Source: Haloprofundus halobius
GTDB taxonomy: Archaea; Halobacteriota; Halobacteria; Halobacteriales; Haloferacaceae
Length of the DNA: 64,000 nt
Direction of reading: 5' to 3'
Assembly: GCF_020097835.1 (NCBI RefSeq)
Contig: NZ_CP083666.1
Coordinates: 372,001 to 436,000, forward strand
Shown: in pieces, positions 1 through 64,000 of the stretch
Position numbering within the stretch: the stretch's first letter is position 1
Layout: each line of letters opens with the position of its first letter
Position numbers and translations under genes: made by a program
Notes under the pieces: generated by a model
Seen by the model: only the letters and a program-made list of their open reading frames with translations
Databases searched by the model: none
What the model was told of the DNA's origin: nothing

Positions 1-113
1 AGCGCGCCGATCTGCGCCTCCGTCGCCCCCTCGAAGACCGCGTTCGCGGCCTCGCGTGCTTCCTCGACGGTCAGATTCCCCCCCTCCGTAGTGCGTTCGA
101 TGTATTCCTGCAT
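1..113 (-). CDS. trpD: Anthranilate phosphoribosyltransferase, N-terminal fragment cut by the window edge
   Basis: An ATG on the reverse strand at 111-113 opens about 37 codons that run off the left edge. The peptide starts MQEYIERTTEGG and continues with VEEAREAANAVFEGATEAQIGA, split here as VEEAREAANAVF and EGATEAQIGA, which is the typical helical N-terminus of archaeal TrpD. TrpD joins anthranilate to phosphoribosyl pyrophosphate in tryptophan synthesis. The PRPP-binding glycine loop is outside the window, so activity cannot be judged. A TATA-like box and TGTAC repeats lie directly upstream, so this is probably the first gene of its operon. Confidence 0.85.
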   Translation of the reverse strand, partial: MQEYIERTTEGGNLTVEEAREAANAVFEGATEAQIGA

Positions 114-125
114 GGTGGCCACCAA

Positions 126-174
126 TGTACGTATTCGTGTTATAGTGTACAAATCAGTACATCAGTATAAGCCT
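126..174 (-). promoter_or_regulatory. Promoter and candidate operator of trpD
   Basis: Read on the reverse strand, GGCTTATACTG (164-174) is a TATA-like element. It would start transcription near 140-145 and leave a leader of about 30 bases before the trpD ATG. Between the box and this start lies TGTAC-N6-GTACA (146-161), and another TGTAC is at 126-130. TGTACA-type boxes are the known target of the tryptophan repressor TrpY in methanogens; whether a haloarchaeal regulator uses the same sequence is inference. Confidence 0.5.
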
Positions 175-324
175 GTCGCCGAGAAGATCGACGCGACGCG
201 GTGCTCGCGCCGTCTTCGGCCACTACTTGAGCGCGTCGAAAGTCGCTGACGGAACCGCGTTCCGAAACCTTCAATTACTCGGCCGGGATAGGTGTTACTG
301 CGTTCAGCACGTGAGCGCCGGACT

Positions 325-399
325 GGGTTTGTGGTCTAGTCTGGTTATGACACCTCCTTGACATGGAGGAGGCCGGCAGTTCAAATCTGCCCAAACCCA
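325..399 (+). tRNA. tRNA-Val (GAC)
   Basis: The acceptor arm GGGTTTG (325-331) pairs with CAAACCC (392-398), followed by discriminator A399. The anticodon stem CCTCC/GGAGG encloses the loop TTGACAT, giving anticodon GAC for valine. The T arm GGCAG-TTCAAAT-CTGCC is intact. The gene is 75 bases, has no intron and does not encode the CCA end. Confidence 0.95.
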
Positions 400-507
400 C
401 TACTTCTGCGGATCTCACGCTTCCGAGCGGCGGCGCTCGGTTCGCTCTCTCGAACCGAAACCGTCAGAGCCACTCCGTACGTCGACGCCTCCCTTCCCTT
501 TCACCGC

Positions 508-1038
508 TCAGTCTCCGCCGACGGGGTTCGCATCCACGACCCGATCGAACTGCGCCTCCAGCGCGCCGTCGACGGTGACGCCCGGCTGCACCGCGTGGAC
601 GCCGTGGAGTCGTCGTCCGGCCGTCTTCTGGAGTACCGTCAAGAAGAACCGGGAGACTACGTCCGGTTCGCAGTACATGTCGAGCACCCCGAGCGCGTCG
701 GTGACGACGCAGTCGCCCTCCGAGAGGGTCGAGAGCGCGTCGACGAGACGCATCCCGACGCCGGTCACGTCGCCGGGATGGACGACACCCGAGAGGTCGA
801 CCGGACCCTCGTAGTCGACTTCGACCGGCCACACCGACAACAGCGTCGCTCGCGCCGGGTTGCGGCCCGATTCGTAGAGTAGTCGCTCCAAACGTCGAGG
901 ATGGAGGCGAGCGCTGACGACGAGCAGTCGATCGCTTCGCGGTAGCACCGACGCGGGCAGGGGATCGGCGGTGCGCACAAGCGTCTGTTCGCCTGGAACG
1001 GGCGCGTTCGTCGTATCCGCGTTTGCGTCGAAGACCAT
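508..1038 (-). CDS. Haloarchaeal DUF7504-like protein (degenerate RecA/KaiC-type fold)
   Basis: This 176-residue protein starts at the ATG at 1036-1038. A longer reading frame to 1161 exists, but its extra residues are an arginine-rich run that looks untranslated. The protein has a short N-terminal region, then alternating strands and helices with hydrophobic cores such as DRLLVVSAR, DCVVTDALGVLDMY and VSRFFLTVLQKT. This layout resembles the Walker B half of KaiC/RecA-like ATPases, but no Walker A loop is present, so ATP binding is not expected. Haloarchaea carry many such proteins of unknown role. The family name is from memory of similar sequences; the function is unknown. Confidence 0.6.
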   Translation of the reverse strand: MVFDANADTTNAPVPGEQTLVRTADPLPASVLPRSDRLLVVSARLHPRRLERLLYESGRNPARATLLSVWPVEVDYEGPVDLSGVVHPGDVTGVGMRLVDALSTLSEGDCVVTDALGVLDMYCEPDVVSRFFLTVLQKTAGRRLHGVHAVQPGVTVDGALEAQFDRVVDANPVGGD

Positions 1039-1233
1039 CGTGGGAGAGAACCTGCGGCGTCGACGCCGCTTGCCAGACCGTAGAACGGCCTCCCTTATCG
1101 ACATACGCCGCCTACCGTCGCCGTAGTCCGTGATTACTTTCCGTTTGGTCGCACCTTCCAATCGTTTCGGCGCTTCGCCGGTCGCGGTTCGGCGACCGGA
1201 GATCCGGCGGGTATCGGCGTGGTCGTCGCCGAC

Positions 1234-1656
1234 TCAACGGTCGTCCGACCGCTGCCGGCCGTCCGCCCGCCGGTCGTCGGCCCGTTCCGTCGCGAATCGC
1301 TCGCGTTCTCCCCCTGGCGGCCCGTGGACGAGTTCGTGGATGCCGATGACGAGCGACGGCACGACGATCATGAAGATGTGTTCTTCCAGGGGGATGCCGA
1401 GCAGTTCGACGCCCGTCCGCAACGGAATCGAGAAGACGCCCACTTCGAGCGTGTACCAGTCCCATACGTAGGCGATGGGGTAGAGCACGGCGACGGTCTT
1501 GCCCGCCCGGCGGAACGCGTTCGCTCGCCAGAGGAGGACGGCTGCGAAGCTTCCGAACACCACCTCGGTTAACAAGTACGTATAGGGTCCGAAAACGCCG
1601 ATATCCGGCAACGCCGCGAGAGCGAAACGGACACCTCCGGTCGCTGAGGACCCCAT
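1234..1656 (-). CDS. Lycopene cyclase domain membrane protein
   Basis: The protein of 140 residues starts at ATG 1654-1656; a longer frame exists upstream but has no support. It has three to four hydrophobic segments and the motif GIPLEEHIFMIVVPSL, close to the PLEE motif of CrtYcd-type lycopene cyclase domains. In those enzymes the acidic pair takes part in cyclising the ends of lycopene. A complete haloarchaeal CrtY has two such domains, about 230 residues; this one has a single domain, so it may act as a dimer, be a paralogue, or have another substrate. The last 25 residues are charged (Arg/Asp) and predicted to be cytoplasmic. Confidence 0.65.
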   Translation of the reverse strand: MGSSATGGVRFALAALPDIGVFGPYTYLLTEVVFGSFAAVLLWRANAFRRAGKTVAVLYPIAYVWDWYTLEVGVFSIPLRTGVELLGIPLEEHIFMIVVPSLVIGIHELVHGPPGGERERFATERADDRRADGRQRSDDR

Positions 1657-1754
1657 GACAGAGTACACCACACCTACTATACAACCTGGTATCGGAAAGC
1701 AGCGGGGGGTAAACAACCTTCAAGGCCTCAGGAGAAGTAGATGGCACTTGGGCC

Positions 1755-2897
1755 ATGGACATTACTGACATAGCACTCCAGGACTTCGTGGAGCTGGAGG
1801 CCGACACCCGACTCGGGAAAGTCCGGTCTGCGTTCGAGCGCGAGAACCCGAAGGGTATCATCATCACCGACGACGGCGACTACGTCGGGGTGGTCGGCGA
1901 GAAGCAGTTGATTCAGTCGCACATCGAAGACAACACGAAGGCCGCCGCGTTGATGCGCTCCGCGCCGCGCATCGACCGTCACGAGGATGTCCGCGAGGCG
2001 TCGCGGATGCTCATCGAGGGTGACACCCAGATTGCCCCCGTCTACGAGGGCGAGAAGCTGTGGGGCATCATCACGAGCGACGCGATTCTCGAAGCCGTCC
2101 ACGAGAACTTGGACGCGCTCACCGTCGAACAGATCTACACCGAGGACGTGGTGACGATTCGCGAGGAGGACCGCGTCGGTCAAGCCATCAATCGTCTCCG
2201 CGAGAACGGCATCTCTCGACTCCCCGTCCTCAACGAGAACGGCAAACTCACCGGCGTGCTGACGACGCACGACATCGTCGACTTCGTCGTCCGCGACGAG
2301 GTTCGACAGGGCACCGGCGACCGAAGCGGCGACCTCGAACGGATGCTCGACCTGCCAGTGTACGACCTGATGACGAGTCCGGTGTTCACGACGAACCCCG
2401 GCGAGTCGGTCAGGGACGCCGTCTCGAAGATGTTCGAGAACGACGTCGCCGGACTGGTCGTCACGCCGTCGGACAGCGACTCGGAGGTGCTCGGCGTCCT
2501 CACGAAGACGGACGTGCTTCGCGCGCTGACCTACACCGAGGAGGAGCAGATGGACGTCCAGATCACGAACGTCGAACTGCTCGACACCGTCACGCGGACG
2601 GAACTCGTCGAGAGTCTCACGCAGGTCGTCGACAAGTACCAGGAGATGCAGGTTCACCACGCGCATCTGCGTTTCCACGAACACAAGGAGAAACTCCGTG
2701 GGACGCCGCTCATCCAGGCACAGGTCAGACTCCGGACGAGCCACGGACAGGTCGCCGGCTCCGGGGAGGGCTACGGCGCGGAACACGCCTTCCGCGTCGC
2801 CCTCGACAAGCTCGAACGCAACGTCCTCGAGATGAAAGGTATCAACGCCGACGAGCAGTACCGCGGGCAGTTGCTACGGAAACTCGGCGAGCTATAG
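1755..2897 (+). CDS. Four-CBS-domain protein with C-terminal HPF/YfiA-like ribosome-binding domain
   Basis: The 380-residue protein has four consecutive CBS motifs (about residues 10-60, 65-120, 125-185 and 200-262). Repeated signatures include GVVGEKQL, GIITSDAIL, GVLTTHDIV and GVLTKTDVL; CBS pairs bind adenine nucleotides and sense energy state. From residue 266 the sequence changes to VQITNVELLDTVTRTELVES, a basic histidine-containing centre, then strands QAQVRLRTSHGQVAGSGEG and a helix AFRVALDKLERNVLEMK. That order matches the S30AE/HPF fold that binds the decoding site of idle ribosomes. A nucleotide-controlled ribosome-hibernation factor is the natural inference. ATG 1755 is the only sensible start. 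A structured repeat begins 6 bases after the stop. Confidence 0.8.
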   Translation: MDITDIALQDFVELEADTRLGKVRSAFERENPKGIIITDDGDYVGVVGEKQLIQSHIEDNTKAAALMRSAPRIDRHEDVREASRMLIEGDTQIAPVYEGEKLWGIITSDAILEAVHENLDALTVEQIYTEDVVTIREEDRVGQAINRLRENGISRLPVLNENGKLTGVLTTHDIVDFVVRDEVRQGTGDRSGDLERMLDLPVYDLMTSPVFTTNPGESVRDAVSKMFENDVAGLVVTPSDSDSEVLGVLTKTDVLRALTYTEEEQMDVQITNVELLDTVTRTELVESLTQVVDKYQEMQVHHAHLRFHEHKEKLRGTPLIQAQVRLRTSHGQVAGSGEGYGAEHAFRVALDKLERNVLEMKGINADEQYRGQLLRKLGEL

Positions 2898-2903
2898 AAC
2901 CGC

Positions 2904-3152
2904 GAGCTTTTGCGCTGCGGGCCGCCTTCGGCGGCCCTCGGCAAAAGCTCTCTTCGCGGCTTCGCCGCGAAGGCTTAGCAGACGCGAAGCGTCTGCTCTC
3001 GGACCAAAAGCACCGTCAGAGCTTCGCTCTGACGAGCCCTCGTTCGTTTCACTCACGAGGACACTCCTCTCTCACTTCAGCGCGCGGAACGCGCTTCCGT
3101 TCGGTCGTCGGCCCCCTCGCTCGGCCTCCTGCCTCGCTCGCGGTAGCACAAC
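2904..3152 (+). repeat. Structured 3' repeat, copy A (long form)
   Basis: The element starts with GAGCTTTTGC (2904-2913), which pairs exactly with GCAAAAGCTC (2941-2950). Inside is GGGCCGCC-TTC-GGCGGCCC (2919-2937). Further perfect hairpins follow: CTTCGCGGC-TTC-GCCGCGAAG (2952-2972), AGCAGACGC-GAA-GCGTCTGCT (2977-2997) and CGTCAGAGC-TTC-GCTCTGACG (3014-3034). The tail has CGTTCGGTCGTCGGCCC and ends near CTCGCGGTAGCACAAC. It fills the gap after the CBS-HPF gene and shares about 81 identical bases with copy B. It codes for nothing recognisable. Confidence 0.85.
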
Positions 3153-3193
3153 TGGGCTCGGTTGGAATCCTCCAACAGCTGAGAGGGACTGTA

Positions 3194-3759
3194 TGCTGAA
3201 TACAGAGGGTGTATCTACCGAGACAACACGATGTGCTCCGTTTTTCACTCCGAGAGAATTGCAGTCACGTCGGTCGATGAGATCATTCCAACGTAGTCAT
3301 CATCGACAACTGGGAGGTGTTTGATACCGTAGGTGTCCATCATCGCTGCAACTTCTTCCATGTAGAGATCAGGAGTAATGGTCTCCACGTCGGTCGTCAT
3401 CACGTCTTCTACCTGTAACTCCGAGATGTCCCGTCCGTTAGCAATTGCGTCGAGAACGTCTGTGCTGCTAATAATCGCCCGTGGCGTGGTCAGTACGACT
3501 AATGCGTTGATGTCCTTTTCTCGCATCCGCTGTACGGCCTCCAGTACGGTCACGTCTTTCGAGATCGTTTCTAGTGGCGTGGACATTACGTCTCTCACGG
3601 TCAGACTGGCAGGAGAACCCATAGCTGCAGGATAGGGTGTGTCACCTATGAAGTTTTCCTCAGTACGTGTAGGCCTTACCCAGCACGGATGATTGAACCG
3701 GTCCGGAGCTATCGCCTGTCATGATAAGGGGCCGCAAGATACGCGCCCTGTATTCAGCA
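3194..3759. repeat. 12-bp inverted repeat pair flanking the small CBS gene
   Basis: TGCTGAATACAG at 3194-3205 is found again in inverted form as CTGTATTCAGCA at 3748-3759. Together they bracket the 3245-3622 gene. The left copy also forms a local palindrome CTGTAT-GCTGA-ATACAG. The enclosed DNA is visibly poorer in GC than its surroundings. This could mark an inserted cassette or the worn ends of a mobile element, but there is no transposase and target-site duplications were not found. Confidence 0.35.
3245..3622 (-). CDS. Small two-CBS-domain protein
   Basis: The 125-residue protein is essentially one CBS pair (Bateman module). The first domain begins VRDVMSTPLETI and ends near IISSTDVLDAI; the second begins VEDVMTTDVETI and ends MISSTDVTAIL. 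Such stand-alone modules bind AMP, ATP, SAM or similar ligands and regulate partner proteins. No effector domain is attached, so the partner is unknown. Its codons use more A and T than neighbouring genes, and a 12-bp inverted repeat pair surrounds it, which suggests later acquisition. Start at ATG 3620-3622. Confidence 0.85.
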   Translation of the reverse strand: MGSPASLTVRDVMSTPLETISKDVTVLEAVQRMREKDINALVVLTTPRAIISSTDVLDAIANGRDISELQVEDVMTTDVETITPDLYMEEVAAMMDTYGIKHLPVVDDDYVGMISSTDVTAILSE

Positions 3760-3826
3760 CGACCGCTTAGAACCAGTATACAACAAGAGCTTCTACAGGA
3801 CCAACAACAGACCTCAAACCGCCGAA

Positions 3827-4528
3827 TCAGAACTCCTCGGTCGCTTCCAACCCCGAGCCCGTAATCCGGAACGTCACACTCTCACCGGCGGCTTTCGCGC
3901 GATGTTTCTCCAACGTCGCTCGGCGATTGCCGCCGCGGAAGCGGTCGAGGCGGACGACGACGCCGGTCCAGTGTTCGAGCGTGTTGCCGCCGAGCGCTCG
4001 CGTCCGGTCTGTGTCTGGGTCGGTGAACACCTGGTTCGTCAACACGACGGCGATGTCGTGTTTCCGTGCCAGAGAGAGCAGGTGCGTCACTTGGCGGGCG
4101 ACGCGGCGCAGCGATTCGCCGCCCTCGCCGCCCTCGATGGTGCGTTCGAGTCGGTAGAACCCGGTGGCGCTATCGAGGACGACGAGGTCCGCTCTGTCGG
4201 CGAACTCCTCGACGTCGCGGACGGCCTCTTCCTGTTCGGCGAAGTCATACGCCTCGGTGACGATGACGCGGGAGGCGACGTCTTCGAAGGCTTGCTCGTC
4301 GTCGGTTCGTGCCTCGACCAACTGGCGAAACCGGTCGATGGAGAGCCCTTCGGTGTCGATGTAGACGACGGTTCCGCCCGCTGCGGCGACGTCGACGGCG
4401 GCCGACAGCGCGACGTTCGTCTTCCCCGCCGCCGGCGCGCCGTACACCTGCGTGACGGTCCCGCGTTCGAGACCACCCCCGAGCAGGTCGTCGAGCGGCG
4501 CGCACCCCGTGGAGAGTGTTTCGGTCAC
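3827..4528 (-). CDS. radB: DNA repair and recombination protein RadB
   Basis: RadB is the short RadA/RecA paralogue of euryarchaea and helps RadA in homologous recombination. The protein shows Walker A GAPAAGKT (residues 30-37), strand VVYIDTEG, Walker B ADLVVLDSATG and the loop LTNQVF near the L2 position, ending in a short C-terminus. It lacks the N-terminal DNA-binding domain of RadA, as expected. I chose GTG 4526-4528 (start VTETLSTGCAPLDDLL), giving 233 residues, the normal RadB length; a frame open to 4618 adds an unconserved tail. A TTTTTCC box lies about 25 bases upstream. The divergent neighbour is a RuvC-like protein. Confidence 0.9.
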   Translation of the reverse strand: MTETLSTGCAPLDDLLGGGLERGTVTQVYGAPAAGKTNVALSAAVDVAAAGGTVVYIDTEGLSIDRFRQLVEARTDDEQAFEDVASRVIVTEAYDFAEQEEAVRDVEEFADRADLVVLDSATGFYRLERTIEGGEGGESLRRVARQVTHLLSLARKHDIAVVLTNQVFTDPDTDRTRALGGNTLEHWTGVVVRLDRFRGGNRRATLEKHRAKAAGESVTFRITGSGLEATEEF

Positions 4529-4637
4529 AGTCGCCGTTGGCGTGGTCGGCGGAAAAAGACCCCGATACGCGCCACAGACGCCGTTCGACGGTCCACGGGA
4601 CGCTCCGACTCCCGACACGAGTGGCCGTTTCGCACCG

Positions 4638-4647
4638 TGTTTTTAGT
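4638..4647 (+). promoter_or_regulatory. TATA-type box of the RuvC-like gene
   Basis: GTTTTTAGTC sits about 25 bases before the GTG start at 4669. This spacing predicts a transcript that begins at or next to the start codon. No Shine-Dalgarno sequence is present. Confidence 0.4.
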
Positions 4648-4668
4648 CTCCGGGGTCGAACGTAGGGC

Positions 4669-5463
4669 GTGATAGTCGTCGCGACGGAGGATTTCGAGCT
4701 GTACCACGAGGCGGTCTCCGCGCTGCGTGAGCGCGGCGTGACGTTCACCACCGTTCGCCCGGACGAGGACCTCCCGGACGCCGCGAGCGTGCTGGTCACC
4801 GCTCCCGACGACGCAGTCGCCGACCTCCCGGCCGACGTGACCCACATCAACACCAGCGCCGACGACGTTCGGAAGGCCGTCGAGGAGGCGCTCGCGGTTC
4901 TCCGCGGCGGCGACCGGCGGACGATTATCGGCGTCGACCCCGGTACGCGCCCCGGTATCGCCGTCCTCTCGGGCGAGATGGTCGTCGCGGCGTTCCAGGT
5001 CCCGCTCTCGGAGGCGGTGGAAGCGATTCGTCGCGAAGCCGACGACGCCGTCGACCCGCTCGTCCGCGTCGGCGACGGGGCGCGCCTCCAGAGCGCCCAG
5101 ATCGTCAACGACCTCGAAGACGTGCCGATCGAACTCGTCGACGAGACGGGGACGACGCCGTATCTCGGGACCGGCGCGCGCGGCATGGGCGACGTGCTCG
5201 CCGCGGTCAACATCGCCCGTCTGGAGGGCGAGCGCGTCGACTCCCGGGACATCGAACCGACGCCGGGCGAGTTGCAGGTCATCAAGAACCGGTCGCGGGA
5301 GCGCTCGGCCGAGAACCGAACTATCGACGAGTCGCTGGCGCGTCGCGTCGCGGCTGGCGAGTTGAGTATCGACGAGGCGTTAGACGAGCACAAGAACGGG
5401 GACGTGGGTGACGAGGCCGAGTCGCGTGACGGCGACGATAGCGACAGCGACGACAAGAACTGA
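4669..5463 (+). CDS. Predicted RNase H-fold (RuvC/YqgF-like) protein
   Basis: The 264-residue protein starts with GTG at 4669. Residues 1-80 form an alpha/beta domain (VVATEDFELYHEAV, then SVLVTAPDDAV). Residues 85-190 hold TIIGVDPGTRPGIAVLSGE, with D90 in the DPG motif typical of RuvC/YqgF-type nucleases, then VRVGDGAR and ARGMGDVLAAVNIARL, where a second acidic position of such a site could lie. The tail (residues 195-264) is charged and rich in Asp, Glu and Ser. A role in Holliday-junction or RNA processing is inferred from the fold and from the divergent radB; no direct family assignment is certain. Its stop codon directly abuts that of larC. Confidence 0.6.
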   Translation: MIVVATEDFELYHEAVSALRERGVTFTTVRPDEDLPDAASVLVTAPDDAVADLPADVTHINTSADDVRKAVEEALAVLRGGDRRTIIGVDPGTRPGIAVLSGEMVVAAFQVPLSEAVEAIRREADDAVDPLVRVGDGARLQSAQIVNDLEDVPIELVDETGTTPYLGTGARGMGDVLAAVNIARLEGERVDSRDIEPTPGELQVIKNRSRERSAENRTIDESLARRVAAGELSIDEALDEHKNGDVGDEAESRDGDDSDSDDKN

Positions 5464-6819
5464 CTACTCCTCGCGAGCCTCGGCCACCGCGCTCTCCGCG
5501 CGCCGCATCACCTCGCGAACCGGAAGTCCCGTCTCGCGCGCCACCGCCATCGCGTCGTCGAACTCGGCGCTCCGGTCGTAGACGACGCCGTCGGCGTCGC
5601 TTGCGACTTTCACGCTCACTTCGTACTCCCCGCCGTCGATCTCGAGCGTCGCCGTCGCAAACGCTCTGGAAGCGACCCAGCGGTGGCCCGCGCCGTGTTC
5701 GCGCACGCCGAGCGTCCCCGTCTCTTCCGCCAATTTACGGGCGACGCGCTCGGCGTCGGCCGGGCGAGCGATGACCTTCACCAGATGTCCGGGACGGGAT
5801 TTCTTCATCGTCGCCGGGAGGATGGAGACGTCGCGCGCGCCCGCGTCGGCGAGCGTCTCCTGCAGGCCTCCGAGAACTTCGGGCGGCGCGTCGTCGAGAT
5901 TCGTCTCCAAGACGGTGATCTCCTCGCGCGTGAGGCGACCGCCGCCGTCGCCGACGAGCGCACGTAACACGTTCGGATGCTCGGGGAAGTCGTAGCCGCC
6001 AGCGCCGTAGCCCGACTGCCGAACGCGGAGGGGCGGGAGGTGGTCGACGCCCTCGGCGAAGTGTGCGAGAATCGCCGCGCCCGTCGGCGTCAGCAGTTCG
6101 GCCTCGACGGGACCGCCCTTCAGCGACCAGTCGGCGCGTTCGGCGATTTCGACGACGGCAGGTGTCGGCACAGGGTAGACGCCGTGGCTCATTCTCGCCT
6201 CGCCGCCGCCGGTCGACAGCGGCGTCGTCACGACGCGTTCGACGCCCAAGTCGTCGAGCAGTAGACACGCGCCGACGATGTCGGCGATGGCGTCGTCGGC
6301 ACCGACTTCGTGGAAGTGGGTCTCTTCGAGGTCGGTGTCGTGGACGGCGGCCTCCGCCTCACCGAGGGTGCGGAAGATGTCCAGCGCATCGGCTTCGACG
6401 TCGTTCGGCAGTCCCATCGACTCGACGATGTCGACGACTTCGGTGTACTTTCGATGTGGCCCCGAACCCTCGGCGCGGGTGTGGTCGTGTTCGTGGTGGT
6501 CGTCGTGGTGGTGCCCGTGGTGGTGCTCGTCGCCACGGCCGTGGTGATGGTGGTCGTCGTTATCGTGTTCGTGAGGCCGATGACTGTCACCGCCGTCTTC
6601 GTCGCCGCCGTTTTCGTCTCCCTCGTCACCGCCGACGAGCAACACGTCGACTGTCGTGGAACTGATGCCGTTTTTCACCGTTGACCCGACGTCGTGCCGA
6701 ACATTGAGTACTGTCTCCACCGGTGACAGCGCATCGGGGTCTGCCCCGGCCGCCAGCAGCGCAGCGAGAATCATGTCGCCGCTCGCCCCCATCCGTCCGT
6801 CGAACGCGAGTGTGTCCAT
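5464..6819 (-). CDS. larC: Nickel pincer cofactor biosynthesis protein LarC
   Basis: LarC inserts nickel into the pyridinium dithiocarboxylate cofactor of lactate racemase-type enzymes, using CTP. The protein starts MDTLAFDGRMGASGDMILAA, the diagnostic LarC N-terminus, and contains GEAEAAVHDTDLEETHFHEVG and LETNLDDAPPEVLGG, the second matching the LarC2 region. In lactobacilli larC is read through a programmed frameshift; here it is one uninterrupted frame of 451 residues. Residues 80-113 are an exceptional His/Asp run, a likely nickel store. Start is ATG 6817-6819; the longer frame upstream is unsupported. No larA, larB or larE is in the window. It converges tail to tail with its neighbour with no spacer. 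Confidence 0.9.
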   Translation of the reverse strand: MDTLAFDGRMGASGDMILAALLAAGADPDALSPVETVLNVRHDVGSTVKNGISSTTVDVLLVGGDEGDENGGDEDGGDSHRPHEHDNDDHHHHGRGDEHHHGHHHDDHHEHDHTRAEGSGPHRKYTEVVDIVESMGLPNDVEADALDIFRTLGEAEAAVHDTDLEETHFHEVGADDAIADIVGACLLLDDLGVERVVTTPLSTGGGEARMSHGVYPVPTPAVVEIAERADWSLKGGPVEAELLTPTGAAILAHFAEGVDHLPPLRVRQSGYGAGGYDFPEHPNVLRALVGDGGGRLTREEITVLETNLDDAPPEVLGGLQETLADAGARDVSILPATMKKSRPGHLVKVIARPADAERVARKLAEETGTLGVREHGAGHRWVASRAFATATLEIDGGEYEVSVKVASDADGVVYDRSAEFDDAMAVARETGLPVREVMRRAESAVAEAREE

Positions 6820-7001
6820 GTAGAGTGGGCCTCTCGAAGAGAGAAAAATCTCCCGTCGTCCAGTAGTCCGCTCGCGGTTCCGAAGTCGACAGACGACCTG
6901 TTCAGACAGTAGCAATATGTACGGCGGCATCGTACTGTGCTACACAATGACATCGATACGTTCAGCAGGCCTGAGTACGGCCGAAACCCCCGGGAGCAAA
7001 G

Positions 7002-7010
7002 AACTTATCC
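7002..7010 (+). promoter_or_regulatory. TATA-type box of cdc48
   Basis: AACTTATCC, preceded by a purine-rich GGGAGCAAAG that could serve as BRE, lies about 41-49 bases upstream of the ATG at 7051. Transcription would start near 7030 and give a leader of about 20 bases. Confidence 0.5.
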
Positions 7011-7050
7011 CGTGTGACCGCCGAATTGCACGTATCCCCGCGAGTACATT

Positions 7051-9279
7051 ATGAACGAAGTCCAACTCGAAGTGGCGAAAGCGTACCCGAACGACTCGGG
7101 GCGCGGTATCGCCCGTCTCGACCCGGACACGCTTCTCCACCTGAAGCTCTCACCGGGCGACATCATCGAAATCGAAGGAGGTGAGACGACCGCTGCGAAG
7201 GTCTGGCGCGCCGACCGTCAGGACTGGAACACCGACACCGTCCGTATCGACGGCTTCACCCGACAGAACGCCGACGTCGGTATCGGCGAACGCGTGACGA
7301 TTCGGAAAGCCGAAGCCAAGAAAGCGAACAAACTGGTGCTCGCCCCGCCCGAGGAGGCGAGCGTCCAGTTCGGCTCCGACGCCGCCGGGATGGTCAAACG
7401 CCAGATTCTGAAACGGCCGGTCGTCGAACGCGACATCGTCCCCGTGATGTCGAGCACGAACCACCCGTTCATGCGCTCGCCCGGCCAGGCGATTCCGCTC
7501 ATCGCCGTCGAGACGGACCCCTCGGGCGTCTGTCTCATCACCGAGGACACCGAGGTCGAACTCCGCGAGGAGCCGATCTCGGGGTTCGAGCGCGCGCAGG
7601 GCGGCATCACCTACGAGGACATCGGCGGCCTCCAGGGCGAGATTCAGCGCGTCCGCGAGATGGTCGAACTGCCGATGAAGCACCCGCAGATCTTCAAGAA
7701 ACTCGGCATCGAACCGCCGCAAGGGGTGCTCCTGCACGGCCCGCCGGGCACGGGTAAGACGCTCCTGGCGAAGGCCGTCGCCAACGAGACCTCCGCGAGT
7801 TTCTTCTCCATCGCTGGGCCCGAGATCATCTCGAAGTACTACGGCGAAAGCGAACAACAGCTCCGCGAGATATTCGAGGACGCCAAGGAGGAGTCGCCGG
7901 CCATCATCTTCATCGACGAACTCGACTCTATCGCCCCCAAGCGCGAGGACGTCACCGGCGAAGTCGAACGCCGCGTCGTCGCCCAACTGCTGACGATGAT
8001 GGACGGCCTCGAAGCGAGGGGCCAAGTAATCGTCATCGCGGCGACGAACCGCGTCGACTCCGTCGACCCGGCGCTTCGCCGCCCCGGCCGGTTCGACCGC
8101 GAAATCGAGATCGGCGTCCCGGACGAGGTCGGTCGTAAGGAGATTCTCCAGATTCACACCCGAGGGATGCCGCTGTCGGACGACGTGAGCCTCGACCACC
8201 TCGCCGACGAGACCCACGGCTTCGTCGGCGCGGACATCGAGAGCCTCACGAAGGAGGCGGCGATGAAGGCGCTCCGGCGCTACCTCCCCGAGATCGACCT
8301 CGACGAGGAGGATATCCCGCCGAGTCTCATCGACCGGATGATCGTCAAGCGTCAGGACTTCAACGGCGCGCTCGGCGAGGTCGAACCGAGTGCGATGCGC
8401 GAGGTGCTCGTCGAACTACCCAAAATCAGTTGGGACGACGTGGGCGGGCTCTCCGACGCCAAGCAGTCGGTCAAGGAGTCCGTCGAGTGGCCGCTCACCT
8501 CCCCCGAGAAGTTCGAGCGGATGGGAATCGAAGCGCCGAAAGGCGTGCTGCTGTACGGCCCGCCCGGCACGGGTAAGACGTTGATGGCGAAAGCCGTCGC
8601 CAACGAGACGAACGCGAACTTCATCTCGGTGCGCGGGCCGCAGCTGCTGTCGAAGTGGGTCGGCGAGTCCGAGAAGGCCATCCGGCAGACCTTCCGCAAG
8701 GCGCGGCAGGTGAACCCGACGGTCATCTTCTTCGACGAACTCGACAGCCTCGCGCCCAGCAGAGGTCAGGAGATGGGAAACAACGTCTCCGAGCGCGTCG
8801 TCAACCAACTCCTGACCGAGTTGGACGGTCTCGAAGAGATGGGCGACGTGATGGTCATCGGCGCGACCAACAGGCCGGATATGATCGACCCCGCGCTCAT
8901 CCGCTCGGGTCGGTTCGACCGCCTCGTCCTCATCGGCGAACCCGACGAAGAGGGCCGCGAGCAGATTCTGAAGATTCACACCCAGAACAGTCCGCTCGCC
9001 CCGGACGTGAGTCTCCGTGAGATCGCCGAAATCACCGACGGCTACGTCGGCTCCGACCTCGAAAGCATCGCCCGCGAGGCGGCCATCGAGGCGCTCCGCG
9101 AGGACGACGACGCCGAGGAGGTCGAGATGCGGCACTTCCGCAAGGCGATGGAGAACGTCCGTCCGACCATCACCGACGACCTGATGGACTACTACGAGCA
9201 GATGCAGGACCAGTTCAAGGGCGGCGGTCGCGGCGACCAGTTCGCCGAGCGCGGGGGCGGGCGCATCGGCTTCCAGTAG
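7051..9279 (+). CDS. cdc48: Cdc48/VCP-type AAA+ ATPase with two AAA domains
   Basis: Cdc48 is a hexameric unfoldase that extracts and unfolds proteins and feeds them to the proteasome in archaea. The 742-residue protein has the double-psi-barrel N-domain (residues 1-190, [18 protein letters not shown]), D1 with Walker A GPPGTGKT near residue 230 and Walker [10 protein letters not shown], and D2 with a second GPPGTGKT near residue 503 and VIFFDELDS. Both domains keep arginine fingers ([11 protein letters not shown] and [11 protein letters not shown]). The C-terminus is Gly/Arg-rich and ends GGGRIGFQ, possibly the contact to the proteasome. Haloarchaea have several paralogues, so the numbering of this copy is not clear. 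A structured repeat starts directly after the stop. Confidence 0.95.
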
Positions 9280-9281
9280 CG

Positions 9282-9514
9282 ACCTTTTGCGCTGCGGGCC
9301 GCTTCGCGGCCCTCGGCAAAAGCTCTCTTCGCGGCTTCGCCGCGAAGGCTTAGCAGACGCGAAGCGTCTGCTCTCGGACCAAAAGCACTCCTTCCTCGCT
9401 TCGGCCTTCGGCCTCCGGGAGAGCGAAGCTCTCCCGTGCCCTCGCTCACTCCGTTCGCGAGGACTCCGCTCGGTCGTCGGCCCGCTCGCTCGTTTCACTC
9501 GCTCGCGGTACAAC
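9282..9514 (+). repeat. Structured 3' repeat, copy B (long form)
   Basis: It begins two bases after the cdc48 stop. ACCTTTTGC (9282-9290) pairs with GCAAAAGCT (9316-9324), enclosing GGGCCGC-TTC-GCGGCCC (9296-9312). The next two hairpins (9327-9347 and 9352-9372) are identical to those of copy A. They are followed by GGACCAAAAGCAC, a new GGGAGAGC-GAA-GCTCTCCC hairpin, the CGGTCGTCGGCCCGCTCGCTC tail, split here as CGGTCGTCGGCC and CGCTCGCTC, and the end CGCTCGCGGTACAAC. Confidence 0.85.
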
Positions 9515-9538
9515 TACCTGCACCGAATTCACGTGACG

Positions 9539-10279
9539 CTACTCCTCGTTCTCGACGATCTCCACGTGTTCGCGGAGCCACTTCACCGCCGCGTCGACCG
9601 CACCGGGGTCCTGGCTCGTCACTTTGATTCGGTTGTACTCGTCGCCGTTCGTCGGATAGCTGCCGACGGCGACGTCGAACTGGTCACGGACCTGTGCGAG
9701 TTGCGAGTGCATCGCACCTTCGGGGGCGGGCGTCCGGAGCGTCTCGGAGGTGACGTCGCCGCCGAAGTCGTCGGCGACGAGGTCGAACATCGCGTGCATC
9801 TCGCTCGGGATACCGGGGAGCACGTAGACGTTCTGCATCACACACCCCGGCGAGAGGCCGGTCGGGTTGAGAAGCGGACGTGCGCCATCGGGAACCGACG
9901 CCTGCGCGTCGGCATCGATCTGGAGGTCGTAGTTCTCCGCGAGCTCCGGATTCGCCTCGCGGAACGCCGCGACGGTCTCTAAGATATCTTCCCTCGCCGT
10001 CTCGTCGACGACGAGCGGGACGCCGAACGCCTCGGCGACGCCGTCCATCGTCAGATCGTCGTGCGTGCCGCCGAGGCCGCCGGTGACGACGACGCCGTCG
10101 TAGGCGTCGCTCCACTCTCGAACCGTCTCGGCGATGACCGACTCCACGTCGGGCACGGTGAGGATGCGCGTCACCGTCGCGCCTCGCTCGGTCAACTGCT
10201 GGGCCAGCCACGTCGCGTTCGTGTTCTCCGTATCCCCGGCCAGCAGTTCGTCGCCGACCGTAAGAATCGCCACGTCCAT
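9539..10279 (-). CDS. CinA/MoeA-like molybdopterin-binding domain protein
   Basis: The 246-residue protein matches the N-terminal (COG1058) domain of CinA: AILTVGDELLAGDTENTNA at the start, VVVTGGLGGTHDDLT as the nucleotide/cofactor-binding loop, and VYVLPGIPSEMHAMF. In bacteria this domain has ADP-ribose pyrophosphatase activity and is fused to a nicotinamide-nucleotide deamidase; the archaeal proteins have only the first domain, as here. A role in pyridine nucleotide repair is therefore possible but not shown. Start ATG 10277-10279. It converges on cdc48 repeat copy B and its upstream side faces repeat copy C. Confidence 0.85.
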   Translation of the reverse strand: MDVAILTVGDELLAGDTENTNATWLAQQLTERGATVTRILTVPDVESVIAETVREWSDAYDGVVVTGGLGGTHDDLTMDGVAEAFGVPLVVDETAREDILETVAAFREANPELAENYDLQIDADAQASVPDGARPLLNPTGLSPGCVMQNVYVLPGIPSEMHAMFDLVADDFGGDVTSETLRTPAPEGAMHSQLAQVRDQFDVAVGSYPTNGDEYNRIKVTSQDPGAVDAAVKWLREHVEIVENEE

Positions 10280-10358
10280 GCCCCTACTGCGTCCTACGGC
10301 CGATTAAGCGTTGGTCCGGCGGCAGACGGGACGGTGCTGTGTGGTTAATGTCAAGTCC

Positions 10359-10506
10359 GTTGCACCGCGACCGAACGAGCGAAGCGAGTGAGAGAGCGGG
10401 CCGACGACTGAGTGGAGGTGCGAAGCACCGAAACGAAGGAGGAGTGCTTTTGGTCCAGCTTTTGCCGAGGGCGCGCTCCGCGCGCCCGCAGCGTAAAAGG
10501 TGGGGT
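10359..10506 (-). repeat. Structured 3' repeat, copy C (short form)
   Basis: Read on the minus strand it starts about six bases after the stop of the distal phoU. ACCTTTTAC (10493-10501) faces GCAAAAGCT (10457-10465) with two mismatches (C-C and A-C). The inner stem is GGGCGCGC-GGA-GCGCGCCC. It lacks the two middle hairpins of copies A and B and joins AAAAGCT directly to GGACCAAAAGCAC. It then has GGTGC-TTC-GCACC and ends near TCGCGGTGCAAC. Confidence 0.8.
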
Positions 10507-10507
10507 T

Positions 10508-11179
10508 CTAGTAGATGAGCGCGTCGTCGTTCTCAATCATGTAGAGGGTGCGGGCGGCGATATTGACCGCGTGGTCGCCGACGCGTTCGAGGTCGCGAAT
10601 CGTCAGCAACAGTCGGGAGACGTCCTGCATCATGCTCTCGATGTCCGCATCGTCGTTGGTCTCACCCTCGATGAGGTCGCGAACGACGATTTCGCTGGCG
10701 GCCTCGCACATCGCGTCGAGTTCGTCGTCCCGCTCGGCGATGGCGTAGCACGCTTCGGCATTGTCTTGGGCGTACGCATCCATCGCCTCGTCGAGCATCT
10801 CCAGCGTGAGGTCGCCGATGCGCTGGATGTCGACGTCGGGGAAGACGTCGCGCTCGGCGCTCTTGGCGTACTGCCCGAGATTGGTCGCGAGGTCGGCGAT
10901 ACGTTCGAGGTCGGTGATAATCTTGAACGACGCGGCGATGAAGCGGAGGTCGCCCGCGACGGGCTGTTGGAGGGCGATGAGGTCGATGCACTGCTGTTCG
11001 AGATCGAGATACATCCGATTTATCTCGGCGTCGCCTTCGATTATCTCCTCGGCAAGCTGATCGTCCTTCTGTTCGAGCGCGTCCATCCCCATCCGGAGAC
11101 GTTCGCTGACGACTTCGCTCATGTAGAGCACGTCCTCGCGGAGAGATTCGAGTTGAGATTGGTATTCGTCGCGCGGCAT
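10508..11179 (-). CDS. phoU: PhoU phosphate-signalling regulator, distal copy
   Basis: PhoU is a dimeric helical protein that damps phosphate uptake by PstSCAB and coordinates phosphate signalling. The 223-residue protein has two three-helix PhoU repeats, each with the signature metal-binding helix: DLRFIAASFKIITDLERIAD and LLLTIRDLERVGDHAVNIAA. It is the last gene of the pst cluster and ends DDALIY, identical to the neighbouring phoU, which points to tandem duplication. Start is ATG 11177-11179; a GGAGGT directly touches the ATG, too close to act as a ribosome site. Haloarchaea lack PhoR/PhoB, so its partner may be the pst transporter or the AbrB-PhoU fusion protein encoded nearby. Confidence 0.95.
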   Translation of the reverse strand: MPRDEYQSQLESLREDVLYMSEVVSERLRMGMDALEQKDDQLAEEIIEGDAEINRMYLDLEQQCIDLIALQQPVAGDLRFIAASFKIITDLERIADLATNLGQYAKSAERDVFPDVDIQRIGDLTLEMLDEAMDAYAQDNAEACYAIAERDDELDAMCEAASEIVVRDLIEGETNDDADIESMMQDVSRLLLTIRDLERVGDHAVNIAARTLYMIENDDALIY

Positions 11180-11304
11180 ACCTCCGACATGCGTCGGTTA
11201 GTGTAATGTATGTTGTGCCTGAGGTGGCCGCGGCGACCGGCTTTCCCTCGGCTGTAGGCGGTCGTACTCGGACGGCCGACGAGGCGGAAGCATCCTCGGT
11301 CGAA

Positions 11305-11454
11305 GTACCGCGAGCGAACGTAGTGAGCGAGCGGACCGACGACCGAACGGAAGCGCGAGACGCGCGCTGTAGTAAGGGAGAAGTGTTTTTGATGAACCTT
11401 TTACCGAGCGAGCGAGCACGCCTCCGGCGTGCGACTGAGGCAGCGCAAAAGGTT
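11305..11454 (-). repeat. Structured 3' repeat, copy D (divergent short form)
   Basis: On the minus strand it follows the phoU stop by one or two bases. ACCTTTTGC (11445-11453) pairs with GTAAAAGGT, with a compensating C-G pair and one G-T wobble. The inner stem is GCACGCC-GGA-GGCGTGC. The spacer reads ATCAAAAACAC instead of GACCAAAAGCAC, so this is the most diverged copy. The tail CCGTTCGGTCGTCGG and the end CGCTCGCGGTAC are kept. Confidence 0.75.
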
Positions 11455-12120
11455 CTAGTAGATGAGCGCGTCGTCGTTCTCGACCATGTAGAGCGTGCGG
11501 GCGGCGATGTTGACCGCGTGGTCGCCAACGCGCTCGAGGTCACGAACGGTGAGGAGGAATCGGTTCACCTCGCCGAACAGTAATTCGTCGCGTCCGTCGG
11601 GGTCGAACTCGACGAGGTCGCGGACGACGCGTTCGCCGACGCGTTCGCAGAGGCCGTCGAGTTCGTCGTCACGGTCGGCCACCGCGTAGCAGGTGTCGGC
11701 GTCTTCGCGTGCGTACGCCGCCAGCGACGCCTCGACCATCTCGACAGTGAGCTTGCCGAGGTCCTGCAGGTTCACGTCCGGGAACAGTTCGCGCTCGCGC
11801 GAGAGGAGGTAGCCGCAGATGTTCGCCACGAGGTCGGCGATGCGTTCGAGGTCGGTGATGATCTTGAACGAGGCGACGACGAGTCGGAGGTCGCCGGCGA
11901 CGGGCTGTTGGAGGGCGAGCAGGTCGACGCAGCGGCGTTCGAGGCGGAGGTACCACTCGTTTATCTCGTGGTCGCGTTCTGCGAGCGAGCGTGCTCTGTC
12001 GGCGTCGCGGGCGTCGAGCGCCGCGAGCGCCTTCCGGAGTCGGGAGACGACCGCCTCACCCATGGCGAGCACCTCGTCTCGCAACTCGTCGAGTTCGCGC
12101 TGAAACTGCTCGCGCGGCAT
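11455..12120 (-). CDS. phoU: PhoU phosphate-signalling regulator, proximal copy
   Basis: The 221-residue protein is a second PhoU with the same two-repeat design (DLRLVVASFKIITDLERIAD and FLLTVRDLERVGDHAVNIAA). It begins six bases after the pstB stop and is therefore in the pst operon. Its last 28 residues differ from those of the distal copy at a single position, while the middles are more diverged, which is a pattern of old tandem duplication with conserved or gene-converted 3' ends. Both copies carry a structured repeat directly downstream. Start ATG 12118-12120. Confidence 0.95.
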   Translation of the reverse strand: MPREQFQRELDELRDEVLAMGEAVVSRLRKALAALDARDADRARSLAERDHEINEWYLRLERRCVDLLALQQPVAGDLRLVVASFKIITDLERIADLVANICGYLLSRERELFPDVNLQDLGKLTVEMVEASLAAYAREDADTCYAVADRDDELDGLCERVGERVVRDLVEFDPDGRDELLFGEVNRFLLTVRDLERVGDHAVNIAARTLYMVENDDALIY

Positions 12121-12126
12121 ACCGGA

Positions 12127-13005
12127 CTATCCGAACTTGCCGGTGATGTAGTCTTCGACGCGTTGGCTCTCTGGATTCTCGAATATCTTCTGCGTGTCGT
12201 CGAACTCGACGAGTTCGCCGCCGGTGAGGAACACCGCGGTCTTGTCCGAGATGCGTGCGGCCTGCTGCATGTTGTGGGTGACGATGACGACGGTGTACTC
12301 CTCGGCGAGGTCGGCGATGAGGTCTTCGACCTGCGAGGTGGCGACCGGGTCGAGCGCCGACGCCGGTTCGTCCATCAGGATGACGTCCGGGTCGACGGCG
12401 ATGGCGCGGGCGATGCAGAGGCGCTGCTGCTGGCCGCCCGAGAGGTCGAGCCCCGACTCGTCGAGGCGGTCCTTCACCTCGTCCCACAGCGCCGCCGACT
12501 TGAGGGCGTTCTCGACCTTCTGGTCCAAGTTCTCGGTCTTGCCCTGTATCTTCAGCCCGTAAGCGACGTTCTCGTAGATGCTCTTCGGGAACGGGTTCGG
12601 CGACTGGAACACCATCCCGATGCGTCGCCGGAGCGCGACGGGGTCGACGTCGTCGTCGTAGACGTTCTTCCCCTCGAACTTCAGCTCTCCCTCGATACGG
12701 CAGGACTCGATGAGGTCGTTCATCCGGTTGATACACCGGAGGAACGTCGACTTCCCACAGCCGGAGGGACCGATCATCGCGGTCACTTGCTGCTTCGGAA
12801 TCTCGATGTCGATGTCCTGTAGTGCCTGGGTGTCCCCGTAGAACACGTCGAGATTCTTCGACGAGACGACGGTTTCGGTTCGTTTCGGCTGGTTCAGCTC
12901 GTCGCTGTCGACCACTTCCGACCCCGGCCGTGGCGACGTCTGCGATTCGACGCTACTGTCGCTCTCGGTGTTCGGGTCGGGAGTAGTCATGTTCTCCTTG
13001 CTCAT
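12127..13005 (-). CDS. pstB: Phosphate ABC transporter ATP-binding protein PstB
   Basis: PstB powers phosphate import by ATP hydrolysis at the cytoplasmic face of PstC/PstA. The protein (292 residues from ATG 13003-13005) has Walker [10 protein letters not shown], the signature LSGGQQQR, Walker B VILMDEP and the switch histidine in IVTHNMQQA. About 40 N-terminal residues are polar and unconserved. I chose this start, [10 protein letters not shown], because GGAGGT lies nine bases upstream (13015-13020); the in-frame ATG at 13026 lies before this site, inside pstA. The gene starts four bases after the pstA stop. Products PstS, PstC and PstA are encoded upstream. Confidence 0.95.
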
Positions 13006-13009
13006 GTGT

Positions 13010-14635
13010 TTACGACCTCCGCTCATATTTGTTCCGGATAAGTATCGCTGCGGCGTTCATCGACAGCATCACCGTGACGAGCGTGACGACGCCCGCGGCC
13101 ATCACGCCGTACTGGAACTCCTGGGACGGCTGTCCGACCCAGGCGTAAATCTGTCGCGGCATCGCGCTGAAGATGTCGAAGAAACCGTCCGGCGCGCGGA
13201 ACACCGACGCCGCGGCCCCGATCATCAGAAGCGGGGCCGTCTCGCCGATGGCGCGGCCGAACGCGAGGATGCTCCCGGTGAGGATGCCCGGTAACGCCTC
13301 GGGGAGCACGACTCGGCGTATCGTCTGCCACCGCGTCGCCCCCATCCCGTAGGACGCCTGCCGGAGCGACCCGGGCACCGCCCGAATCGCCTCTTGCGCC
13401 GAGATGATGATGATAGGCAAGATGAGCAGTCCGACGGTCATCCCGCCGACGATGACGATACCGCTGGCGAAGTCGAGCCAGTTGACGAACAGCGCGAGTC
13501 CGAGCAGCCCGTAAACGACCGACGGCACGCCCGCGAGGTTCGCGATGTTGATCTCGATGAACTTCACGACCATCCCCAGCGGGCCGTCGCTGGGCGCGTA
13601 CTCTTCGAGGTACAGCGCCGCGCCGACGCCGATGGGGAACGACGAGAGGGCGACGACGACCATCATCATGATCGACCCGATGAGCGCCGGGTAGATACCC
13701 GCCTCCTCGGGGAACCGGGAGTTCGCGCTGGTGAGGAACTGGTAGTCGAGCCACGTCTCCGGACCGGCGAAGCCGAGCAGATCGACGAGCGCCGCACCCG
13801 ACAGCATCCCGGCGACGACGACGAGCGGGAACAGCAGTCCCACCGGCCGTACCTCCCGCCGGCGGACGACGCCTTCGACGTACAGCGCCGTCGGGACACC
13901 GGCGAAGGTGAAGAGGATGACCCATATCTGCGGGGTGATGCCGGTCGAGGGGTCGATGAACACCCCGGCGGTCACCGTCGCCAGCAGCGCCCCGAAGGCG
14001 AGAAGACCGGCGCGCTGGTCGTCTCGACGGCGGGCGACGACGAAACCGCCGACCGCCGCGCCGCCGAGTCCGAACGTGAACAGGTAGATGAGCCACGCCT
14101 GTGGTACGGTCGGGAACGTCGAGACGAACTGGAACGTGGCCGGCGCGAGTCCGACGAGGGCGACGACGCCGACGGCGAGTTCCTCGACGAACGAGGTTCG
14201 GCCCCGCAGCCGCCTGTGGCCGACGATGACGCCGACGGCGAGGCCGACGGCGACGACGAACGCCAGCCACTCGACGACGCTGAGCACGTCGACGAACAGC
14301 AGCAACACGCCGCTGCCCAGGAGGAGTCCGAAGAACGGAACGGCGAGCGCCGTCAGCGCGACCGTCGCCTCGCCGTCGCCTCTCCGACGATAGTAGGCGA
14401 GAAGCGCCGTCGAGGGGGCGACGAGCGTCAGGAAGAAGACGAGGAACCACCGGGGGTCGGCCGTCAGCGGCCGAATGGCGTCTTTCGCCACGTAGACGAG
14501 CAGCCCGGCGACCATGAGGATACCGAACAGCGTCGCCGACAGGCAGGCCGCCGCGAACACTTTCCCGGGCATACGGCTGATCTGTTCGGAGTTACCGAAC
14601 CACTCGCCGGTCGCTCCGTCCCGTTGCGTCGCCAT
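13010..14635 (-). CDS. pstA: Phosphate ABC transporter permease PstA, with extended N-terminal membrane region
   Basis: The C-terminal 270 residues are a standard PstA: the permease core starts at [16 protein letters not shown], then [30 protein letters not shown] and the ATPase-coupling EAA loop [20 protein letters not shown]. Before it lie roughly 270 residues with about seven further membrane spans, giving 541 residues against about 290 in bacteria. Such long N-termini are usual for haloarchaeal PstA and of unknown use. GGAGGT nine bases upstream (14645-14650) supports ATG 14635. It lies 40 bases after pstC in the operon. Confidence 0.93.
13015..13020 (-). promoter_or_regulatory. Ribosome binding site that sets the pstB start
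   Basis: GGAGGT on the minus strand is followed by nine bases and the ATG at 13005. It overlaps the end of pstA, so translation of pstB is probably coupled to that of pstA. The same hexamer with the same spacing precedes pstA. Confidence 0.7.
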
Positions 14636-14644
14636 CAGCGAGCC

Positions 14645-14650
14645 ACCTCC
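14645..14650 (-). promoter_or_regulatory. Ribosome binding site of pstA
   Basis: GGAGGT on the minus strand is separated by nine bases from the ATG at 14635. It lies in the short pstC-pstA gap and supports this start over internal ATGs such as the one at residue 22. Confidence 0.65.
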
Positions 14651-14675
14651 GGCGGCGTGCCGCGGCTCCGACGGC

Positions 14676-15596
14676 TCATTGGTACTCCTCCCGGTACCGC
14701 GACGCGACGAACGTGCTGGCGAGATTCATGGCGAAGGTGATTACGAACAGCGTGATTCCGATGGCGAACATCGCCTTGTAGGCGGTGGACCCGCCCGCGA
14801 TGTCCGTCGTCACGAGCTGGACCATCGCGGCGGTCATCACTTCGAGCGACTCGAACGGGCTCGGGACGAGCCGAGGGCGCATCCCGGCGGCGACGACGAC
14901 GATCATCGTCTCGCCGATGGCCCGCGAGAGCGCGAGGATGAACGAGGAGAAGATGCCGGAGGCGGCCGCCGGGATGACGACACCGGTCGACACCTCCAGT
15001 TTCGTCGCGCCTATCCCGTAGCCGGCCTGCCGGAGCGAGTCAGGGACGGCGCTCATCGCGTCCTCGCTCAGGCTCGACACCATGGGGACGATCATGATTC
15101 CGATCATGATGGACGCGCTGAGGGCGTTGAACGTACTCAGGGGCAGTCCGAGCCATTCGAGCGCGGGTGTCAGGTAGACGAGTGCGAAGTAGCCATAGAC
15201 GACCGTCGGGATGCCCGCGAGGATTTCGAGCGACGGTTTGATCACCGACCGCGTCCGCCGACTCGCGTACTCGCTGAGGTACGTCGCCGACGCGACGCCG
15301 ACCGGGATGGCGATGAGGGCGGACAGGAAAGTCACGAACAGCGTCCCGGCGACCAGCGGCAGGACGCCGAACTCCTGGCCGATGGTCGGACTCCACGTCG
15401 TTCCGAGGAAGAAGTCGAGCGGCGGTACGTCGAGGAAGAAGTCGACGGCGTCGAACAGCAGCGTCGCGACGATAGCGGTGGTTACTGCGACCGAGAGCGC
15501 GGCGCAACCGAACAACAGCCACTTGATACTCTGCTCGCGCGCGGATCGGACGCCCGAACGGCCGACGAAGTCGGGTGGGTTACTCTCTTGGCTCAT
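14676..15596 (-). CDS. pstC: Phosphate ABC transporter permease PstC
   Basis: The 306-residue membrane protein has six predicted spans. Family landmarks are [18 protein letters not shown] in the first external loop, [26 protein letters not shown] and the coupling loop [15 protein letters not shown]. With PstA it forms the phosphate channel in the membrane. The N-terminal 25 residues are polar and cytoplasmic. ATG 15594-15596 is the first start in frame; no clear Shine-Dalgarno sequence precedes it. It follows pstS after 105 bases in which I see no other gene. Confidence 0.95.
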
Positions 15597-15701
15597 CTTT
15601 CGGAGACTGCGTCCTGTGTTCTCAAAAGCGGCATGATTCGTGTCGTTCGGTCGCGTTCACTCTCTTGTCTCAGCCGGAACCGAAGCCGGCGTCCGGTCCG
15701 T

Positions 15702-16742
15702 TCAGTCGCTGCTGTACTCTTCGAGCTTGCTCAGGTTCTCGTCGCGCAGCTCCGCGCTGGACGGGACGTAGCCGATCTGGCTGACGATGTCCGTCTCCGC
15801 CTGTTCGAGGTAGTACTCCACGAACGCGTACACCTGCTCTTTCTCCTCCAGCGAGGACTGCGCCGCGTAGATGAACAGCGGCCGCGCCATCGGGTAGTCG
15901 CCGCTCTTGGCGTTCTCGATGCTCGGCTTCGTGCAGTTGCCGTCCTCGTTCTTCTTTATCTGCACCGCTTTGACGTTGTCGCGGTTCTCCTCGTAGTAGG
16001 CGTACCCGAAGAAGCCCATCGCGTACTCCGAGCCCTCGATGCCCTGGATGATGCGGTTGTCGTCCTCGGTCGGTTCGTAGTCGCTGCGGAGCGACCCCTC
16101 CTCGCCGATGACGTTCTCGATGAACCAGTCGAACGTCCCCGAGGAGGACGCCGGCCCGTAGAGGTCGAACTCCTCGTCGGGCCACTCGGAGTTGATGTCG
16201 CTCCACGTCTCCGCGCCGTCGGGTTGCCAGATCTGCGCGAGCTGGTCGAAGCTGAGACAGTCGACCCAGTCGGCCTTGTTGTTGACGGCGACCGTCAGCG
16301 CGTCGCTGGCGACCTGAAACTCGACGGGCTCGACGTCGTTCTCCGAGCAGAGCTCCTTCTCGCTCTCCTTGATCGGACGCGACGCGCCGTTGATGTCGGC
16401 GTTTCCGGGGCAGAAGTGGTTCTGGAACCCGCCACCGCTGCCGGTCGAGTCGACGGAGACGTTCACGTCGTGTTCGGTCATGAACTCCTCGGCCATCGCC
16501 TCGGAGACGGGGTAAACCGTACTGCTCCCCTTGACGATGACTTCGCCGGAGAGGTCTCCCGAGCTCCCGCCCTCGGAGTCGTTGCCGGAGCTTCCGTTGT
16601 CGCCGGAGCCACCCGAGCCGCCGGAACTCGCACCTGGGTTGGTCGTACAGCCGGCGAGTCCGACTACCCCGGCCGAACCCGCACCGACGAGGAACTTACG
16701 CCGTGATACGCTGTCCGTCCCGTCCGACGTCTGTCGCGTCAT
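15702..16742 (-). CDS. pstS: Phosphate-binding lipoprotein PstS (Tat-exported)
   Basis: PstS captures phosphate outside the cell and hands it to PstCA. The N-terminus has a Tat motif SRRKFLVGAGSAG (arginines at residues 14-15), then the lipobox GLAGC with Cys32, so the protein is exported folded and lipid-anchored. A Gly/Ser/Asn linker follows. The binding domain starts VIVKGSSTVYPVSEAMAEEF and contains DSTGSGGGFQ, the phosphate-binding loops. I start at ATG 16740-16742 (346 residues); a TTG one codon earlier is possible. It is the first gene of pstSCAB-phoU-phoU and has its own strong promoter. Confidence 0.95.
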   Translation of the reverse strand: MTRQTSDGTDSVSRRKFLVGAGSAGVVGLAGCTTNPGASSGGSGGSGDNGSSGNDSEGGSSGDLSGEVIVKGSSTVYPVSEAMAEEFMTEHDVNVSVDSTGSGGGFQNHFCPGNADINGASRPIKESEKELCSENDVEPVEFQVASDALTVAVNNKADWVDCLSFDQLAQIWQPDGAETWSDINSEWPDEEFDLYGPASSSGTFDWFIENVIGEEGSLRSDYEPTEDDNRIIQGIEGSEYAMGFFGYAYYEENRDNVKAVQIKKNEDGNCTKPSIENAKSGDYPMARPLFIYAAQSSLEEKEQVYAFVEYYLEQAETDIVSQIGYVPSSAELRDENLSKLEEYSSD

Positions 16743-16786
16743 CAACTGTTCATGACCGACTGAGACATAAGTAGCCTGCTATGACA

Positions 16787-16859
16787 GCTATATAGCCGTA
16801 GGTATGTGAAACGGTATCCATAGTCGCTCGCAGGCGAGAGGAAATGTTCGTTCACATAC
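16787..16859 (-). promoter_or_regulatory. pstS promoter with upstream inverted repeat
   Basis: GCTATATAGC (16787-16796) is a TATA box whose start point would fall near 16766, leaving about 24 leader bases. Directly upstream of it is the 9-bp inverted repeat GTATGTGAA (16802-16810) and TTCACATAC (16851-16859), 40 bases apart. The position just behind the TATA box suits an activator or BRE-overlapping regulator of phosphate starvation. A second palindrome, GATCTC-TTTCG-GAGATC, is at 16917-16933 between the divergent genes. Confidence 0.5.
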
Positions 16860-17022
16860 ACATTCGAGGTGTAACGATATTCTGCCGTGTAGTGCCGATA
16901 TCCCGAATCCGTTCGAGATCTCTTTCGGAGATCGTTTCGTCACGAGTGCTCCCGAACGTCCACGGAACAGTTCAGTTCTATCCGTACTCTCCCGAAATAA
17001 GTATCCCACCATATCTTGGCCG

Positions 17023-17033
17023 CCTAATATATA
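17023..17033 (+). promoter_or_regulatory. TATA box of the AbrB-PhoU gene
   Basis: CCTAATATATA lies about 45-54 bases upstream of ATG 17077 and predicts a start of transcription near 17053. An ATG at 17050 in the same frame would then be almost leaderless, but the conserved protein starts at 17077. Confidence 0.5.
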
Positions 17034-17076
17034 GTTGAGAGGTAAATTTATGAGGAAGATTCGCCCATCTACCCAC

Positions 17077-18078
17077 ATGGTCGAGACGCGAAAAGTGCAG
17101 GTGACGGGCGGTTCGACGTACACGGTGTCGATACCGAAGGAGTGGGCGACCGAAAACGGCGTCAGCGCCGGCAGCGAGGTCGAGTTCTACCCCGAGGGCG
17201 ACTCGTTGTTCCTGACGCCGCGGACCGAGGAGGAGCGAACCGAGGGGACGCTCGACATCTCCCAACTCGACGGTCAGGAACTCGTGCGCGCGGTGATGAC
17301 GATGTACGTCAGCGGGTTCGACGTTATCGCCCTCGAGAGCGGCCGCATCACCAACGACCAGCGTCGGACCGTCCGAGAGGCGACACAGAGCCTCGTCGGT
17401 CTCGAAGTGTTGGAGGAGACGCGGGACCGCATCGTCATCCGCGACCTGTTGGACTCCTCGGAGCTCTCGATTCACAACGCCGTCACGCGGATGCGGCTCA
17501 TCGCGTTGTCGATGCTCGAAGACGCGGTGAGCGCGCTCGCCGAACTCGACATGGACATGGCCGAGGACGTCATCCAGCGCGACGACGACGTCGACCGCCT
17601 CTACATGGTCGTCTCGCGCATCTTCCGGGCGACGCTCCGTACGCCGAAGGCCGCCGAGGAACTCGGTCTCCCCCGAGAGGTCTGTTTCGACTACCACTCC
17701 TGCGCCCGACAGCTCGAACGGGTCGCCGACCACGCGACGAAGATTGCCCACCTGACGCTCAACTTCGAGGAACCGGTCCAAGACGACGTGCTCGACGCGC
17801 TCTGGGAACTGCACGCCGACGCGACCACCGTCGTCGACGCGGGGATGGACGCGCTGTTCTCCGACGACAGCGTCGAGGCGACCGAGATCGCCAACGAGGC
17901 CCGAGAGTCCGTCCAGGAGATCGACGAACACGCGCGCACCATCGACGAACTGCTCCGCGACCTCGACCCCGTCCGCGCGCAGATGCTCGGCCTCGTCGTC
18001 GACTCGCTGTCGCGCAGCGCCGACTACGGCGGCAACATCGCCGAGACGGCGCTGCAGAAGGCCGCCCCGACGCCGTAA
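17077..18078 (+). CDS. AbrB-PhoU fusion regulator divergent from the pst operon
   Basis: The 333-residue protein has an N-terminal SpoVT-AbrB swapped-hairpin DNA-binding domain (residues 1-50: VETRKVQVTGGSTYTVSIPK and then EWA) and a C-terminal PhoU-like helical domain with two PhoU repeats (about 90-330), including RQLERVADHATKIAH. PhoU modules sense phosphate status, so the fusion is a good candidate for a DNA-binding phosphate regulator. Its location, divergent from pstS across a 330-bp gap with palindromes, supports control of the pst operon. The start MVETRKVQ at 17077 is where the AbrB domain begins; ATGs at 17035-17050 add nine to fourteen unconserved residues. A structured repeat follows the stop after four bases. 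Confidence 0.88.
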   Translation: MVETRKVQVTGGSTYTVSIPKEWATENGVSAGSEVEFYPEGDSLFLTPRTEEERTEGTLDISQLDGQELVRAVMTMYVSGFDVIALESGRITNDQRRTVREATQSLVGLEVLEETRDRIVIRDLLDSSELSIHNAVTRMRLIALSMLEDAVSALAELDMDMAEDVIQRDDDVDRLYMVVSRIFRATLRTPKAAEELGLPREVCFDYHSCARQLERVADHATKIAHLTLNFEEPVQDDVLDALWELHADATTVVDAGMDALFSDDSVEATEIANEARESVQEIDEHARTIDELLRDLDPVRAQMLGLVVDSLSRSADYGGNIAETALQKAAPTP

Positions 18079-18082
18079 CGCC

Positions 18083-18271
18083 ACCTTTTACGCTGTGGGC
18101 GCGCTCCGCGCGCCCTCGGTAAAAGCTGGACCAAAAGCACTCCTCATTCGTTTCGGCGCTTCGCGTCTCCACTCAATCGTCGGCCCGCTCGCTCACACCG
18201 GGAGAGCTTCGCTCTCCCGAGCTCTCGTTCGCCTCCGGCTCACGAGAACTCCGTTCGCTCGCGGAACAGTT
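18083..18271 (+). repeat. Structured 3' repeat, copy E (short form)
   Basis: ACCTTTTAC (18083-18091) pairs with GTAAAAGCT; the A-T pair replaces the G-C pair of copies A and B. The inner stem is GGGCGCGC-TCC-GCGCGCCC. AAAAGCT joins directly to GGACCAAAAGCAC. A CGGGAGAGC-TTC-GCTCTCCCG hairpin and the end CGCTCGCGGAACAG follow. It lies after the AbrB-PhoU gene and points towards copy F, 38 bases away. Confidence 0.82.
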
Positions 18272-18309
18272 ACTCAGCGACAACAACTCCGACAGCCACA
18301 GAAAGCAGT

Positions 18310-18451
18310 TTCACCACGAGCGAGGGCGTAGCCCGAGCGAGTGGGCCGAGGAGAGAACGGAGGGCGGCAAAGCCGCCCGAAGTGAACGACGAGTGCTTTT
18401 GGTCCAGCTTTTGCCGAGGGCTGGCGCAGCCAGCCCGCAGCGCAAAAGGTG
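18310..18451 (-). repeat. Structured 3' repeat, copy F (short form)
   Basis: On the minus strand it starts about nine bases after the rps8e stop. ACCTTTTGC pairs with GCAAAAGCT and encloses GGGCTGGC-TGC-GCCAGCCC, a palindrome not used by the other copies. It continues GGACCAAAAGCACTCG, then GGGCGGC-TTT-GCCGCCC, and ends near CTCGCTCGTGGTG. Copies E and F face each other between two convergent genes. Confidence 0.82.
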
Positions 18452-18459
18452 GGGGTGCG

Positions 18460-18837
18460 TTATTCGTCTTCGACGAGCACGGCGTTGACCTGTCCGGTCT
18501 GGCCCGGACGGGAGGTCACGCGTGCGCGACCGGCGGAGGTGTCGATGATGGCGCCTTTCGTGATGATGTTCCGGCGCGCGTAGTTGACGTTCGAGGGGTT
18601 GTCGACGACGTTCTCGATGTCGGTCTGGCTGACCTCGCCGCCCTCGGCGACCTGCGCGACGTTCGTCGCTAGTGCGCGGGTCTTCGTGTTGCTGCCGCGG
18701 GAGTCGATGGTCCGGAACCGCGGTTCACCGACCGTCGTCTCCGCGGGCTCGCGGCCGAGCTGGTAGCGCTTCTTGTTCCGGAACGGTCGGAGACGACCGC
18801 CGGTCCGCTTCCGCTGGGAGCGTCCTTGGTCCTTCAT
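18460..18837 (-). CDS. rps8e: Small-subunit ribosomal protein S8e
   Basis: S8e is an archaeal/eukaryotic ribosomal protein of the 30S subunit. The 125-residue protein starts MKDQGRSQRKRTGGRLRPF, the typical basic N-terminus, and has KKRYQLGREPAETTVGE and ITKGAIIDTSAGRARVTSRP, all family landmarks. The length is normal. ATG 18835-18837 is chosen because seven extra upstream codons are unconserved. It stands alone, not in a ribosomal operon, with a TATA-like ATTCAAGTAG about 30 bases upstream. Confidence 0.97.
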   Translation of the reverse strand: MKDQGRSQRKRTGGRLRPFRNKKRYQLGREPAETTVGEPRFRTIDSRGSNTKTRALATNVAQVAEGGEVSQTDIENVVDNPSNVNYARRNIITKGAIIDTSAGRARVTSRPGQTGQVNAVLVEDE

Positions 18838-18971
18838 ACCCCGAAGAACTGCCAGCAACTACTTGAATCGCTCGAACTTGTATCGCCGACCCGTGCGGGT
18901 CGAGCGGGCGGACCGCCGCCCGAGGAACCGAGTAGCAACCTTTAGTGGGTCGACACCGCATTCTCTCCCCG

Positions 18972-19430
18972 ATGAGTTTACAGACCGCAACGGCCGTCCC
19001 GTTTCGCCAACGCGGGAGCGAGCGCCTCGGCGAGGGTGAGTTCGTCGTCGTGCTGTCGCTCGACCGCGGGTGGTTCTCTCCCGACCAGGCCAAACGCCTC
19101 GTCGACGTGGCTGTCGGTCGCGGATTGCTCGAACGAGACGACGGCGAACTCGTCCCCACGTTCGACCCGGACGACGTCGAAATTCCCCGCGAGTTCGTCC
19201 CCGACGAGTCCGTCCTCCGCGAGCAGTCGACGTTCGAACGACTGCTGGACGCCCTCGTCGCCGCTGGCGTCGACAAACAGACCGCCGTCGCGACAGTCAA
19301 CGACCGCCAGCGCCGCCTCGGCGTGACGCTGGAGGCGGCGGCCGTCCTCTCGGCTCGAAGCGAGGGCGTCGACGTCGACGCCGTCGCCGACGCGGTCCGC
19401 GCCGACCTCACCGAAACCGAAGCCGAGTAA
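18972..19430 (+). CDS. DUF2240 family protein
   Basis: The 152-residue protein begins MSLQTATAVPFRQRGSERLG and carries FVVVLSLDRGWFSPDQAKRL followed by VDVAVGRGLLERDDGELVP. This looks like a winged-helix-type domain that scores as DUF2240, an archaeal family of unknown function. The C-terminal half is a helical region with many Asp and Ala residues. A box ACCTTTAGTGG (18938-18948) is about 25 bases before ATG 18972, indicating a leaderless transcript and favouring this start over the ATG nine codons upstream. Confidence 0.7.
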   Translation: MSLQTATAVPFRQRGSERLGEGEFVVVLSLDRGWFSPDQAKRLVDVAVGRGLLERDDGELVPTFDPDDVEIPREFVPDESVLREQSTFERLLDALVAAGVDKQTAVATVNDRQRRLGVTLEAAAVLSARSEGVDVDAVADAVRADLTETEAE

Positions 19431-19453
19431 TCGTCGGCGGCGTTCTCTTCTCT

Positions 19454-19891
19454 ATGGTCGAAGACCACCTCTCCGACGGCAAGCGAATCGCGCAGTTGCT
19501 CGCCTCCGAACTGGAGGGCGGTGGCTCCTCGGGCCGCCTCCGCGTCGTCGACGCCGACCCCGATGTCGAAGCGACGACCGACGGCGCGTTCGCGTACGCC
19601 GTCGCTGTTGTCGCCGTTGATCACGACGGAGAGACGACTGAGTCTCAAGCGACCGCCGAAGACGACACGGAATCCCGAACTCGACTCGCAGAGGTGTACG
19701 TCCAGTCAGACCGAGCGCGCGTGGAGTTCCTGACTGGGCAGGCTGTGGCCGTCGACGCCGCCGAGAGCGAAGGGCTTCGGGTTCGACCCAAGGCAGTCCA
19801 GCCGCCTCGAACGCTCGTCTTCGTCGAGAACGGCGCGCAGGTGAAGTGGGCTCTCCCCGTGTTCGCGACCATTCTCGGGGACGAGAACTGA
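19454..19891 (+). CDS. Conserved haloarchaeal hypothetical protein
   Basis: The 145-residue acidic protein starts MVEDHLSDGKRIAQLLASEL, a helix, followed by a strand-rich region (GRLRVVDADPDVE, FAYAVAVVAVDHDG) and a C-terminal pair of strands, TLVFVENGAQVKWAL. I do not recognise a defined domain. It starts 23 bases after the DUF2240 gene, so the two are probably co-transcribed. The Asp/Glu/Thr-rich insertion around residues 60-75 is likely disordered. Confidence 0.6.
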   Translation: MVEDHLSDGKRIAQLLASELEGGGSSGRLRVVDADPDVEATTDGAFAYAVAVVAVDHDGETTESQATAEDDTESRTRLAEVYVQSDRARVEFLTGQAVAVDAAESEGLRVRPKAVQPPRTLVFVENGAQVKWALPVFATILGDEN

Positions 19892-19937
19892 CCGCACCTA
19901 CGACACTCGCTCACAAATCGAACGCTCACGATTGTAT

Positions 19938-19955
19938 TTACTCAATAATGAGTAA
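19938..19955. promoter_or_regulatory. AT-rich palindrome upstream of a small membrane protein
   Basis: TTACTC-AATAAT-GAGTAA is a perfect 6-bp inverted repeat in otherwise GC-rich DNA, 81 bases before the ATG at 20036. It could be a regulator site or part of a promoter (ATTGTATTTAC overlaps it). It is too short to be a terminator stem on its own. Confidence 0.35.
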
Positions 19956-20035
19956 TTCTTTTCACCAACCCTCGTCTCTCTCTATTCGATGATCAAGACC
20001 CTCTATGAAAATCCGTTGACAGGAGCGTTCGAACG

Positions 20036-20341
20036 ATGATGTGGCAAGATCTCATCTTCCTGGCGGGAAGCGTCTTCTCGCTCGTCGTCCTCGTCCCGAC
20101 GCTGCGCGACTCGATGGCGAACGTTCCGCTCGGAACGACGCTCCCCTCCGCGACCATCGGTGTCGTATACGGAACCACGTTCTTCACGCTCGGCATGACG
20201 CTCTCTGCGGTCGGGTCGCTTCTGACCGGCGTCATGTGGAGTCTCATCGCGCTGCTGCGCTCGCCGCACCCGTACAGCGACCAGGTCGGTGTCGACTCCG
20301 AGTCGCCGTCGCCGCGCTCGGCCCCGCAGAACGCCGACTGA
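20036..20341 (+). CDS. Small two-span membrane protein
   Basis: The 101-residue protein has a hydrophobic segment at about residues 4-24 (DLIFLAGSVFSLVVLVPTL) and a longer one at 38-70 that may span once or twice, then a polar Ser/Pro-rich tail. The family is seen in haloarchaea without known function; it resembles small multispan proteins of the PQ-loop/SemiSWEET size, but I do not see a PQ motif. Start could be the ATG at 20036 or the second ATG at 20039. Confidence 0.6.
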   Translation: MMWQDLIFLAGSVFSLVVLVPTLRDSMANVPLGTTLPSATIGVVYGTTFFTLGMTLSAVGSLLTGVMWSLIALLRSPHPYSDQVGVDSESPSPRSAPQNAD

Positions 20342-20399
20342 CGCTGACGTCTCCTCCTCGTCGCTCCGTTCGTCACCTCCGCTCCGCCCGACCGCGTGG

Positions 20400-20409
20400 C
20401 TTTTTATCG
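20400..20409 (+). promoter_or_regulatory. TATA-type box of nurA
   Basis: CTTTTTATCG lies 22-31 bases before the ATG at 20431, which predicts a leaderless nurA transcript and excludes the long upstream extension of the reading frame. Confidence 0.5.
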
Positions 20410-20430
20410 GATGAGAGAGCCACTCCCGGT

Positions 20431-21699
20431 ATGACTCTCGACCCCGTCCACGTCGACGGCATCGCGGCGTTGGCTCGCGCGCTCGCCGACGACGTGGACG
20501 ACACCGACCACACGGACCTCGCGCGGACGGTGTGGGACGAGTGGCTCGACCCGCTTCGAGACGACCGCCGGACGGTCGTCGAACCGCTCGGCGAACAGTC
20601 GTTGCGCGCGGCCGACATCGACGACGTGGCGCTCACCGAACGGCCGTTTCCGACCGTTCACGGTCTCGACTCGGGAACGATCAACCCGACGACGTTCAAA
20701 AACGGGTTAGTGCTGGACATGGCGCACGCGGCGATGGCGAGCGTCCCTTCCGACCTCGATTTGCACCGGTCGAGAAGCATCGTCCTCACGACGCACACGA
20801 ACGACACGTACGCGAAACTCGGCACCGACTGGCAGACCCACGACGAAGCGTACAGTCGCCTCCGCATCCTCCAAGCCCCCAACGTGAACCGCTACGCCGA
20901 AGGCGTCGTCCACGCGTTGGCGCTGTATCTCGCCGAGAGCGAGCACGCGCTTCGGCACGCCGACGACGTCTCCGACCTCCTGCTTCTCGACGGTCCCATC
21001 TACCCGAAGGAACTGTTCAACTGGCGTGACCGCGACGCCGAACTCCGCGAACTCGCCGAGGAGGCCAAACCGAAGCAGATCGTCGAGAACTACGTCCGAC
21101 TCGTCGAGCGCTTCGTCGAACGTGACGTGCCGCTGGCGGGGTTCGTCAAGAATCCCATGTCGAAACTCGTCACCCGAACGCTCCAGACGAAGCGCGTCGA
21201 CGCGCCGTGGGCCGACGATACGGCGCTCTTCACGCGACTGCTGGAGCCCCGACAGGGGTCGAACGGGAACGACGACGGAAGCGACGACGCGGCGCGCCGA
21301 ACGACCGATTTGACGTTCACCTCGTGGTTCGTCTCCCGCGGTGGGTCCGACCGGACGCTCGCCGCCGACGGCGACGCGCTGGGCGTCGAACGGAACCTCG
21401 ACCCGGAACTGTACGAGGTGACGTTCTTCGTCCTCTACGACCCGCGTCACGACGTGCTTTACAAGGTGGAATCGCCGTACGCGTTCACCCGCGACGCCGA
21501 GTTGCGGGCCAGACTGACGCGACAGATACTCCACGACGTCGCGGGCGCCCGCGGGCCGCCGCCTGCCGTCGCGAAAGCCGACGAACTCGCGCGAATCAGC
21601 ACCCACGAGAAAGCGTCGCTCCGTCGCAAGCTAGAGGAGGACGTGGGCTCGGAGTACGTCCGGACGTACAACGGTATCCGCTGGGGCGACCTGTTCTGA
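20431..21699 (+). CDS. nurA: DNA end-resection nuclease NurA
   Basis: NurA is the 5'-3' nuclease that works with the HerA translocase to resect double-strand breaks in archaea. The 422-residue protein has the early catalytic motif TVHGLDSGTIN, a middle region VSDLLLLDGPIYPKELF holding a second acidic position, and LYEVTFFVLYDPRHDVLYKVE towards the C-terminus. The end RTYNGIRWGDLF is typical. The frame is open far upstream, but the ATG at 20431 with a TATA box 25 bases before it is the credible start. herA is encoded in the same direction 449 bases downstream, with one small antisense gene between. Confidence 0.88.
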   Translation: MTLDPVHVDGIAALARALADDVDDTDHTDLARTVWDEWLDPLRDDRRTVVEPLGEQSLRAADIDDVALTERPFPTVHGLDSGTINPTTFKNGLVLDMAHAAMASVPSDLDLHRSRSIVLTTHTNDTYAKLGTDWQTHDEAYSRLRILQAPNVNRYAEGVVHALALYLAESEHALRHADDVSDLLLLDGPIYPKELFNWRDRDAELRELAEEAKPKQIVENYVRLVERFVERDVPLAGFVKNPMSKLVTRTLQTKRVDAPWADDTALFTRLLEPRQGSNGNDDGSDDAARRTTDLTFTSWFVSRGGSDRTLAADGDALGVERNLDPELYEVTFFVLYDPRHDVLYKVESPYAFTRDAELRARLTRQILHDVAGARGPPPAVAKADELARISTHEKASLRRKLEEDVGSEYVRTYNGIRWGDLF

Positions 21700-21714
21700 A
21701 CGCAGCTGCGGCCG

Positions 21715-22056
21715 CTACCGACGTCCCGGCTCGGTCTTCTCGACCGCTATCTCCACGTCGGCCTCGGCGACGCCGACGCGGGCGAACTGCGTCCGGACGT
21801 GTTCTTTCGCCGCGGCGAGCGCCTGATCGCGCGTGTCGAACCCGCGGGGCATCGGCGTCTCGAAGGCGACGCGAATCGTCTCGCCGTTTACTTCGGTCGG
21901 CGACCCGCCGCTCTCGACCTCGTAGAACTCGTCGCAGACCCACACGTACGGCGCGTCCTCGTCGGGCGCGCCCCGGAACGACGGGGCCGCCTCGCCGCGC
22001 TCGAAAATCGTCCCGGTGAGCGCCGTCCCGCCGCCGCGACCGCGAATCAAGAGCAT
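21715..22056 (-). CDS. Haloarchaeal DUF7113-like protein
   Basis: The 113-residue protein starts MLLIRGRGGGTALTGTIFER at ATG 22054-22056 and has YVWVCDEFYEVESGG and TIRVAFETPMPRGFDTRDQA. The mix of strands and one long helix looks like a small single domain. The number DUF7113 is my best recollection; the function is unknown. It is encoded antisense between nurA and herA, which it may interrupt as a late insertion, or it may be a conserved partner. The reading frame stays open upstream, but those codons are not protein-like. Confidence 0.55.
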   Translation of the reverse strand: MLLIRGRGGGTALTGTIFERGEAAPSFRGAPDEDAPYVWVCDEFYEVESGGSPTEVNGETIRVAFETPMPRGFDTRDQALAAAKEHVRTQFARVGVAEADVEIAVEKTEPGRR

Positions 22057-22147
22057 ACCTTCGATAGGGACGCGAGGGTAAAAAGCGGTATGCGGGTCGG
22101 TTTCGAGGAGGGAAAGGACCATCAGGGGGGCCGTCGTGTGCCGAGAT

Positions 22148-24022
22148 ATGTCTAACCTCGGTGACTTCACCGAATTCGATTCCGACGACGGCGAGCCGTC
22201 CGCCGAACCGCGGAGCGACGCCGCCGACAGCTCGGCCTCCGGCACAGAGGATTCAGACGTCGCGTCCGACGCCCGCGACACCGGAGACGCCGACGAGTCC
22301 GCCGACGCTGCCGAGGGGTCGTTCGACCGCCTCGACGTGGACCCCGCCGACGCCGACCGCGGCCTCGGTGCGCTCTCGGTGTCGCAGGGGCTCTGCGTCG
22401 CCGAAGACGAACGCGACACCGCCCTCCGCGCGTTCGTCACGACCGGCAACCGCGACACCGTCCGCCTCGGCAAGTACCTGCTCGTCCCGTATCCGGACAC
22501 CGAGACGCTGTTCTGTCGCATCACCGGGTTGGAGTACGCCCAGGAGTTCCAGGCCGACGACGCGACCGAGATTCACGCTCGCCGAGCGATGCGACGGACC
22601 GAGTTCCCCGAGCGCGACTACAAGTTCGTCGCGGCGCTGGACCCGGTCGCGGTACTGTACGACGACGGGGGCGAACTGAAACGTCGGATGACCGATCGCG
22701 TCCCGAAACCGGGTGCGACGGTGACGGAGGCGACCGACGCCGAGGAGATAAAGACGGGGCTGAAGATTCCCGGCGAGGGCGTCTTCCTCGGGCATCTCTC
22801 GGTCGGCGGCGAGAAGGTCCGCACCGCCGCGGACCCGCCGACTATCGACTATCGCGTCAAGGACGACTACAGCGAGGGCGACCCGCTCGTCTTCCGCCAC
22901 ACGCTCGTCGCCGGCGGCACCGGGTCGGGGAAGACCCACGCCTCGAAGAACGTCCTCCGGCAGTATCTGTCAGGAGAGCGCACCTACGAGATGGGCGACG
23001 GCCGGACCGCGCGCCCGGCGGTGGTCCAGTTCGACCCGCAGGACGAGTACGCGCAGATGCACGACGACAACCCGGAGTTAGATAGCGAGTTCGCCAGACG
23101 ACTCGACCGCGAGGGCGTCGCCTACGGCGGCCACGACGACACCCTCGCGTTCGTCCCGCAGGTCGGCGACGCCTCCTACCCCGGCGAGGGCCACCGCGCC
23201 GAACGGGTCCGCTTCACTATCCCCTTCTCGATGGTGCGCCGCTGGCCGTGGCTGGTCGCGGGCGCGGCGCTCAACGACAACCAGTACAACGCGCTCACGC
23301 TGCTTCTGGACCGGTACTTCCGGCAGAACCCGTCCGGGACGTACAAGGGGTTCCAGTCGTTCCTCGACGACCCGGCGCTGCGCGAGGAACTCAACGAGTC
23401 GGGTCACGTCCACGAAGCGACGTTCGACGCGGTCAAGCGGAAGACGCGGACCAAGGCCGCAAACGACGTGTTCGACGGCGACGCCCGGCCCATCACCGAG
23501 TTGGTCCACCAACTCGTCCGACCGGGCGGACTCACGGTGGTGCCGACGTACCACGTCTCGAACAGTCGCGCGGCGGAGATGGTCGTCCTCGCGGTGTCGA
23601 GTCTGCTCATCGACGAGAAACTCTCGAACGACCCCGAGTACGAGCGTCTCGACGAGACGCCCGTGGTTCTCGGCATGGACGAGGCGCACAACTTCCTCGC
23701 CGACGCCGACAGCGTCCAAGCCAGAAACGTCATCGGAAAGTTCACCGAGGCGGCCAAACAGGGCCGAAAGGAGCGACTCGGCCTGTTCCTCATCACGCAG
23801 GACCCCCAAGACGTCGCCGACTCGGTGTTCAAGCAGATAAACACGAAACTCGTGTTGAATCTCGGCGACGAGGACGCCATCAAATCGGTGAACATCCCGC
23901 CGAACCTCGAAAGTAAGGTACCGTACATGGAGAAAGGACAGATGGTCGTCTACTCGCCGGACAACTCCGAACCGGTGGAACTCATCGGCCTGTCGAAGTG
24001 TCTGACGCGGCACGGGCGGTAG
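22148..24022 (+). CDS. herA: HerA-type DNA translocase
   Basis: HerA is a hexameric FtsK-like ATPase that drives NurA along DNA during end resection. The 624-residue protein has an acidic, disordered N-terminus (residues 1-75), a beta-barrel HAS domain (about 80-235), Walker A AGGTGSGKTH near residue 255, Walker B VVLGMDEAHNFLAD near residue 510, and LGLFLITQDPQDV as the sensor region. The C-terminal strand region KGQMVVYSPDNSEPVELIG closes the core. The start MSNLGDFTEF at 22148 is preferred over an ATG four codons earlier. It follows nurA in the same direction. Confidence 0.88.
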   Translation: MSNLGDFTEFDSDDGEPSAEPRSDAADSSASGTEDSDVASDARDTGDADESADAAEGSFDRLDVDPADADRGLGALSVSQGLCVAEDERDTALRAFVTTGNRDTVRLGKYLLVPYPDTETLFCRITGLEYAQEFQADDATEIHARRAMRRTEFPERDYKFVAALDPVAVLYDDGGELKRRMTDRVPKPGATVTEATDAEEIKTGLKIPGEGVFLGHLSVGGEKVRTAADPPTIDYRVKDDYSEGDPLVFRHTLVAGGTGSGKTHASKNVLRQYLSGERTYEMGDGRTARPAVVQFDPQDEYAQMHDDNPELDSEFARRLDREGVAYGGHDDTLAFVPQVGDASYPGEGHRAERVRFTIPFSMVRRWPWLVAGAALNDNQYNALTLLLDRYFRQNPSGTYKGFQSFLDDPALREELNESGHVHEATFDAVKRKTRTKAANDVFDGDARPITELVHQLVRPGGLTVVPTYHVSNSRAAEMVVLAVSSLLIDEKLSNDPEYERLDETPVVLGMDEAHNFLADADSVQARNVIGKFTEAAKQGRKERLGLFLITQDPQDVADSVFKQINTKLVLNLGDEDAIKSVNIPPNLESKVPYMEKGQMVVYSPDNSEPVELIGLSKCLTRHGR

Positions 24023-24043
24023 TCACCTGTCTCGCCGAAACGC

Positions 24044-24052
24044 ATTTTACTC
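24044..24052 (+). promoter_or_regulatory. TATA-type box of the first uspA gene
   Basis: ATTTTACTC is about 25 bases before ATG 24075 and implies a leaderless transcript. A second AT-rich stretch, GTATATCG, lies too close to the start to serve. Confidence 0.4.
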
Positions 24053-24074
24053 GCCACGGAACGTATATCGTGCT

Positions 24075-24494
24075 ATGACAAAACGTATCCTGATTCCGGT
24101 CGATGGGTCGCCGCAGTCGACGGCAGCGCTCTCGTTCGTCGCCGAGGAGTGGCCCGATGCGGAGGTGACGGTACTCCACGTCATCAACCCCACGGACGCG
24201 GGAGGGAGCCCGAGCGCCGGAATTCCCAGCGGCGCGGAGGAGTGGTTCGAGATCGAGAAAGAGCGCTCGGCGTCGCTGCTCGCGGACGCGGCGTCCGTCG
24301 TCGACCGCTCGGTACGGACGCGAACGGAGGTCGGACGCCCGACGCGGACGATTCTCGACGTCGTCGAGTCCGGCGAGTTCGACCACGTGGTGATGGGGAG
24401 CCACGGTCGAAGCGGCGTCTCACGCATCCTCCTCGGGAGCGTCACCGAGGCCGTCGTCCGCGAGTCGCCGGTGCCCGTGACGGTCGTCAGATAG
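24075..24494 (+). CDS. Universal stress protein, UspA family
   Basis: The 139-residue protein is a single Usp domain. It starts TKRILIPVDGSPQSTAAL and has the nucleotide loop VVMGSHGRSGVSRILLGSVTE followed by VRESPVPVTVVR (motif quoted in two parts: VVMGSHGRSG and LGSVTEAVVRES). The G-2x-G-9x-G/S-type signature predicts ATP binding. Haloarchaea have dozens of such proteins with roles in stress and transport regulation. It is separate from herA by 52 bases and has its own promoter. Confidence 0.92.
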   Translation: MTKRILIPVDGSPQSTAALSFVAEEWPDAEVTVLHVINPTDAGGSPSAGIPSGAEEWFEIEKERSASLLADAASVVDRSVRTRTEVGRPTRTILDVVESGEFDHVVMGSHGRSGVSRILLGSVTEAVVRESPVPVTVVR

Positions 24495-24551
24495 TCGGTT
24501 CGGGCGATGTCCGGCAGCCGACTCGCGCCACGACCGCCTCCGGATCCACCG

Positions 24552-25103
24552 ATGGAGTTCAGGGAAGTCATCGAGACGCGCCGCTCCGTACACGAGTACA
24601 CCGACGAGGAGATCGACGACGAGGAGTCGAAGGCGAAACTCCAGGAGGTCGCGGGCGGCCAGGAACACGTCGGCGACGCCGCGGCGAGCGTCGTCGTCCT
24701 CGGGTCGAAAGACCCCGAGGCGCACGCCGACCGGGTGCTCGACGACTGGGTAGAGAAAGGCGACCTCCCGAACGAGGACGTCCGCGACGCGGTTCGCGCA
24801 AACGTCGACGGGATGGCCGAGATGCCCGAGCCCGAGCGCCGAGTCTGGACGACGCGGAGCACCTCGCTCGTGGGGATGTCCTGATGTACGCCGCGTGGAA
24901 CCGGGGCGTCGCCTCCTGTCCGCTGGAGGGGTTCGACGCCGACGCGCTCACGGAGACGTTCGACGTCGACGACGAGTACGAACCCGTGTTGCTGGTGACG
25001 CTCGGCTACGCGCTCGACGAGGCCGACGACATCGAGAACGAGCGAAAACTGCGGCGACCCGTCGACGAAATCGTCCACTACGAGACGGGCGGTTTTGCAG
25101 CAA
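24552..25103 (+). pseudogene. Nitroreductase family gene, decayed
   Basis: The first frame (ATG 24552 to TGA 24884) reads MEFREVIETRRSVHEYTDEE, a nitroreductase N-terminus, and later ERRVWTTRSTSLVGMS before the stop. The next frame continues the same protein: LMYAAWNRGVASCPLEGF, VLLVTLGYALDEADDIENER and RRPVDEIVHYE. A single C lost around 24881 (TCCTG instead of TCCCTG) explains the shift. In addition about 30 codons are missing after residue 24, including the FMN-contact PSSFNLQPW-type motif that family members have there. The C-terminal stop is also lost. Two or three independent lesions make a sequencing error unlikely as the only cause. FMN-dependent activity is not expected. Confidence 0.75.
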
Positions 25104-25156
25104 AGAGAGGACCGACCGATGTCGACTGTTCGCGTCTTTCGCCTCTGTTCTTCGAT

Positions 25157-25519
25157 TTAGGCGCCCGGGATGCCCAGCGCGGTGAGCTCGACGATTCCGA
25201 AGATGCCGAGAGCGTACAGCACCGCGACGGCGGCGATCCACGCGACGACGCCGATGGCAGCCGCGTTTCCCCATCCGCCGGGGTAGCGCCAGTTGATGAC
25301 GCCGATCCAGGCCAGAAGCGTCAACACCGGCCCGATTATCGGGAGCCAGCCGAAGAAGAAGCTGACGAGACCCCAGACGAGCGCGCCGATGGCCGCCGTC
25401 ACGACGGCGTAGCCGAAGCTCGCCTCCTTGTCGATGAGCAGTCTCACCCCGAGATAGAGGCCGAGTCCTCCGACGAGGAGGTTGACGAGCACGATGAGGA
25501 CGCTGTCGACGAGCGCCAT
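25157..25519 (-). CDS. Membrane protein with about four spans, partner of the amphi-Trp protein gene
   Basis: The 120-residue protein is almost entirely hydrophobic: spans near residues 5-27, 35-57 (VTAAIGALVWGLVSFFFGW), 60-76 and 88-112 (AAAIGVVAWIAAVAVLYAL). No functional motif is visible. ATG 25517-25519 follows the stop of the amphi-Trp gene after one base, so both come from one transcript. It converges on the nitroreductase remnant. Confidence 0.7.
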   Translation of the reverse strand: MALVDSVLIVLVNLLVGGLGLYLGVRLLIDKEASFGYAVVTAAIGALVWGLVSFFFGWLPIIGPVLTLLAWIGVINWRYPGGWGNAAAIGVVAWIAAVAVLYALGIFGIVELTALGIPGA

Positions 25520-25520
25520 C

Positions 25521-25760
25521 TCAGTCCACCTTCCACTCGGCGGTGAGTTCGATCGTCTCCCTGTTTCCTCGAAGCGCCGCGGACCGCTCGACCACCGACA
25601 CTTCGGTGTCGAACGACTCCGGCGGGTGTACGGTCACGTCTTTGTTTCCAACGGTCAGTCGAACTTCGTCGCCCGACTCCAACTCGTCGGCCAGGCTTCG
25701 CAGATAGCTTGCGAACTGCGACCTGGTCTGCTCCTGTTTACTCTCAGTTTTGTCGGCCAT
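25521..25760 (-). CDS. Amphi-Trp domain protein
   Basis: The 79-residue protein starts MADKTESKQEQTRSQFASYL at ATG 25758-25760. It has a helix, then LADELESGDEVRLTVGNKDV and ends RETIELTAEWKVD, with the tryptophan-ending strand that names the amphi-Trp family of halophilic archaea. Function is unknown; the amphipathic strands suggest binding to a membrane or a partner. It overlaps no other gene and is followed after one base by a membrane protein. Confidence 0.7.
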   Translation of the reverse strand: MADKTESKQEQTRSQFASYLRSLADELESGDEVRLTVGNKDVTVHPPESFDTEVSVVERSAALRGNRETIELTAEWKVD

Positions 25761-25845
25761 ACGTGTCTCTCTGTACAACGCAAGAGGAGATAAAAGTCGG
25801 CCGACTGTCAACTGTGACGGAAACTCGCCGAACCGAATACGTCTC

Positions 25846-26940
25846 TTAGAAGATATTCGCCTGCTGGTAGACGCTGATACCGCTCTGGGTGATTTCGTAC
25901 GGTTTCGTCTCGCGGGAGTGGTTGGCGTCGCGTATCTTCTGGATCTCGATGGCCAGTCGCGTCTCCCGGAAGTTCGACGGACGGACGTACTGCAACACGA
26001 ACACCGCGTCGGTGAGATACTCGACGATACCGTGTTTGGAGGTGTAGGGGTTGTCCTCGCTCGCCTCGGAGGTGAGCATCGTCGTCACGCCGACCTGCTT
26101 GAGCGAGCGGGCGAAGTCGAACACCTCGCTGCGCCGCTTCGAGGGGTGGTCGTACATCATCTCCAGAAGCGACACCGAGTCGAGGACGAGTCGGTCGGCC
26201 CCGAACTCCTCGACGAGTTCGGGCAGGTCGTTGCGGATGCTCGCGAGGCTGTTGGCCATCTCGACGGGGTCGAGTTCGACGACGGCGAGGCGGTCCTCCT
26301 CGACGTACCGCCGGAACGGCCACCCCTTCTCTTCGGCCGTCGACAGCACGGCCTCGCGGCTCTGTTCGAGCGTGATGAACACAGCTCTCCCGTCGTCTCG
26401 CAGCGCCTCGTCGAGAAACTGGAGGCCGAACGTCGTCTTCCCGGTCCCGGCGCTGCCGATGGCGACCATGAGCGACCGTTTCGGAATCCCGCCGAGAATC
26501 ATCTCGTCGAGGCCGTCGATGCCGATTCTGACGCGCTCGATGTCGGAGTCGAACGACGACTCGTCGAAATCGTCGTCGCCGAACGTCTCGCCGCCGCCAC
26601 CGAAGCCGAAGTCGTCGCCGGTTCCTCCGCCGCCGAACGCTTCGCCGCCGCCGAAACCGAAGTCGTCGCCAGTTCCGCCACCGCCGAACGCCTCGCCGCC
26701 GAAACCGAAGTTCTCGTTACGACCTTCTCGTTCGTCACGGTCCGGACCGTCGGTCCCCGACGGCGTCGACTCGGCGTTTCCGAGGGGCGAGTCGCTCTCG
26801 GCCGTCTCGCCGTCCGACCCCGTTTCGTCCGCCGCGTCGGCTCCCTCGTTTCCGGCTGCCGCGTCGGCTCCGGCCCTCTCGTCGTCCTCGTCGGACTCCT
26901 CGCGGAGCGCGCGCTCGAACCAGTCGTCGTCTCCGCTCAT
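25846..26940 (-). CDS. KaiC-like RecA-superfamily ATPase with Gly-rich repeat N-terminus
   Basis: The C-terminal 230 residues form one KaiC-type domain: Walker [23 protein letters not shown], Walker [13 protein letters not shown] and a C-terminal strand region [13 protein letters not shown]. Residues 1-77 are highly acidic. Residues 78-123 are tandem repeats of the type [16 protein letters not shown]. Archaeal single-domain KaiC proteins bind ATP and take part in signalling; this one has no attached sensor. ATG 26938-26940 is preceded by GGAGGG close to the start; an upstream extension to 27102 looks untranslated. It diverges from nadK, sharing about 150 bases of promoter region. Confidence 0.82.
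26611..26709 (-). repeat. In-frame tandem repeat encoding FGFGG...GGGTGDD units
   Basis: Two adjacent units of 48 and 51 bases, plus a partial third down to about 26570, encode a Phe-Gly-rich low-complexity stretch in the KaiC-like protein. The copies differ by a few bases and one codon. Phe-Gly repeats with Asp pairs are typical of flexible, phase-separating or protein-binding segments. Copy number could vary between strains. Confidence 0.7.
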
Positions 26941-27059
26941 CGTCCCTCCGTCTCGGATGCGGCGCGGCCGAGTCCGACGCGGCGACACCACCCGGGCGGT
27001 CGACTGCTCATCGTCCGTCTGTCGGATGCCGCCGCTATCAATGTTGCCCGTACGGTGCG

Positions 27060-27068
27060 CTTTTGACG
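27060..27068 (+). promoter_or_regulatory. TATA-type box of nadK
   Basis: CTTTTGACG is about 25 bases before ATG 27089, consistent with leaderless transcription. No ribosome binding sequence precedes the ATG. Confidence 0.35.
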
Positions 27069-27088
27069 GCCGCGGGCGAAGCCGTGGC

Positions 27089-27958
27089 ATGAACGTCGGC
27101 ATCGTCGCTCAGAAGGGCAACAGTCGAGCGGCGTTTCTCGCTGGAGAGCTTCGTGAGCGGCTATCGACGATGAATGTCTCGGTGACGCTGGACGCGGCGA
27201 CGGGCGAGTCGCTCGGACTCGACGGGCGGTCGGTCGAGACGCTCGGCGACTGCGACCTCATCGTCAGCATCGGCGGCGACGGCACGTTTCTGTTCGCGGC
27301 AAGCGGCGCGGACGGCACGCCGATTCTCGGCGTCAACCTCGGCGAGGTCGGCTTTCTGAACGCCGTCGGCCCCGACGACGCCGTCGAAGCGGTAACGGCG
27401 GAGGTCGCCGCCGTCCGCGACGGCGACCAGCGCGTCCGGGTCGTCCCCCGACTCGTCGCCGTCGGCGACGGGTGGCGAAGCGACCCTGCGACGAACGAGG
27501 TCGTCGTCCAGGGCGGTCGCCGGGGCCGCGGTGGGGGTGTCGACGTGGAAGTTCGAATCGACGGCTCGCTGTACACCGGCGGCCACGTCGACGGCCTGCT
27601 CGTGGCGACGCCGACCGGGAGCACGGCGTACAACTTGAGCGAGCGCGGTCCGCTCGTCCATCCGAGCGTCGGCGGCCTCGTCGTCAACGAGATGTGTCCC
27701 GACGAGGGGATGCCGCCGCTTCTCGTCGCCCCCGACGCCACGGTGACCGTGACGGTGAACGGCGTCGGCGGACGCGGTGGGACCGGCGGGACCGCCGCGA
27801 GCGGCTCCGGAGCCGACGAAGCCGTCGTCGTCAGCGACGGCAAACACTCCTACCCCATCGACGCGCCGACCGAGGTCGAGATCCGGCGAGCGGAGACGCC
27901 GCTGCGCATCGCCGGCCCCTCGTCGGACTTCTTCGAGGCGCTCAACAAACTCGACTGA
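27089..27958 (+). CDS. nadK: NAD kinase
   Basis: NAD kinase phosphorylates NAD+ to NADP+ with ATP or polyphosphate. The 289-residue protein has the catalytic GGDGTFL (residues 62-68, D64 as base), [10 protein letters not shown], and the NAD-binding [21 protein letters not shown] (quoted here in part: [12 protein letters not shown]). The central region is normal for archaeal enzymes; residues 225-250 carry a Gly-rich insertion ([19 protein letters not shown]) typical of halophile loops. Start [10 protein letters not shown] at 27089. Confidence 0.93.
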
Positions 27959-28211
27959 CCGGGCGCCGCGTACAGCGTCGGCTCTCGGCGTTCGCTCGCT
28001 CTCTCAGTTACCGAACGAAAAGTGCAGGAGCGACCGCTGCGGGCACGCGAGTGGTAGGTGACCAGATCACCAATCCCCGTGCAACGGTCGGTCCTGTGGT
28101 GCTTCCTACGCGGCCGGTCGGGTTAACGACTTTCACACGGACGACGGACAGTCACCGACGCGATGCTGTCTGCCGGGTCGGCGGACCGCCGGCGGTGCCG
28201 TCGACCGCCGC

Positions 28212-31200
28212 TCAGTCCCGACCCCACTCGGCCGTCCGGCGCGGACGGTCCGAGACGGCCATCACGTCGAGCGGTTCGTCGCTGACTTCGAGCGCCGTCA
28301 GCGCCGCCTTCGTGCTCGCCTCCGTCGAGAAGTACGGCACTTCCTCTTCGACGCAGGTCTCCAGCAGGTCGCGGTCGTCGGAGACGACGAGCTCCACGTC
28401 GCCTTTGCGAATCGCCGCGGTCACGTCGTCGAACTCGCCGAGGTCGTAGACGGTCGCTAATTCCTCGCGGAGGGCATCGGCTTCCTCGCTCTCCGGGGCG
28501 GGGAATGCGTCGCCGGCGAACGAGACGACGGCCGTCCCGCCTTCGGGAATCGGCGATCCGGCGGCCGACTGCGCCTTCTCGTACGCCTTCCCGAACGAGC
28601 GGGCGGTGCCCATCACTTCACCCGTGGACTTCATCTCCGGGCCGAGGCGCGGGTCGCTGCCCGGCAGGCGGTCGAACGGGAGGACGACCTCCTTCACGCT
28701 CGCGTGCTCGGGAATCTGTTCTTCCACACTGAGTTCGGCGAGCGACGCGCCGGCCATCGTCTTTGCCGCGAGTTTCGCGATGGGGACGCCTGCGGCCTTC
28801 GAGACGAACGGCACCGTCCGCGACGAGCGCGGGTTCGCTTCGAGGACGTACACTTCCCCGTCTTTGACGGCGAGCTGAACGTTCAACAGGCCGACCGTCG
28901 AGAGCGCGCGAGCGATGTCCTCGGTGACCTCGCGGACGCGACTCATCGTCTCGGCGTCGAGCGACTGCGGCGGTATGACACAGGCGGAGTCGCCCGAGTG
29001 GACGCCTGCGGATTCGACGTGCTCCATCACGCCGCCGATTATCACGTCGTCGCCGTCGGAGACGGCGTCTACGTCGAGTTCGATTGCCCCGTCGAGGAAC
29101 TCGTCGACGAGAATCGGCTTGTCGGGGCTGACGCGGACGGCTTCTTCGATGTACGTCTCCAACTCGCTGTCGTCGTCGACGACGCGCATCGCGCGGCCGC
29201 CGAGCACGTAACTCGGGCGGACGAGCACCGGATAGCCGATGTCGCCTGCGAGCTCGAGTGCCTCTTGCTCAGTTGTCGCCGTTCCCCCACGGGGTTGGGC
29301 GACGCCCATCTCGTCCATCAGCGCGTTGAACCGGTCGCGGTCCTCCGCGAGGTCCATCGCTTCGACGGTAGTACCGAGAATCTCGCAGTCGAGGCCTCTC
29401 CGCTGGAGTTCTCCTTCCAAGGGTTCGCCGACGTTGACCGAGGTCTGCCCGCCGAACTGCACCATCACGCCGTCGGCACCCGTGGCTTCGACGACGTCGG
29501 CGACCTCCTCGGCGGTGATGGGCTCGAAGAACAACCCGTCTGAGGTGTCGTAGTCCGTCGAGACGGTCTCGGGGTTGTTGTTGACGACGTGAGCGTCGAT
29601 ACCCATCTCGCGGAGCGCGCGGACCGCGTGCACCGCGCAGTAGTCGAACTCGACGCCCTGGCCGATGCGGATCGGGCCGCCGCCGACGACGACGACGCTC
29701 GTCGCGTCGCGGTCGACACGCACCTCGTCCAGCGGGTCACCGTTGAGGTACTCCGGCTGGCGCGCCGAGTAGTAGTACGGCGTCGACGCCTCGAACTCGC
29801 CCGCACAGGTGTCGACCTGCTTGAACGAGCGGTCGGGGACGTTCATCTCGACCTCCTCGACGCCGACGCCCGCCGTCGCGGCGACGTCGACGTTCGTCAG
29901 CCCCGCCGAGGCGGCCGCGGAGAAGTCGCCTTCCGCGGCGGCGACGGTCGATTCGACGACTCGGCCGTAGCGCTCGACGTACCACGACTCGATGCCCGTC
30001 AGTTCCGCCACGTCGGCGACGGAGTACCCACGCTCGAACGCTTCAAACATGGCATATGGGCGGTCGGGCGTCGGAGTTTCGAGGTACTCTTCCTCTAACT
30101 GCTCGTCGCTCACGTCGGCCCAGTCGACGGCGGGCTCGTACTCCGAGGAGCGAAGCGCCTTCAACAGCGACTCCTCGAACGTCCGGCCGATGGCCATCGC
30201 CTCACCCGTCGACTTCATCGCCGTGCCCAATTCGAACTCTACGTCGTCGAACTTGTCCTTGGGCCAGCGCGGCACCTTCGTCACGATGTAGTCGATGGCC
30301 GGTTCGAAGGCGGCGGTCGTCTCGCCGGTGATCTCGTTTTCTATCTCGTGGAGGCGCTTGCCGAGGGCGACCTTCGCCGTCACGCGGGCGATGGGGTAGC
30401 CCGTCGCCTTCGACGCCAGCGCCGAGGAGCGCGAGACGCGCGGATTCACTTCCACCACACGGTACTCGCCGCCGGGCGTGCCGTCGTCGCGCCACGCGAA
30501 CTGGATGTTACAGCCGCCCTGGATGCCGAGTTCACGAATGACTTCGAGCGCGGCGTCGCGCATCTCCTGGTGGCCGTCGTCCGGAATCACCTGCGAGGGC
30601 GTGACGACGACGGACTCGCCGGTGTGGATGCCCATCGGATCGAGGTTCTCCATGTTGCAGATGATGATACAGGAGTCGTCGGCGTCGCGCATCACCTCGT
30701 ACTCCAGTTCGACCCAGCCCGCGATGGACTCGGTGATGAGTACCTCGCTGTTGCGCGAGAGACGCAGGCCCTTGCGGACGCGTTCGACCAGTTCCTCCAT
30801 CTCGTCGACGACGCCCGACCCCGACCCGCCGAGGGTGTACGTCGTGCGCGCGATGACGGGGAGGCCGCCGACTTCTTCGACGGCGGCGTCGATGCGGTCG
30901 CGCAGCGCCGCTTCGTCGAGGTTCGTCACCGACTCGCCCTCGTCGAGCGTGATGGTCGTCGAACGCGGCATGGGCTGGCCGATCTTCTCCATGCGCTGGC
31001 GGAAGAGGTCGCGGTCCTCCGTCGCGTAGATGGTGTCCAGCGGCGTCCCCATGATTTCGACGTCGTGTTCTTCGAGGACGCCCTCCTCGGCGAGTTCGGC
31101 GGTGACGTTCAGCCCCGTCTGGCCCCCAAGGCCGGCGATGACGCCGTCGGGCTGTTCCTTCTCGATTATCTCCGAGATGGCTTCGGTCGTGATTGGTTCG

Positions 31201-31424
31201 ATGTAGACGCGGTCGGCCATCTCCGGGTCGGTCATGATGGTCGCGGGGTTCGAGTTGACGAGGACGACTCGCGCCCCCTCCTCTCGGAGCGCCCGGCACG
31301 CCTGTGCACCAGAGTAGTCGAACTCCGCCGCCTGTCCGATTTGGATGGGGCCGCTGCCGATGAGCAGGATGGTCCGGTCGTTGGACGTCGCCTGCTGGTC
31401 TGTCGAGAGTGCCTCGTCGGTCAT
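28212..31424 (-). CDS. carB: Carbamoyl-phosphate synthase large subunit
   Basis: CarB makes carbamoyl phosphate for arginine and pyrimidine synthesis from bicarbonate, ammonia from CarA, and two ATP. The 1070-residue protein shows the duplicated layout: first half starting ILLIGSGPIQIGQAAEFDYS and second half starting VVVVGGGPIRIGQGVEFDYC, each with ATP-grasp motifs (VNPRVSRSSALASKATGYP and LEANPRSSRTVPFVSKAAG), and a C-terminal methylglyoxal-synthase-like allosteric domain from about 935. Length is normal. ATG 31422-31424 is chosen; the frame continues upstream with unlikely codons. A TATA box is 23-31 bases before it. carA is not in the window. Confidence 0.97.
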   Translation of the reverse strand: MTDEALSTDQQATSNDRTILLIGSGPIQIGQAAEFDYSGAQACRALREEGARVVLVNSNPATIMTDPEMADRVYIEPITTEAISEIIEKEQPDGVIAGLGGQTGLNVTAELAEEGVLEEHDVEIMGTPLDTIYATEDRDLFRQRMEKIGQPMPRSTTITLDEGESVTNLDEAALRDRIDAAVEEVGGLPVIARTTYTLGGSGSGVVDEMEELVERVRKGLRLSRNSEVLITESIAGWVELEYEVMRDADDSCIIICNMENLDPMGIHTGESVVVTPSQVIPDDGHQEMRDAALEVIRELGIQGGCNIQFAWRDDGTPGGEYRVVEVNPRVSRSSALASKATGYPIARVTAKVALGKRLHEIENEITGETTAAFEPAIDYIVTKVPRWPKDKFDDVEFELGTAMKSTGEAMAIGRTFEESLLKALRSSEYEPAVDWADVSDEQLEEEYLETPTPDRPYAMFEAFERGYSVADVAELTGIESWYVERYGRVVESTVAAAEGDFSAAASAGLTNVDVAATAGVGVEEVEMNVPDRSFKQVDTCAGEFEASTPYYYSARQPEYLNGDPLDEVRVDRDATSVVVVGGGPIRIGQGVEFDYCAVHAVRALREMGIDAHVVNNNPETVSTDYDTSDGLFFEPITAEEVADVVEATGADGVMVQFGGQTSVNVGEPLEGELQRRGLDCEILGTTVEAMDLAEDRDRFNALMDEMGVAQPRGGTATTEQEALELAGDIGYPVLVRPSYVLGGRAMRVVDDDSELETYIEEAVRVSPDKPILVDEFLDGAIELDVDAVSDGDDVIIGGVMEHVESAGVHSGDSACVIPPQSLDAETMSRVREVTEDIARALSTVGLLNVQLAVKDGEVYVLEANPRSSRTVPFVSKAAGVPIAKLAAKTMAGASLAELSVEEQIPEHASVKEVVLPFDRLPGSDPRLGPEMKSTGEVMGTARSFGKAYEKAQSAAGSPIPEGGTAVVSFAGDAFPAPESEEADALREELATVYDLGEFDDVTAAIRKGDVELVVSDDRDLLETCVEEEVPYFSTEASTKAALTALEVSDEPLDVMAVSDRPRRTAEWGRD

Positions 31425-31446
31425 CGTTCCAGGAAAGTTCGTACAT

Positions 31447-31455
31447 CGTAATAAG
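31447..31455 (-). promoter_or_regulatory. TATA box of carB
   Basis: CTTATTACG on the minus strand lies 23-31 bases upstream of the carB ATG, so transcription should start at or next to the start codon. No arginine- or pyrimidine-dependent leader is therefore expected. Confidence 0.5.
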
Positions 31456-31817
31456 CCCGGCGAAACAATGCGATATACGTAACCTCTTTTCGAATATCGA
31501 AGTCCTGACCATCGGCCGACGCATAGTTTCGGAATTGAAGGAGTTACCACTAACCGTTTATAAAGAGTGAGGAGAATATTCGTGCCTTCAGGCGCGGGAG
31601 GATGTCAAGTCGTCCGGACGGAAGCTACTGCCTCACGCGGCCGAGGATACGGTAGAAACGACGTCCGGGGGCACGTCGATCGTGGCCTCCAATCTCGAAG
31701 AACGCGAAAAAACCAGAAGCCACTCCGTCGTACCGGGGCCGTCACAGTAACTGTCGGCGCTGGCGTGGTGCGCCGCCGTTTCGGTCGGTTCGTCCGTTTT
31801 CACCTCGTTCTACCCGC
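31456..31817. other. Non-coding gap between carB and a winged-helix gene
   Basis: Apart from the TnpB-element-like end at 31574-31609 and the GTTTATAAAG box at 31556-31565, I see no gene here. Short open frames exist on both strands but their composition is not protein-like and they lack start signals. Confidence 0.5.
31556..31609 (+). mobile_element. Orphan right-end-like motif of an IS200/IS605-TnpB (IS1341-type) element
   Basis: The sequence GAATATT, then CGTGCC-TTCA-GGCGCG as a six-pair hairpin (31581-31596), then GGAGGATGTCAAG (31597-31609) follows the pattern I know from the right ends of haloarchaeal IS1341-type elements: GAAT, a GC stem with a TTCA or TTTA loop, then GGAGGATGTCA. In such elements this part also forms the 3' end of the guide RNA used by TnpB. 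Upstream is a strong TATA-like GTTTATAAAG (31556-31565). No tnpB, tnpA or left end is present nearby, so this is either a remnant or a solo RNA-producing end. Confidence 0.55.
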
Positions 31818-32027
31818 TCAGTCGAGTCGATACCGATAGGGCGTCTCGCGGATGACGGTCACGCCGCCGCTTTCGGCGTAGTGACCGAGCACCGTCGCGA
31901 CGCGGTGCGAACTGTTCAACTTCTCGTGCCCTTCGAGAGACGACGTGATCTCGCGCGCGGTCAGCGGCTGCTCTGCCTCGGAGAGCACACCCTTGATGCG
32001 CTCGAACTCCCCGTGATGGGTGTGCAT
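31818..32027 (-). CDS. Small winged-helix DNA-binding protein
   Basis: The 69-residue protein begins MHTHHGEFERIKGVLSEAEQ, continues with the helix-turn-helix PLTAREITSSLEGHEKLNSS and ends with the wing VTVIRETPYRYRLD. The whole sequence is one winged-helix domain, probably a transcription regulator acting as a dimer. ATG 32025-32027 is the best start because upstream codons are not protein-like. Its target is unknown; it lies between carB and the DUF5815 gene and probably has its own promoter in the 160 bases upstream. Confidence 0.6.
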   Translation of the reverse strand: MHTHHGEFERIKGVLSEAEQPLTAREITSSLEGHEKLNSSHRVATVLGHYAESGGVTVIRETPYRYRLD

Positions 32028-32124
32028 GAAGGTGTGGTCACCCCCGACACTCTTAGTACTGCGTACGCCAGGCGTCTGACGCTCTCTCCGACGAGGCAAA
32101 CATCGAATCATCGTCGCAATCTCA

Positions 32125-32156
32125 CGAATAAAAAATAGTCTTACGGAGCGTAAGAC
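32125..32156 (-). terminator. Hairpin plus T-run behind the DUF5815 gene
   Basis: On the minus strand GTCTTACG-CTC-CGTAAGAC (32138-32156) forms an 8-bp stem with a 3-base loop, followed by TATTTTTTATTCG containing six Ts. It lies 33 bases after the stop of the gene at 32189-32725. Archaea usually terminate at T-runs alone, so the perfect stem is of interest. Confidence 0.65.
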
Positions 32157-32188
32157 GGGCCGACCGACACGACGCCGCAGTAGGGCGA

Positions 32189-32725
32189 TTACTGCGCGTA
32201 CACGTCGTCCGACGAGAAGTCGCGCTCGGCGCGGTACTGTTCGACGAACTCGCCCACGTCGAACTGCAGCATCTCCGTCTCGAACCGCGAGAGTGCGGCG
32301 TCGTCGTCGGCGTGACTGACGGCGTGCTCCATCAGTTCGACGACGAGTTCGACGATTATCTCGTGGAGGCGACGCGAGTCGAACTCCGTCACCCAGACCA
32401 TCGCGTAGCCGACCTGCTGGTCCTCGCTCACGTCCTCGCTCGCGACGCGGCCGGGGAACTCTTCGAGGACGATACCCATCAGATGCGGCGTGCCGAACTC
32501 GGGCATCTCCTCGCTGGTCGTCTCGATGGCCTCGCGCAGCACTTCGACGAGAAACTCGGGGACGAACCGCTCGGGCGGGTGAGAGTCGGTGACGACGGCG
32601 TGCGTCTCGCCGCACACGCAGTCGAACTCGCGCATCCCCAAATCGAGGTCTCTGACGTGCTTCGTCTCGCCGCAGGGGAGTTCGAGTTCGTCGCCCCCGC
32701 CTCCGGGGACGCGCGGTTGTGCCAT
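32189..32725 (-). CDS. DUF5815 family protein with cysteine pairs
   Basis: The 178-residue protein has a small N-terminal domain with Cys18 (ELPCGETKHV) and Cys36/Cys38 (FDCVCGETHAVV), which could bind zinc or be redox-active, and a helical C-terminal domain (FLVEVLREAIETTSEE, LHEIIVELVVELMEHAV). The family, DUF5815 by my recollection, occurs only in haloarchaea and has no known function. Start ATG 32723-32725. A clear hairpin terminator follows. Confidence 0.65.
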   Translation of the reverse strand: MAQPRVPGGGGDELELPCGETKHVRDLDLGMREFDCVCGETHAVVTDSHPPERFVPEFLVEVLREAIETTSEEMPEFGTPHLMGIVLEEFPGRVASEDVSEDQQVGYAMVWVTEFDSRRLHEIIVELVVELMEHAVSHADDDAALSRFETEMLQFDVGEFVEQYRAERDFSSDDVYAQ

Positions 32726-32765
32726 ACCCCCGATTGCAGCCTCGTAGATTTAAAAGCGCGTTTGT

Positions 32766-33077
32766 TCACTCCTCGTCGTCTTCCTCGTCTTCGTTTTCCG
32801 ACTCCATCTCTTCGATGTCGCTCTCGCTTTCGCTCGCCGCGTCGACACCGCCGGGTGCCACGTCCTCCGTGGACTCCTCGAACTCGCTCAGTTCAGCGTC
32901 TTCGTCGTCCTCGTCCGATTCGACGCCCTCTATTTCGAGTTCGACTTCGATGGAGACGCCGTCGACTTCCAGTTCGGCCTCGGCGCTGCGCGTTTCGCCC
33001 ACTTCGATTTCGAGTTCCTGCCGGTCGACTTCCACTTCCACTTCGACGTCCACGTCGACGTCCGGTTGGTCTGCCAT
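32766..33077 (-). CDS. Extremely acidic Val/Glu-repeat protein
   Basis: The 103-residue protein from ATG 33075-33077 alternates Val with Asp or Glu at its start (DVDVDVEVEVEVDRQELEIE) and again around residues 35-55 (AELEVDGVSIEVELEIEGVE). Such spacing would give strands with one acidic and one aliphatic face. The last 45 residues are almost only Glu, Asp and Ser. No Lys is present. I do not recognise the family; a surface or salt-dependent scaffold protein is possible. It could equally be low-complexity translation of biased DNA, but codon choice and start context look coding. Confidence 0.5.
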   Translation of the reverse strand: MADQPDVDVDVEVEVEVDRQELEIEVGETRSAEAELEVDGVSIEVELEIEGVESDEDDEDAELSEFEESTEDVAPGGVDAASESESDIEEMESENEDEEDDEE

Positions 33078-33173
33078 GGACGACCGTACGACCGAGAGCG
33101 CCAAATAGCTCTGTGGTCACCACCCCGTCGACCGGATGATAACCCTAACCTACCGGTCCGAACCAGCCATAAG

Positions 33174-33182
33174 CGACTTACC
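33174..33182 (+). promoter_or_regulatory. TATA-type box of the FAD oxidoreductase gene
   Basis: CGACTTACC lies 23-31 bases before ATG 33205. A leaderless transcript is predicted. Confidence 0.35.
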
Positions 33183-33204
33183 TCGATACGCCGCAGTATC
33201 GGGT

Positions 33205-34596
33205 ATGATAAGCGTCGTCGGCGGCGGCATCGCCGGACTCGCCTGCGCGTATCGCCTCCAACAGCACGGTCACGACGTGCGCGTGTTCGAGGCGACCGAT
33301 GAGGTCGGCGGACTCGCGGCCGTCTACGAGACGAAGGGCGACCCCATCGAGAAGTTCTACCACCACCTCTCGAAGTCCGAGGAGACCATCGTCGAACTCG
33401 CCGAGGAACTCGGCGTCGGCGACAGACTGGAGTGGCTCGTCGGTAAGAACGGCTACTACTTCGACGGCGCGGTGTACCCGATGGACACCCCGTGGGAGAT
33501 TCTCGCGTTCCCACATCTCTCCCTGTACGACAAGTTCCGCCTCACGATGCTCACACAGGAGATAGACGTCCGCGAGGGGAGACCGAAGTTCGACACCTAC
33601 GAGAATCTCGAAGCGTTCGAGCACGTTCCGCTCAAGGACTTTATCGTCGACCACACGACCCAGAACGTCTACGACAACTTCTTCGAACCGCTGCTCGACG
33701 CGAAGTTCGGCAGTCGGAAAGACGACGTGAGCGCGGCGTGGCTGCTCGGCCGCGTCAAGTTCCGCGGCGAACGCGACCTGCTGCGCGGCGAGATTCTCGG
33801 CTACTTCCGGGGCGGGTTCGCCCCGTTCGTCGACGCGCTCGCCGACGCCGTCGGACGCGAGAATATCGTCACGAACGCGCGTGTGACGGGACTGGAGATG
33901 GGCGACGACGGCGTGGAGTCGATAACGGTCGAGCGGGACGGCTCCGCGGCCGCCGCCGCGGACGGCGGTGCCGCGGCCGAGTCGATCTCGGAGACTCCCG
34001 AAACCGACACGACCGCGACGACGTACGAGACCGACGCCGTCGTCTGCGCGACGATGCCAAACGTCTTAGAGGACCTCACCGGCTACCAGTGCGAGATCGA
34101 CTTCCAGGGCGCGGTCTGCGCGGTACTGACGATGGACGAGCAACTCACCGACACGTACTGGCTCAACGTCGCCCACGATGCGCCGTTCGGTGCGCTCATC
34201 GAGCACACGAACTTCGTCCCGCCGGAGCGCTACGGCGGCGACCACCTCATGTACGTCGCCAGTTACATCCAGGATTACGAGGAGGAGCTCTGGCAGCTGT
34301 CCGACGCGGAGGTCGAGGAGACGTGGCTCTCGGAGTTGGAGACGATGTTCCCGAACTTCCACCGCCGCCTCGTCAGCGAGTTCCGCCTCGCGCGCAACCC
34401 CCGCGCCGCCCCCGTCTACGAGCGCGGCTACCGCGACATGGTCGTCCCCTACGACCTCGGCGACGACATCGGCGAAGGAGTCTACTACGCGGGGATGGCG
34501 AGCGCCGCGCAGTACCCCGAACGCAGCCTCAACGGCGGTATCGTGGCGGGCTACGAGTGCGCCGACAGAATCGAGAGAAAGGGCCGAGCGGACTGA
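33205..34596 (+). CDS. FAD-dependent oxidoreductase of the amine oxidase/protoporphyrinogen oxidase type
   Basis: The 463-residue protein starts directly with the dinucleotide-binding motif ISVVGGGIAGLACAYRLQQ and FEATDEVGGLAAVYETKGD, the FAD signature of this superfamily. EKFYHHLSKSEE and GYYFDGAVYPMDTPWE follow, which resemble UDP-galactopyranose mutase/protoporphyrinogen oxidase-like enzymes found near glycan genes. The C-terminal FAD motif is VYYAGMASAAQYPERSLNGG. Residues 245-275 are an Ala/Glu/Thr-rich loop. The substrate is not known; the adjacent membrane glycosyltransferase-like gene hints at lipid-linked sugar chemistry. Confidence 0.82.
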   Translation: MISVVGGGIAGLACAYRLQQHGHDVRVFEATDEVGGLAAVYETKGDPIEKFYHHLSKSEETIVELAEELGVGDRLEWLVGKNGYYFDGAVYPMDTPWEILAFPHLSLYDKFRLTMLTQEIDVREGRPKFDTYENLEAFEHVPLKDFIVDHTTQNVYDNFFEPLLDAKFGSRKDDVSAAWLLGRVKFRGERDLLRGEILGYFRGGFAPFVDALADAVGRENIVTNARVTGLEMGDDGVESITVERDGSAAAAADGGAAAESISETPETDTTATTYETDAVVCATMPNVLEDLTGYQCEIDFQGAVCAVLTMDEQLTDTYWLNVAHDAPFGALIEHTNFVPPERYGGDHLMYVASYIQDYEEELWQLSDAEVEETWLSELETMFPNFHRRLVSEFRLARNPRAAPVYERGYRDMVVPYDLGDDIGEGVYYAGMASAAQYPERSLNGGIVAGYECADRIERKGRAD

Positions 34597-34721
34597 GCGG
34601 ACGCGACCGCCGGTCGCCGTGACGCGCCGCCCGCTTCGATGGTACTCGTCCTCGTTCGCCCTTAGCGCACCTTCTCGCTCCCCCTCGCGCCCGTCTCCGA
34701 CCCCTCAGCGACGCCGGTCGG

Positions 34722-36398
34722 TCAGTCGACGACCTCGAACACCATCGCCCCGCGGTTCTCGTAGACGAGGTCGTACCGGCCGGAGTCCACCAGTTCCTGC
34801 CGCATCTGCGAGGACTGGAAACTCTCCATCCCGCGGACGGAGTACTCGCCCTTCGGGACGTACAGGTACTCCGGCGCCGTCCCCGATTCGGTGAGATACT
34901 TCGTGATACAGGCCTCCGTCCGACACGTCGACAGGCGGTTGAACAGGCCGAGTTGCTGTTCGTACTGCGCCTGCCCGCGCCACTCCACCCCCCACGGCCC
35001 GACGAGAATCGTCCGGTCGGTGTACAGCGGGAACCACTCGGCGGCGTCGCCGACGACGACGAAGGTGGCGTCGGGTTCGGTGTTCTCGTCGACCCACTCC
35101 ATCGTCTCCACGTCCGACCCGTTGATGAACGCCGGTTGGGAGGTGCTCCCGGCGTGGGAGTTGAGATGTCCACCCGCGTAGAACACCGAGACGCTCATCC
35201 CGAGAATCGCCACGAGGAAGATCGTCGCCAGTTCGGCCCGACGGCGTCGCTGCGGAGAGATCGAGAGGCGACGGTACGTGAGTCGGAGCACGTCGAAGAT
35301 GACGACGGCGGCCATCAGCGGACCGAGCGTGAAGACGAACCGCGGCTTCGAGACGAGGACGATACAGACCGCGAACCAGCCGGGGAGGAAGAACTCCCGC
35401 CGCCACGCGAGGTAGATGCCCGAGAGGATATACAGCGCGAAGAACGCCGAGGTGATCATCATCCCGGACGACTGGAGATTGAAAAGTCCCGGCCGAATGG
35501 AGAACAGCACCGCCGGTGGGTTGAACGACGCCGAGCCGGGGACGAACGTCGGTATCAGCTGGAACAGCTGCTTGCCGATACCGCCGTGGGTCCCCGCAGC
35601 GCCGGCGAAGATACCGACGCCGTGATAGGAGATGATTGTCAGCCACCACGGCGAGGCGAGCGCGATGCCGCCGACGGCGACGGCCGCGCCTTCGAGCAGG
35701 CCCGTGAGGCTCCGATCGAAGTAGACGAACAGCCAGATGTACGACACGCCGAAGAACGCCGTGTATACCGGGTGTGTCAGTATCGTCAGTCCGAACAGGA
35801 CCACCGACGGCCAGAGCCACCGTCGGTCGCGCGTCGTGAACAGCTTCAGCCCGGTGTAGAGGCCGGTGTAGAGCCACACCGCGCCGAGCGAACGGACGAA
35901 CCCTCCGCCCGAGATGTGCCACTGGAGAATCGGCGGTCCGACGGCGACGAGGATAGCCGCCAGTCCGGCCTGTCGCTCCGACCGCAGCAGTTCGCGAGCG
36001 AGCAGGTAGAACGGCACGAGATAGACGACGGTCAGGAAGCCGGGGAGGTACCGGCTTATCGTCAGAAACGAGAGGCCGAACGCGTCGTGTAGCACCGCTG
36101 CGAGGTAGAACCCCAGCGGCGGATAGGCGAAGGGGATGCCCTCGGGTGTGTAGTGGGGGATGACCGCCGGGAGCGCGTACCCCTCGCGGATGATATGCTC
36201 GGCCATGTAGAGGAACAGACCCGCACCGAACGCGGGATACGGGTGGGTGACGACGTACGCGGTGTACGTCGCGAGCGCGACGATCAACGCGGGCGTGAGC
36301 CAGACGAACTCGCCGGCGAAGGCCTCGATTCGACCGAGTCTCGACTCCTGTCGTCGTCTCACGCCGTCCGTGTTCGTCAGTTTTCGTGGGTCCATCAT
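34722..36398 (-). CDS. Multispan GT-C-type glycosyltransferase-like membrane protein
   Basis: The 558-residue protein has about eleven to thirteen membrane spans in residues 30-395 and an extracytoplasmic C-terminal domain of about 160 residues. Features of GT-C-fold transferases are the acidic/aromatic first loop after span 1 (HPYPAFGAGLFLYMAEHI), FAYPPLGFYLAAVL and AILVAVGPPILQWHI. The C-terminal part has GSDVETMEWVDENTEPDATF, VVGDAAEWFPLYTDR and the cysteine pair CRTEAC. These enzymes move sugars from lipid carriers at the outer face of the membrane. It begins six bases after the upstream sulfotransferase-like gene, so they form one operon. Confidence 0.65.
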   Translation of the reverse strand: MMDPRKLTNTDGVRRRQESRLGRIEAFAGEFVWLTPALIVALATYTAYVVTHPYPAFGAGLFLYMAEHIIREGYALPAVIPHYTPEGIPFAYPPLGFYLAAVLHDAFGLSFLTISRYLPGFLTVVYLVPFYLLARELLRSERQAGLAAILVAVGPPILQWHISGGGFVRSLGAVWLYTGLYTGLKLFTTRDRRWLWPSVVLFGLTILTHPVYTAFFGVSYIWLFVYFDRSLTGLLEGAAVAVGGIALASPWWLTIISYHGVGIFAGAAGTHGGIGKQLFQLIPTFVPGSASFNPPAVLFSIRPGLFNLQSSGMMITSAFFALYILSGIYLAWRREFFLPGWFAVCIVLVSKPRFVFTLGPLMAAVVIFDVLRLTYRRLSISPQRRRRAELATIFLVAILGMSVSVFYAGGHLNSHAGSTSQPAFINGSDVETMEWVDENTEPDATFVVVGDAAEWFPLYTDRTILVGPWGVEWRGQAQYEQQLGLFNRLSTCRTEACITKYLTESGTAPEYLYVPKGEYSVRGMESFQSSQMRQELVDSGRYDLVYENRGAMVFEVVD

Positions 36399-36404
36399 CG
36401 AGGA

Positions 36405-37781
36405 TCACTTTCTCCGGAGTCGTGCGGGGGGTTGCAGGCGGAGCCGATACGGCGACCAGCGCCACTCGAGCGCGGCCCACGTGACGCCGCCGCCCACGAG
36501 CGCGAGTAGTGCGACGCCTTCGAGCGGCCCCATCCATCCGGGGACGAGGTAGACGATTCCATTGACGACCGACCCCGGAACGACGCCGCGGACCGTGAGC
36601 CACGCGCTCGTCAGTATCGTCCGGTCCTCGCTCGCGGCGTCGTCGGCGGTTCGCGACGGCAGTCCGAGGCTCGCGGCGCTCTCGCCGCCTTCGGATTCGT
36701 CGCCGGTCTCCAGTCGCTCGGACTCGTAGGGGAACGCGACGTTCGTCTGCCAGATGATCTCGCCGTCCCGGTTTATCTCGAAGACGCGGTTACCGTTGGA
36801 GTCGGTGATGAGCGTGTTGCCGTTCGGCAGGCGGTCGGCGTCGCGCGGCCACTGCATCCGCGAGTCCTGCCACACCCACGACTGGTTCCACTCGCCGTCC
36901 TCGCGCTGGTACTCGACGACGCGGTTGTTCTCGGAGTCCGCGACCAAGACGGCCGGACCGCCGCGCTCCTCGGGGATGTAATCGGGGTTGTGCTGCTCGT
37001 AGAGGCTGTCGTACTCGTCCTCCTCGCCGAGCGTCCAGTTCTCCTGCAGTCCCGTCTCTCGGTCCAGGAAGACGACGCGGTCCTGGTTGCGGAGGCTCAC
37101 CATCAGTCGACCGTCGTCGAGCACCTCAACGTCGTTGACGTGCGTCCAGTCGCGGGGGTACTCCCCGCCGCTGTCGAGCGGGAACTCCTGTTGGGCCTCC
37201 CACTCCCACGTCGTCAGCCCCGTCTCCGCGTCGAAGACGAACACCCGGTCGCGGTGGATGTCGGCGACGGCGTACTGCGTCTCGTTGACGCGGTCGACGT
37301 CGTGCCACCGCGTCGAGTGTTTGTGCGGCGTGATGCGCGAGTAGAGACGCTCGGTCTCGCCGGTCGAGAGATTCGCCCGCTCGACGACGTTCCGAGTGCA
37401 GACGGTCGTCGCCGAACACTCCTCGCCGCTGAGATGCATCGACGCGGTGTACAGCACCGTGTGCTCGCCCTCGGGACTCGGGTCGACGTCCCAGTACCGG
37501 TTGTAGGTGTCGTTGTAGAACAACGTCGACCCGTCGGGGTTGAACGCGACCAGTTCGGATTTCGTTCGCGGCGTGTCGCCCTCGTCGGCGAGGACGGCGC
37601 TCGAATCGGTGGCGACGACGGTCGTTCCGTTGGCCGCGGGGACGTCGGTGTTCGTGTCGTCGAGGAACACGTCGGAGGCATCGCCGTCGCCGCCGGAACC
37701 CTGGTGTCCGGCGACGAGCGTCAGCGTCGAGAGCAGAACGACCGCCGCGAGCACGACTCGAAAGACCGTTCGGGACGCCAT
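36405..37781 (-). CDS. Arylsulfotransferase-like (ASST) beta-propeller protein anchored in the membrane
   Basis: The 458-residue protein starts at ATG 37779-37781 with a signal/anchor segment (VLAAVVLLSTLTLVAGHQG). Repeated blade motifs follow: HDVDRVNETQYAVADIHRDR, HVNDVEVLDDGRLMVSLRNQ, AVLVADSENNRVVEY and RLPNGNTLITDSNGNRVFEI. This is the pattern of ASST and NHL-type propellers. Near the C-terminus are one or two spans (GPLEGVALLALVGGGVTWAA) and a short basic tail. Arylsulfate sulfotransferase activity is not certain because the catalytic histidines cannot be placed; a carbohydrate- or protein-binding role is also possible. It is co-transcribed with the GT-C-like gene. Confidence 0.7.
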   Translation of the reverse strand: MASRTVFRVVLAAVVLLSTLTLVAGHQGSGGDGDASDVFLDDTNTDVPAANGTTVVATDSSAVLADEGDTPRTKSELVAFNPDGSTLFYNDTYNRYWDVDPSPEGEHTVLYTASMHLSGEECSATTVCTRNVVERANLSTGETERLYSRITPHKHSTRWHDVDRVNETQYAVADIHRDRVFVFDAETGLTTWEWEAQQEFPLDSGGEYPRDWTHVNDVEVLDDGRLMVSLRNQDRVVFLDRETGLQENWTLGEEDEYDSLYEQHNPDYIPEERGGPAVLVADSENNRVVEYQREDGEWNQSWVWQDSRMQWPRDADRLPNGNTLITDSNGNRVFEINRDGEIIWQTNVAFPYESERLETGDESEGGESAASLGLPSRTADDAASEDRTILTSAWLTVRGVVPGSVVNGIVYLVPGWMGPLEGVALLALVGGGVTWAALEWRWSPYRLRLQPPARLRRK

Positions 37782-38290
37782 CTCAGTATCCGACCCGCCG
37801 GAACCGAGAGCGTTCGGGTGGCCGTGTCGTCTCCGGCCGCGACCGGGGAGAGCGACGAGTGGGGCGTCCGGGGGAGGCGGCGGATGGAGGACGTCGCCCG
37901 AGACGGTCAGCGACGGAAACCTCTCCCGTCGCTCCACAACGTGAACTCATTGGGTCTCCGTTTCGTTCTTCGCCCTAATAATCGTCGCTATCGTTGCCGC
38001 GAGTTTTCTCGCGTTTCACCGTTCCTGACGTCGGCATCCCTCGGGGGAAACTTTCGATTGAGGGGGCGTCGAAAGCCGCTTGACAGCGTCTCTCTCCGGG
38101 GATATCGGAACGGTCGCCCGTAGGACTCCCCTACGGGTGGGAGCGGACGGTTCGGGCGTCGGAGCGACGGCGGCGTGGCGATGTGACGTCGCCGACGGCG
38201 TCGTGGCGGTGCGACGTCGACGACGACGGCGGCAGGATTCGCCGAGTCCGTCGGAGTCGCCACGACGCGGAAACGTCGCGTTGAACAACG
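37782..38290. other. 509-bp gap with one hairpin and no supported gene
   Basis: The region holds an 8-bp hairpin, CCCGTAGG-ACTCC-CCTACGGG, at 38117-38137, and an AT-rich CCTAATAATCG near 37974. Open frames on both strands are short, Arg/Pro-rich and unlike real haloarchaeal proteins. It contains the promoter of the ASST-like gene and the 3' end of the ABC exporter operon. Confidence 0.45.
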
Positions 38291-39547
38291 TTACTCGTGT
38301 CTAAGTGCATCTATCGGGTCGACCGTCGAGGCGCTCCAGGCGGGGTAGAGTCCGGCGACCACGCCGACGAGCGGACCGACGACGACGGCGACGACGAACC
38401 AGAGGGGGCGTATCCGGAGCGGGAGATCGATGAACACCGTCGCGGCGTAGCCCCCGCTGATGCCGACGAGCGCGCCGAACACCGAGCCGAACAACCCCAA
38501 GAGGATCGCCTCCAGGAGGAACAGCTGCATGATGTCGCGGCGCTTCGCGCCGACGGCTTTCATGATGCCGATCTCGCGAGTCCGCTCGGTGACGCTGACG
38601 AGCATGATGTTGGCGATGCCGATGGCGCCCACGACGAGCGAGATGACCGCGATACCGGTAATGTAGGCGGTGAACGTGCTACTCACCTGCCGAATCTGGT
38701 CGACGAGCTGGTCGTACGTCGTCACCTCGAACTGGTAGCCCTCGGCTTTGAGCACCCGCGCGTCGGACTCCTCGGTGAGATACGAGATGATGCGCCCCTG
38801 GACCGCCTCGATCTCCTGGATACCCTCGGCACTGACCAACACCTGCGAGTACACCCGCTGTTGTTGCTGCGTCGTCGGGCTCACGACGGTTCGCTCGTAG
38901 AACGGACTCGTCGGCGCGTAGATGCTCGGGCGCGCGCTTCCGGTGAGCGCACCGGCACCGTCCTGAGAGCCCTCGGCGATGCCGACGACGGTGACGTTTA
39001 TCGGCTGCCCGTTCGCCGCCCGCGCGAGCGTGATGTTGTCGCCGACGGTGACGTTCTGGGCGAACATCTGCGCCGCCGGTCGGTTCAACACGACTTCGCG
39101 CTCGCCGGGGCGGAACTCCCTCCCCTCGACGATTCGCTGGCCCTTCAGCTCGAAGTACTGCGGCCTCGTCACCGTCACCCACTGCCTCCCGACCGAGTCG
39201 TTCTGATACCGCACCTGTGACGTCGCGATGCCGCCTACCGGGACGGCGTCTCTGACGCCGTCTATCTCCTGAATTTGGCTCACGTCGTGCTGGGTGAACA
39301 CCGACTGCCCCCCCTGGCCGAGTTGCGGGATCTCGCTTTGCGTCTGCGAGGACGCCGAGACGTACATCACGTCCTGGTTGTCGCCGGCGATGGTGTTGAC
39401 GATGTCCGCCTGCAGACTCGCTCCCAGCGTGACGAACGCGATGACGGCGGCGACGCCGATGATGACGCCGAGCGTCGTCAGCGTCGAGCGGAGCTTGTGG
39501 CCGACGATGCTCCGCCAGCTCATCCGGAGGCTCTCTAAGAGGTCCAC
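38291..39547 (-). CDS. MacB-like ABC transporter permease
   Basis: The 418-residue protein has the MacB layout: span 1 (HKLRSTLTTLGVIIGVAAVI), a long outer domain (residues 45-285) with MacB_PCD-type strands, then three spans (ITGIAVISLVVGAIGIANIM, LLEAILLGLFGSVFGALVGI and WFVVAVVVGPLVGVVAGLYP). The coupling sequence RTREIGIMKAVGAKRRDIM is diagnostic, and the end PIDALRHE is typical. Such exporters export lipids, peptides or drugs by mechanotransmission and do not form a channel. It overlaps the end of the ATPase gene by 13 bases. Confidence 0.9.
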   Translation of the reverse strand: MDLLESLRMSWRSIVGHKLRSTLTTLGVIIGVAAVIAFVTLGASLQADIVNTIAGDNQDVMYVSASSQTQSEIPQLGQGGQSVFTQHDVSQIQEIDGVRDAVPVGGIATSQVRYQNDSVGRQWVTVTRPQYFELKGQRIVEGREFRPGEREVVLNRPAAQMFAQNVTVGDNITLARAANGQPINVTVVGIAEGSQDGAGALTGSARPSIYAPTSPFYERTVVSPTTQQQQRVYSQVLVSAEGIQEIEAVQGRIISYLTEESDARVLKAEGYQFEVTTYDQLVDQIRQVSSTFTAYITGIAVISLVVGAIGIANIMLVSVTERTREIGIMKAVGAKRRDIMQLFLLEAILLGLFGSVFGALVGISGGYAATVFIDLPLRIRPLWFVVAVVVGPLVGVVAGLYPAWSASTVDPIDALRHE

Positions 39548-40338
39548 GCTTCACCCTCCGGCGTCTCTTCTCCCGGGTTCTGGACGCGCTCGCCCTCGTC
39601 GACGGTCGGCACACGGCGCTTCTCGCCGAGCTCTTCGACGCGCTCGATCTCGCCGTCGAGGACGTGGACGATGCGTTCGGCGTGCTCGGCGATGTCGCGC
39701 TCGTGTGTCACCATCAGAATCGTGTTGCCCCGCTGGTAGAGACTCTCGAACAGGTTCATTATCTGTCGACTCGTCTCGCTGTCGAGGCTCCCGGTCGGCT
39801 CGTCGGCGAGGATTATCGCGGGGTCGTTGACGAGCGCGCGGGCGACGGCGACGCGTTGGCGCTGCCCGCCCGACAGCTCGGTCGGCTTGTGGTCGACCCG
39901 ACCTTCGAGCCCGACGTCCGCCAGAAGCGACTCGGCCCGTTCGGTCCGCTCCTCGCGAGAGACATCGCGAAACGACAGCGGCATCGCGACGTTCTCCAGC
40001 GCCGTCAGTCGCGGCATCAGGTTGAACGTCTGGAAGACGAACCCGATCTTCTCGCCGCGGACTCGCGCTCGCTCGGAGTCGGAGAGTTTCGAGATGTTCG
40101 TCCCGTCGATGTATATCTCGCCCGCCGTTGGCGTGTCCAGACAGCCGATGAGGTTGAGAAGCGTGCTCTTGCCCGAGCCGCTCGGTCCCATGATAGCGGT
40201 GTACGACCCTCGCGGTACGTCCAGCGAGACGTCGTGGAGCACCGGCACCGGTTCGCCGAGTTCGTACACTTTGTACACCCCCGATAGTGACACGACGGCG
40301 TTGTCGTCCGTTCTCTCGCCGTCGGTGTGCGCGTCCAT
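39535..40338 (-). CDS. MacB/LolD-like ABC transporter ATP-binding protein
   Basis: The 267-residue protein starts at ATG 40336-40338 and is an LolD/MacB-type ATPase: Walker A GPSGSGKST, FVFQTFNLMPRLTALENV as Q-loop, signature LSGGQRQR, Walker B AIILADEPTGSLDS and VTHERDIAEHAERI. The last 40 residues are acidic and polar. Its partner permease starts inside its last codons, so translation is coupled. There is no membrane-fusion protein, as usual in archaea. Confidence 0.93.
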   Translation of the reverse strand: MDAHTDGERTDDNAVVSLSGVYKVYELGEPVPVLHDVSLDVPRGSYTAIMGPSGSGKSTLLNLIGCLDTPTAGEIYIDGTNISKLSDSERARVRGEKIGFVFQTFNLMPRLTALENVAMPLSFRDVSREERTERAESLLADVGLEGRVDHKPTELSGGQRQRVAVARALVNDPAIILADEPTGSLDSETSRQIMNLFESLYQRGNTILMVTHERDIAEHAERIVHVLDGEIERVEELGEKRRVPTVDEGERVQNPGEETPEGEAWTS

Positions 40339-40471
40339 ACACGCTAAACGAGGGTAGGGCACAAAAGATGTAGTGGCTGTCGCGTCTCGATACCGGAGGC
40401 GTTCGACGGGTAACGCTTCACTATCGCTGATAATCGACGGCCAGAAACGTCCTTTCCGAACGACTGTTCGC

Positions 40472-41071
40472 CTACGCGTGTTCGTCTTCCTCGTCGAGGT
40501 CTTGCATCCCCGGCGCCGCGCGCACGTCCACGTCCTCGGGTTCCGCCTGTCCGCCGACTTGGAGTTCGCCGTCGTCGCCTTCGACGTACACGTCGTCGGC
40601 GAAGCCGCCCTCGGCGTGCGGATGCTCGGGGTCGTCGAGTCTCTCGGGCGTCGACGGCGCGTCGGGAATCTCGCGCGTCCGGAACTCGCCCAGCGGGTCG
40701 GCGATGGTGATGTCGTAGCGCCGGAAGAACTCCTCGTAGCGCTCGTAGTGGGCTTCGAGTTCGTCGGCGGGGAACTCCATCATCTCGGTCCAGCCGTGGT
40801 TGTAGAAGTCGAAGTTCGCCTGGACGTGTGTGATCTCGCGCGCCTCGGCCTCCGGGAACCCGGCGTCGAGCGCGGCGACGTACGTGTCGAACGTGCACTC
40901 GAAGAACGCCGCCATGTGCGGTTCACGCTCCTCGCGGCGACCTTCTTCGGCCTTCTTCCCGAAGATGTTCACGTGGAGGTCGACGAGTTTCCGGGTGGCG
41001 ATGTCACCGACCACCGGCATCGTGAGCGCTTGCTTGGCGGCGAAATGTCGAACGTTCTGGCGGAGTTTCAT
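40472..41071 (-). CDS. DUF6149-like haloarchaeal protein
   Basis: The 199-residue protein starts MKLRQNVRHFAAKQALTMP and has a helical conserved part to about residue 125 (FFECTFDTYVAALDAGFPEA, ANFDFYNHGWTEMMEFPADE), then a disordered acidic tail ending in DLDEEDEHA. I recall such proteins as DUF6149; the function is unknown. It stands alone between two unrelated operons; its promoter would be in the 245-base gap before the next, divergent gene. Confidence 0.55.
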   Translation of the reverse strand: MKLRQNVRHFAAKQALTMPVVGDIATRKLVDLHVNIFGKKAEEGRREEREPHMAAFFECTFDTYVAALDAGFPEAEAREITHVQANFDFYNHGWTEMMEFPADELEAHYERYEEFFRRYDITIADPLGEFRTREIPDAPSTPERLDDPEHPHAEGGFADDVYVEGDDGELQVGGQAEPEDVDVRAAPGMQDLDEEDEHA

Positions 41072-41288
41072 AGACGGTCGTTAGAACCGGGTGAACTTCA
41101 ACCATGCGCGCGAGTCGCGTTCGCGAACGGCCTACGGTCGCCACTCGGCCCCTCCCGCGCGCGTCTCGACCACGGCGGTCCGCGAGCACGGGCCGTCGTC
41201 GCCGACGCCCACCCGACGGAGCACGGTCGAGGGTCTGCGAGCGTCTCCCGCGCGTCGCGGGGCGAGGATACTCGGGATAGCAACCCAC

Positions 41289-41296
41289 ATTAACCC
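41289..41296 (+). promoter_or_regulatory. TATA-type box of the flavoprotein oxidoreductase gene
   Basis: ATTAACCC lies 21-28 bases before ATG 41317, consistent with leaderless transcription. Confidence 0.4.
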
Positions 41297-41316
41297 CCGT
41301 TACGAACTTCCCTCAC

Positions 41317-42555
41317 ATGACCGAATCGTACGTGATCATCGGCGACGGTATCGCGGGGAGCTCCGCGGCGGAGACGCTCCGTGAGGAGGCACCGGACGCC
41401 GAAGTCACCGTTATCACGGACGAGGGTGAATCCCTCTACAATCGGATTCTCATCAAAGAGTTCGCGAAAGGTAAACTGCCGGAAGCGCCCATCTCGATCC
41501 ACGACGAGTCCTGGTACGACGAGCGCAACATCGACCTGCGCCTCAACACGCTCGTCAAGCACATCGACCCCGACGCCCACGAGATAACGACCCACGAGGA
41601 CGAGACGCTGGCGTACGAGAAACTGCTCGTCGCCACCGGCGGGACGCCGACACAACTGCCGGTCGACAACTCCGACGCGGAGGGAATCCACCACTTCTGG
41701 ACGTTCCAGGACGCCCGCCGCATCCGCGAGTCCGCCGACGCGGGCGAGAACGCGGTCATCGTCGGTGCCGGTCTCCTGGGTATCGACCTCGCGGCCATCT
41801 GTGGCGCACAGGGCGTCTCCGCGAAGTACCTGATGCGCGGTAACGCCTGGTGGCGCTACGCGCTCTCGGAGCAGGGCGCCGAAATCATGCACGAGGCCAT
41901 GCGTGACGTCGGCGTCGACCCCGTCTTCGACAGCGGCGTCGACCACTTCGAGGTCGACGACGACGGCCACGTCACGGGCGCTGTCGACCCGAACGGCGAC
42001 CACTACGACTGCGACTGGGCGGGCGTCGCCATCGGTCTCAATTTCAACACCGAAATCCTCCAAGGAACGGGCGTCAAACAGGACGGCGGCGTCGTCGTCG
42101 ACCAGTACATGCAGTCGAGCGTCGACGACATCTACGCGGCGGGCGACCTGACACGCTTCTACGACACCATCCTCGGCGAGTACGCCCAGAACGGCTCGTG
42201 GGGCAGCGCGCGCGAACAAGGCTCTATCGCGGGCTACAACATGGTCCACGGCGAGGAGAAGGAGTTCCGCTGGGTCTCGTCGTACTCCATCACCCACTTC
42301 GACTTCCCGTTCCTCTCGTTCGGCCACCCGACCATCGGCGACGAAGAGGCAGAGCGAAAATACTCCGACACCGAGTGGCGGCGCATCGCGTTCAAGGACG
42401 GCAAAGTCGTCGGCGGGGTCCTCATCGGCGACCTCTCCGCGCAGAGCGCGCTGAAGAAACTGATGCGCGAAGAGCGCGTCGTCGCCGACCAGGCCGAGGT
42501 TCTCCTCGAAAAGCAGATCGACCTCGACGACCTCGCGGCGACCCAAGAGCAGTAA
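41317..42555 (+). CDS. Pyridine nucleotide-disulfide oxidoreductase family flavoprotein
   Basis: The 412-residue protein has the FAD motif YVIIGDGIAGSSAAETLREE at its start, the NAD(P)H motif VIVGAGLLGIDLAAICGAQG in the middle and the second FAD motif DIYAAGDLTRFYDT. This two-nucleotide layout is shared by nitrite reductase-type, rubredoxin-type and ferredoxin-type reductases. No redox-active CxxC is present, so it is not a classic disulfide reductase. The C-terminal region (VSSYSITHFDFPFLSFGHP) resembles the dimerisation domain of NADH:rubredoxin reductase/assimilatory-type proteins. The electron acceptor is unknown. Confidence 0.85.
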   Translation: MTESYVIIGDGIAGSSAAETLREEAPDAEVTVITDEGESLYNRILIKEFAKGKLPEAPISIHDESWYDERNIDLRLNTLVKHIDPDAHEITTHEDETLAYEKLLVATGGTPTQLPVDNSDAEGIHHFWTFQDARRIRESADAGENAVIVGAGLLGIDLAAICGAQGVSAKYLMRGNAWWRYALSEQGAEIMHEAMRDVGVDPVFDSGVDHFEVDDDGHVTGAVDPNGDHYDCDWAGVAIGLNFNTEILQGTGVKQDGGVVVDQYMQSSVDDIYAAGDLTRFYDTILGEYAQNGSWGSAREQGSIAGYNMVHGEEKEFRWVSSYSITHFDFPFLSFGHPTIGDEEAERKYSDTEWRRIAFKDGKVVGGVLIGDLSAQSALKKLMREERVVADQAEVLLEKQIDLDDLAATQEQ

Positions 42556-42642
42556 CCCGCCGCCTCTCGTCGGCTCTCTCCGTCTTTCGCAATCGGTAGC
42601 GCTGCCAAAAGATTCATACTCATCTATGCTAATAGTTGGCGC

Positions 42643-42852
42643 ATGGCACAGTCGACGAACAGGACGGTCGCCGCGACACGAACGGATACCGTTCCGGCAG
42701 GTGCGCGCGTGCGTCACTTCGACGAGTTAGACGAGAGCGCACAGCAACTCGTCCTCGAAGCAGCGAACGGGCAGCTCACGAACACCGCCTCCGTCTCCGG
42801 GCTTCGGAGCGGAGACATCGTCGTTTTCACCGACTACTACCGCGTCCACTGA
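42643..42852 (+). CDS. Small conserved haloarchaeal protein
   Basis: The 69-residue protein has a conserved core VRHFDELDESAQQLVLEAAN and SGLRSGDIVVFTDYYRVH, a helix followed by two strands. I have seen this pattern in small haloarchaeal proteins without known function. AT-rich DNA (TTCATACTCATCTATGCTAA) lies 15-35 bases upstream of the ATG and can supply the promoter. Confidence 0.5.
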   Translation: MAQSTNRTVAATRTDTVPAGARVRHFDELDESAQQLVLEAANGQLTNTASVSGLRSGDIVVFTDYYRVH

Positions 42853-42909
42853 ACGAGCGCCGCCGGACGGACCGAAGCCGTTTTCGGCCGACGGCGACGA
42901 CAGGAAGGT

Positions 42910-43326
42910 ATGCAAGGCGGCGGCTCAAACGATATGACCCTCGCGTTCGAGTTGGAGGCGCTCAAGCGCCTGGCCGACCCGAACATGGTGTTCAACGACG
43001 CTCGACAGTGGACCAAATACGTCGGCGTCGTCAGCGAGAAACCGACGTACGTCGTGACGAACTTCACGCGCAAAGAGCGCATCCGACAGGACTTCTTTTC
43101 GGGACCGCGCGGCGTCGAGGAGAGCCTCGAAAACGTCAAACGGCAGTTCGACACCGAGCGCCACGTGTTCGTCGGCACCACGGAGGAAGACCGCGAACGC
43201 GCCGAATCGACCGACTGGGAGTACCTGCCGCTCGAACAGGCGGCGGAGGCGGCGAACTGGGACCTCGCCGGCGACGCACCCGAGGAAGACCCCTTCGACG
43301 GCGAAACGCGCGACGACTGGCCGTGA
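42910..43326 (+). CDS. Haloarchaeal DUF7124-like protein
   Basis: The 138-residue protein has MTLAFELEALKRLADPNMVF, TKYVGVVSEKPTYVVTNF and a region of charged helices with ENVKRQFDTERHVFVGTT. The final 25 residues are acidic. The arrangement, an alpha/beta single domain, fits a haloarchaeal family that I recall as DUF7124, of unknown function. The ATG at 42910 is followed by a second possible start at codon 9 (MTLAFELEAL). Confidence 0.5.
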   Translation: MQGGGSNDMTLAFELEALKRLADPNMVFNDARQWTKYVGVVSEKPTYVVTNFTRKERIRQDFFSGPRGVEESLENVKRQFDTERHVFVGTTEEDRERAESTDWEYLPLEQAAEAANWDLAGDAPEEDPFDGETRDDWP

Positions 43327-43361
43327 CCCGACTCGCGGCGAAAAAAGGCGCAGTCGCGCTA

Positions 43362-43805
43362 CTACGCGGACGGTCTCGCGACGCCCAGTTGTTCGAGCAG
43401 TTCTAGATTGTCGGACTCTAGCCATCGCTCGGCGATTTTGCCGTCTTCGATGCGGAACAGTCCCATGTTGGTCCCCGAGACGCGGTTCCCGGTCGGTTCG
43501 ATGCCGCCGAACCGACCCTCGTGAGTTCCCTCGAAGACGAACCGAACGGCGACCGTGTCCCCTTCGGCGACCATCTCCGTTATCGTCACGGTCGCGTCGG
43601 GAAACGCCTCGTGGGCGACCTCGACATGGCGACGGAACCCCTCGAAGCCGCGCGCCTCCTCGGCGCTGAGCGTCTCGTCGGACAGCGGGTTGTGGTTGAC
43701 GACGTCCTCGGCGATTAGTTCGTCGAGGAGGCCGATTCGCTCCTCGTTGAACGCCTCTTCGTAGTAGCGGCGAACGATTTCCTTGTTCTCCTCCGGCGTG
43801 GTCAT
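43362..43805 (-). CDS. SnoaL-like ester cyclase family protein
   Basis: The 147-residue protein begins at ATG 43803-43805 with TPEENKEIVRRYYEEAFNEE and has EDVVNHNPLSDE, GFEGFRRHVEVAHEAFPDAT and TNMGLFRIEDGKIAERWLES. These are the hallmarks of SnoaL-like polyketide/ester cyclases of the NTF2 fold. In archaea the substrate is unknown and many members are probably small-molecule-binding or hydrolase-like. No natural-product genes are nearby. Confidence 0.82.
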   Translation of the reverse strand: MTTPEENKEIVRRYYEEAFNEERIGLLDELIAEDVVNHNPLSDETLSAEEARGFEGFRRHVEVAHEAFPDATVTITEMVAEGDTVAVRFVFEGTHEGRFGGIEPTGNRVSGTNMGLFRIEDGKIAERWLESDNLELLEQLGVARPSA

Positions 43806-44031
43806 ACGTATCGCCGCAGGCTGTAGGCGACGAACTGAGATAAGCCAGCACATCTCACCGAGGCGGACACAGTACGAGTTCGGAGAGTGACTGCCGGTCG
43901 GGCCCGTAGTCGACTATCCCGGCAGTCGACCGAATTTAGCGTCGACCGCCGTCTGCGGGCGGTACTCGCCGCGTATCCACCGAGTGACGCTATCGAAAGC
44001 ACTAATCGCGGACGGTCCTTGAGTACACCTA

Positions 44032-44964
44032 ATGAGTCACCAGTTGCCTGACGTGCAGGCAAGCCAGCCCGACGTCACCGTCGGACTCAGTCAGGTCGGC
44101 GTCACGGGCGTCGAGAAGCTCGTGAAACTCGCCCGAGACGGGAAGCGGCCCATCGTCCTGATGGCCGAGTTCGAGGTGTTCGTCGACCTCCCGGCGAGCC
44201 GCAAGGGTGCGGACATGAGTCGGAACATGGAGGTCATCGACGAGACGCTGGAAGCGGCCGTCGAGGAACCGAGTTACCGCGTCGAGGACGTCTGCGGCGA
44301 CGCCGCCGAACGACTGCTGGAGAAACACGAGTACACCTCCACCGCCGACGTTCGGATGACCGCCGAACTCGTCACGCGCGAGCGGACGCCCGCCAGCGAC
44401 AAGCGGACGCAGGGCACCGCGACCATCATCGCCAGCGCCGTCGCCACCGAGGAGGGCACCCGAGAGGAGATCGGTGCACGCGTCACCGGGATGACGGTCT
44501 GTCCCTGCTCGCAGGGGATGTCCGCCTCCCGCGCCCGCGAGGAACTCGTCGACCTCGGCGTCGACGACGAGACGGTCGAGGCGTTTCTGGACGCGGTCCC
44601 GCAACCGGGTCACTCCCAGCGCGGCCACGCCACGTTCACCGTGACGAGCGAGGGGTCGCCCGACGTCGACCTCGGAGATATCATCGACGTCGCCCGCGAC
44701 TCGATGAGCGCACGCATCTACAACCTCGCCAAACGCCCCGACGAGGACCACATGACCTTCCACGCGCACGCGAACGCGAAGTTCGTCGAGGACTGCGTGC
44801 GCTCGATGGCCGAGGACGCCGTCGACCGGTTCGACCAACTGCCCGACGACGCCGTCATCCACATGAAGCAGTCGAACGACGAGTCCATCCACCAGCACAA
44901 CGCCCACGCCGAACGCGAAGTGACGATGCAGCAGTTGCGAAACGAACTCGAACTCGAACGCTAA
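44032..44964 (+). CDS. mptA: GTP cyclohydrolase MptA (Fe2+-dependent, archaeal type)
   Basis: MptA turns GTP into 7,8-dihydroneopterin 2',3'-cyclic phosphate, the first step towards pterins and, in haloarchaea, also 7-deazaguanine tRNA bases. The 310-residue protein has [20 protein letters not shown], the conserved cysteine-containing [20 protein letters not shown] and the metal histidines in [12 protein letters not shown]. The C-terminus [18 protein letters not shown] is typical. ATG 44032 has a TATA-like CACTAATCG about 28 bases upstream. It overlaps the end of the convergent regulator gene by four bases. Confidence 0.93.
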
Positions 44965-45764
44965 AACGAGAGCGGATCCGCGGACTCCCAGCGCGGTTCG
45001 AACACGGCGCGAACGTCGGCGGCGAACTCGGGGTCTTTCAGGTCGATCATCGCCAGCGCCTCGCCGGGGTCCAGCGGGTTCGGCACCTCGATGCACACCT
45101 CCACGTCGTCGATGAGGTTGAACGTCCCCGTAACGTTCTCGCTCGTCCGAACCGCGAACTCCGGATGGTCGGACAACCCCTCCGTGTAGCGCTCGCCGAC
45201 GCTCGGCGGGAGCGTCGCGACGAGTTCGGGCGTCATCAGAAGCGAGACGGAGACGCCGCGGTCGAGCGCCGCGATCAGTTCGTCGACGACGGCCTCGCTC
45301 ACCGTCCCGAGGTCGAACTGCGGCGAGGGCGTCGCCGCCACCATCACGATGCGGTCGTCGGCCGTCGCGAGGCGCTCGACGAGCAGGTCCATCGTCTCGG
45401 CGGGACCGACGGCGGCCGTCCAGAACTGCCCCTCGACGGGTTCACCCGCGTCGAGTTCGTCGACCAACTCGTCGACGATACCCTCGTACTGTTGGGCCTT
45501 CTCTTCGAGTTCGCGGCGCTTGTCGTCGAGGAGGCGGTCGAGCGCGGCGTCGGGTTCGACGGCGACGTACTTCTTCGGCCGACTCGCCGCCTGACTCCGG
45601 ACGAGACTGTACTGTTCGAGACTGTTGAGCACGTCGTAGATGCGACCCATCGGTACATCGCTAGCCCGTGACAACTCCTTGGCAGTTGTCGGCCCGGTTC
45701 GCAGGAGCGCCCGATACGACCGCGCCTCGTACTCGGACAGTCCGAGGTCTCGAAGGCTCACCAT
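44961..45764 (-). CDS. TrmB-family transcriptional regulator
   Basis: The 267-residue protein starts at ATG 45762-45764 with a winged-helix domain ([40 protein letters not shown]), then a coiled helix around residues 80-105 and a C-terminal TrmB-type ligand domain ([35 protein letters not shown]). TrmB proteins sense sugars or other metabolites and repress or activate transporter and sugar genes. The ligand here is unknown and no sugar operon is adjacent. It overlaps the mptA stop by four bases on the opposite strand. Confidence 0.88.
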
Positions 45765-45827
45765 GCTTGAGACTCTCACGCCGAGGGCATAAACACACCG
45801 GACGTTTACACGGGAAGACCGCAGCGC

Positions 45828-47492
45828 TCAGTTGTCGGCGTCGTGGCGTCGCGTCGCGGCCGACACCTGTGCCATCAGTTCGTCGGGCGTCGACGCCGAC
45901 AGCGCCGTCTCGCCGACGAGTACGGTCGCCGTGCCGCGTTCGAGGTCGCGGTCGGCGAGGAGCGAATCGGCGTTCGGGACGACGACCTTCTCGTGGTCGG
46001 CGACGCGCAGCGCCGCCCGGTGGAGGTCGCTCTCGGGGTCGTCGGCGACAGCGACGACGAGCGGGTCGCGGCAGAGGCGCGCCGCCACAGCGCCGTAGTC
46101 GGCCGCCTGCACGCCGATACGGTCGGCGGCCCCGGCGAACGCCTCGACCGTCTCGCGGGCGACCTCGCGATACCGCGGCTCGCCGCTCAAAACCGCGAGG
46201 TCGCAGAGCGCCCCGGCCATCTCGACGTTGTCGTCCAGCGGTCGGAACGGCCTGTCGAGCAGCCCCGGCCCCTCGCGCGGACCGTCGAGGAACGACCCGC
46301 CCTCGTGGAGTTCCGCTATCGTCCTGTCGGCGACCGCTTCGGCCACGTCAAGCCCCTCGCCGAGCACCTGCTGGGCACGCGCGAACGCCGCGACGACGCG
46401 GGCGTGGTCGCCCAGCAACAGCGACTCACCGCGCTCGTCGCCCGTCCGGTGGTGCGTCACCGCGCCGTCGGCGTCGATCAACTCGCTTTCGAGGAAGTCG
46501 AGCAGCCGTTCGGCGTATCTTTTCGCGCTTGCGTCGTCGGTGTAGCCCGCATAGGTGAGCATCGCCTCGGCGGCGAGGGCGTTGCCGCCGGCGTACGCGG
46601 TTAGGTCGACGCGCGGTTGTCTCGCCTCGGCGCGCCCCTCCGCGTCGAGCGCGTAGTAGTCGCTCCCGCTCGCCGGACCGACGCTCCCGCCGACGGCGAC
46701 ACCGGTCCAGAGGTCGTCGGTGAGGAAGTCGATGGTTCGCTCGGCGGGGCGGCGGTAGGCGTCGTCGCCGGTGTAGAGGTAAGCGTCGGCGAACGCGCGG
46801 ACGAGTGCGGCGTTCACGTCGAGCAGTTTCTCGTGGTGGACACCGCTCCAGTCGCGGCCGCTCGCGTAGCGGTAGAAGCCGCCAGAGACGCTGTCTAACA
46901 GGTGGTCGCGGACGGCGTCGAGCGTCCGCAGCGCCTGACTCCGCTCGCGTTTGAGCGCGAACTCGACGGTGCGCGGCAACGGGAACTTCGCGTCATCGCC
47001 CCACCCGGCGTGGATGTCGTCGTACTTCTCACCGAGTTGCCCCGCGAGGTACGCCTCGATAGCGGGCGAGAGTTCACCGACCGGCGTCGGGTCGTCGGCG
47101 AGCGCGCGGGGGACGCGCCCGGCGTCGCTGCCGCGGTCGGCCCACGCCTCGCGGACGCTGTCGAGCACCTGTCGCATCCCATCGGGCCCGAGGTAGCCCG
47201 CGCCCGAGAGAATCGTCCCGGCGGGCGTCGCGAACACCGTCGAGGGGAAACCGCCCACGTTGTAGCGTTCACGGACGCGCGGGTGGCGGTCCACGTCGAC
47301 GCGGACGGGGACGAAGTCGTCGTTGACGTTCGCGGCGATACGCGGTTCGGCGTACGTCTCGGCGTCCATCTCGTGACAGCCGGCGCACCACGTCGCGGAC
47401 AGCGACAGCAACAGCGGCTGCTCGGCGTCGGCCGCCTCGGCGAACGCCGCCGGTCCCCACTCGCGCCAGTCGACGCGCGTCTCGTCGTCCAT
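45828..47492 (-). CDS. DUF255 thioredoxin-like protein of the YyaL/spermatogenesis-associated family
   Basis: The 554-residue protein has an N-terminal thioredoxin-like domain (residues 1-110) with the motif SATWCAGCHEMDAETYAEP, whose CxxC is CAGC, followed by FPSTVFATPAG. The C-terminal domain (about 150-545) is an alpha/alpha barrel with FPLPRTVEFALKR, SGGFYRYASGRDWSGVHHEK and AYAGGNALAAEAML, as in six-hairpin glycosidase-like YyaL proteins. The usual family length is about 600-700 residues, so this copy is short. The role is not established. Confidence 0.82.
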   Translation of the reverse strand: MDDETRVDWREWGPAAFAEAADAEQPLLLSLSATWCAGCHEMDAETYAEPRIAANVNDDFVPVRVDVDRHPRVRERYNVGGFPSTVFATPAGTILSGAGYLGPDGMRQVLDSVREAWADRGSDAGRVPRALADDPTPVGELSPAIEAYLAGQLGEKYDDIHAGWGDDAKFPLPRTVEFALKRERSQALRTLDAVRDHLLDSVSGGFYRYASGRDWSGVHHEKLLDVNAALVRAFADAYLYTGDDAYRRPAERTIDFLTDDLWTGVAVGGSVGPASGSDYYALDAEGRAEARQPRVDLTAYAGGNALAAEAMLTYAGYTDDASAKRYAERLLDFLESELIDADGAVTHHRTGDERGESLLLGDHARVVAAFARAQQVLGEGLDVAEAVADRTIAELHEGGSFLDGPREGPGLLDRPFRPLDDNVEMAGALCDLAVLSGEPRYREVARETVEAFAGAADRIGVQAADYGAVAARLCRDPLVVAVADDPESDLHRAALRVADHEKVVVPNADSLLADRDLERGTATVLVGETALSASTPDELMAQVSAATRRHDADN

Positions 47493-47539
47493 ACACGCCC
47501 TCGGAGAGCATCGGGGGTAAGCGCTTCGAGGTTTCGCGC

Positions 47540-48931
47540 CTACGCGTTCGCGCCCTGTAACTGCGCGGCGGTGCGAACCCGCACGCCGACGGGCTTCTTC
47601 ACGAACTCGCCGGTCGACCGCGAGACGACGTGTTCGACGCCCCGCTGGGCGGCCACGTCGAGGAGCCGCTGGTCGAGTTCGCCGTCGATGACGACGGCGT
47701 ACGGTGCTCTATCGGCGTCGACGAGGGCGTCGAACGCCGCCGAGGCCGCGACTTCGACGAGCGGGTCCAGGTCGGCGTCGAGCAGACGGGCGACACCGCT
47801 GGCATCGTCGACGACCTCCCCGACGTGTTCTCTGAGGCTCTTCGGTTCCGGGGGGAGCGACGGCTGGGCGGCGCCGTCGTCCGCACCCGCGTCGGGGTCG
47901 ACGCCCGCCGCCGAGTTACTGCCGTCGCCGTTGGCGGATTCGTCGGCGCTCGCGTCGGTCGATTCGGTGTCCGTCGATTCGGTTTCAGTCGTCTCCCCTA
48001 CAGCGGGGGAGGGAGTCGCGGGAGCGTCAGTCGTCTCCGACGACTCCGTTCGAGGGTCCGACGACCCCTCCGGAGCGGGCGTCGAACTGCCGTCGGTCGC
48101 CGCGACCGACGAGCGAACGTCGGTGTCGTCGGCGACGGCGTCGTACGGCACCTTCCCGCGGAGCGCCGCCATCACTTCGTGGCGTGCGAGGTCCTCGACG
48201 GAGCGTCCCGGCGGCGCGAAGGCGACGTAGTCGACGTCGCCGACCTGTGCGAGCTCGCGGAGGATGAGCTCGCCGCCGCGGTCGCCGTCGAGGAAGGCGG
48301 TGACGGTCCGGTTCTCGGTCAGTTCCGAGATGGCGTCGGGCACGTTCGTCCCCTCGACGGCGACGCCGTTTTTGATGCCGTAGCGGAGCAGCGTCAGGAT
48401 GTCCGCGCGCCCCTCGACGACGACGATGGCGTCGGAGTCGGCGGCGCGCGGGCCCGCGGGCAACCCGTGGTACTCCGTGATGTCCTCGACGCGGACGCTC
48501 TCGCGCACCTCGTCGAGAATCTCGCGACTCGTCATCACGCTGTCGTCGAACGCCTCCGAGAGCAGTTCCTTCGCGCGGTCGACGACCTCGCGGCGCTTAG
48601 CACTTCGGACGTCCTCGATGTCGACGACCTCCGCGTGTGCCTGACACGGCCCGACGCGCGTGATAGTCTCTAGCGCGGCCGCGAGAATTGCGGTCTCTAC
48701 CTTGTCGAGACTACTCGCGATGGTTATCTGCCCGAACGACTGTCCCTTTTCGCTGTCGATTTCGACATCTATGCGTCCGATTTTCGAACCTTGCTGGAGG
48801 TCGCGAAGGTCCAAATCGTCGCCGAGGAGGCCTTCGGTCTGCCCGAAGACCGCCCCGACCACGTCGCTCCGCTCGACCACCCCGTCGGCGGTGACCGAAG
48901 CGTGTATCAGATATTTCGCAGTGTCTTCCAT
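47540..48931 (-). CDS. dnaG: DnaG-type protein (archaeal primase homologue/exosome subunit)
   Basis: Archaeal DnaG is a TOPRIM protein that joins the RNA exosome and binds poly(A); primase activity has also been reported for this family. The 463-residue protein starts MEDTAKYLIHASVTADGVVE, has LRDLQQGSKIGRIDVEID and the TOPRIM core IVVVEGRADILTLLRYG with E173, then FLDGDRGGELILREL and VDYVAFAPPGRSVEDL. Residues 275-345 are a long Ser/Thr/Asp/Glu linker typical of halophiles. ATG 48929-48931 is the normal start; longer reading to 49246 crosses the promoter. The TATA box is 64-73 bases upstream. Confidence 0.93.
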   Translation of the reverse strand: MEDTAKYLIHASVTADGVVERSDVVGAVFGQTEGLLGDDLDLRDLQQGSKIGRIDVEIDSEKGQSFGQITIASSLDKVETAILAAALETITRVGPCQAHAEVVDIEDVRSAKRREVVDRAKELLSEAFDDSVMTSREILDEVRESVRVEDITEYHGLPAGPRAADSDAIVVVEGRADILTLLRYGIKNGVAVEGTNVPDAISELTENRTVTAFLDGDRGGELILRELAQVGDVDYVAFAPPGRSVEDLARHEVMAALRGKVPYDAVADDTDVRSSVAATDGSSTPAPEGSSDPRTESSETTDAPATPSPAVGETTETESTDTESTDASADESANGDGSNSAAGVDPDAGADDGAAQPSLPPEPKSLREHVGEVVDDASGVARLLDADLDPLVEVAASAAFDALVDADRAPYAVVIDGELDQRLLDVAAQRGVEHVVSRSTGEFVKKPVGVRVRTAAQLQGANA

Positions 48932-48994
48932 GATTGAATCACCGATGATTGATATTGATGTGAAATGTGGCGGATACCGCCGTCCACACCCCCG

Positions 48995-49003
48995 TATATA
49001 AGT
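48995..49003 (-). promoter_or_regulatory. TATA box of dnaG
   Basis: On the minus strand CTTATATAC is a near-consensus haloarchaeal TATA box. It predicts a transcription start near 48970 and a leader of about 40 bases, longer than for most genes in this window. Confidence 0.55.
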
Positions 49004-49166
49004 TTTGCAGGCGGGATATAGCTGTCGCACTTCCGGGCGGTGAGCGCGGGTCACCGCGCGTGTCGTCCCGCGTGAGAGCCTCGACACCGCCGACAGTCGC
49101 CATCCAGGCAATCGGCTTATACTAAGAGAAATATTCTTCAAAGTATCTAATCGAACGTAACTAGCA

Positions 49167-49175
49167 GTATTTATC
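49167..49175 (+). promoter_or_regulatory. TATA-type box of the DUF3311-symporter operon
   Basis: GTATTTATC lies 26-34 bases before the GTG at 49201, so the transcript begins at or just before the start codon. This favours the GTG over the ATG at 49191, which is in another frame. Confidence 0.45.
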
Positions 49176-49200
49176 ACTCTGCAGTTATCTATGCCCGAAC

Positions 49201-49416
49201 GTGACGCGACAAAAAACAGATTACCTGTGGATAGTGGTATTTGCACTACTCGTGGTCTTCGCCGTCCCGTGGTTCCTCTGGGGGGACGCGCGCGTCGTCG
49301 CCGGACTGCCGCTGTGGCTCTGGTGGCACGTCGGCTGGATGGGCGTCGCCAGCGTCGTCTTCTACGCGTTCACCCGCGGTGCGTGGGACCGCGGGATGGG
49401 GGTGACCCGTGGTTAG
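49201..49416 (+). CDS. DUF3311 small membrane protein, probable symporter partner
   Basis: The 71-residue protein, starting at GTG 49201, has two membrane spans: DYLWIVVFALLVVFAVPWFL and GLPLWLWWHVGWMGVASVVF. DUF3311 proteins are often encoded directly upstream of sodium:solute symporters and are thought to help their assembly or activity. Here it overlaps the symporter gene by eight bases, so the two are made together. Confidence 0.75.
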   Translation: MTRQKTDYLWIVVFALLVVFAVPWFLWGDARVVAGLPLWLWWHVGWMGVASVVFYAFTRGAWDRGMGVTRG

Positions 49417-50872
49417 TTCGCTCGCGGTCCAGGTGGGCGTCATCGGCGCGTATCTGGTCGTCGCGCTCGCGGTGGGTCTCGTCGCCTACCGCCTGACCGA
49501 CCGCGCGGCGGAGGATTACTATCTCGCCAGTCGCTCGCTCGGGACGGTCGTCCTGCTGTTCACGACGTTCGCGACGCTGCTGTCGGCGTTCACGTTCTTC
49601 GGCGGCCCGAACCTCGCGTACGCGGCGGGTCCCGAGTGGATTCTCGTGATGGGCCTCATGGACGGCATCCTCTTCGCGATACTCTGGTACGCGCTCGGCT
49701 ACAAGCAGTGGCTCGTCGGGCGCGCCCGCGGCTACGTGACGCTCGGCGAGATGCTCGGCGACCGTTTCGGGTCGACCGGCCTCCGGGCGCTGGTCGCCGG
49801 TATCAGCCTCTTCTGGCTGTTCCCGTACATCATGCTCCAGCAGATGGGCGCGGGCGAGGCCATCGTCGGTCTCACGGCGGGCGAGATACCGTACTGGGCG
49901 GGCGCGGCGCTCATCACCGTCTTCATGGTCGTCTACGTCGCCGCCGCCGGACTCCGCGGCGTTGCGTGGACCGACACCGTGCAGGGTATCTTCATGCTCG
50001 GCATCGTCTGGATCGCCGTCGGCTGGGTGCTCGTCGCTATCGACGGTCCTGCGACCGCCTACGCCGGGTTCGACGCGGACGAACTGGCGCTCGGCGGCGG
50101 TATCTACACGCCGCAGTACATCGTCTCGACGGCGGTCACCATCGCCTTCGGCGTGGCGATGTTCCCGCAGATAAACCAGCGCTTCTTCGTCGCGAAATCC
50201 GGCCGCGTGCTGAAGCGGTCGTTCGCGCTGTGGCCGATTCTGGTCGTGCTGCTGTTCGTCCCGGCGTTCATGCTCGGCACGTGGGCCGCGGGTCTCGGTA
50301 TCGAAGTGCCCGAGGGCGCGAACGTCATCCCGGTGCTCCTCAACGAGTACACGCCCGTCTGGTTCGCGGCGCTCGTCGTCGCGGGCGCGATGGCCGCGAT
50401 GATGTCCTCCTCGGACTCGATGCTGCTGTCGGGGTCGTCGTACCTGACGCGCGACCTCTACCGACCCCTCGTCGAACCCGACGCGAGCGAGGCGAAGGAG
50501 GGGTGGGTCGCCCGCGTCGGCGTCGGCGTGTTCGCCGCCGGCACGTTCGCCGCGAGCCTCTTCCGGCCGGGGTCGCTCATCGACGTCGGCGACCTCGCGT
50601 TCAGCGGGTTCGCACAACTCGCGCTCCCCGTGCTCGTCTCGCTGTACTGGACGCGCACGACCCGAAACGGAATGTACGCCGGTCTCGTCGGCAGTCAAGC
50701 CTTCTACGTCCTCCACTCGCTCGGTCCGCTCCCGACGACGTACTTCGGGTGGGACGCCGCACTATACGGGATGATTCTCGGATTGGTGCTCACCGTCGGC
50801 GTCTCGGCGGTCACCTCACCCGCCCCCGACGAGAAGCAGGCGACGTTTACGGAGGGGTTGAGCGCGGACTGA
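49409..50872 (+). CDS. Sodium:solute symporter (SSS family)
   Basis: The 487-residue protein has about 13 spans in the SSS pattern. Landmarks are RAAEDYYLASRSLGTVVLLF, TTFATLLSAFTFFGGPN with the sodium-site serines/threonines, GLRGVAWTDTVQGIFMLGIV (the conserved WTD segment) and AAMMSSSDSMLLSGSSYLTR. The transported substrate cannot be read from sequence; pantothenate, proline, acetate and similar substrates occur in the family. It starts with GTG 49409 inside the DUF3311 gene. Expression is probably coupled to it. Confidence 0.88.
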   Translation: MVSSLAVQVGVIGAYLVVALAVGLVAYRLTDRAAEDYYLASRSLGTVVLLFTTFATLLSAFTFFGGPNLAYAAGPEWILVMGLMDGILFAILWYALGYKQWLVGRARGYVTLGEMLGDRFGSTGLRALVAGISLFWLFPYIMLQQMGAGEAIVGLTAGEIPYWAGAALITVFMVVYVAAAGLRGVAWTDTVQGIFMLGIVWIAVGWVLVAIDGPATAYAGFDADELALGGGIYTPQYIVSTAVTIAFGVAMFPQINQRFFVAKSGRVLKRSFALWPILVVLLFVPAFMLGTWAAGLGIEVPEGANVIPVLLNEYTPVWFAALVVAGAMAAMMSSSDSMLLSGSSYLTRDLYRPLVEPDASEAKEGWVARVGVGVFAAGTFAASLFRPGSLIDVGDLAFSGFAQLALPVLVSLYWTRTTRNGMYAGLVGSQAFYVLHSLGPLPTTYFGWDAALYGMILGLVLTVGVSAVTSPAPDEKQATFTEGLSAD

Positions 50873-50972
50873 CGGCTCATTGACCGTCTAATCCTCCGTC
50901 GAGCGCGTCCGAAGCTTACAATCTCTGTGGCTCCTTCACCGGTGTATAAACGACCCCGGGCTACAGACGCTC

Positions 50973-51140
50973 GTGGACCAATCGACGCTCCGAGACCGCC
51001 TCCGTCGCGGCGACCTCCCCGACTGGGCCGTCTCGCACTACGAGACGTTCCGGGTGACGATGCTCGACGAGCGGGACGGCGAGCCGTTCCCCTGTCACTC
51101 GGCATCGAACCCTCGGTACAGCGCTGCTCACTATCCGTGA
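50973..51140 (+). pseudogene. N-terminal remnant of a YqcI/YcgG-like gene
   Basis: From GTG 50973 the frame reads VDQSTLRDRLRRGDLPDWAV and then SHYETFRVTMLDERDGEPFPCH, quoted here as SHYETFRVTML and GEPFPCH, resembling the first 45 residues of YqcI/YcgG proteins of haloarchaea. After the Cys-His the frame goes SASNPRYSAAHYP and stops at 51138-51140. Adding one T would restore HFGIE, the expected continuation, but only for a few codons. The rest of the gene (about 200 residues) is absent. The family assignment is from memory of similar sequences. Confidence 0.45.
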
Positions 51141-51378
51141 CGGCGTATCACAGGGTAGGTTTTCCCTCCTCGGAACCGGCCTCCTCCTCGTCACTACGGG
51201 TAGCCTCGCGTTCGGCGGGTCGCTACACCAGGTGACGGCGTGGCTATGGGTCGGCTGTCTCGGCTTTTCGGGGTTCTCGTTTCTCGTCGCCGGCGCGCTC
51301 GGCGCGCTCGGACTCGCGTTCATCGGCGTCGACTACGTCCGTGGTGGCGTCCACATGGACCTCTCAGTATCCGCCTGA
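51087..51378 (+). pseudogene. C-terminal remnant of a membrane protein gene
   Basis: In another frame than the preceding remnant, the DNA encodes FSLLGTGLLLVTTGSLAFGG, LHQVTAWLWVGCLGFSGFSF and LVAGALGALGLAFIGVDYVR before a stop at 51376-51378. That is two or three spans and a short tail. No start codon is found in frame before the first span, so the gene is cut at its 5' end. The junction with the YqcI-like remnant near 51090-51140 looks like a deletion that fused two neighbouring genes. Confidence 0.45.
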
Positions 51379-51396
51379 CGCTCTCCGAACCACATT

Positions 51397-51405
51397 CGTT
51401 TAACC
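51397..51405 (+). promoter_or_regulatory. TATA-type box of the HFX_2341-like gene
   Basis: CGTTTAACC lies 23-31 bases before ATG 51428. It is a typical spacing for leaderless transcripts. Confidence 0.4.
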
Positions 51406-51427
51406 GCACTCCGGCCAAGGAAGAGCT

Positions 51428-52372
51428 ATGCAGACCCACATCGTGCCGGTCGGCTTCGATTACGACCGGCTCATCGCCCCGCTCATCCGGGACCAGTTAG
51501 ACGTCGACAGGGTGATTCTCCTCGAGGGCGCGGTCGGCAGCGAGGCCAACGTCGAGTACTCGCGACGCCTCTCGGGGAAACTGGAGAAGGATTTCCAGAA
51601 CCTGCTCGGTGCAGCCACCGAGCGTCTCGTCCTCGCGGACGTCTACGACTACGACGCAGCCTTCGAGCAGGCGTACGACCTCATCAACGCCGAACTCGAC
51701 CGTGGAACCGGCGCCGAAGATGACGAAACCCGAGATTCCGACGGCGACGTGTGGGTGAACGTCAGCGCGATGCCCAGACCCGTCTCCTTCGCGTTCGCCA
51801 CCGCCGCCCACTCCATCATGGTCGAACGGGAGGACGACAGAGAGCGCATACACACCTACTACACCGCTCCCGAGAAGTATCTGGAGACGGAGTTGGCAGA
51901 GGAGCTCCGCGCCAATCGGGAGCTACTCTCGGACCTGCTCGACGACGACGAACTCGACGCGGACCGCGTCCGCGAACGACTCGACGCCGCGACGGAACTG
52001 CTCTCGGAGTTCGACGAACGCGGGACGACTATCGGCGCGAAACGCATCGGCGAGCGCCACATCGTCGAACTTCCCGTCGCCTCCTTCTCGAACGTCAAAC
52101 CGTTCGAGGAGCTCATCCTCTTCACGCTCGGCGACCACGGCGTCTTCGAGTCGGTCTCCGAACTCGCCGAGACGCTGGCGGGCGAACTCAACGAGGAGTA
52201 CACCGACAGCTTCCGCTCGAAGGTCATCTACAACGTCGACCGACTCGGTCCCGGCGGGAAGGGGTACATCGAGCGCGACGAACGCGGGAAATCCCACCGG
52301 ACGCGGCTCTCGCGTATCGGCGAACTGTGGGTTCGCGCCCACACCGGCGAGGAACCGGGCGGCCAACCGTAG
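51428..52372 (+). CDS. HFX_2341/DUF6293-like regulator: CARF-like sensor plus winged helix
   Basis: The 314-residue protein opens with QTHIVPVGFDYDRLIAPLIR and VDRVILLEGAVGSE, the Rossmann-type start seen in CARF domains such as that of Csa3. DVWVNVSAMPRPVSFAFATA follows as the second nucleotide-binding strand and loop. Residues 150-205 are a helical linker. The C-terminal third (VKPFEELILFTLGDHGVFES, LAETLAGELNEEYTDSFRSK) is a winged-helix DNA-binding domain. So it looks like a ligand-sensing transcription regulator for a cyclic oligonucleotide or other nucleotide. No CRISPR array or cas gene is in the window. Its stop abuts that of the next gene. Confidence 0.7.
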   Translation: MQTHIVPVGFDYDRLIAPLIRDQLDVDRVILLEGAVGSEANVEYSRRLSGKLEKDFQNLLGAATERLVLADVYDYDAAFEQAYDLINAELDRGTGAEDDETRDSDGDVWVNVSAMPRPVSFAFATAAHSIMVEREDDRERIHTYYTAPEKYLETELAEELRANRELLSDLLDDDELDADRVRERLDAATELLSEFDERGTTIGAKRIGERHIVELPVASFSNVKPFEELILFTLGDHGVFESVSELAETLAGELNEEYTDSFRSKVIYNVDRLGPGGKGYIERDERGKSHRTRLSRIGELWVRAHTGEEPGGQP

Positions 52373-53437
52373 TTACGACTCCTCGACCGTCCCGAACCCG
52401 CGGGTCGGTTTGACGCCGTCGAGCGGACTCGTCGGAGCCGCCGTCGGCACCTCGGGGTCGTTGTACTCGCCCGGCGCGACGTCGTTCGGTCCGTCCGGGT
52501 AGAACAGCGAGGCGAGTTGTTGAATCTGCGGTCTACCGACACCCAACTCGAACTGGCCGCCGCCGTACAGCGAGATGTCGCGCTCCTCGGCGTACTCGAC
52601 GGTTTCGAGCAGCGACTCGACGGTGCCGAACCGCGACGGCTTGACGTTGAGCCACCGCGGTTCGAACGGGAGCGATTCGACGCTCTCGACGCCGGTTATC
52701 GGCGCGTCCCACGAGAGCCGGTGCCTCTCTCTTTCGAGCATCGCCTCCGTCTCGTCGTTGACGGCGGGGTCTTCGACGACGGCGTCGGGAAAGCCCGAGA
52801 AGATGCGCTCGTACAGGTCCGGGTCGGCGTCCTGGTCGACGGTCGTCCCGCTGTAGTACCCCTTCAGGTCGAGGATCCGCACCGCCTCGGTGTCGGCGAG
52901 GTCGGCGACGAGGTCGTCGTCCCAGTCGCTCGTCGGGTCGAGTTTGAACTCGGTCCCCGGGTAGGCGGTCAGCAGCTCCTCGACTCGGTCGGCGCTCGGG
53001 CCGTCCTCGCCGTCGAGGCGCGTGCTCACGACGAACCGGACCGGGTCGTACTCCCGGCCCACCGCCTCGCCGAGCGTCGTCTCCGCCTGCTTGAGCGCGA
53101 GGTCCAACGCGGCGCTCTCGACGGCCCACCGCCGGTAGTGATGCCCCGTCTCGCGCTCCGGTTCCTTCGTCGGGAACAGGTCCGTCTCGTCGAGCATCGC
53201 CGAGAACTCCGCGACGGTGTACTCGCCCGTGAAGTCGAAGGCGGGTGCGTCCGCGAGCGCGTCGTGGTCCTTGGCGTCGTACGTCACGTCCTCGCCGCGT
53301 CCGGTCTCGCCGTCGCCCAGCAGCGCGAAGACGGTGGTTGCGCGGGTGAACCCGCTCGACGTCGCTCGTTCGCGGCGGGAGCGGGACGTGTCGTCGACGA
53401 CGAGCGGAAGGTCCGACAGTCGGTCGTAGAGCGCCAT
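52373..53437 (-). CDS. Enolase-superfamily enzyme (mandelate racemase/OSBS-like)
   Basis: The 354-residue protein has a capping domain (residues 1-110) and a barrel with metal-ligand motifs: GTEFKLDPTSDWDD, AVRILDLKGYYSGT, DAVVEDPAVNDETE and RWLNVKPSRFGTVESLLETV, then SLYGGGQFELGVGR. These fit the enolase superfamily, in which a divalent metal stabilises an enolate. The catalytic lysines that separate racemases from synthases are not clear: the second KxK is LDLKG, so activity may differ from known members. Start ATG 53435-53437. It converges exactly on the preceding regulator gene. Confidence 0.72.
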   Translation of the reverse strand: MALYDRLSDLPLVVDDTSRSRRERATSSGFTRATTVFALLGDGETGRGEDVTYDAKDHDALADAPAFDFTGEYTVAEFSAMLDETDLFPTKEPERETGHHYRRWAVESAALDLALKQAETTLGEAVGREYDPVRFVVSTRLDGEDGPSADRVEELLTAYPGTEFKLDPTSDWDDDLVADLADTEAVRILDLKGYYSGTTVDQDADPDLYERIFSGFPDAVVEDPAVNDETEAMLERERHRLSWDAPITGVESVESLPFEPRWLNVKPSRFGTVESLLETVEYAEERDISLYGGGQFELGVGRPQIQQLASLFYPDGPNDVAPGEYNDPEVPTAAPTSPLDGVKPTRGFGTVEES

Positions 53438-53487
53438 GGCGGCAGTTGACTCGCCGGTCGGTTAACTCTGTGGCGCGCTATCGTCGG

Positions 53488-54213
53488 CTATCGACCGCCC
53501 AGCGCGCCGACCTCGAACTTCTTCACCCGCGTCGCCAGCGCGAGAAACGTCGCCGTCAGCGTCAGCGCTACTGCCCCCGCCGCGGCGAGTTGGAGCGCGG
53601 TCACGTCGCCGTAGACGGCGGTGAAGTCGGCGAACGGCAGGCTCGTGTGATGCGGGTCGCCGACGATCGGGACGAAGTAGTCGACGACGTCGTTGAAGCC
53701 GTACCAGAGCGCGGCGACGGCGACGGCACCGACCGGAAAGTCCGAGTATCGATGGACGAGAAACGCCTGCACGACCATCGCGAGGTGACTGAAGAACAGG
53801 AAGAGGTACATCGGAATCGCGGTGTACGCGAGGAAGCCGTCGGCGAAGACGACGAGCGTGAACGGCGTCCAGAACCCGAGTTTCCAGCAGCCGAAGAAGG
53901 CGAGCGCGTTCAGATACTCGTTGTTGCGGCCGAGTTTCCAGAGCGCGAGCGACAGCGCGATGAACAGCGTCGCCACCGGGCTGTCGGGGACGAACGGCCA
54001 CATGACGGCGGGCGTCTCCGCGAACTGGAAGCGGTAGTACCAGAAGCCGAACGCCGTCCCGGCGAGGTTGATGGCGACGACGACCCACGCGAGGTTCAGC
54101 CCGAAGTTCTCCAACCACCGGGGCAGCGGGGCGAGCCACCGCGGAAGCCCGTCCGGCGACGGGAGGCCGTCGCCGCCGAACAGTCCGTGAGCGTCGTCAC
54201 GCACGAGAGACAT
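53488..54213 (-). CDS. DUF1405 membrane protein
   Basis: The 241-residue protein starts MSLVRDDAHGLFGGDG at ATG 54211-54213. It has about six spans; the motifs FGFWYYRFQFAETPAVMWPF, VPDSPVATLFIALSLALWKL and NALAFFGCWKLGFWTPFTLV are typical of DUF1405 (YpjA-type) proteins. The function is unknown in all organisms. The start MPTPSNST nine codons further up is less likely. Confidence 0.8.
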   Translation of the reverse strand: MSLVRDDAHGLFGGDGLPSPDGLPRWLAPLPRWLENFGLNLAWVVVAINLAGTAFGFWYYRFQFAETPAVMWPFVPDSPVATLFIALSLALWKLGRNNEYLNALAFFGCWKLGFWTPFTLVVFADGFLAYTAIPMYLFLFFSHLAMVVQAFLVHRYSDFPVGAVAVAALWYGFNDVVDYFVPIVGDPHHTSLPFADFTAVYGDVTALQLAAAGAVALTLTATFLALATRVKKFEVGALGGR

Positions 54214-54341
54214 GGCCGTTGAGTTGGATGGAGTCGGCAAAGGCGTAGCGGTCTCTCGTCACGTCGGCTGGGACTTCTTCGCGCCCCCTCCCGCCCCAAA
54301 CTACCTCGTAGTGGGCCACCAACTGGAAGACAGATTCAGGA

Positions 54342-56000
54342 ATGCGTGAACTCCGCAATTTGAAGGGACTCCGTCCGAGCGACCTCACCCGCCGCCAGCG
54401 CCTGGTGCTCGGCTACGGAGTCGGTCTCGTCTCGATCATTGCCGCGTTTACCCTCCTCTACTTCTGGGGGATGCGAACGCTCGAAAACCGCCCGCGTTCC
54501 CTCTTTCAGGCGCTCAACGTCGTCATCGAGACGATGACAACGACCGGCTACGGCGCCGACTCCCCGTGGCGAACCCCGGCGATGAACCTCTTCGTGGCCA
54601 CGATGCAGGTCACCGGCGTCGTCATCGGGTTCGTCACGCTGCGGGTGCTCGTCATCCCGCTGTTCGAGCGCGCGCCGCTGATGCTCGACGACCGCCTCTC
54701 GGTCAAAGATAATCACGTGGTCGTCGCCGAGTACCAGCGCGACACCGAGGTGCTGCTCGACGAACTCGAAGAGCTCGACGTCGACTACGTGCTCGTCGAG
54801 TCCGACCGGGAGGAGGCGAAACGGCTCTCCGACGAGGGGTACCAGGCGATAAACGGCGACCCCGAGGACCGCGACGACCTCGCACGCGCCTCCATCGAGA
54901 AGGCGTCGACGCTCATCACCGACGCCGGCACGCGCACCGCGAGCGTCGTCCTGACGGCGCTGGAGGCGAACGAGGACCTCCGGGTGATAAGCTTCACCGA
55001 CTCGACGCGTCGCAAGGCGGCGTTCGCGGAGATCGGCGTCGACCGGAGCGTCGCGCCGCACGCGCTCATCGGTCGACGGCTGGCGGAGAAGGCGACCACG
55101 CCCGTCACCGTCGATAGCGGCGTCGGCGACACGTCGGTGACGATTCGCGAAGTGCTCGTCCGCCGAGGCAGTTCGCTTCACGGCGTCGAGATAGGGGAGT
55201 CGCCGCTCGCCACCCACCCGGACCTCACGCTGGTCGCGGGCTGGTTCGACGGCGAACTCCGGGTGCCCCCGTCGCCGACCGACCGACTCACCGCCAACAC
55301 CGTGCTCGTCGTCGCCGGGCCGGCACACACCATCGACGAGGTGACTCACGAGGTGGCGGGCGTTCGAGACCCCTCTCGCTCCGCACACGAGCGAATCGTC
55401 GTCGCGGGGCTCGGCGAGGGCGGCCGCGCCGCCGTGGAGGCACTCCCCGAGCGCGTCTCGGTGACGAGCGTCGACGAATCGGCGGACGCCGACCCGGATG
55501 TCGTCGGCGACGTGACCGAACCGGAGACGCTCCGTGCCGCCGACGTCGCGGACGCCTCGGCGCTCATCGTCACCGTTGACGACGACGCCGACGCGCTGTT
55601 GACCACGGCGATGGCCCGCTCTCTGGCTCCGGACGTCGAGATTCTCGTTCGCGTGACCGACACCGAGAAGACCGCACCGGCGTTCAGAGCCGGAGCCGAC
55701 TACGTGCTCTCCGTCCAACAGCTCTGTGCCAGACTCGTCGCGGCGGAGGTCCACGGCGAGCGGGTGATGGACCCAGTCGGCCAGATTCGGCTGGTCCGCG
55801 CCGACGCGTCGGCGTTCGTGGGCCAGGCGCTCGGGGCGGCCCGCCGGGACGCCGACCGGGAGTGGACGGTGGTCGGTATCGCTCGCGACGGCGGCGTACG
55901 GACCGACGAAGAGACCGTCATCGAGTCGGGCGACGAGATGTTCGTCGCCGGGAGCGACGAGGCGATACAGGAGTTCGAGCGAACGGTCGACGCCCCGTGA
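54342..56000 (+). CDS. Potassium channel with RCK (TrkA-N/TrkA-C) domains
   Basis: The 552-residue protein has a two-span pore unit: span VLGYGVGLVSIIAAFTLLYF, pore helix and filter TMTTTGYGAD (residues 64-73), and a second span VATMQVTGVVIGFVTLRVLV. GYG is the K+ selectivity signature. The cytoplasmic part has a Rossmann RCK domain (NHVVVAEYQRDTEVLLDELE), a TrkA-C domain (DTSVTIREVLVRRGSSLHGV) and a second pair (RIVVAGLGEGGRAAVEALPE) ending around residue 550, so a tandem RCK channel like GsuK or MthK-type. It may be controlled by nucleotides or Ca2+. In halophiles such channels balance high internal K+. Confidence 0.88.
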   Translation: MRELRNLKGLRPSDLTRRQRLVLGYGVGLVSIIAAFTLLYFWGMRTLENRPRSLFQALNVVIETMTTTGYGADSPWRTPAMNLFVATMQVTGVVIGFVTLRVLVIPLFERAPLMLDDRLSVKDNHVVVAEYQRDTEVLLDELEELDVDYVLVESDREEAKRLSDEGYQAINGDPEDRDDLARASIEKASTLITDAGTRTASVVLTALEANEDLRVISFTDSTRRKAAFAEIGVDRSVAPHALIGRRLAEKATTPVTVDSGVGDTSVTIREVLVRRGSSLHGVEIGESPLATHPDLTLVAGWFDGELRVPPSPTDRLTANTVLVVAGPAHTIDEVTHEVAGVRDPSRSAHERIVVAGLGEGGRAAVEALPERVSVTSVDESADADPDVVGDVTEPETLRAADVADASALIVTVDDDADALLTTAMARSLAPDVEILVRVTDTEKTAPAFRAGADYVLSVQQLCARLVAAEVHGERVMDPVGQIRLVRADASAFVGQALGAARRDADREWTVVGIARDGGVRTDEETVIESGDEMFVAGSDEAIQEFERTVDAP

Positions 56001-56083
56001 GAACGCGGGAGCCGACGGCGCCGCTGCGATAACTGTACGATACCGCACACGACCCCGTCGCGACGCCGTTTTGCCGGAAGGAC

Positions 56084-56093
56084 ACCCATAAGT
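56084..56093 (+). promoter_or_regulatory. TATA-type box of pdxS
   Basis: ACCCATAAGT lies 23-32 bases before ATG 56116 and implies a leaderless transcript starting at this ATG, not at the upstream in-frame codon at 56092. Confidence 0.4.
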
Positions 56094-56115
56094 GAACCTG
56101 CTCCTACGTCCGCGT

Positions 56116-57024
56116 ATGGCCGAGGAGACAGACCTCACCGAACTCAAGCGCGGCACCGACCTCGTCAAGCGAGGCTTCGCACAGATGCAGAAAGGCGGCG
56201 TCATCATGGACGTCGTCACGCGCGAGCAGGCTCGCATCGCCGAGGACGCGGGCGCCGTCGCCGTGATGGCGCTGGAAGCCGTCCCGGCCGACATCAGAAA
56301 GCGCGGCGGCGTCGCGCGGATGCCCGACCCGACGAACGTCACCGAGATCATCGACGAAGTCTCTATCCCGGTGATGGGGAAGGCGCGCATCGGTCACCAC
56401 ACCGAGGCGCAGATCCTCGAAGCGCTCGGCGTCGACATGATCGACGAGTCGGAGGTGCTGACGCCCGCCGACGACGAGTACCACATCGACAAGCGCGAGT
56501 TCACCTCACCGTTCGTCTGCGGCGCGCGAAACCTCGGCGAAGCGCTGCGGCGCATCGACGAGGGCGCGGCGATGGTTCGGACGAAGGGCGAAGCCGGTAC
56601 CGGCGACGTGAACCAGGCCGTCCAGCACCAGCGGACCATCAAGGGTTCCATCCGCGAACTCGTCGGCAAGAACTACGAGGAGCGCGAGAAGTGGGCCCGC
56701 GAGCACGAAGCGCCCGCCGACCTCGTCCACGAGACGGCCGAAATGGGCCGCCTCCCCGTGGTGAACTTCGCCGCGGGCGGCATCGCGACGCCCGCCGACG
56801 CGGCGCTGATGATGCACCACGGCTGCGACGGCATCTTCGTCGGGTCGGGCATCTTCGGCGCGGAGAACCCCGAGGCGATGGGCGAAGCCATCGTCGAAGC
56901 CGTCAACAACTGGGACGACCCCGAGCGCCTCGCCGACATCGCCACCGACGTCGGCCGCGGGATGAAAGGCCAGTCGAACAGCGAGATGGCCGAGGAAGAG
57001 AAACTGCAGGGCCGCGGCGTCTGA
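56116..57024 (+). CDS. pdxS: Pyridoxal 5'-phosphate synthase subunit PdxS
   Basis: PdxS (SNZ/Pdx1) builds pyridoxal 5'-phosphate from ribose 5-phosphate, glyceraldehyde 3-phosphate and ammonia supplied by PdxT. The 302-residue protein starts [20 protein letters not shown]. It keeps D32 in [12 protein letters not shown], the Schiff-base lysine K89 in VMGKARIGH, the second lysine in [12 protein letters not shown] and the phosphate loop [20 protein letters not shown]. Length is normal. pdxT is not in the window. Confidence 0.97.
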
Positions 57025-57060
57025 ACGGCGGCCGCCGAGCGTAGAACCGGACTCGGTTTC

Positions 57061-57513
57061 TCAGTCGTCGCCGAGGCTCACCGTCACCGGACCGTCGAAC
57101 GACAAGAGCACTTCCTGCGTCGCGTCGCCGAACAGCGCTTTTCCCGTCGGCGAGCGCCGCCGCCCCGCCAGAAAGAGATGGTCGCAGTCGAGTTCGTCGG
57201 CGATACCGAGCACGCGGTCGGCTCGGCGGCCGACCGCACCGACCGTCTCGTACTCGACGTCGACCGCGACGAGCGCCTCGCTGGCGACACGCTCTGCGAG
57301 GTCCTCGGCGTCTTTACGGGCGTCGCCGAGCGAGTACGCCGACTCCGGCGCGCCGGCGTCGATGGTCGACTGCCGCGTGTCGTCGTACGCCGACTGCGCG
57401 GTGACCGAGAGCAGGACGAGTTCGGCGCTGACGCCGGCGGCGAGTTCGCCCGCCTCGCGGACGAGTCGCTTCGAGCGCTCCGACTCCGTGACGGCGACGA
57501 GTGCGCGTTTCAT
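57061..57513 (-). CDS. Universal stress protein-like, UspA superfamily
   Basis: The 150-residue protein starts at ATG 57511-57513 with MKRALVAVTESERSKRLVRE and has an Usp-like fold: AELVLLSVTAQSAYDDT, ELDCDHLFLAGRRRSPTGKA and SFDGPVTVSLGDD. The last glycine-rich ATP loop (G-2x-G-9x-G-S/T) is not intact: RRRSPTGKALFGDATQEV is the remaining form. It may be a non-ATP-binding Usp. It converges on pdxS. Confidence 0.8.
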   Translation of the reverse strand: MKRALVAVTESERSKRLVREAGELAAGVSAELVLLSVTAQSAYDDTRQSTIDAGAPESAYSLGDARKDAEDLAERVASEALVAVDVEYETVGAVGRRADRVLGIADELDCDHLFLAGRRRSPTGKALFGDATQEVLLSFDGPVTVSLGDD

Positions 57514-57556
57514 TACTCGTGGATTACATGACGCGGAGAAAAGTGTTCCGGCGCGC

Positions 57557-58432
57557 TCAGCGCACCGTCGCACCCTCGCCGACTTCGGTCTGGTACGCCC
57601 GCGCGTCGACGCCGACGTCGCCGAACGTCTCGACCATCGCGGCGGCGACCCGTCTGCGGTCGTGCTCCCGACAGACCGCGAGAACGGACGGTCCCGCACC
57701 GCTGACGGTGACGCCGGTCGCACCCGCGTCGAGCGCAGCGTCGTACACGTCGTCGTAGCCGGTGATGAGCGCCGCGCGGGCGGGGGTGACCACCGGGCCG
57801 TCCATCCCGCGGCCGACGAGTTCGGGGTCGCTGCGACACATCCCGACGGTGAGCGTCGACGCGTTGCCGACCGTCGAGACGAGTTCGTCGAGCGTCGTCT
57901 CCGAGGGGAGGACGCCGCGGGCGTCGCGCGTCGAGACGGCGATTTCGGGCAGGCAGGCGACCAGCGGCACGTCGGTATCGACGCTCGTCACGCCGCCGTC
58001 GGTAGCGACCGTGAACCCCCCGAGGAGCGCGGGCGCGACGTTGTCGGCGTGGGCCTCGCCTGAGACGACGGCCTCGCCCTTGGCGGCGACGGAGACGAGT
58101 TCCTCGCGGCTACGGCCGCGGTCGTACAGTTCGTTGAGCGCGACGGCGGCGGCGGCGGCGCTGGCGGCCGACGACCCGAGACCCGACGAGGGGCGAACGC
58201 CCTTGTCGATGCGGATGTGCGCCGGGGCGTCGAGCGCCTCGGCGACGGCCCCGACGGTGTTCTTCTCGGGGTCTTCGGGGATGAACTGGCTGCCGGTGCC
58301 GGTGACGTCGATGGTCGTCTCGTCGGCGCGTTCGACGCGGACCACGTCCGCCGGTCGACCGAGCGCGACGCCGAACACGTCGAAGCCACTTCCGAGGTTC
58401 GCACTGGTCGCTGGCGCGCGCACGGTAATCAT
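57557..58432 (-). CDS. thrB: Homoserine kinase
   Basis: Homoserine kinase phosphorylates homoserine for threonine synthesis. The 291-residue GHMP kinase starts TVRAPATSANLGSGFDVFGV, has the ATP loop RPSSGLGSSAASAAAAAVAL and the third motif GVTVSGAGPSVLAVC. The acidic phase of the sequence is usual for halophiles. Start ATG 58430-58432; a box with GAGAAAAAGG (on the reverse strand TCTTTTTCTC) is about 20-25 bases upstream. It has 43 bases before the uspA gene in the same direction, so the two may be co-transcribed. Confidence 0.95.
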   Translation of the reverse strand: MITVRAPATSANLGSGFDVFGVALGRPADVVRVERADETTIDVTGTGSQFIPEDPEKNTVGAVAEALDAPAHIRIDKGVRPSSGLGSSAASAAAAAVALNELYDRGRSREELVSVAAKGEAVVSGEAHADNVAPALLGGFTVATDGGVTSVDTDVPLVACLPEIAVSTRDARGVLPSETTLDELVSTVGNASTLTVGMCRSDPELVGRGMDGPVVTPARAALITGYDDVYDAALDAGATGVTVSGAGPSVLAVCREHDRRRVAAAMVETFGDVGVDARAYQTEVGEGATVR

Positions 58433-58535
58433 GGCCTGCGGTATCCGGAGTCGAGAGAAAAAGGTGGCGAAGCGCGGGCCGCTGTTCGCCCGCTCGTCGT
58501 CGGTCGCTGGCCACTCCTCGCTTGTCGTCCGCCGG

Positions 58536-58784
58536 TCACTCGTTGGCCGTCACGTAGAGCATCGGGCCGATGACCATCAGCGTGATGCCGAGAAACAGGT
58601 AGTGCACCGGGACGAGGTCCGTCGGCGTGAGCGCGAAGATGAGGCCGAACACGACGAAATTGATTCCCAGAATCCGACGCGACCCCAGCGGTATCGCCCC
58701 GAGCGTCAGCACGACGAAGCCGAGCAGAAGCGCCTGCCCGACGTTGTAGTTGAGCAGGAAACTGTCGATGATCTGCAGGAGCAT
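58536..58784 (-). CDS. Small three-span membrane protein
   Basis: The 82-residue protein has spans at about residues 15-33 (VGQALLLGFVVLTLGAIPLG), 38-55 (ILGINFVVFGLIFALTP) and 60-78 (VHYLFLGITLMVIGPML). No charged or catalytic motif is present. Start ATG 58782-58784. It lies in a row with another small membrane protein gene, 43 bases upstream, and could share its transcript. Confidence 0.65.
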   Translation of the reverse strand: MLLQIIDSFLLNYNVGQALLLGFVVLTLGAIPLGSRRILGINFVVFGLIFALTPTDLVPVHYLFLGITLMVIGPMLYVTANE

Positions 58785-58827
58785 CCTTACCCGTAAGTGG
58801 CCCGGAACCGGGCATTAAAGTTCCGTT

Positions 58828-59082
58828 CTACCGCTCGCTGCGTTCAGGTTCCGAACGCTCGCGTTCCGAGGGCCCGGTGATGTCGAGCGGACGGATCCAG
58901 CCGTACCAGAGCGCGAATATCATCCCGCCGTAGCCCAGCACGAAGACGACTCTCCCGACGCCGTTGTAGCCGAGTTCGCCCAGTAGCCGCCGCGCGATGC
59001 CTGATCCGACGATGCCCGTAAAGAGGATGAGTATCAACAGGAGGTTGTCCCGCGTGAGGTGTCCGCCGTCGCTTTCGGCCAT
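58828..59082 (-). CDS. Small two-span membrane protein with charged tail
   Basis: The 84-residue protein from ATG 59080-59082 starts MAESDGGHLTRDNLLLILIL with a span, has LGYNGVGRVVFVLGYGGMIF as second span and ends with the Glu/Arg/Ser run RERSEPERSER. The tail DNA is an imperfect repeat of CGTTCCGA-type units, so the length of the tail may vary. No family is recognised. It is probably co-transcribed with the next small membrane gene. Confidence 0.6.
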   Translation of the reverse strand: MAESDGGHLTRDNLLLILILFTGIVGSGIARRLLGELGYNGVGRVVFVLGYGGMIFALWYGWIRPLDITGPSERERSEPERSER

Positions 59083-59206
59083 GGGGGCGATTGGCTCTCG
59101 ACGTCCCTGAATCACTCGGTTTCGGGGGCGTCTCTCGGCTCCGAGCGTGTGCGTGCCGCTCCCGCGCCACCACGAAGACTTTGTGCGCCGCCTTCGACGC
59201 CCCGGC

Positions 59207-60493
59207 ATGGAGTACCGACCGCCGCCGGAGGCGCACGACGACGCCGTCCGACGAATTATGGCGTATGCGTTCAGTCCCGAAGACAGGCCGGCCCTCGACG
59301 ACGACCCGCCGGAGCGTCCCGAGATCTTCTCGTCGCGGGCGGTGTACGCGGGCGCCGACGCGGAGACGCCGGATGCCGAACTCGACGCGGCGGATATCCG
59401 TGCAGTCTGCGGCTGGTACGACTTCTCGATGCTGGTTCGCGGGTCGTCCCGGCGCGTCGGCGGCCTCGCGGCCGTCGCGTCGCCGCCGGAGACGCGGCGA
59501 CGGGGCCACATCGGCCGGATGCTCGACGCGTTTCTCGCCGAACTCCGCGAGGAGGACGTTCCGTTCTCGGCGCTGTGGCCGTTCGACTACGCCTTCTACG
59601 CGCGGTTCGGGTGGGCGACGGCGAACACCTACGACCGGACGACGGTGCCGCCGGGAGCGCTCTCGTCGGTCGCCGGCGACGCGGCCGACGCCTGCGGCCG
59701 GTTCCGCCGTGTCGACGCAGACGAGTACGAGACGCTCGACGCCGTCCACCGCGAGGCGGCGACGGAGACGCTCGCGCTCAGGCGGACCGAGGGCTGGTGG
59801 CGACACCGGGTCTTCCAGTCGGGGGAAACGAAGCCGTACGTCTACGGCTGGGAGAACGACGACGGCGACGAAACCGACAGAGACAGCGACGGCGACCTGC
59901 GAGGGTATCTCGTCTACACCGTCGAGGACGACGGCGACGGGACCGACGGCAAGACGATGGCGGTCCGCGAACTCGTCGGCGTCGACGCCGAGGCCCGGCG
60001 CAACCTGCTGCGATTCTGTCGGGACCACGACTCGCAGGTCGGACGCGTTCGACTCGACGGCCCGCTCGGGAGCGACCTGCTCTACCGCCTCTCGGACCCC
60101 GACGCGGCGACGGTCGAACGCCGCCCGGGGCCGATGATCCGCGTCGTCGACGTTCGCGCCGCGGTCGAATCGGTTCCCCTCGCCGCCGACGCGACTGGCT
60201 CCGTCGCGCTCGCGGTGACCGACGACCGCTGCGCGTGGAACGACGACACGTTCGAGATTCGCGCCGCCGAGGGACGGGCGACCTGCGAGACGACGGATGC
60301 GTCCCCGACGCTCCGCCTCGGTGTCGGCGCGCTCTCACAGATTCTCGTGGGTGCGCGCTCGGCGCGGGCGCTTCGGGACGACGGTCGAATCGAGGCGTCC
60401 GAGGTCGCGAGCAATGCCGCCGCCGCGGAAGCCGTCGCGACGCTCGACGCGCTGTATCCGACCGAAGACGTCTCCCTCCGCGAGTCCTTCTGA
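59207..60493 (+). CDS. Eis-like GNAT acetyltransferase with SCP2-type C-terminal domain
   Basis: The 428-residue protein (ATG 59207) begins MEYRPPPEAHDDAVRRIMAY and has an N-terminal GNAT fold with the acetyl-CoA loop VASPPETRRRGHIGRML near residues 98-115 and ALWPFDYAFYARFGWATANT. A second GNAT-like part follows (about 150-290) and a C-terminal SCP2-like domain (about 300-428, LRLGVGALSQILVGARSARA). This is the architecture of Eis (enhanced intracellular survival) proteins, which acetylate amines and aminoglycosides in bacteria. In archaea the substrate is unknown. A polar Asp/Asn/Glu loop around residues 215-250 is halophile-typical. Confidence 0.78.
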   Translation: MEYRPPPEAHDDAVRRIMAYAFSPEDRPALDDDPPERPEIFSSRAVYAGADAETPDAELDAADIRAVCGWYDFSMLVRGSSRRVGGLAAVASPPETRRRGHIGRMLDAFLAELREEDVPFSALWPFDYAFYARFGWATANTYDRTTVPPGALSSVAGDAADACGRFRRVDADEYETLDAVHREAATETLALRRTEGWWRHRVFQSGETKPYVYGWENDDGDETDRDSDGDLRGYLVYTVEDDGDGTDGKTMAVRELVGVDAEARRNLLRFCRDHDSQVGRVRLDGPLGSDLLYRLSDPDAATVERRPGPMIRVVDVRAAVESVPLAADATGSVALAVTDDRCAWNDDTFEIRAAEGRATCETTDASPTLRLGVGALSQILVGARSARALRDDGRIEASEVASNAAAAEAVATLDALYPTEDVSLRESF

Positions 60494-60528
60494 CGCGGCG
60501 GTCTCGGCGCGACGACCGCGGTCGGAAC

Positions 60529-60831
60529 TCAGGTTTCGACGGTGTAACCCTGTTCGCGCAGAATGTCGGGCACTCTGTTCTCGTGACTGCCCTGTAACTC
60601 GATAACGTCGTCCTCGACGGTGCCGCCGCAGGCGAGTTTCCGCTTCAACGTGGAGGCGAGTTCCTTCACGTCGGTGTCCCCCTCGAACCCTTTCACGAGC
60701 GTGACGGGCTTGCCGTAACGCCGCGTGTCGACGGATACTGTGAGTACCTGTTGCGTGCGCGCGAGGTCGTCGTCGATGCCGAGTTCGTCCGGGAGGCCGG
60801 ATATCGAACCGAGGTCTTTGTCCTTTGCCAC
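60529..60831 (-). CDS. Translation factor aIF1/SUI1 homologue
   Basis: The 100-residue protein is a complete SUI1 domain: QVLTVSVDTRRYGKPVTLVK, GFEGDTDVKELASTLKRKLA, then CGGTVEDDVIELQGSHENR and VPDILREQGYTVE. aIF1 works at the 30S P-site and discriminates start codons; bacterial YciH is related. ATG 60829-60831 is the normal start. Its promoter lies in the AT-rich stretch (CTCAGAGTACTTGGGTTG) just upstream. Confidence 0.9.
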   Translation of the reverse strand: MAKDKDLGSISGLPDELGIDDDLARTQQVLTVSVDTRRYGKPVTLVKGFEGDTDVKELASTLKRKLACGGTVEDDVIELQGSHENRVPDILREQGYTVET

Positions 60832-60919
60832 ATCGTTGGTAGGACCTCAGAGTACTTGGGTTGTCACTCTGGGTTGTTGCGTGATAAATAACGAAAACTG
60901 CTAGTTCGGTTGTTGAAGG

Positions 60920-61321
60920 TTACGGGACCTGCGACTCGGCGATGACCGTGGAGGAACCGCCCGCTGGGTTCTCCCAGACGATACGGATGGTTTCGGTACT
61001 ATCTGGTACATCCTCATCACTAACCAATTCTTGTCCCGAGACAAAGGTTGACTCGTCGTCGAAGTTCACACCATCAAGACCTTCAACGCGAAGTTCACTC
61101 CCTTTGAGATCCTGCCCTCCGTCGTGCGTAATCGTTACCTCGTCACTACTGTAATCGAAGTCGAAGCTCGCTTGCGGTGCGCTGTTTCCAACCTGATCCC
61201 CCAATCCGAGGACGAACGTGCCAATGACAGCCGCGAGAATAACCGTAATCGCCACCATAAGTATAACACCTATGACAGGACTGACTGCACGTTCGTCGTT
61301 AAACAATTTCTTGATGTTCAT
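60920..61321 (-). CDS. Type IV pilin-like protein
   Basis: The 133-residue protein starts at ATG 61319-61321. It has a short basic leader, [10 protein letters not shown], the cleavage site and mature N-terminus [20 protein letters not shown] and a hydrophobic helix to about residue 44. This is the DUF1628/archaeal pilin signature processed by the prepilin peptidase PibD. The remaining 90 residues form a beta-rich head with Asp-rich loops. It is solitary; no assembly ATPase or membrane component is in the window. A TATA box lies 138-147 bases upstream. Confidence 0.9.
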
Positions 61322-61649
61322 GATTGTCTCGAACACACCGTCTGAGTGGAGGCACTGTACCCCGCCATGCGAGGGACCCGTGTGCCGCGGGCGGTGACAT
61401 CCTGCCCGGATACGTTCTGTCTCATTGGTGTGTCTTACTCCTCCGAATGAACTCATTACATATAAATTTAGGGCTTGGATACTGTAGTCATAAACACAGT
61501 CTCTAGAAAAATACCATCGGCTGTTCGGTACTCTACGGCCCGAATTTCGGGATCGCGCTCCGAGTTCATTTCGTCGAATTGACCGGTAGTCGGGTTCGAG
61601 CGCAGACGGACGGTAGGGTTCGCCTTCCGCGCCGAGCGCGCCACTCGGC
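61322..61649. other. Non-coding leader/gap upstream of the pilin gene
   Basis: The 328 bases hold the TATA box of the pilin gene and no protein-like open frame. Several short frames can be read, but all lack conserved pattern. The segment between about 61435 and 61321 would be the transcript leader. Confidence 0.4.
61459..61468 (-). promoter_or_regulatory. TATA box of the pilin gene
   Basis: On the minus strand AATTTATATG is an AT-rich box in GC-rich DNA. It would start transcription near 61435, leaving a leader of about 114 bases before the pilin ATG, unusually long for this window. Confidence 0.5.
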
Positions 61650-61889
61650 TCAGTCGTCTCGTCGCTCGCGCAGTTGCGCTTCCGCCCGTTCGACGGCGCG
61701 CTCGACGGCGTATCGCAACTGCGACGCGGTGAATCCGCAGAGATAGTCGTGATCTCGGATGAGGTGGTACTCGTAGTCGGCGGGCGTGACGCCGATGAAC
61801 GTCGTGTCGCACCCGCACACCTCGCAGTCGGGAATGTGAACGTCCGAGCGGGTGTCCGCCGGGTCGTAGAAAGACGGCGAGTCGCTCAT
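61650..61889 (-). CDS. Small zinc-finger-like haloarchaeal protein
   Basis: The 79-residue protein starts at ATG 61887-61889 ([14 protein letters not shown]) and has [20 protein letters not shown] followed by [15 protein letters not shown]. The spacing of three cysteines (CEVCGC), two histidines and a later Cys looks like a small zinc site of the C2H2 or C2HC type. The rest is a helical tail with Arg and Glu. Small zinc-finger proteins of this size regulate genes or bind nucleic acids in haloarchaea; the target is unknown. Confidence 0.6.
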
Positions 61890-62104
61890 CGGTGACCTCC
61901 CGTCGACCGTGCCAGCGTGTCGGTTCTGCCCATTACCTCGCACGTTCTCCGCCGATATCTCATGGAGTTTCTCTCGTTCATCAGAAGGAGGCTGTAGTAG
62001 GTCTTTTGCTCCGCGTCGCCGTCGCCGACTCTCTTGCGGTCACCCGAACCGGCGACGCGTTCCGGGGCACGCAGGCTTATGCGTGGTATTGTCCTGTGTG
62101 AGCT

Positions 62105-63520
62105 ATGAGCAAGGAAACTGTGTTCGACTGGGTCGACGAGAACGAATCGCGCCTCGTCGACGTCGCGGAGCGAATCTGGGAGACACCCGAGTTGGGACTC
62201 CACGAGGAACAGTCGGCGGCGACGCTCGTCGAGTTCCTCGAAGGCGAGGGGTTCGAGGTCGAACGCGGTGTCGGCGGGATGCCGACGGCGTTCGTCGCGA
62301 GCTACGGCGAGGGCGACCCGAAAATCGGTATCCTCGGCGAGTACGACGCGCTCCCGGGGCTCTCGCAGAAGGTCGAAGCCGAACGCGACCCAATCGAGGA
62401 GGGCGGTCCCGGACACGGGTGCGGACACAACCTCTTCGGCACCGCCGGGGCAGGTGCGGCCATCGCCGTGAAGGAAGCCGTCGACGAGTCCGATGTCGAG
62501 GGGACCGTCGTCTTCTACGGCTGTCCGGCCGAGGAGACGCTCGTCGGCAAGACGTACATGGCCCGCGCGGGCGTCTTCGACGACCTCGACGCGGCGCTGA
62601 CGTGGCACCCCGGCGACCTCAGTACGCCGCGGATGGGCTCTTCGAACGCGCTCGACTCCATCATGTTCACCTTCCACGGCGAGGCGGCGCACGCGGGTGG
62701 GTCACCGGACTCGGGGCGGAGCGCGCTCGACGCCGTCGAACTGATGAACACCGGCGTCGAGTACATGCGCGAGCACGTCTCCGACGACGCGCGGATGCAC
62801 TACGTCATCACGAACGGAGGGGAGGCGCCGAACGTCGTCCCCGCGGAGGCGACGGTGTGGCACTACGTCCGTGCCCCGGAACGCGAGGAGGTCGAGCGTA
62901 ATACCGAATGGCTCCGCGACATCGCCGAGGCGGCGGCGCTGATGACGCAGACGGAGGTCACCGAACGGTTCCTCACGGGGTGTTACGACTACCGGGCGAA
63001 CGACGTGGTTTCAGCGACTATCTGGCAGAACATGCAGTCCGTCGGCCCGATTCCGTACGACGATGCCGACTACGAGTTCGCCGCCGACCTCAAGGCGACG
63101 GTCCCCGAGGACCGAATCGAGTCCGGACTCTCGACCCTCCCCGAGGAACTGTACGACGAAATCAGAGACAAATCGCTGCACGCCGACCCGGTCGAACCGT
63201 TCGATCACGACCACCAGACCCACGGATCGACGGAAGTCGCCGACGTGAGTTGGCTCACCCCGACCGGCCAGTTCACGGCGGCGACGTGGCCCGTCGGCGC
63301 ACCCGGTCACTCCTGGCAGGTCGTCGCCGCCAACGGCGACTTCGGCTTGAAGGGCGTCGCGTTTACGGCGAAAGTGCTCGGCGGGGCGACGTACGATCTG
63401 CTGACGAGTCCCGAGAGAGTGGCGGCCGCACGCGAGGAGTTCGAGGCCGAGATCGGGAGTGACGCGTACCAGACGCCGTTACCCGAGGACGCGGAACCGC
63501 CGTTCGACGTGACGGGGTAG
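62105..63520 (+). CDS. M20-family amidohydrolase/peptidase
   Basis: The 471-residue protein has the M20 layout: GILGEYDALPGLSQKVE with the metal-binding region, GHGCGHNLFGTAGAGAAIAV (first metal ligands), VVFYGCPAEETLVGKTYMAR (catalytic Glu and metal Glu) and the dimerisation domain starting FTFHGEAAHAGGSPDSGRS. It ends with GVAFTAKVLGGATYDLLTS. Similar proteins (PaaJ/AbgB-type, amidohydrolase) cleave aminoacyl or p-aminobenzoyl amides. A TATA-like GGCTTATGCG is about 30-36 bases before ATG 62105. The exact substrate is unknown. Confidence 0.9.
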   Translation: MSKETVFDWVDENESRLVDVAERIWETPELGLHEEQSAATLVEFLEGEGFEVERGVGGMPTAFVASYGEGDPKIGILGEYDALPGLSQKVEAERDPIEEGGPGHGCGHNLFGTAGAGAAIAVKEAVDESDVEGTVVFYGCPAEETLVGKTYMARAGVFDDLDAALTWHPGDLSTPRMGSSNALDSIMFTFHGEAAHAGGSPDSGRSALDAVELMNTGVEYMREHVSDDARMHYVITNGGEAPNVVPAEATVWHYVRAPEREEVERNTEWLRDIAEAAALMTQTEVTERFLTGCYDYRANDVVSATIWQNMQSVGPIPYDDADYEFAADLKATVPEDRIESGLSTLPEELYDEIRDKSLHADPVEPFDHDHQTHGSTEVADVSWLTPTGQFTAATWPVGAPGHSWQVVAANGDFGLKGVAFTAKVLGGATYDLLTSPERVAAAREEFEAEIGSDAYQTPLPEDAEPPFDVTG

Positions 63521-63634
63521 GCGTCGCTCGACGAGTTCTCACGTTCGATTTCACGGGGACGACGCCGCGACTCTCGGGTGTAGGAAACGAGATTAGGTGG
63601 CTGGGGAGTGTGCGGCCCTTCGTCGCCAAAGGGA

Positions 63635-63708
63635 TGGGCCAACGCGGATTTGAACCGCGGACCTCCCGGTTATCAGCCGAGCGCTCAACCTGACTGAGCT
63701 ATTGGCCC
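63635..63708 (-). tRNA. tRNA-Ile (GAT)
   Basis: On the minus strand GGGCCAA (63702-63708) pairs with TTGGCCC (63636-63642), with discriminator A at 63635. The anticodon stem CTCGG/CCGGG (one mismatch-like G-T-free pair set) encloses CTGATAA, so the anticodon is GAT for isoleucine. The T arm CGCGG-TTCAAAT-CCGCG is intact. Length is 74 bases, with no intron. Confidence 0.93.
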
Positions 63709-63837
63709 AACTTGAGCGCATTCAGTAGTTGCGCGGTGTTTTGTTTAAGGGTTTCTGTTTCCCACAACGGCGGTAGGCTGTGGCACTACTGTCTGCCGAT
63801 TATCGCCGGTGGCTTTTGCCGACACCACGCCGAGAAA

Positions 63838-64000
63838 TCAGTTCGACCGGTCGGTGCCCGCATCGCCGTCATCGTCGAAGCGGTACGCGTTCGAGTCGAC
63901 GTCGTACACGTCGTCACCCTCGTCCGGATACGGGAAGCCGCCGGTCCAGACACCGCCGGAGACGAAGCCGTCGGCCTGCTTGTCGAGATACGGCTTCACG
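63838..64000 (-). CDS. C-terminal fragment of an unidentified protein (runs off the right edge)
   Basis: The minus-strand frame that ends with TGA at 63838-63840 encodes VKPYLDKQADGFVSGGVWTG followed by GFPYPDEGDDVYDVDSNAYR and an acidic end. It contains Trp and Tyr-Pro-Asp motifs but no domain that I can name. The start lies outside the window. The codon usage (GC at third positions) is typical of the genome, so I consider the frame real. Confidence 0.5.
   Translation of the reverse strand, partial: VKPYLDKQADGFVSGGVWTGGFPYPDEGDDVYDVDSNAYRFDDDGDAGTDRSN

Follow-up and report, generated by a model that had tools for sequence, protein, structure and literature searches.

A conserved, helically phased element in the pst promoters of haloarchaea, and the AbrB-PhoU fusion encoded opposite pstS in Haloprofundus halobius

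In bacteria that use PhoR-PhoB, the Pho box upstream of pst is made of direct repeats at a spacing of one helical turn, and it serves activation at low phosphate. How phosphate uptake is controlled in archaea without PhoB is poorly worked out in the portions of the literature on which we draw. In Halobacterium, pho-boxes are described as essential for pst up-regulation (PMC6560208, citing Furtwangler 2010); those of Halobacterium salinarum (pho-box or P-box) lie in pst promoters, and the up-regulation that needs them is attributed there to PhoU regulators. In Haloferax volcanii, the gene for PhoU2 (HVO_2374) adjoins pstS1 (HVO_2375), and the passages of PMC6267482 that deal with it predict DNA binding and describe no operator. 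A third relevant protein, TK2245 of Thermococcus kodakarensis, is a SpoVT/AbrB-PhoU protein listed among chromosome-associated proteins (PMC7325993). Because haloarchaeal PhoU regulation with pho-boxes, and a PhoU2 with predicted DNA binding beside pst1, are already in print, the core idea developed here is not new; a class-wide consensus or helical phasing was not found described in the open-access portion of the literature searched.

Here we describe an element in the pst promoter of Haloprofundus halobius that is conserved across the haloarchaeal class, specific to pst promoters and helically phased. The subject is the pst control region at 16743–17076 of a 64,000-nt stretch of the genome (hereafter the window), which lies between pstS and a divergent gene encoding an AbrB-PhoU fusion. 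The surrounding genes are as follows.

10508–11179, minus strand: stand-alone PhoU, second copy (TIGR02135, 172.4 bits)
11455–12120, minus strand: stand-alone PhoU, first copy (TIGR02135, 169.5 bits)
12127–13026, minus strand: PstB ATPase (ABC_tran, E = 5.5e-32)
13010–14635, minus strand: pstA-like permease (open reading frame named from gene order and length)
14676–15596, minus strand: pstC-like permease (open reading frame named from gene order and length)
15702–16742, minus strand: pstS, phosphate-binding lipoprotein (TIGR02136, 256 bits)
17077–18078, plus strand: AbrB-PhoU fusion, candidate regulator, 333 aa (Pfam domains; PhoU fold by Foldseek; orthologue in 116 of 116 class genomes)

The pst operon ends in two tandem stand-alone phoU genes, 58% identical to each other, and with the fusion the locus encodes three PhoU-domain proteins. 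Near gene ends there is also a 29-base sequence, a dispersed repeat or terminator-like element, with three copies in the window (10442–10470 on the plus, 18114–18142 on the minus and 18391–18419 on the plus strand; with 0 or 1 mismatch, where chance predicts none), two of which form a long inverted pair around 18114–18419.

The conserved part of the control region is a block at 16768–16806 made up of TAAGTA, CTGCTATGA, CTATATAG and a weaker third site. Its components, and those of the promoter on the opposite side, are:

16768–16773, minus strand: probable pstS-operon TATA box (minus-strand TACTTA, plus-strand TAAGTA; conservation and fixed spacing to the start codon)
16776–16784, minus strand: the operator's first CTAT site (plus-strand CTGCTATGA; about 1.4–1.9 bits at the CT/CTAT letters in 37 aligned loci)
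16788–16795, no strand assigned: second site, the CTATATAG module (conserved; displaced in variants, in phase with the canonical distance of 20)
16798–16806, no strand assigned: third, weaker site (consensus nTAYRTW; moderate information at offsets 11–17; includes the start of the left arm of a palindrome)
17027–17034, no strand assigned: ATATATAG (CTATATAT on the minus strand), upstream site in the AbrB-PhoU promoter (CTATATA; TATATA recurs across loci)
17047–17051, plus strand: probable AbrB-PhoU TATA box (TTTAT; TTTAW spacing in 70 loci)

When aligned on CTATATAG, 37 of 39 pstS/AbrB-PhoU intergenic regions yielded the consensus TAAATACNCTRCTATNANNNCTATATAG plus the weaker nTAYRTW; TAARTA is among the most conserved positions, and information content is about zero beyond some 24 bases from the anchor. 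Two regions without the anchor (L049, L055) were excluded, and one that is apparently mis-anchored (L051) was retained. The information-content figures come from this alignment, since the information content of sites collected by pattern is biased by the search pattern; the pattern-collected set excludes L189, a likely false match with no pst gene alongside. By eye, there is no dyad symmetry about CTATATAG.

In a scan of the window the element scored 54 bits and the runner-up in 64 kb scored −5.7. The H. halobius genome contains one copy even with three mismatches allowed, and thus no wider regulon carrying the full element at that tolerance. At two mismatches or fewer the element occurs in 83 of 116 class genomes (the reversed-pattern control gave 0), while 84,980 bacterial and archaeal genomes yielded 57 exact copies, under haloarchaeal titles only. 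These precede pst genes in 55 of the 57 places, the other two being cut by the end of the locus, and on this ground we read the element as an operator of pst rather than a general promoter. In sitting in pst promoters it resembles the pho-box, and the H. halobius element may be the published haloarchaeal P-box; helical phasing and class-wide extent are absent from the account of the Halobacterium salinarum box in the relevant passages of PMC6560208. At a handful of loci (L139, L164, L199, L200 and the second site in L185), the element, with 0–2 mismatches, stands before an operon whose first gene is pstB and not pstS.

The earlier note on this DNA had taken CTATATAG for the pstS TATA box, a role for which another part of the block is probably better placed. 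Archaeal TATA boxes lie about 27 bp before the transcription start. Of 151 non-redundant sites, 125 have the pstS start codon exactly 28 bp from TAARTA (canonical form, 85 of 106; variants, 40 of 45). The Haloferax loci, where the pst1 operon (HVO_2375–2378) is reported to be leaderless (PMC6560208), share this spacing. Given the fixed spacing, the reported leaderless mRNA and the usual archaeal position, TAARTA (TAYTTA on the pst strand) is probably the pstS TATA box, with the CTAT and CTATATAG sites upstream of it; CTATATAG is probably not the core TATA box. The AbrB-PhoU promoter shares this plan of a TATA box with an upstream TATATA: among 70 loci, TTTAW lies mostly 27–31 bp and TATATA mostly 43–50 bp before the start codon. 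Within the 64-kb window CTATATA occurs only at 16788–16795 and 17027–17034, that is, in the pstS and AbrB-PhoU promoters.

The 33 class genomes without the element at two mismatches all have PstC, and their pst promoters reveal how the element varies. We read 40 of the 52 above-cut-off PstC matches, covering 29 of the 33 genomes. Nineteen of these 40 upstream regions have a TAARTA-type block (recognized by a loose expression), 16 a different element and five neither. All 19 keep the first CTAT site, and most have CTATATA elsewhere; in an enlarged collection this displaced-CTATATA type accounts for 62 of 190 distinct sites, the first CTAT site again being retained where CTATATAG is displaced. 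The displaced word lies mostly 29/30, 38–40, 50, 59, 69 or 79 bp from the start of the block, as against 20 in the canonical form. Counting once per sequence cluster, and leaving aside distances found in fewer than half of a cluster's members, we obtained 24, 29, 29, 30, 38, 39, 39, 40, 50 (four times), 59 (three times), 69 (four times) and 79. A period of 9.90 bp fits best, its phase matches the canonical 20, and none of 2000 uniform nulls, which also scanned periods, reached the signal; null counts here are guides and not exact probabilities, as the clusters are related by descent. CTATATAG shifts by whole helical turns as the TATA box keeps a constant position, with a single distance, 24 bp, departing from the ~9.9-bp phase. 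Counting against the phasing, 23 of 2000 nulls reached the CTATATA signal at the second clustering threshold, where more distant clusters were merged to leave 11 distances; with nine distances the figure was 0 of 2000. The shorter word CTAT gave 0 of 2000 under all three clustering settings, and the control words GTAC, TCGA and CGGT were unremarkable (200 or more of 2000 nulls).

A second type of pst promoter exists in other haloarchaea, with TAAA-N(4–5)-TTTATA, often palindromic (e.g. TAAACTCGTTTA), at L205, L212, L215, L216, L218, L220, L221, L223–L225, L227–L230, L232 and L233. In many of these loci its distance from a start codon is roughly constant. The pattern suggests a second phosphate operator.

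The gene on the other side of the region does encode a fusion of AbrB and PhoU domains, as had been read from the sequence. Both domains exceed their curated cut-offs and stand in the order AbrB/MazE-PhoU (MazE/AbrB PF04014, residues 8–51, E = 7.8e-12; PhoU PF01895, residues 136–226, E = 1.9e-22). In the structural model the PhoU part forms a six-helix bundle (helices 132–329), which Foldseek matched to the PhoU entries 1t72, 1t8b, 2i0m, 1sum, 1xwm and 4q25 with target TM scores of 0.68–0.80. The AbrB part, which would form a swapped-hairpin, DNA-binding dimer if it follows the AbrB pattern, is of low confidence in the monomer model (residues 1–12 have pLDDT below 50), and 16 of the 21 residues from 4 to 24 are invariant among 26 proteins. 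An orthologue is present in 59 of 60 family genomes, including 53 of 53 near-complete ones, and in all 116 of the class; it lies divergently within 1.5 kb of the exact element in 39 of the 57 places, is absent from that distance in 15 and could not be judged in three. Since the orthologue is universal in the class, co-occurrence of fusion and element is uninformative by itself. Nine genomes carry two orthologues, and all 18 copies have the element 239–280 bp upstream. In g13, a large genus, the fusion gene examined lies away from pstS; the pst promoters there retain the block, and the fusion gene's own promoter retains TATATA. The PhoB-type DNA-binding domain PF00486 had no match in the H. halobius genome; the control for this search matched in 10 of 14 genomes.

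Two further H. halobius proteins carry PhoU domains. A second AbrB-PhoU fusion (L018:1501–2487; G000:C1:1339220–1340206), about 30% identical to the first, follows an open reading frame that by eye looks like an NAD kinase, with no pst gene recognized alongside. The other protein (L006:565–1893, minus strand; G000:C1, about 2.50 Mb) has two PhoU domains, each apparently followed by a TrkA_C-like stretch, and neighbours a citrate-synthase-like open reading frame (names again given by eye).

How might these parts work together? We give an even chance to the reading that the region is a shared control region for the pst import operon and a dedicated one-component regulator, AbrB-PhoU, which would bind the phased sites. 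The fusion would occupy the few CTAT/CTATATAG sites that lie immediately upstream of the pstS TATA box (minus-strand TACTTA), and because successive sites are about one helical turn apart it would do so on one face of the DNA. At low phosphate, the PhoU part would let the bound protein recruit the transcription machinery and so activate pst; at high phosphate, PhoU, perhaps via Pst and the two stand-alone PhoU proteins, would turn pst off. The CTATATA site at 17027–17034 could provide autoregulation. Both the binding to the phased sites and the activating sign are predictions; we infer the sign from the position of the sites upstream, from variants that lie up to 79 bp along and from the need for pho-boxes in up-regulation (PMC6560208). 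Hypochlorite tolerance results from transposon insertion in either HVO_2374 or pstS1, and the authors ascribe it to raised intracellular phosphate or polyphosphate (PMC6267482); this would fit an activator, and other readings exist. Weighing against the activator reading are the 15 of 57 exact-element places without AbrB-PhoU within 1.5 kb, and the 33 of 116 genomes that lack the element at two mismatches despite having PstC, together with the existence of the second promoter type. The first CTAT site, moreover, overlaps the region that a repressor would use.

That last observation leads to the alternative that survives best, although we consider it unlikely: AbrB-PhoU may be a repressor that sits on the sites beside BRE/TATA at high phosphate, blocks TBP/TFB and leaves at low phosphate. 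Lying next to the TATA box, the first site (16776–16784) necessarily overlaps the BRE region, and the presence of the pst transcript at low phosphate (PMC6560208) agrees with release of a repressor. Variant CTATATA sites 39–79 bp along are too far away to occlude the core promoter, yet they keep the helical phase, and pho-boxes that are essential for up-regulation, as reported in PMC6560208, fit activation better.

Less likely again is that the element is read by a different factor (of the Lrp/AsnC type, a specialized TFB/TBP pair or a metal regulator), with AbrB-PhoU merely modulating Pst. According to the relevant parts of PMC2894021, pstC2 of Halobacterium was induced by Lrp over-expression, and a link between SirR and phosphate transport has been made in the same organism; with the fusion orthologue universal, linkage cannot exclude another universal factor. 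Against this, AbrB-PhoU repeatedly adjoins the element (39 of 57), its duplicates travel with the element (18 of 18) and its own promoter carries CTATATA. We think it highly improbable that the conservation merely marks a strong and unusual core promoter (BRE, TATA, initiator) that lacks a dedicated regulator, for although the block includes the probable TATA box, the element is unique to pst in the H. halobius genome and CTATATAG shifts by whole helical turns as the TATA box stays fixed.

The operator originally proposed for this region was a different one, namely two palindromes:

16802–16859, no strand assigned: 9-bp inverted repeat whose left arm shares bases with the third site and whose right arm is not conserved (1 of 39 loci)
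16917–16933, no strand assigned: GATCTC/GAGATC palindrome (not conserved; 1 of 39 loci)

The letters and coordinates of both were given correctly: the arms of the first, GTATGTGAA at 16802–16810 and TTCACATAC at 16851–16859 around a 40-bp loop, match exactly, and GATCTC-TTTCG-GAGATC is an exact inverted repeat. Conservation is what they lack, since the single instance of each among the 39 intergenic regions is the window's own, with none in four congeners. Nor are they above chance: among 500 dinucleotide shuffles of the region, 6.6% contained a 9-bp inverted repeat (loop no longer than 60) and 38% a 6-bp one (loop no longer than 5). At the left-arm position the window and the four congeners read GTATGTGAA, GTATGAGAA, GTACGTGAA, GTATGGGAA and GTATGAGAA; the site is conserved, and its partner is absent in all four congeners. 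The palindromes are thus ruled out as a conserved operator, and we give almost no credence to their being the operator at all. Of the phosphate switch that the earlier note suggested for the divergent region, the fusion gene is real and a pst-specific conserved element is present, though not in the form of these repeats.

The preferred reading, activation by AbrB-PhoU bound to phased sites, resembles bacterial PhoR-PhoB in how a phased pst element would work. The letters of the bacterial Pho box differ from those of the H. halobius element, and so does the candidate reader, which in a genome without PF00486 is an AbrB domain fused to PhoU; this protein may replace PhoR/PhoB in phosphate control. 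TK2245 has the same domain pairing in another lineage, and no target or operator is given for it in the relevant passages of PMC7325993. A class-wide, nearly invariant, single-target operator with a PhoU-carrying candidate regulator adjoining it makes the question of archaeal phosphate control directly testable in Haloferax volcanii, and the helical phasing would allow face-of-helix activation to be tested cleanly at an archaeal promoter. More tentatively, we suggest a haloarchaeal one-component analogue of PhoB, in which a ladder of CTAT sites at whole-turn spacing would let AbrB-PhoU assemble along a single face of the pst promoter, with the upstream module sliding by one to six turns in phase. 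Read as such a ladder, the in-phase sliding by whole turns would mean that an archaeal promoter tolerates changes in distance, though not in angle.

Follow-up and report, generated by a model that had tools for sequence, protein, structure and literature searches.

Terminal-only palindrome-associated transposable elements (PATEs) of 52 bp have been described in Haloquadratum (Dyall-Smith et al. 2011, PMC3119063), where they were attributed to repeat-mediated deletion between near-terminal palindromes; that study did not settle whether the short form is itself mobile. In IS608, the target TTAC is read by a guide, AAAG, located 5' of the left hairpin, and the right cleavage site is TCAA (PMC5934647). 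Here, we analysed a window of 64,000 nucleotides from the haloarchaeon Haloprofundus halobius (contig NZ_CP083666.1, positions 372,001 to 436,000), which carries a 47-nt element 138-184 bp upstream of the start of carB, a gene identified by Pfam. Very probably, this element is a terminal-only PATE, derived by loss of the core from an IS200/IS605-type, tnpB-only (IS1341) parent.

We place the element among the terminal-only PATEs because it fits their description in PMC3119063. Its likeness to HqIRS46 in the core-deleted form and to ISHwa23 in the 52-bp form, both from Haloquadratum walsbyi, was established from their description and not letter by letter. As in these PATEs, the element measures about 51-52 bp including the target, is non-coding, has IS605-type termini fused through one near-terminal palindrome with the core lost, and bears a short target oligonucleotide at its 5' edge, which is not duplicated. 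At 47 nt, it is too short for a transposase gene. It differs from the H. walsbyi PATEs in belonging to another genus, in being the one copy of its end class in its genome and in having a drifted hairpin arm. Close copies of the unit are present in the Haloquadratum genome J07HQW2 (G133).

With IS608 and the IS200/IS605 ends (PMC5934647), the element shares insertion 3' of a tetranucleotide without target duplication, a guide 5' of a subterminal hairpin that pairs with this tetranucleotide, a G:C or A:T pair between the guide base and the fourth target base, and right cleavage at TCAA. It differs from IS608 in that it has neither tnpA nor tnpB, one hairpin instead of two, and TTAT and AATA instead of TTAC and AAAG. 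Bacterial REP sequences with TnpA_REP (PMC8266576) are another case of short, dispersed, palindromic DNA that is possibly moved by a Y1 transposase. Compared with REP sequences, the element has both ends defined to the base and a low copy number. Its 5' tetranucleotide is AATA, and that of its relatives is AAAG or AATA. In REP sequences, the palindrome is preceded by the tetranucleotide GTAG, which is found in neither.

The element and its empty site

The features of the element are as follows.

31558-31561, plus strand: target and left cleavage site TTAT (C_L), within TTTAT at 31557-31561 and outside the element; this flank is kept in the alignment to the empty sites of congeners.
31562-31608, plus strand: element body of 47 nt, comprising the left-end linker, the guide, one hairpin and the right-end terminus; missing from four congeners, with dispersed copies elsewhere.
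31575-31578, plus strand: left guide AATA (the G_L equivalent), assigned on the grounds that its last base covaries with the fourth base of the target; its position follows from the analogy with IS608 (PMC5934647).
31581-31596, plus strand: subterminal hairpin CGTGCC-TTCA-GGCGCG, assigned by folding; 92% of the stem cells pair in 28 relatives.
31597-31608, plus strand: right-end terminus GGAGGATGTCAA, with the cleavage site TCAA at 31605-31608; identical to the right ends of full elements in the same genome.

The interval 31558-31608 reads TTAT followed by AAAGAGTGAGGAGAATATTCGTGCCTTCAGGCGCGGGAGGATGTCAA, and then G. The arms of the hairpin, 31581-31586 and 31591-31596, enclose the loop TTCA, and the 5' arm of this copy has drifted (TTCGTG versus CCCGCG). 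The hairpin alone folds slightly, and not significantly, better than its shuffles (z of -0.8 as RNA and -1.2 as DNA). The motif is judged not to be due to chance because the 51-nt unit, made of the 4-nt target and the 47-nt body, recurs across haloarchaeal genomes, and not because of its fold energy. It is found at unrelated places in many of these genomes, with no similarity beyond the unit. In relatives, the position of the target is occupied by TTAT or TTAC, and the position of the guide is AAAG in the TTAC-type relatives as well as in IS608. The 13-mer GGAGGATGTCAAG has one exact match in the window, where two more sites with 2 mismatches are at chance level, and it occurs three times in the genome, against zero for the reversed control.

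The intergenic region 5' of carB is conserved across the congeners G001-G004, and the 47 bases are absent from the site in all four of them. Once joined, the flanks of the element (...AACCGTTTAT + GTCGTCCGG...) align ungapped to G001 (...GACCGAGTATGTCGTTCGG...). This corresponds to a clean insertion of 47 bp, 3' of TTTAT, with TCAA at its end and no target duplication. None of the relatives seen has a full-length copy at this site, and for this reason the deletion step is not seen directly at the locus. For the 13 copies of G133, compared with 16 genomes of its genus, the intergenic flanks are too diverged for exact junctions. In three G133 copies (L048, L051 and L053), coding-like sequence that is conserved with relatives starts at, or at most a few bases from, the right edge, and the left flank is short or diverged; insertion beside gene ends may be favoured. 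L228 (Natronococcus sp. A-GB1) and L283 (G402:C43) are one and the same fused element with identical flanking bases in two genomes, which suggests one inherited insertion.

Directly to the right of the element, and 5' of carB, there is a conserved non-coding block of ~84 nt (31612-31695, plus strand; L297-L301). The element was inserted 3 bases from the edge of this block, which is intact. The block, found 5' of carB in each of the four congeners and in one genus beyond them, has a predicted two-stem structure. Its inner hairpin is CGACGTG..CACGTCG, and its outer stem is GGAAGCCAC/GTGGCTTCC, for which G003 has the compensatory form GGGAGCCAC/GTGGCTCCC. A covariance model of the block matched 5' of carB in the congeners and in G091, of the other genus (E 1.7e-6), and gave two weaker matches that are not near carB (G028 and G033). 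Double changes were found in only 2 of 26 pairs, with an unfavourable covariation term, and the block had no match in Rfam; it is possibly a structured RNA or a cis-regulatory element. Between carB and the next gene lies a small ORF of 69 aa, MHTHHGEFERIKGVLSEAEQPLTAREITSSLEGHEKLNSSHRVATVLGHYAESGGVTVIRETPYRYRLD (31821-32027, minus strand), which has a winged-helix-like look and no Pfam match. In the carB-upstream alignment, this ORF is present in G002 and missing from G001, G003 and G004.

Comparison with full elements

Full elements start with TTA(C/T), a linker, AAGGAGAA, a hairpin and GATGAATCC, and they end with a hairpin and AGGATGTCAA. In the window unit, the left end, up to and including its hairpin, is followed directly by the ~10 terminal bases of the right end. 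A sequence-only reading of this DNA had described an orphan right end, which leaves out the left end that forms the 5' half; the object is a fusion of both ends with a defined length of 47 bp. Matches from other genera in the first search begin at the same left border as the window unit. The same reading correctly recognised the resemblance to haloarchaeal IS605/IS1341-type right ends, and it correctly saw that no tnpB is attached, the neighbours being carB and small ORFs.

Within the genome of H. halobius, the right ends at C1:516769-516780 and C1:2875977-2875988 are identical to the window terminus. The former has its partner left end 1.4 kb upstream. The latter closes an element with tnpA and tnpB, whose left end, TTAC, is near C1:2874044. 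Judged from its sequence, this TnpA+TnpB element is intact-looking. A TnpA of 143 aa (Y1_Tnp, E 4e-33) adjoins a right end ..GGAGGATGTCAA, and the genome has three TnpA genes, one of which lies within an element that shares the right end of the window. This genome yielded no full left end that is of the TTAT/GAATA type and has GATGAATCC. A full element of the TTAT type, encoding a TnpB of 438 aa, is present in the congener G003. In Natronocalculus amylovorans (G012), a fused copy is identical, hairpin included, to the left end of a full element that has a TnpB-sized ORF of 428 aa.

Spread of fused units and pairing of guide with target

With a 40-nt pattern, the fused unit was found in 11 of 170 family genomes, with 13 copies in G133 alone. 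A strict fused pattern was not found in viral contigs. The aligned copies share TTAT-AGAATAC-AAGGAGAATA-CCCGCGTCTTCAGGCGCGGG-AGGATGTCAA and nothing beyond. A looser fused pattern, for which the reversed control gave zero, was found in 89 of 392 genomes and in 45 of the 95 genera of the order, a count that includes a handful of likely coding false hits (G283, G293, G316 and G445); about 85 of the 392 genomes remain when the coding hits that were noticed are dropped. This suggests that fused ends are common in haloarchaea. Fused copies of other end classes, 51-52 nt long, are present in the genome of H. halobius, and two of them are near-identical, one on the chromosome and one on a second replicon.

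C1:2858659-2858710 and C2:132825-132876: fused copies with target TTAT, ending TCAC.
C1:2170855-2170905: fused copy with target TGAT, ending AGGAGGTCAA.
C2:62605-62655: fused copy with target TTAC, ending TCAC.

The target TGAT belongs to a second end system of this genome (L061, L153, L157 and L158), with the foot GCGCATAC and the right end AGGAGGTCAA. This system is that of a TnpA-bearing element, and it has a fused copy too.

The guide base directly 5' of the hairpin tracks the fourth base of the target. Among fused copies whose target could be assigned, G occurs 70 times with TTAC and 2 times with TTAT, while A occurs 28 times with TTAT and 2 times with TTAC. In full left ends, the corresponding numbers are 20 and 0 for G and 21 and 1 for A. 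The rule is obeyed by 98 of 102 fused copies (Fisher p = 1.9e-20) and by 41 of 42 full left ends (p = 8e-11), values which overstate independence because the copies are related, although the rule still spans many genera. The pair in the window copy, AATA and TTAT, agrees with the rule. Fused copies follow the guide rule of IS608.

Origin of the element

We propose that an element of the IS200/IS605 family, of the tnpB-only (IS1341) kind, lost its core of ~1.4 kb. The loss would have occurred by recombination or slippage between two near-identical subterminal hairpins, and it would have left the 47 nt made of the left-end linker, the left guide, one hairpin and the right-end terminus. TnpA, a Y1 transposase, would follow the rule of the IS200/IS605 family and join the single-stranded ends of such an element 3' of TTAT, without target duplication; the guide, which lies 5' of the hairpin, would recognise TTAT by base pairing. 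The insertion was presumably made by TnpA acting in trans, and the core may have been lost either before or after it. The suggestion of a deletion relic, which was part of the sequence-only reading, came close to this.

A refinement of this explanation, whose probability is conditional on it, is that the 47-nt unit was itself transposed to this site by TnpA in trans, as a minimal single-hairpin element, and was not core-deleted in place. If the element is a terminal-only PATE, the two possibilities are about evenly balanced, and we give transposition of the unit slightly less than an even chance. In G133 (Haloquadratum walsbyi J07HQW2), one hairpin class accounts for 15 of ~20 fused copies but for ~2 of 20 left ends, as counted by hand (Fisher p = 7e-5), which speaks for mobility; however, deletion may be easier between perfect hairpin repeats, and this would also enrich one class. 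Also in favour of mobility, G012 has two identical 52-nt copies at unrelated sites, and a left end with that hairpin was not found there; moreover, the window site is empty in all congeners. One hairpin, on the other hand, may not suffice for transposition. In IS608, the TnpA dimer of the transpososome receives a separate hairpin from each end. Strain comparisons in PMC3119063 bear on both sides, as six strain-specific insertions of ISHwa23 were all in the 52-bp form, while core deletion in place was documented four times, one strain carrying the complete element where the other carries the core-deleted form.

According to the sequence-only reading, the motif could be a solo omega-RNA-like guide gene, transcribed from a TATA-like box, with its guide starting at 31609 and serving a TnpB encoded elsewhere. 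The hairpin and terminus are indeed those of the 3' ends of haloarchaeal TnpB omega-RNAs or sotRNAs, which are expressed (PMC12558985), and full TnpB elements are present in the genome. However, the element, known here from DNA alone, has no tnpB and, at 47 nt, no room for the pseudoknot scaffold that lies upstream of the right-end hairpin in omega-RNAs (PMC12558985), and the flank upstream of it is carB-upstream DNA common to the empty congeners. In the empty-site alignment, the TATA-like box resolves into the target TTTAT and the first bases of the element, and an archaeal start ~25 nt 3' of this box would land inside the hairpin, which leaves no sensible promoter. An Rfam search of the region gave no match. 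When the 16 bases after 31608 were searched for in the genome as a target, none of the seven best other matches inspected (<=2 mismatches) was preceded by TTAT. We consider a guide-RNA gene at this position highly improbable. A degenerate one-ended relic, produced by ordinary deletion of everything upstream of a right end, is just as improbable: the 3' half alone does match right ends, but left ends are matched by the 5' half, the borders are exact on both sides, and joining the flanks recreates the site that is empty in four congeners. Deletion from one end would leave the left flank unrestored.

As a core-deleted PATE, the 47-nt element is probably a neutral passenger upstream of carB, and any functional role is putative. 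Terminal-only PATEs are an already known kind of element, to which the window element adds another member. What could be misread as a solo guide-RNA end is a transposon remnant with fused ends; other right ends of this sort that seem to stand alone in haloarchaea should first be checked for such fusion. Tentatively, and at somewhat less than even probability, the 47-nt fusions may be mobile in trans by TnpA; they would then be the smallest IS200/IS605 substrates, with one hairpin and one DNA guide for both ends, and they would have spread in a REP-like manner through much of the haloarchaeal order. Their spread, together with the pairing rule of IS608, now allows a direct test of the question raised in 2011, namely whether terminal-only PATEs can themselves transpose.
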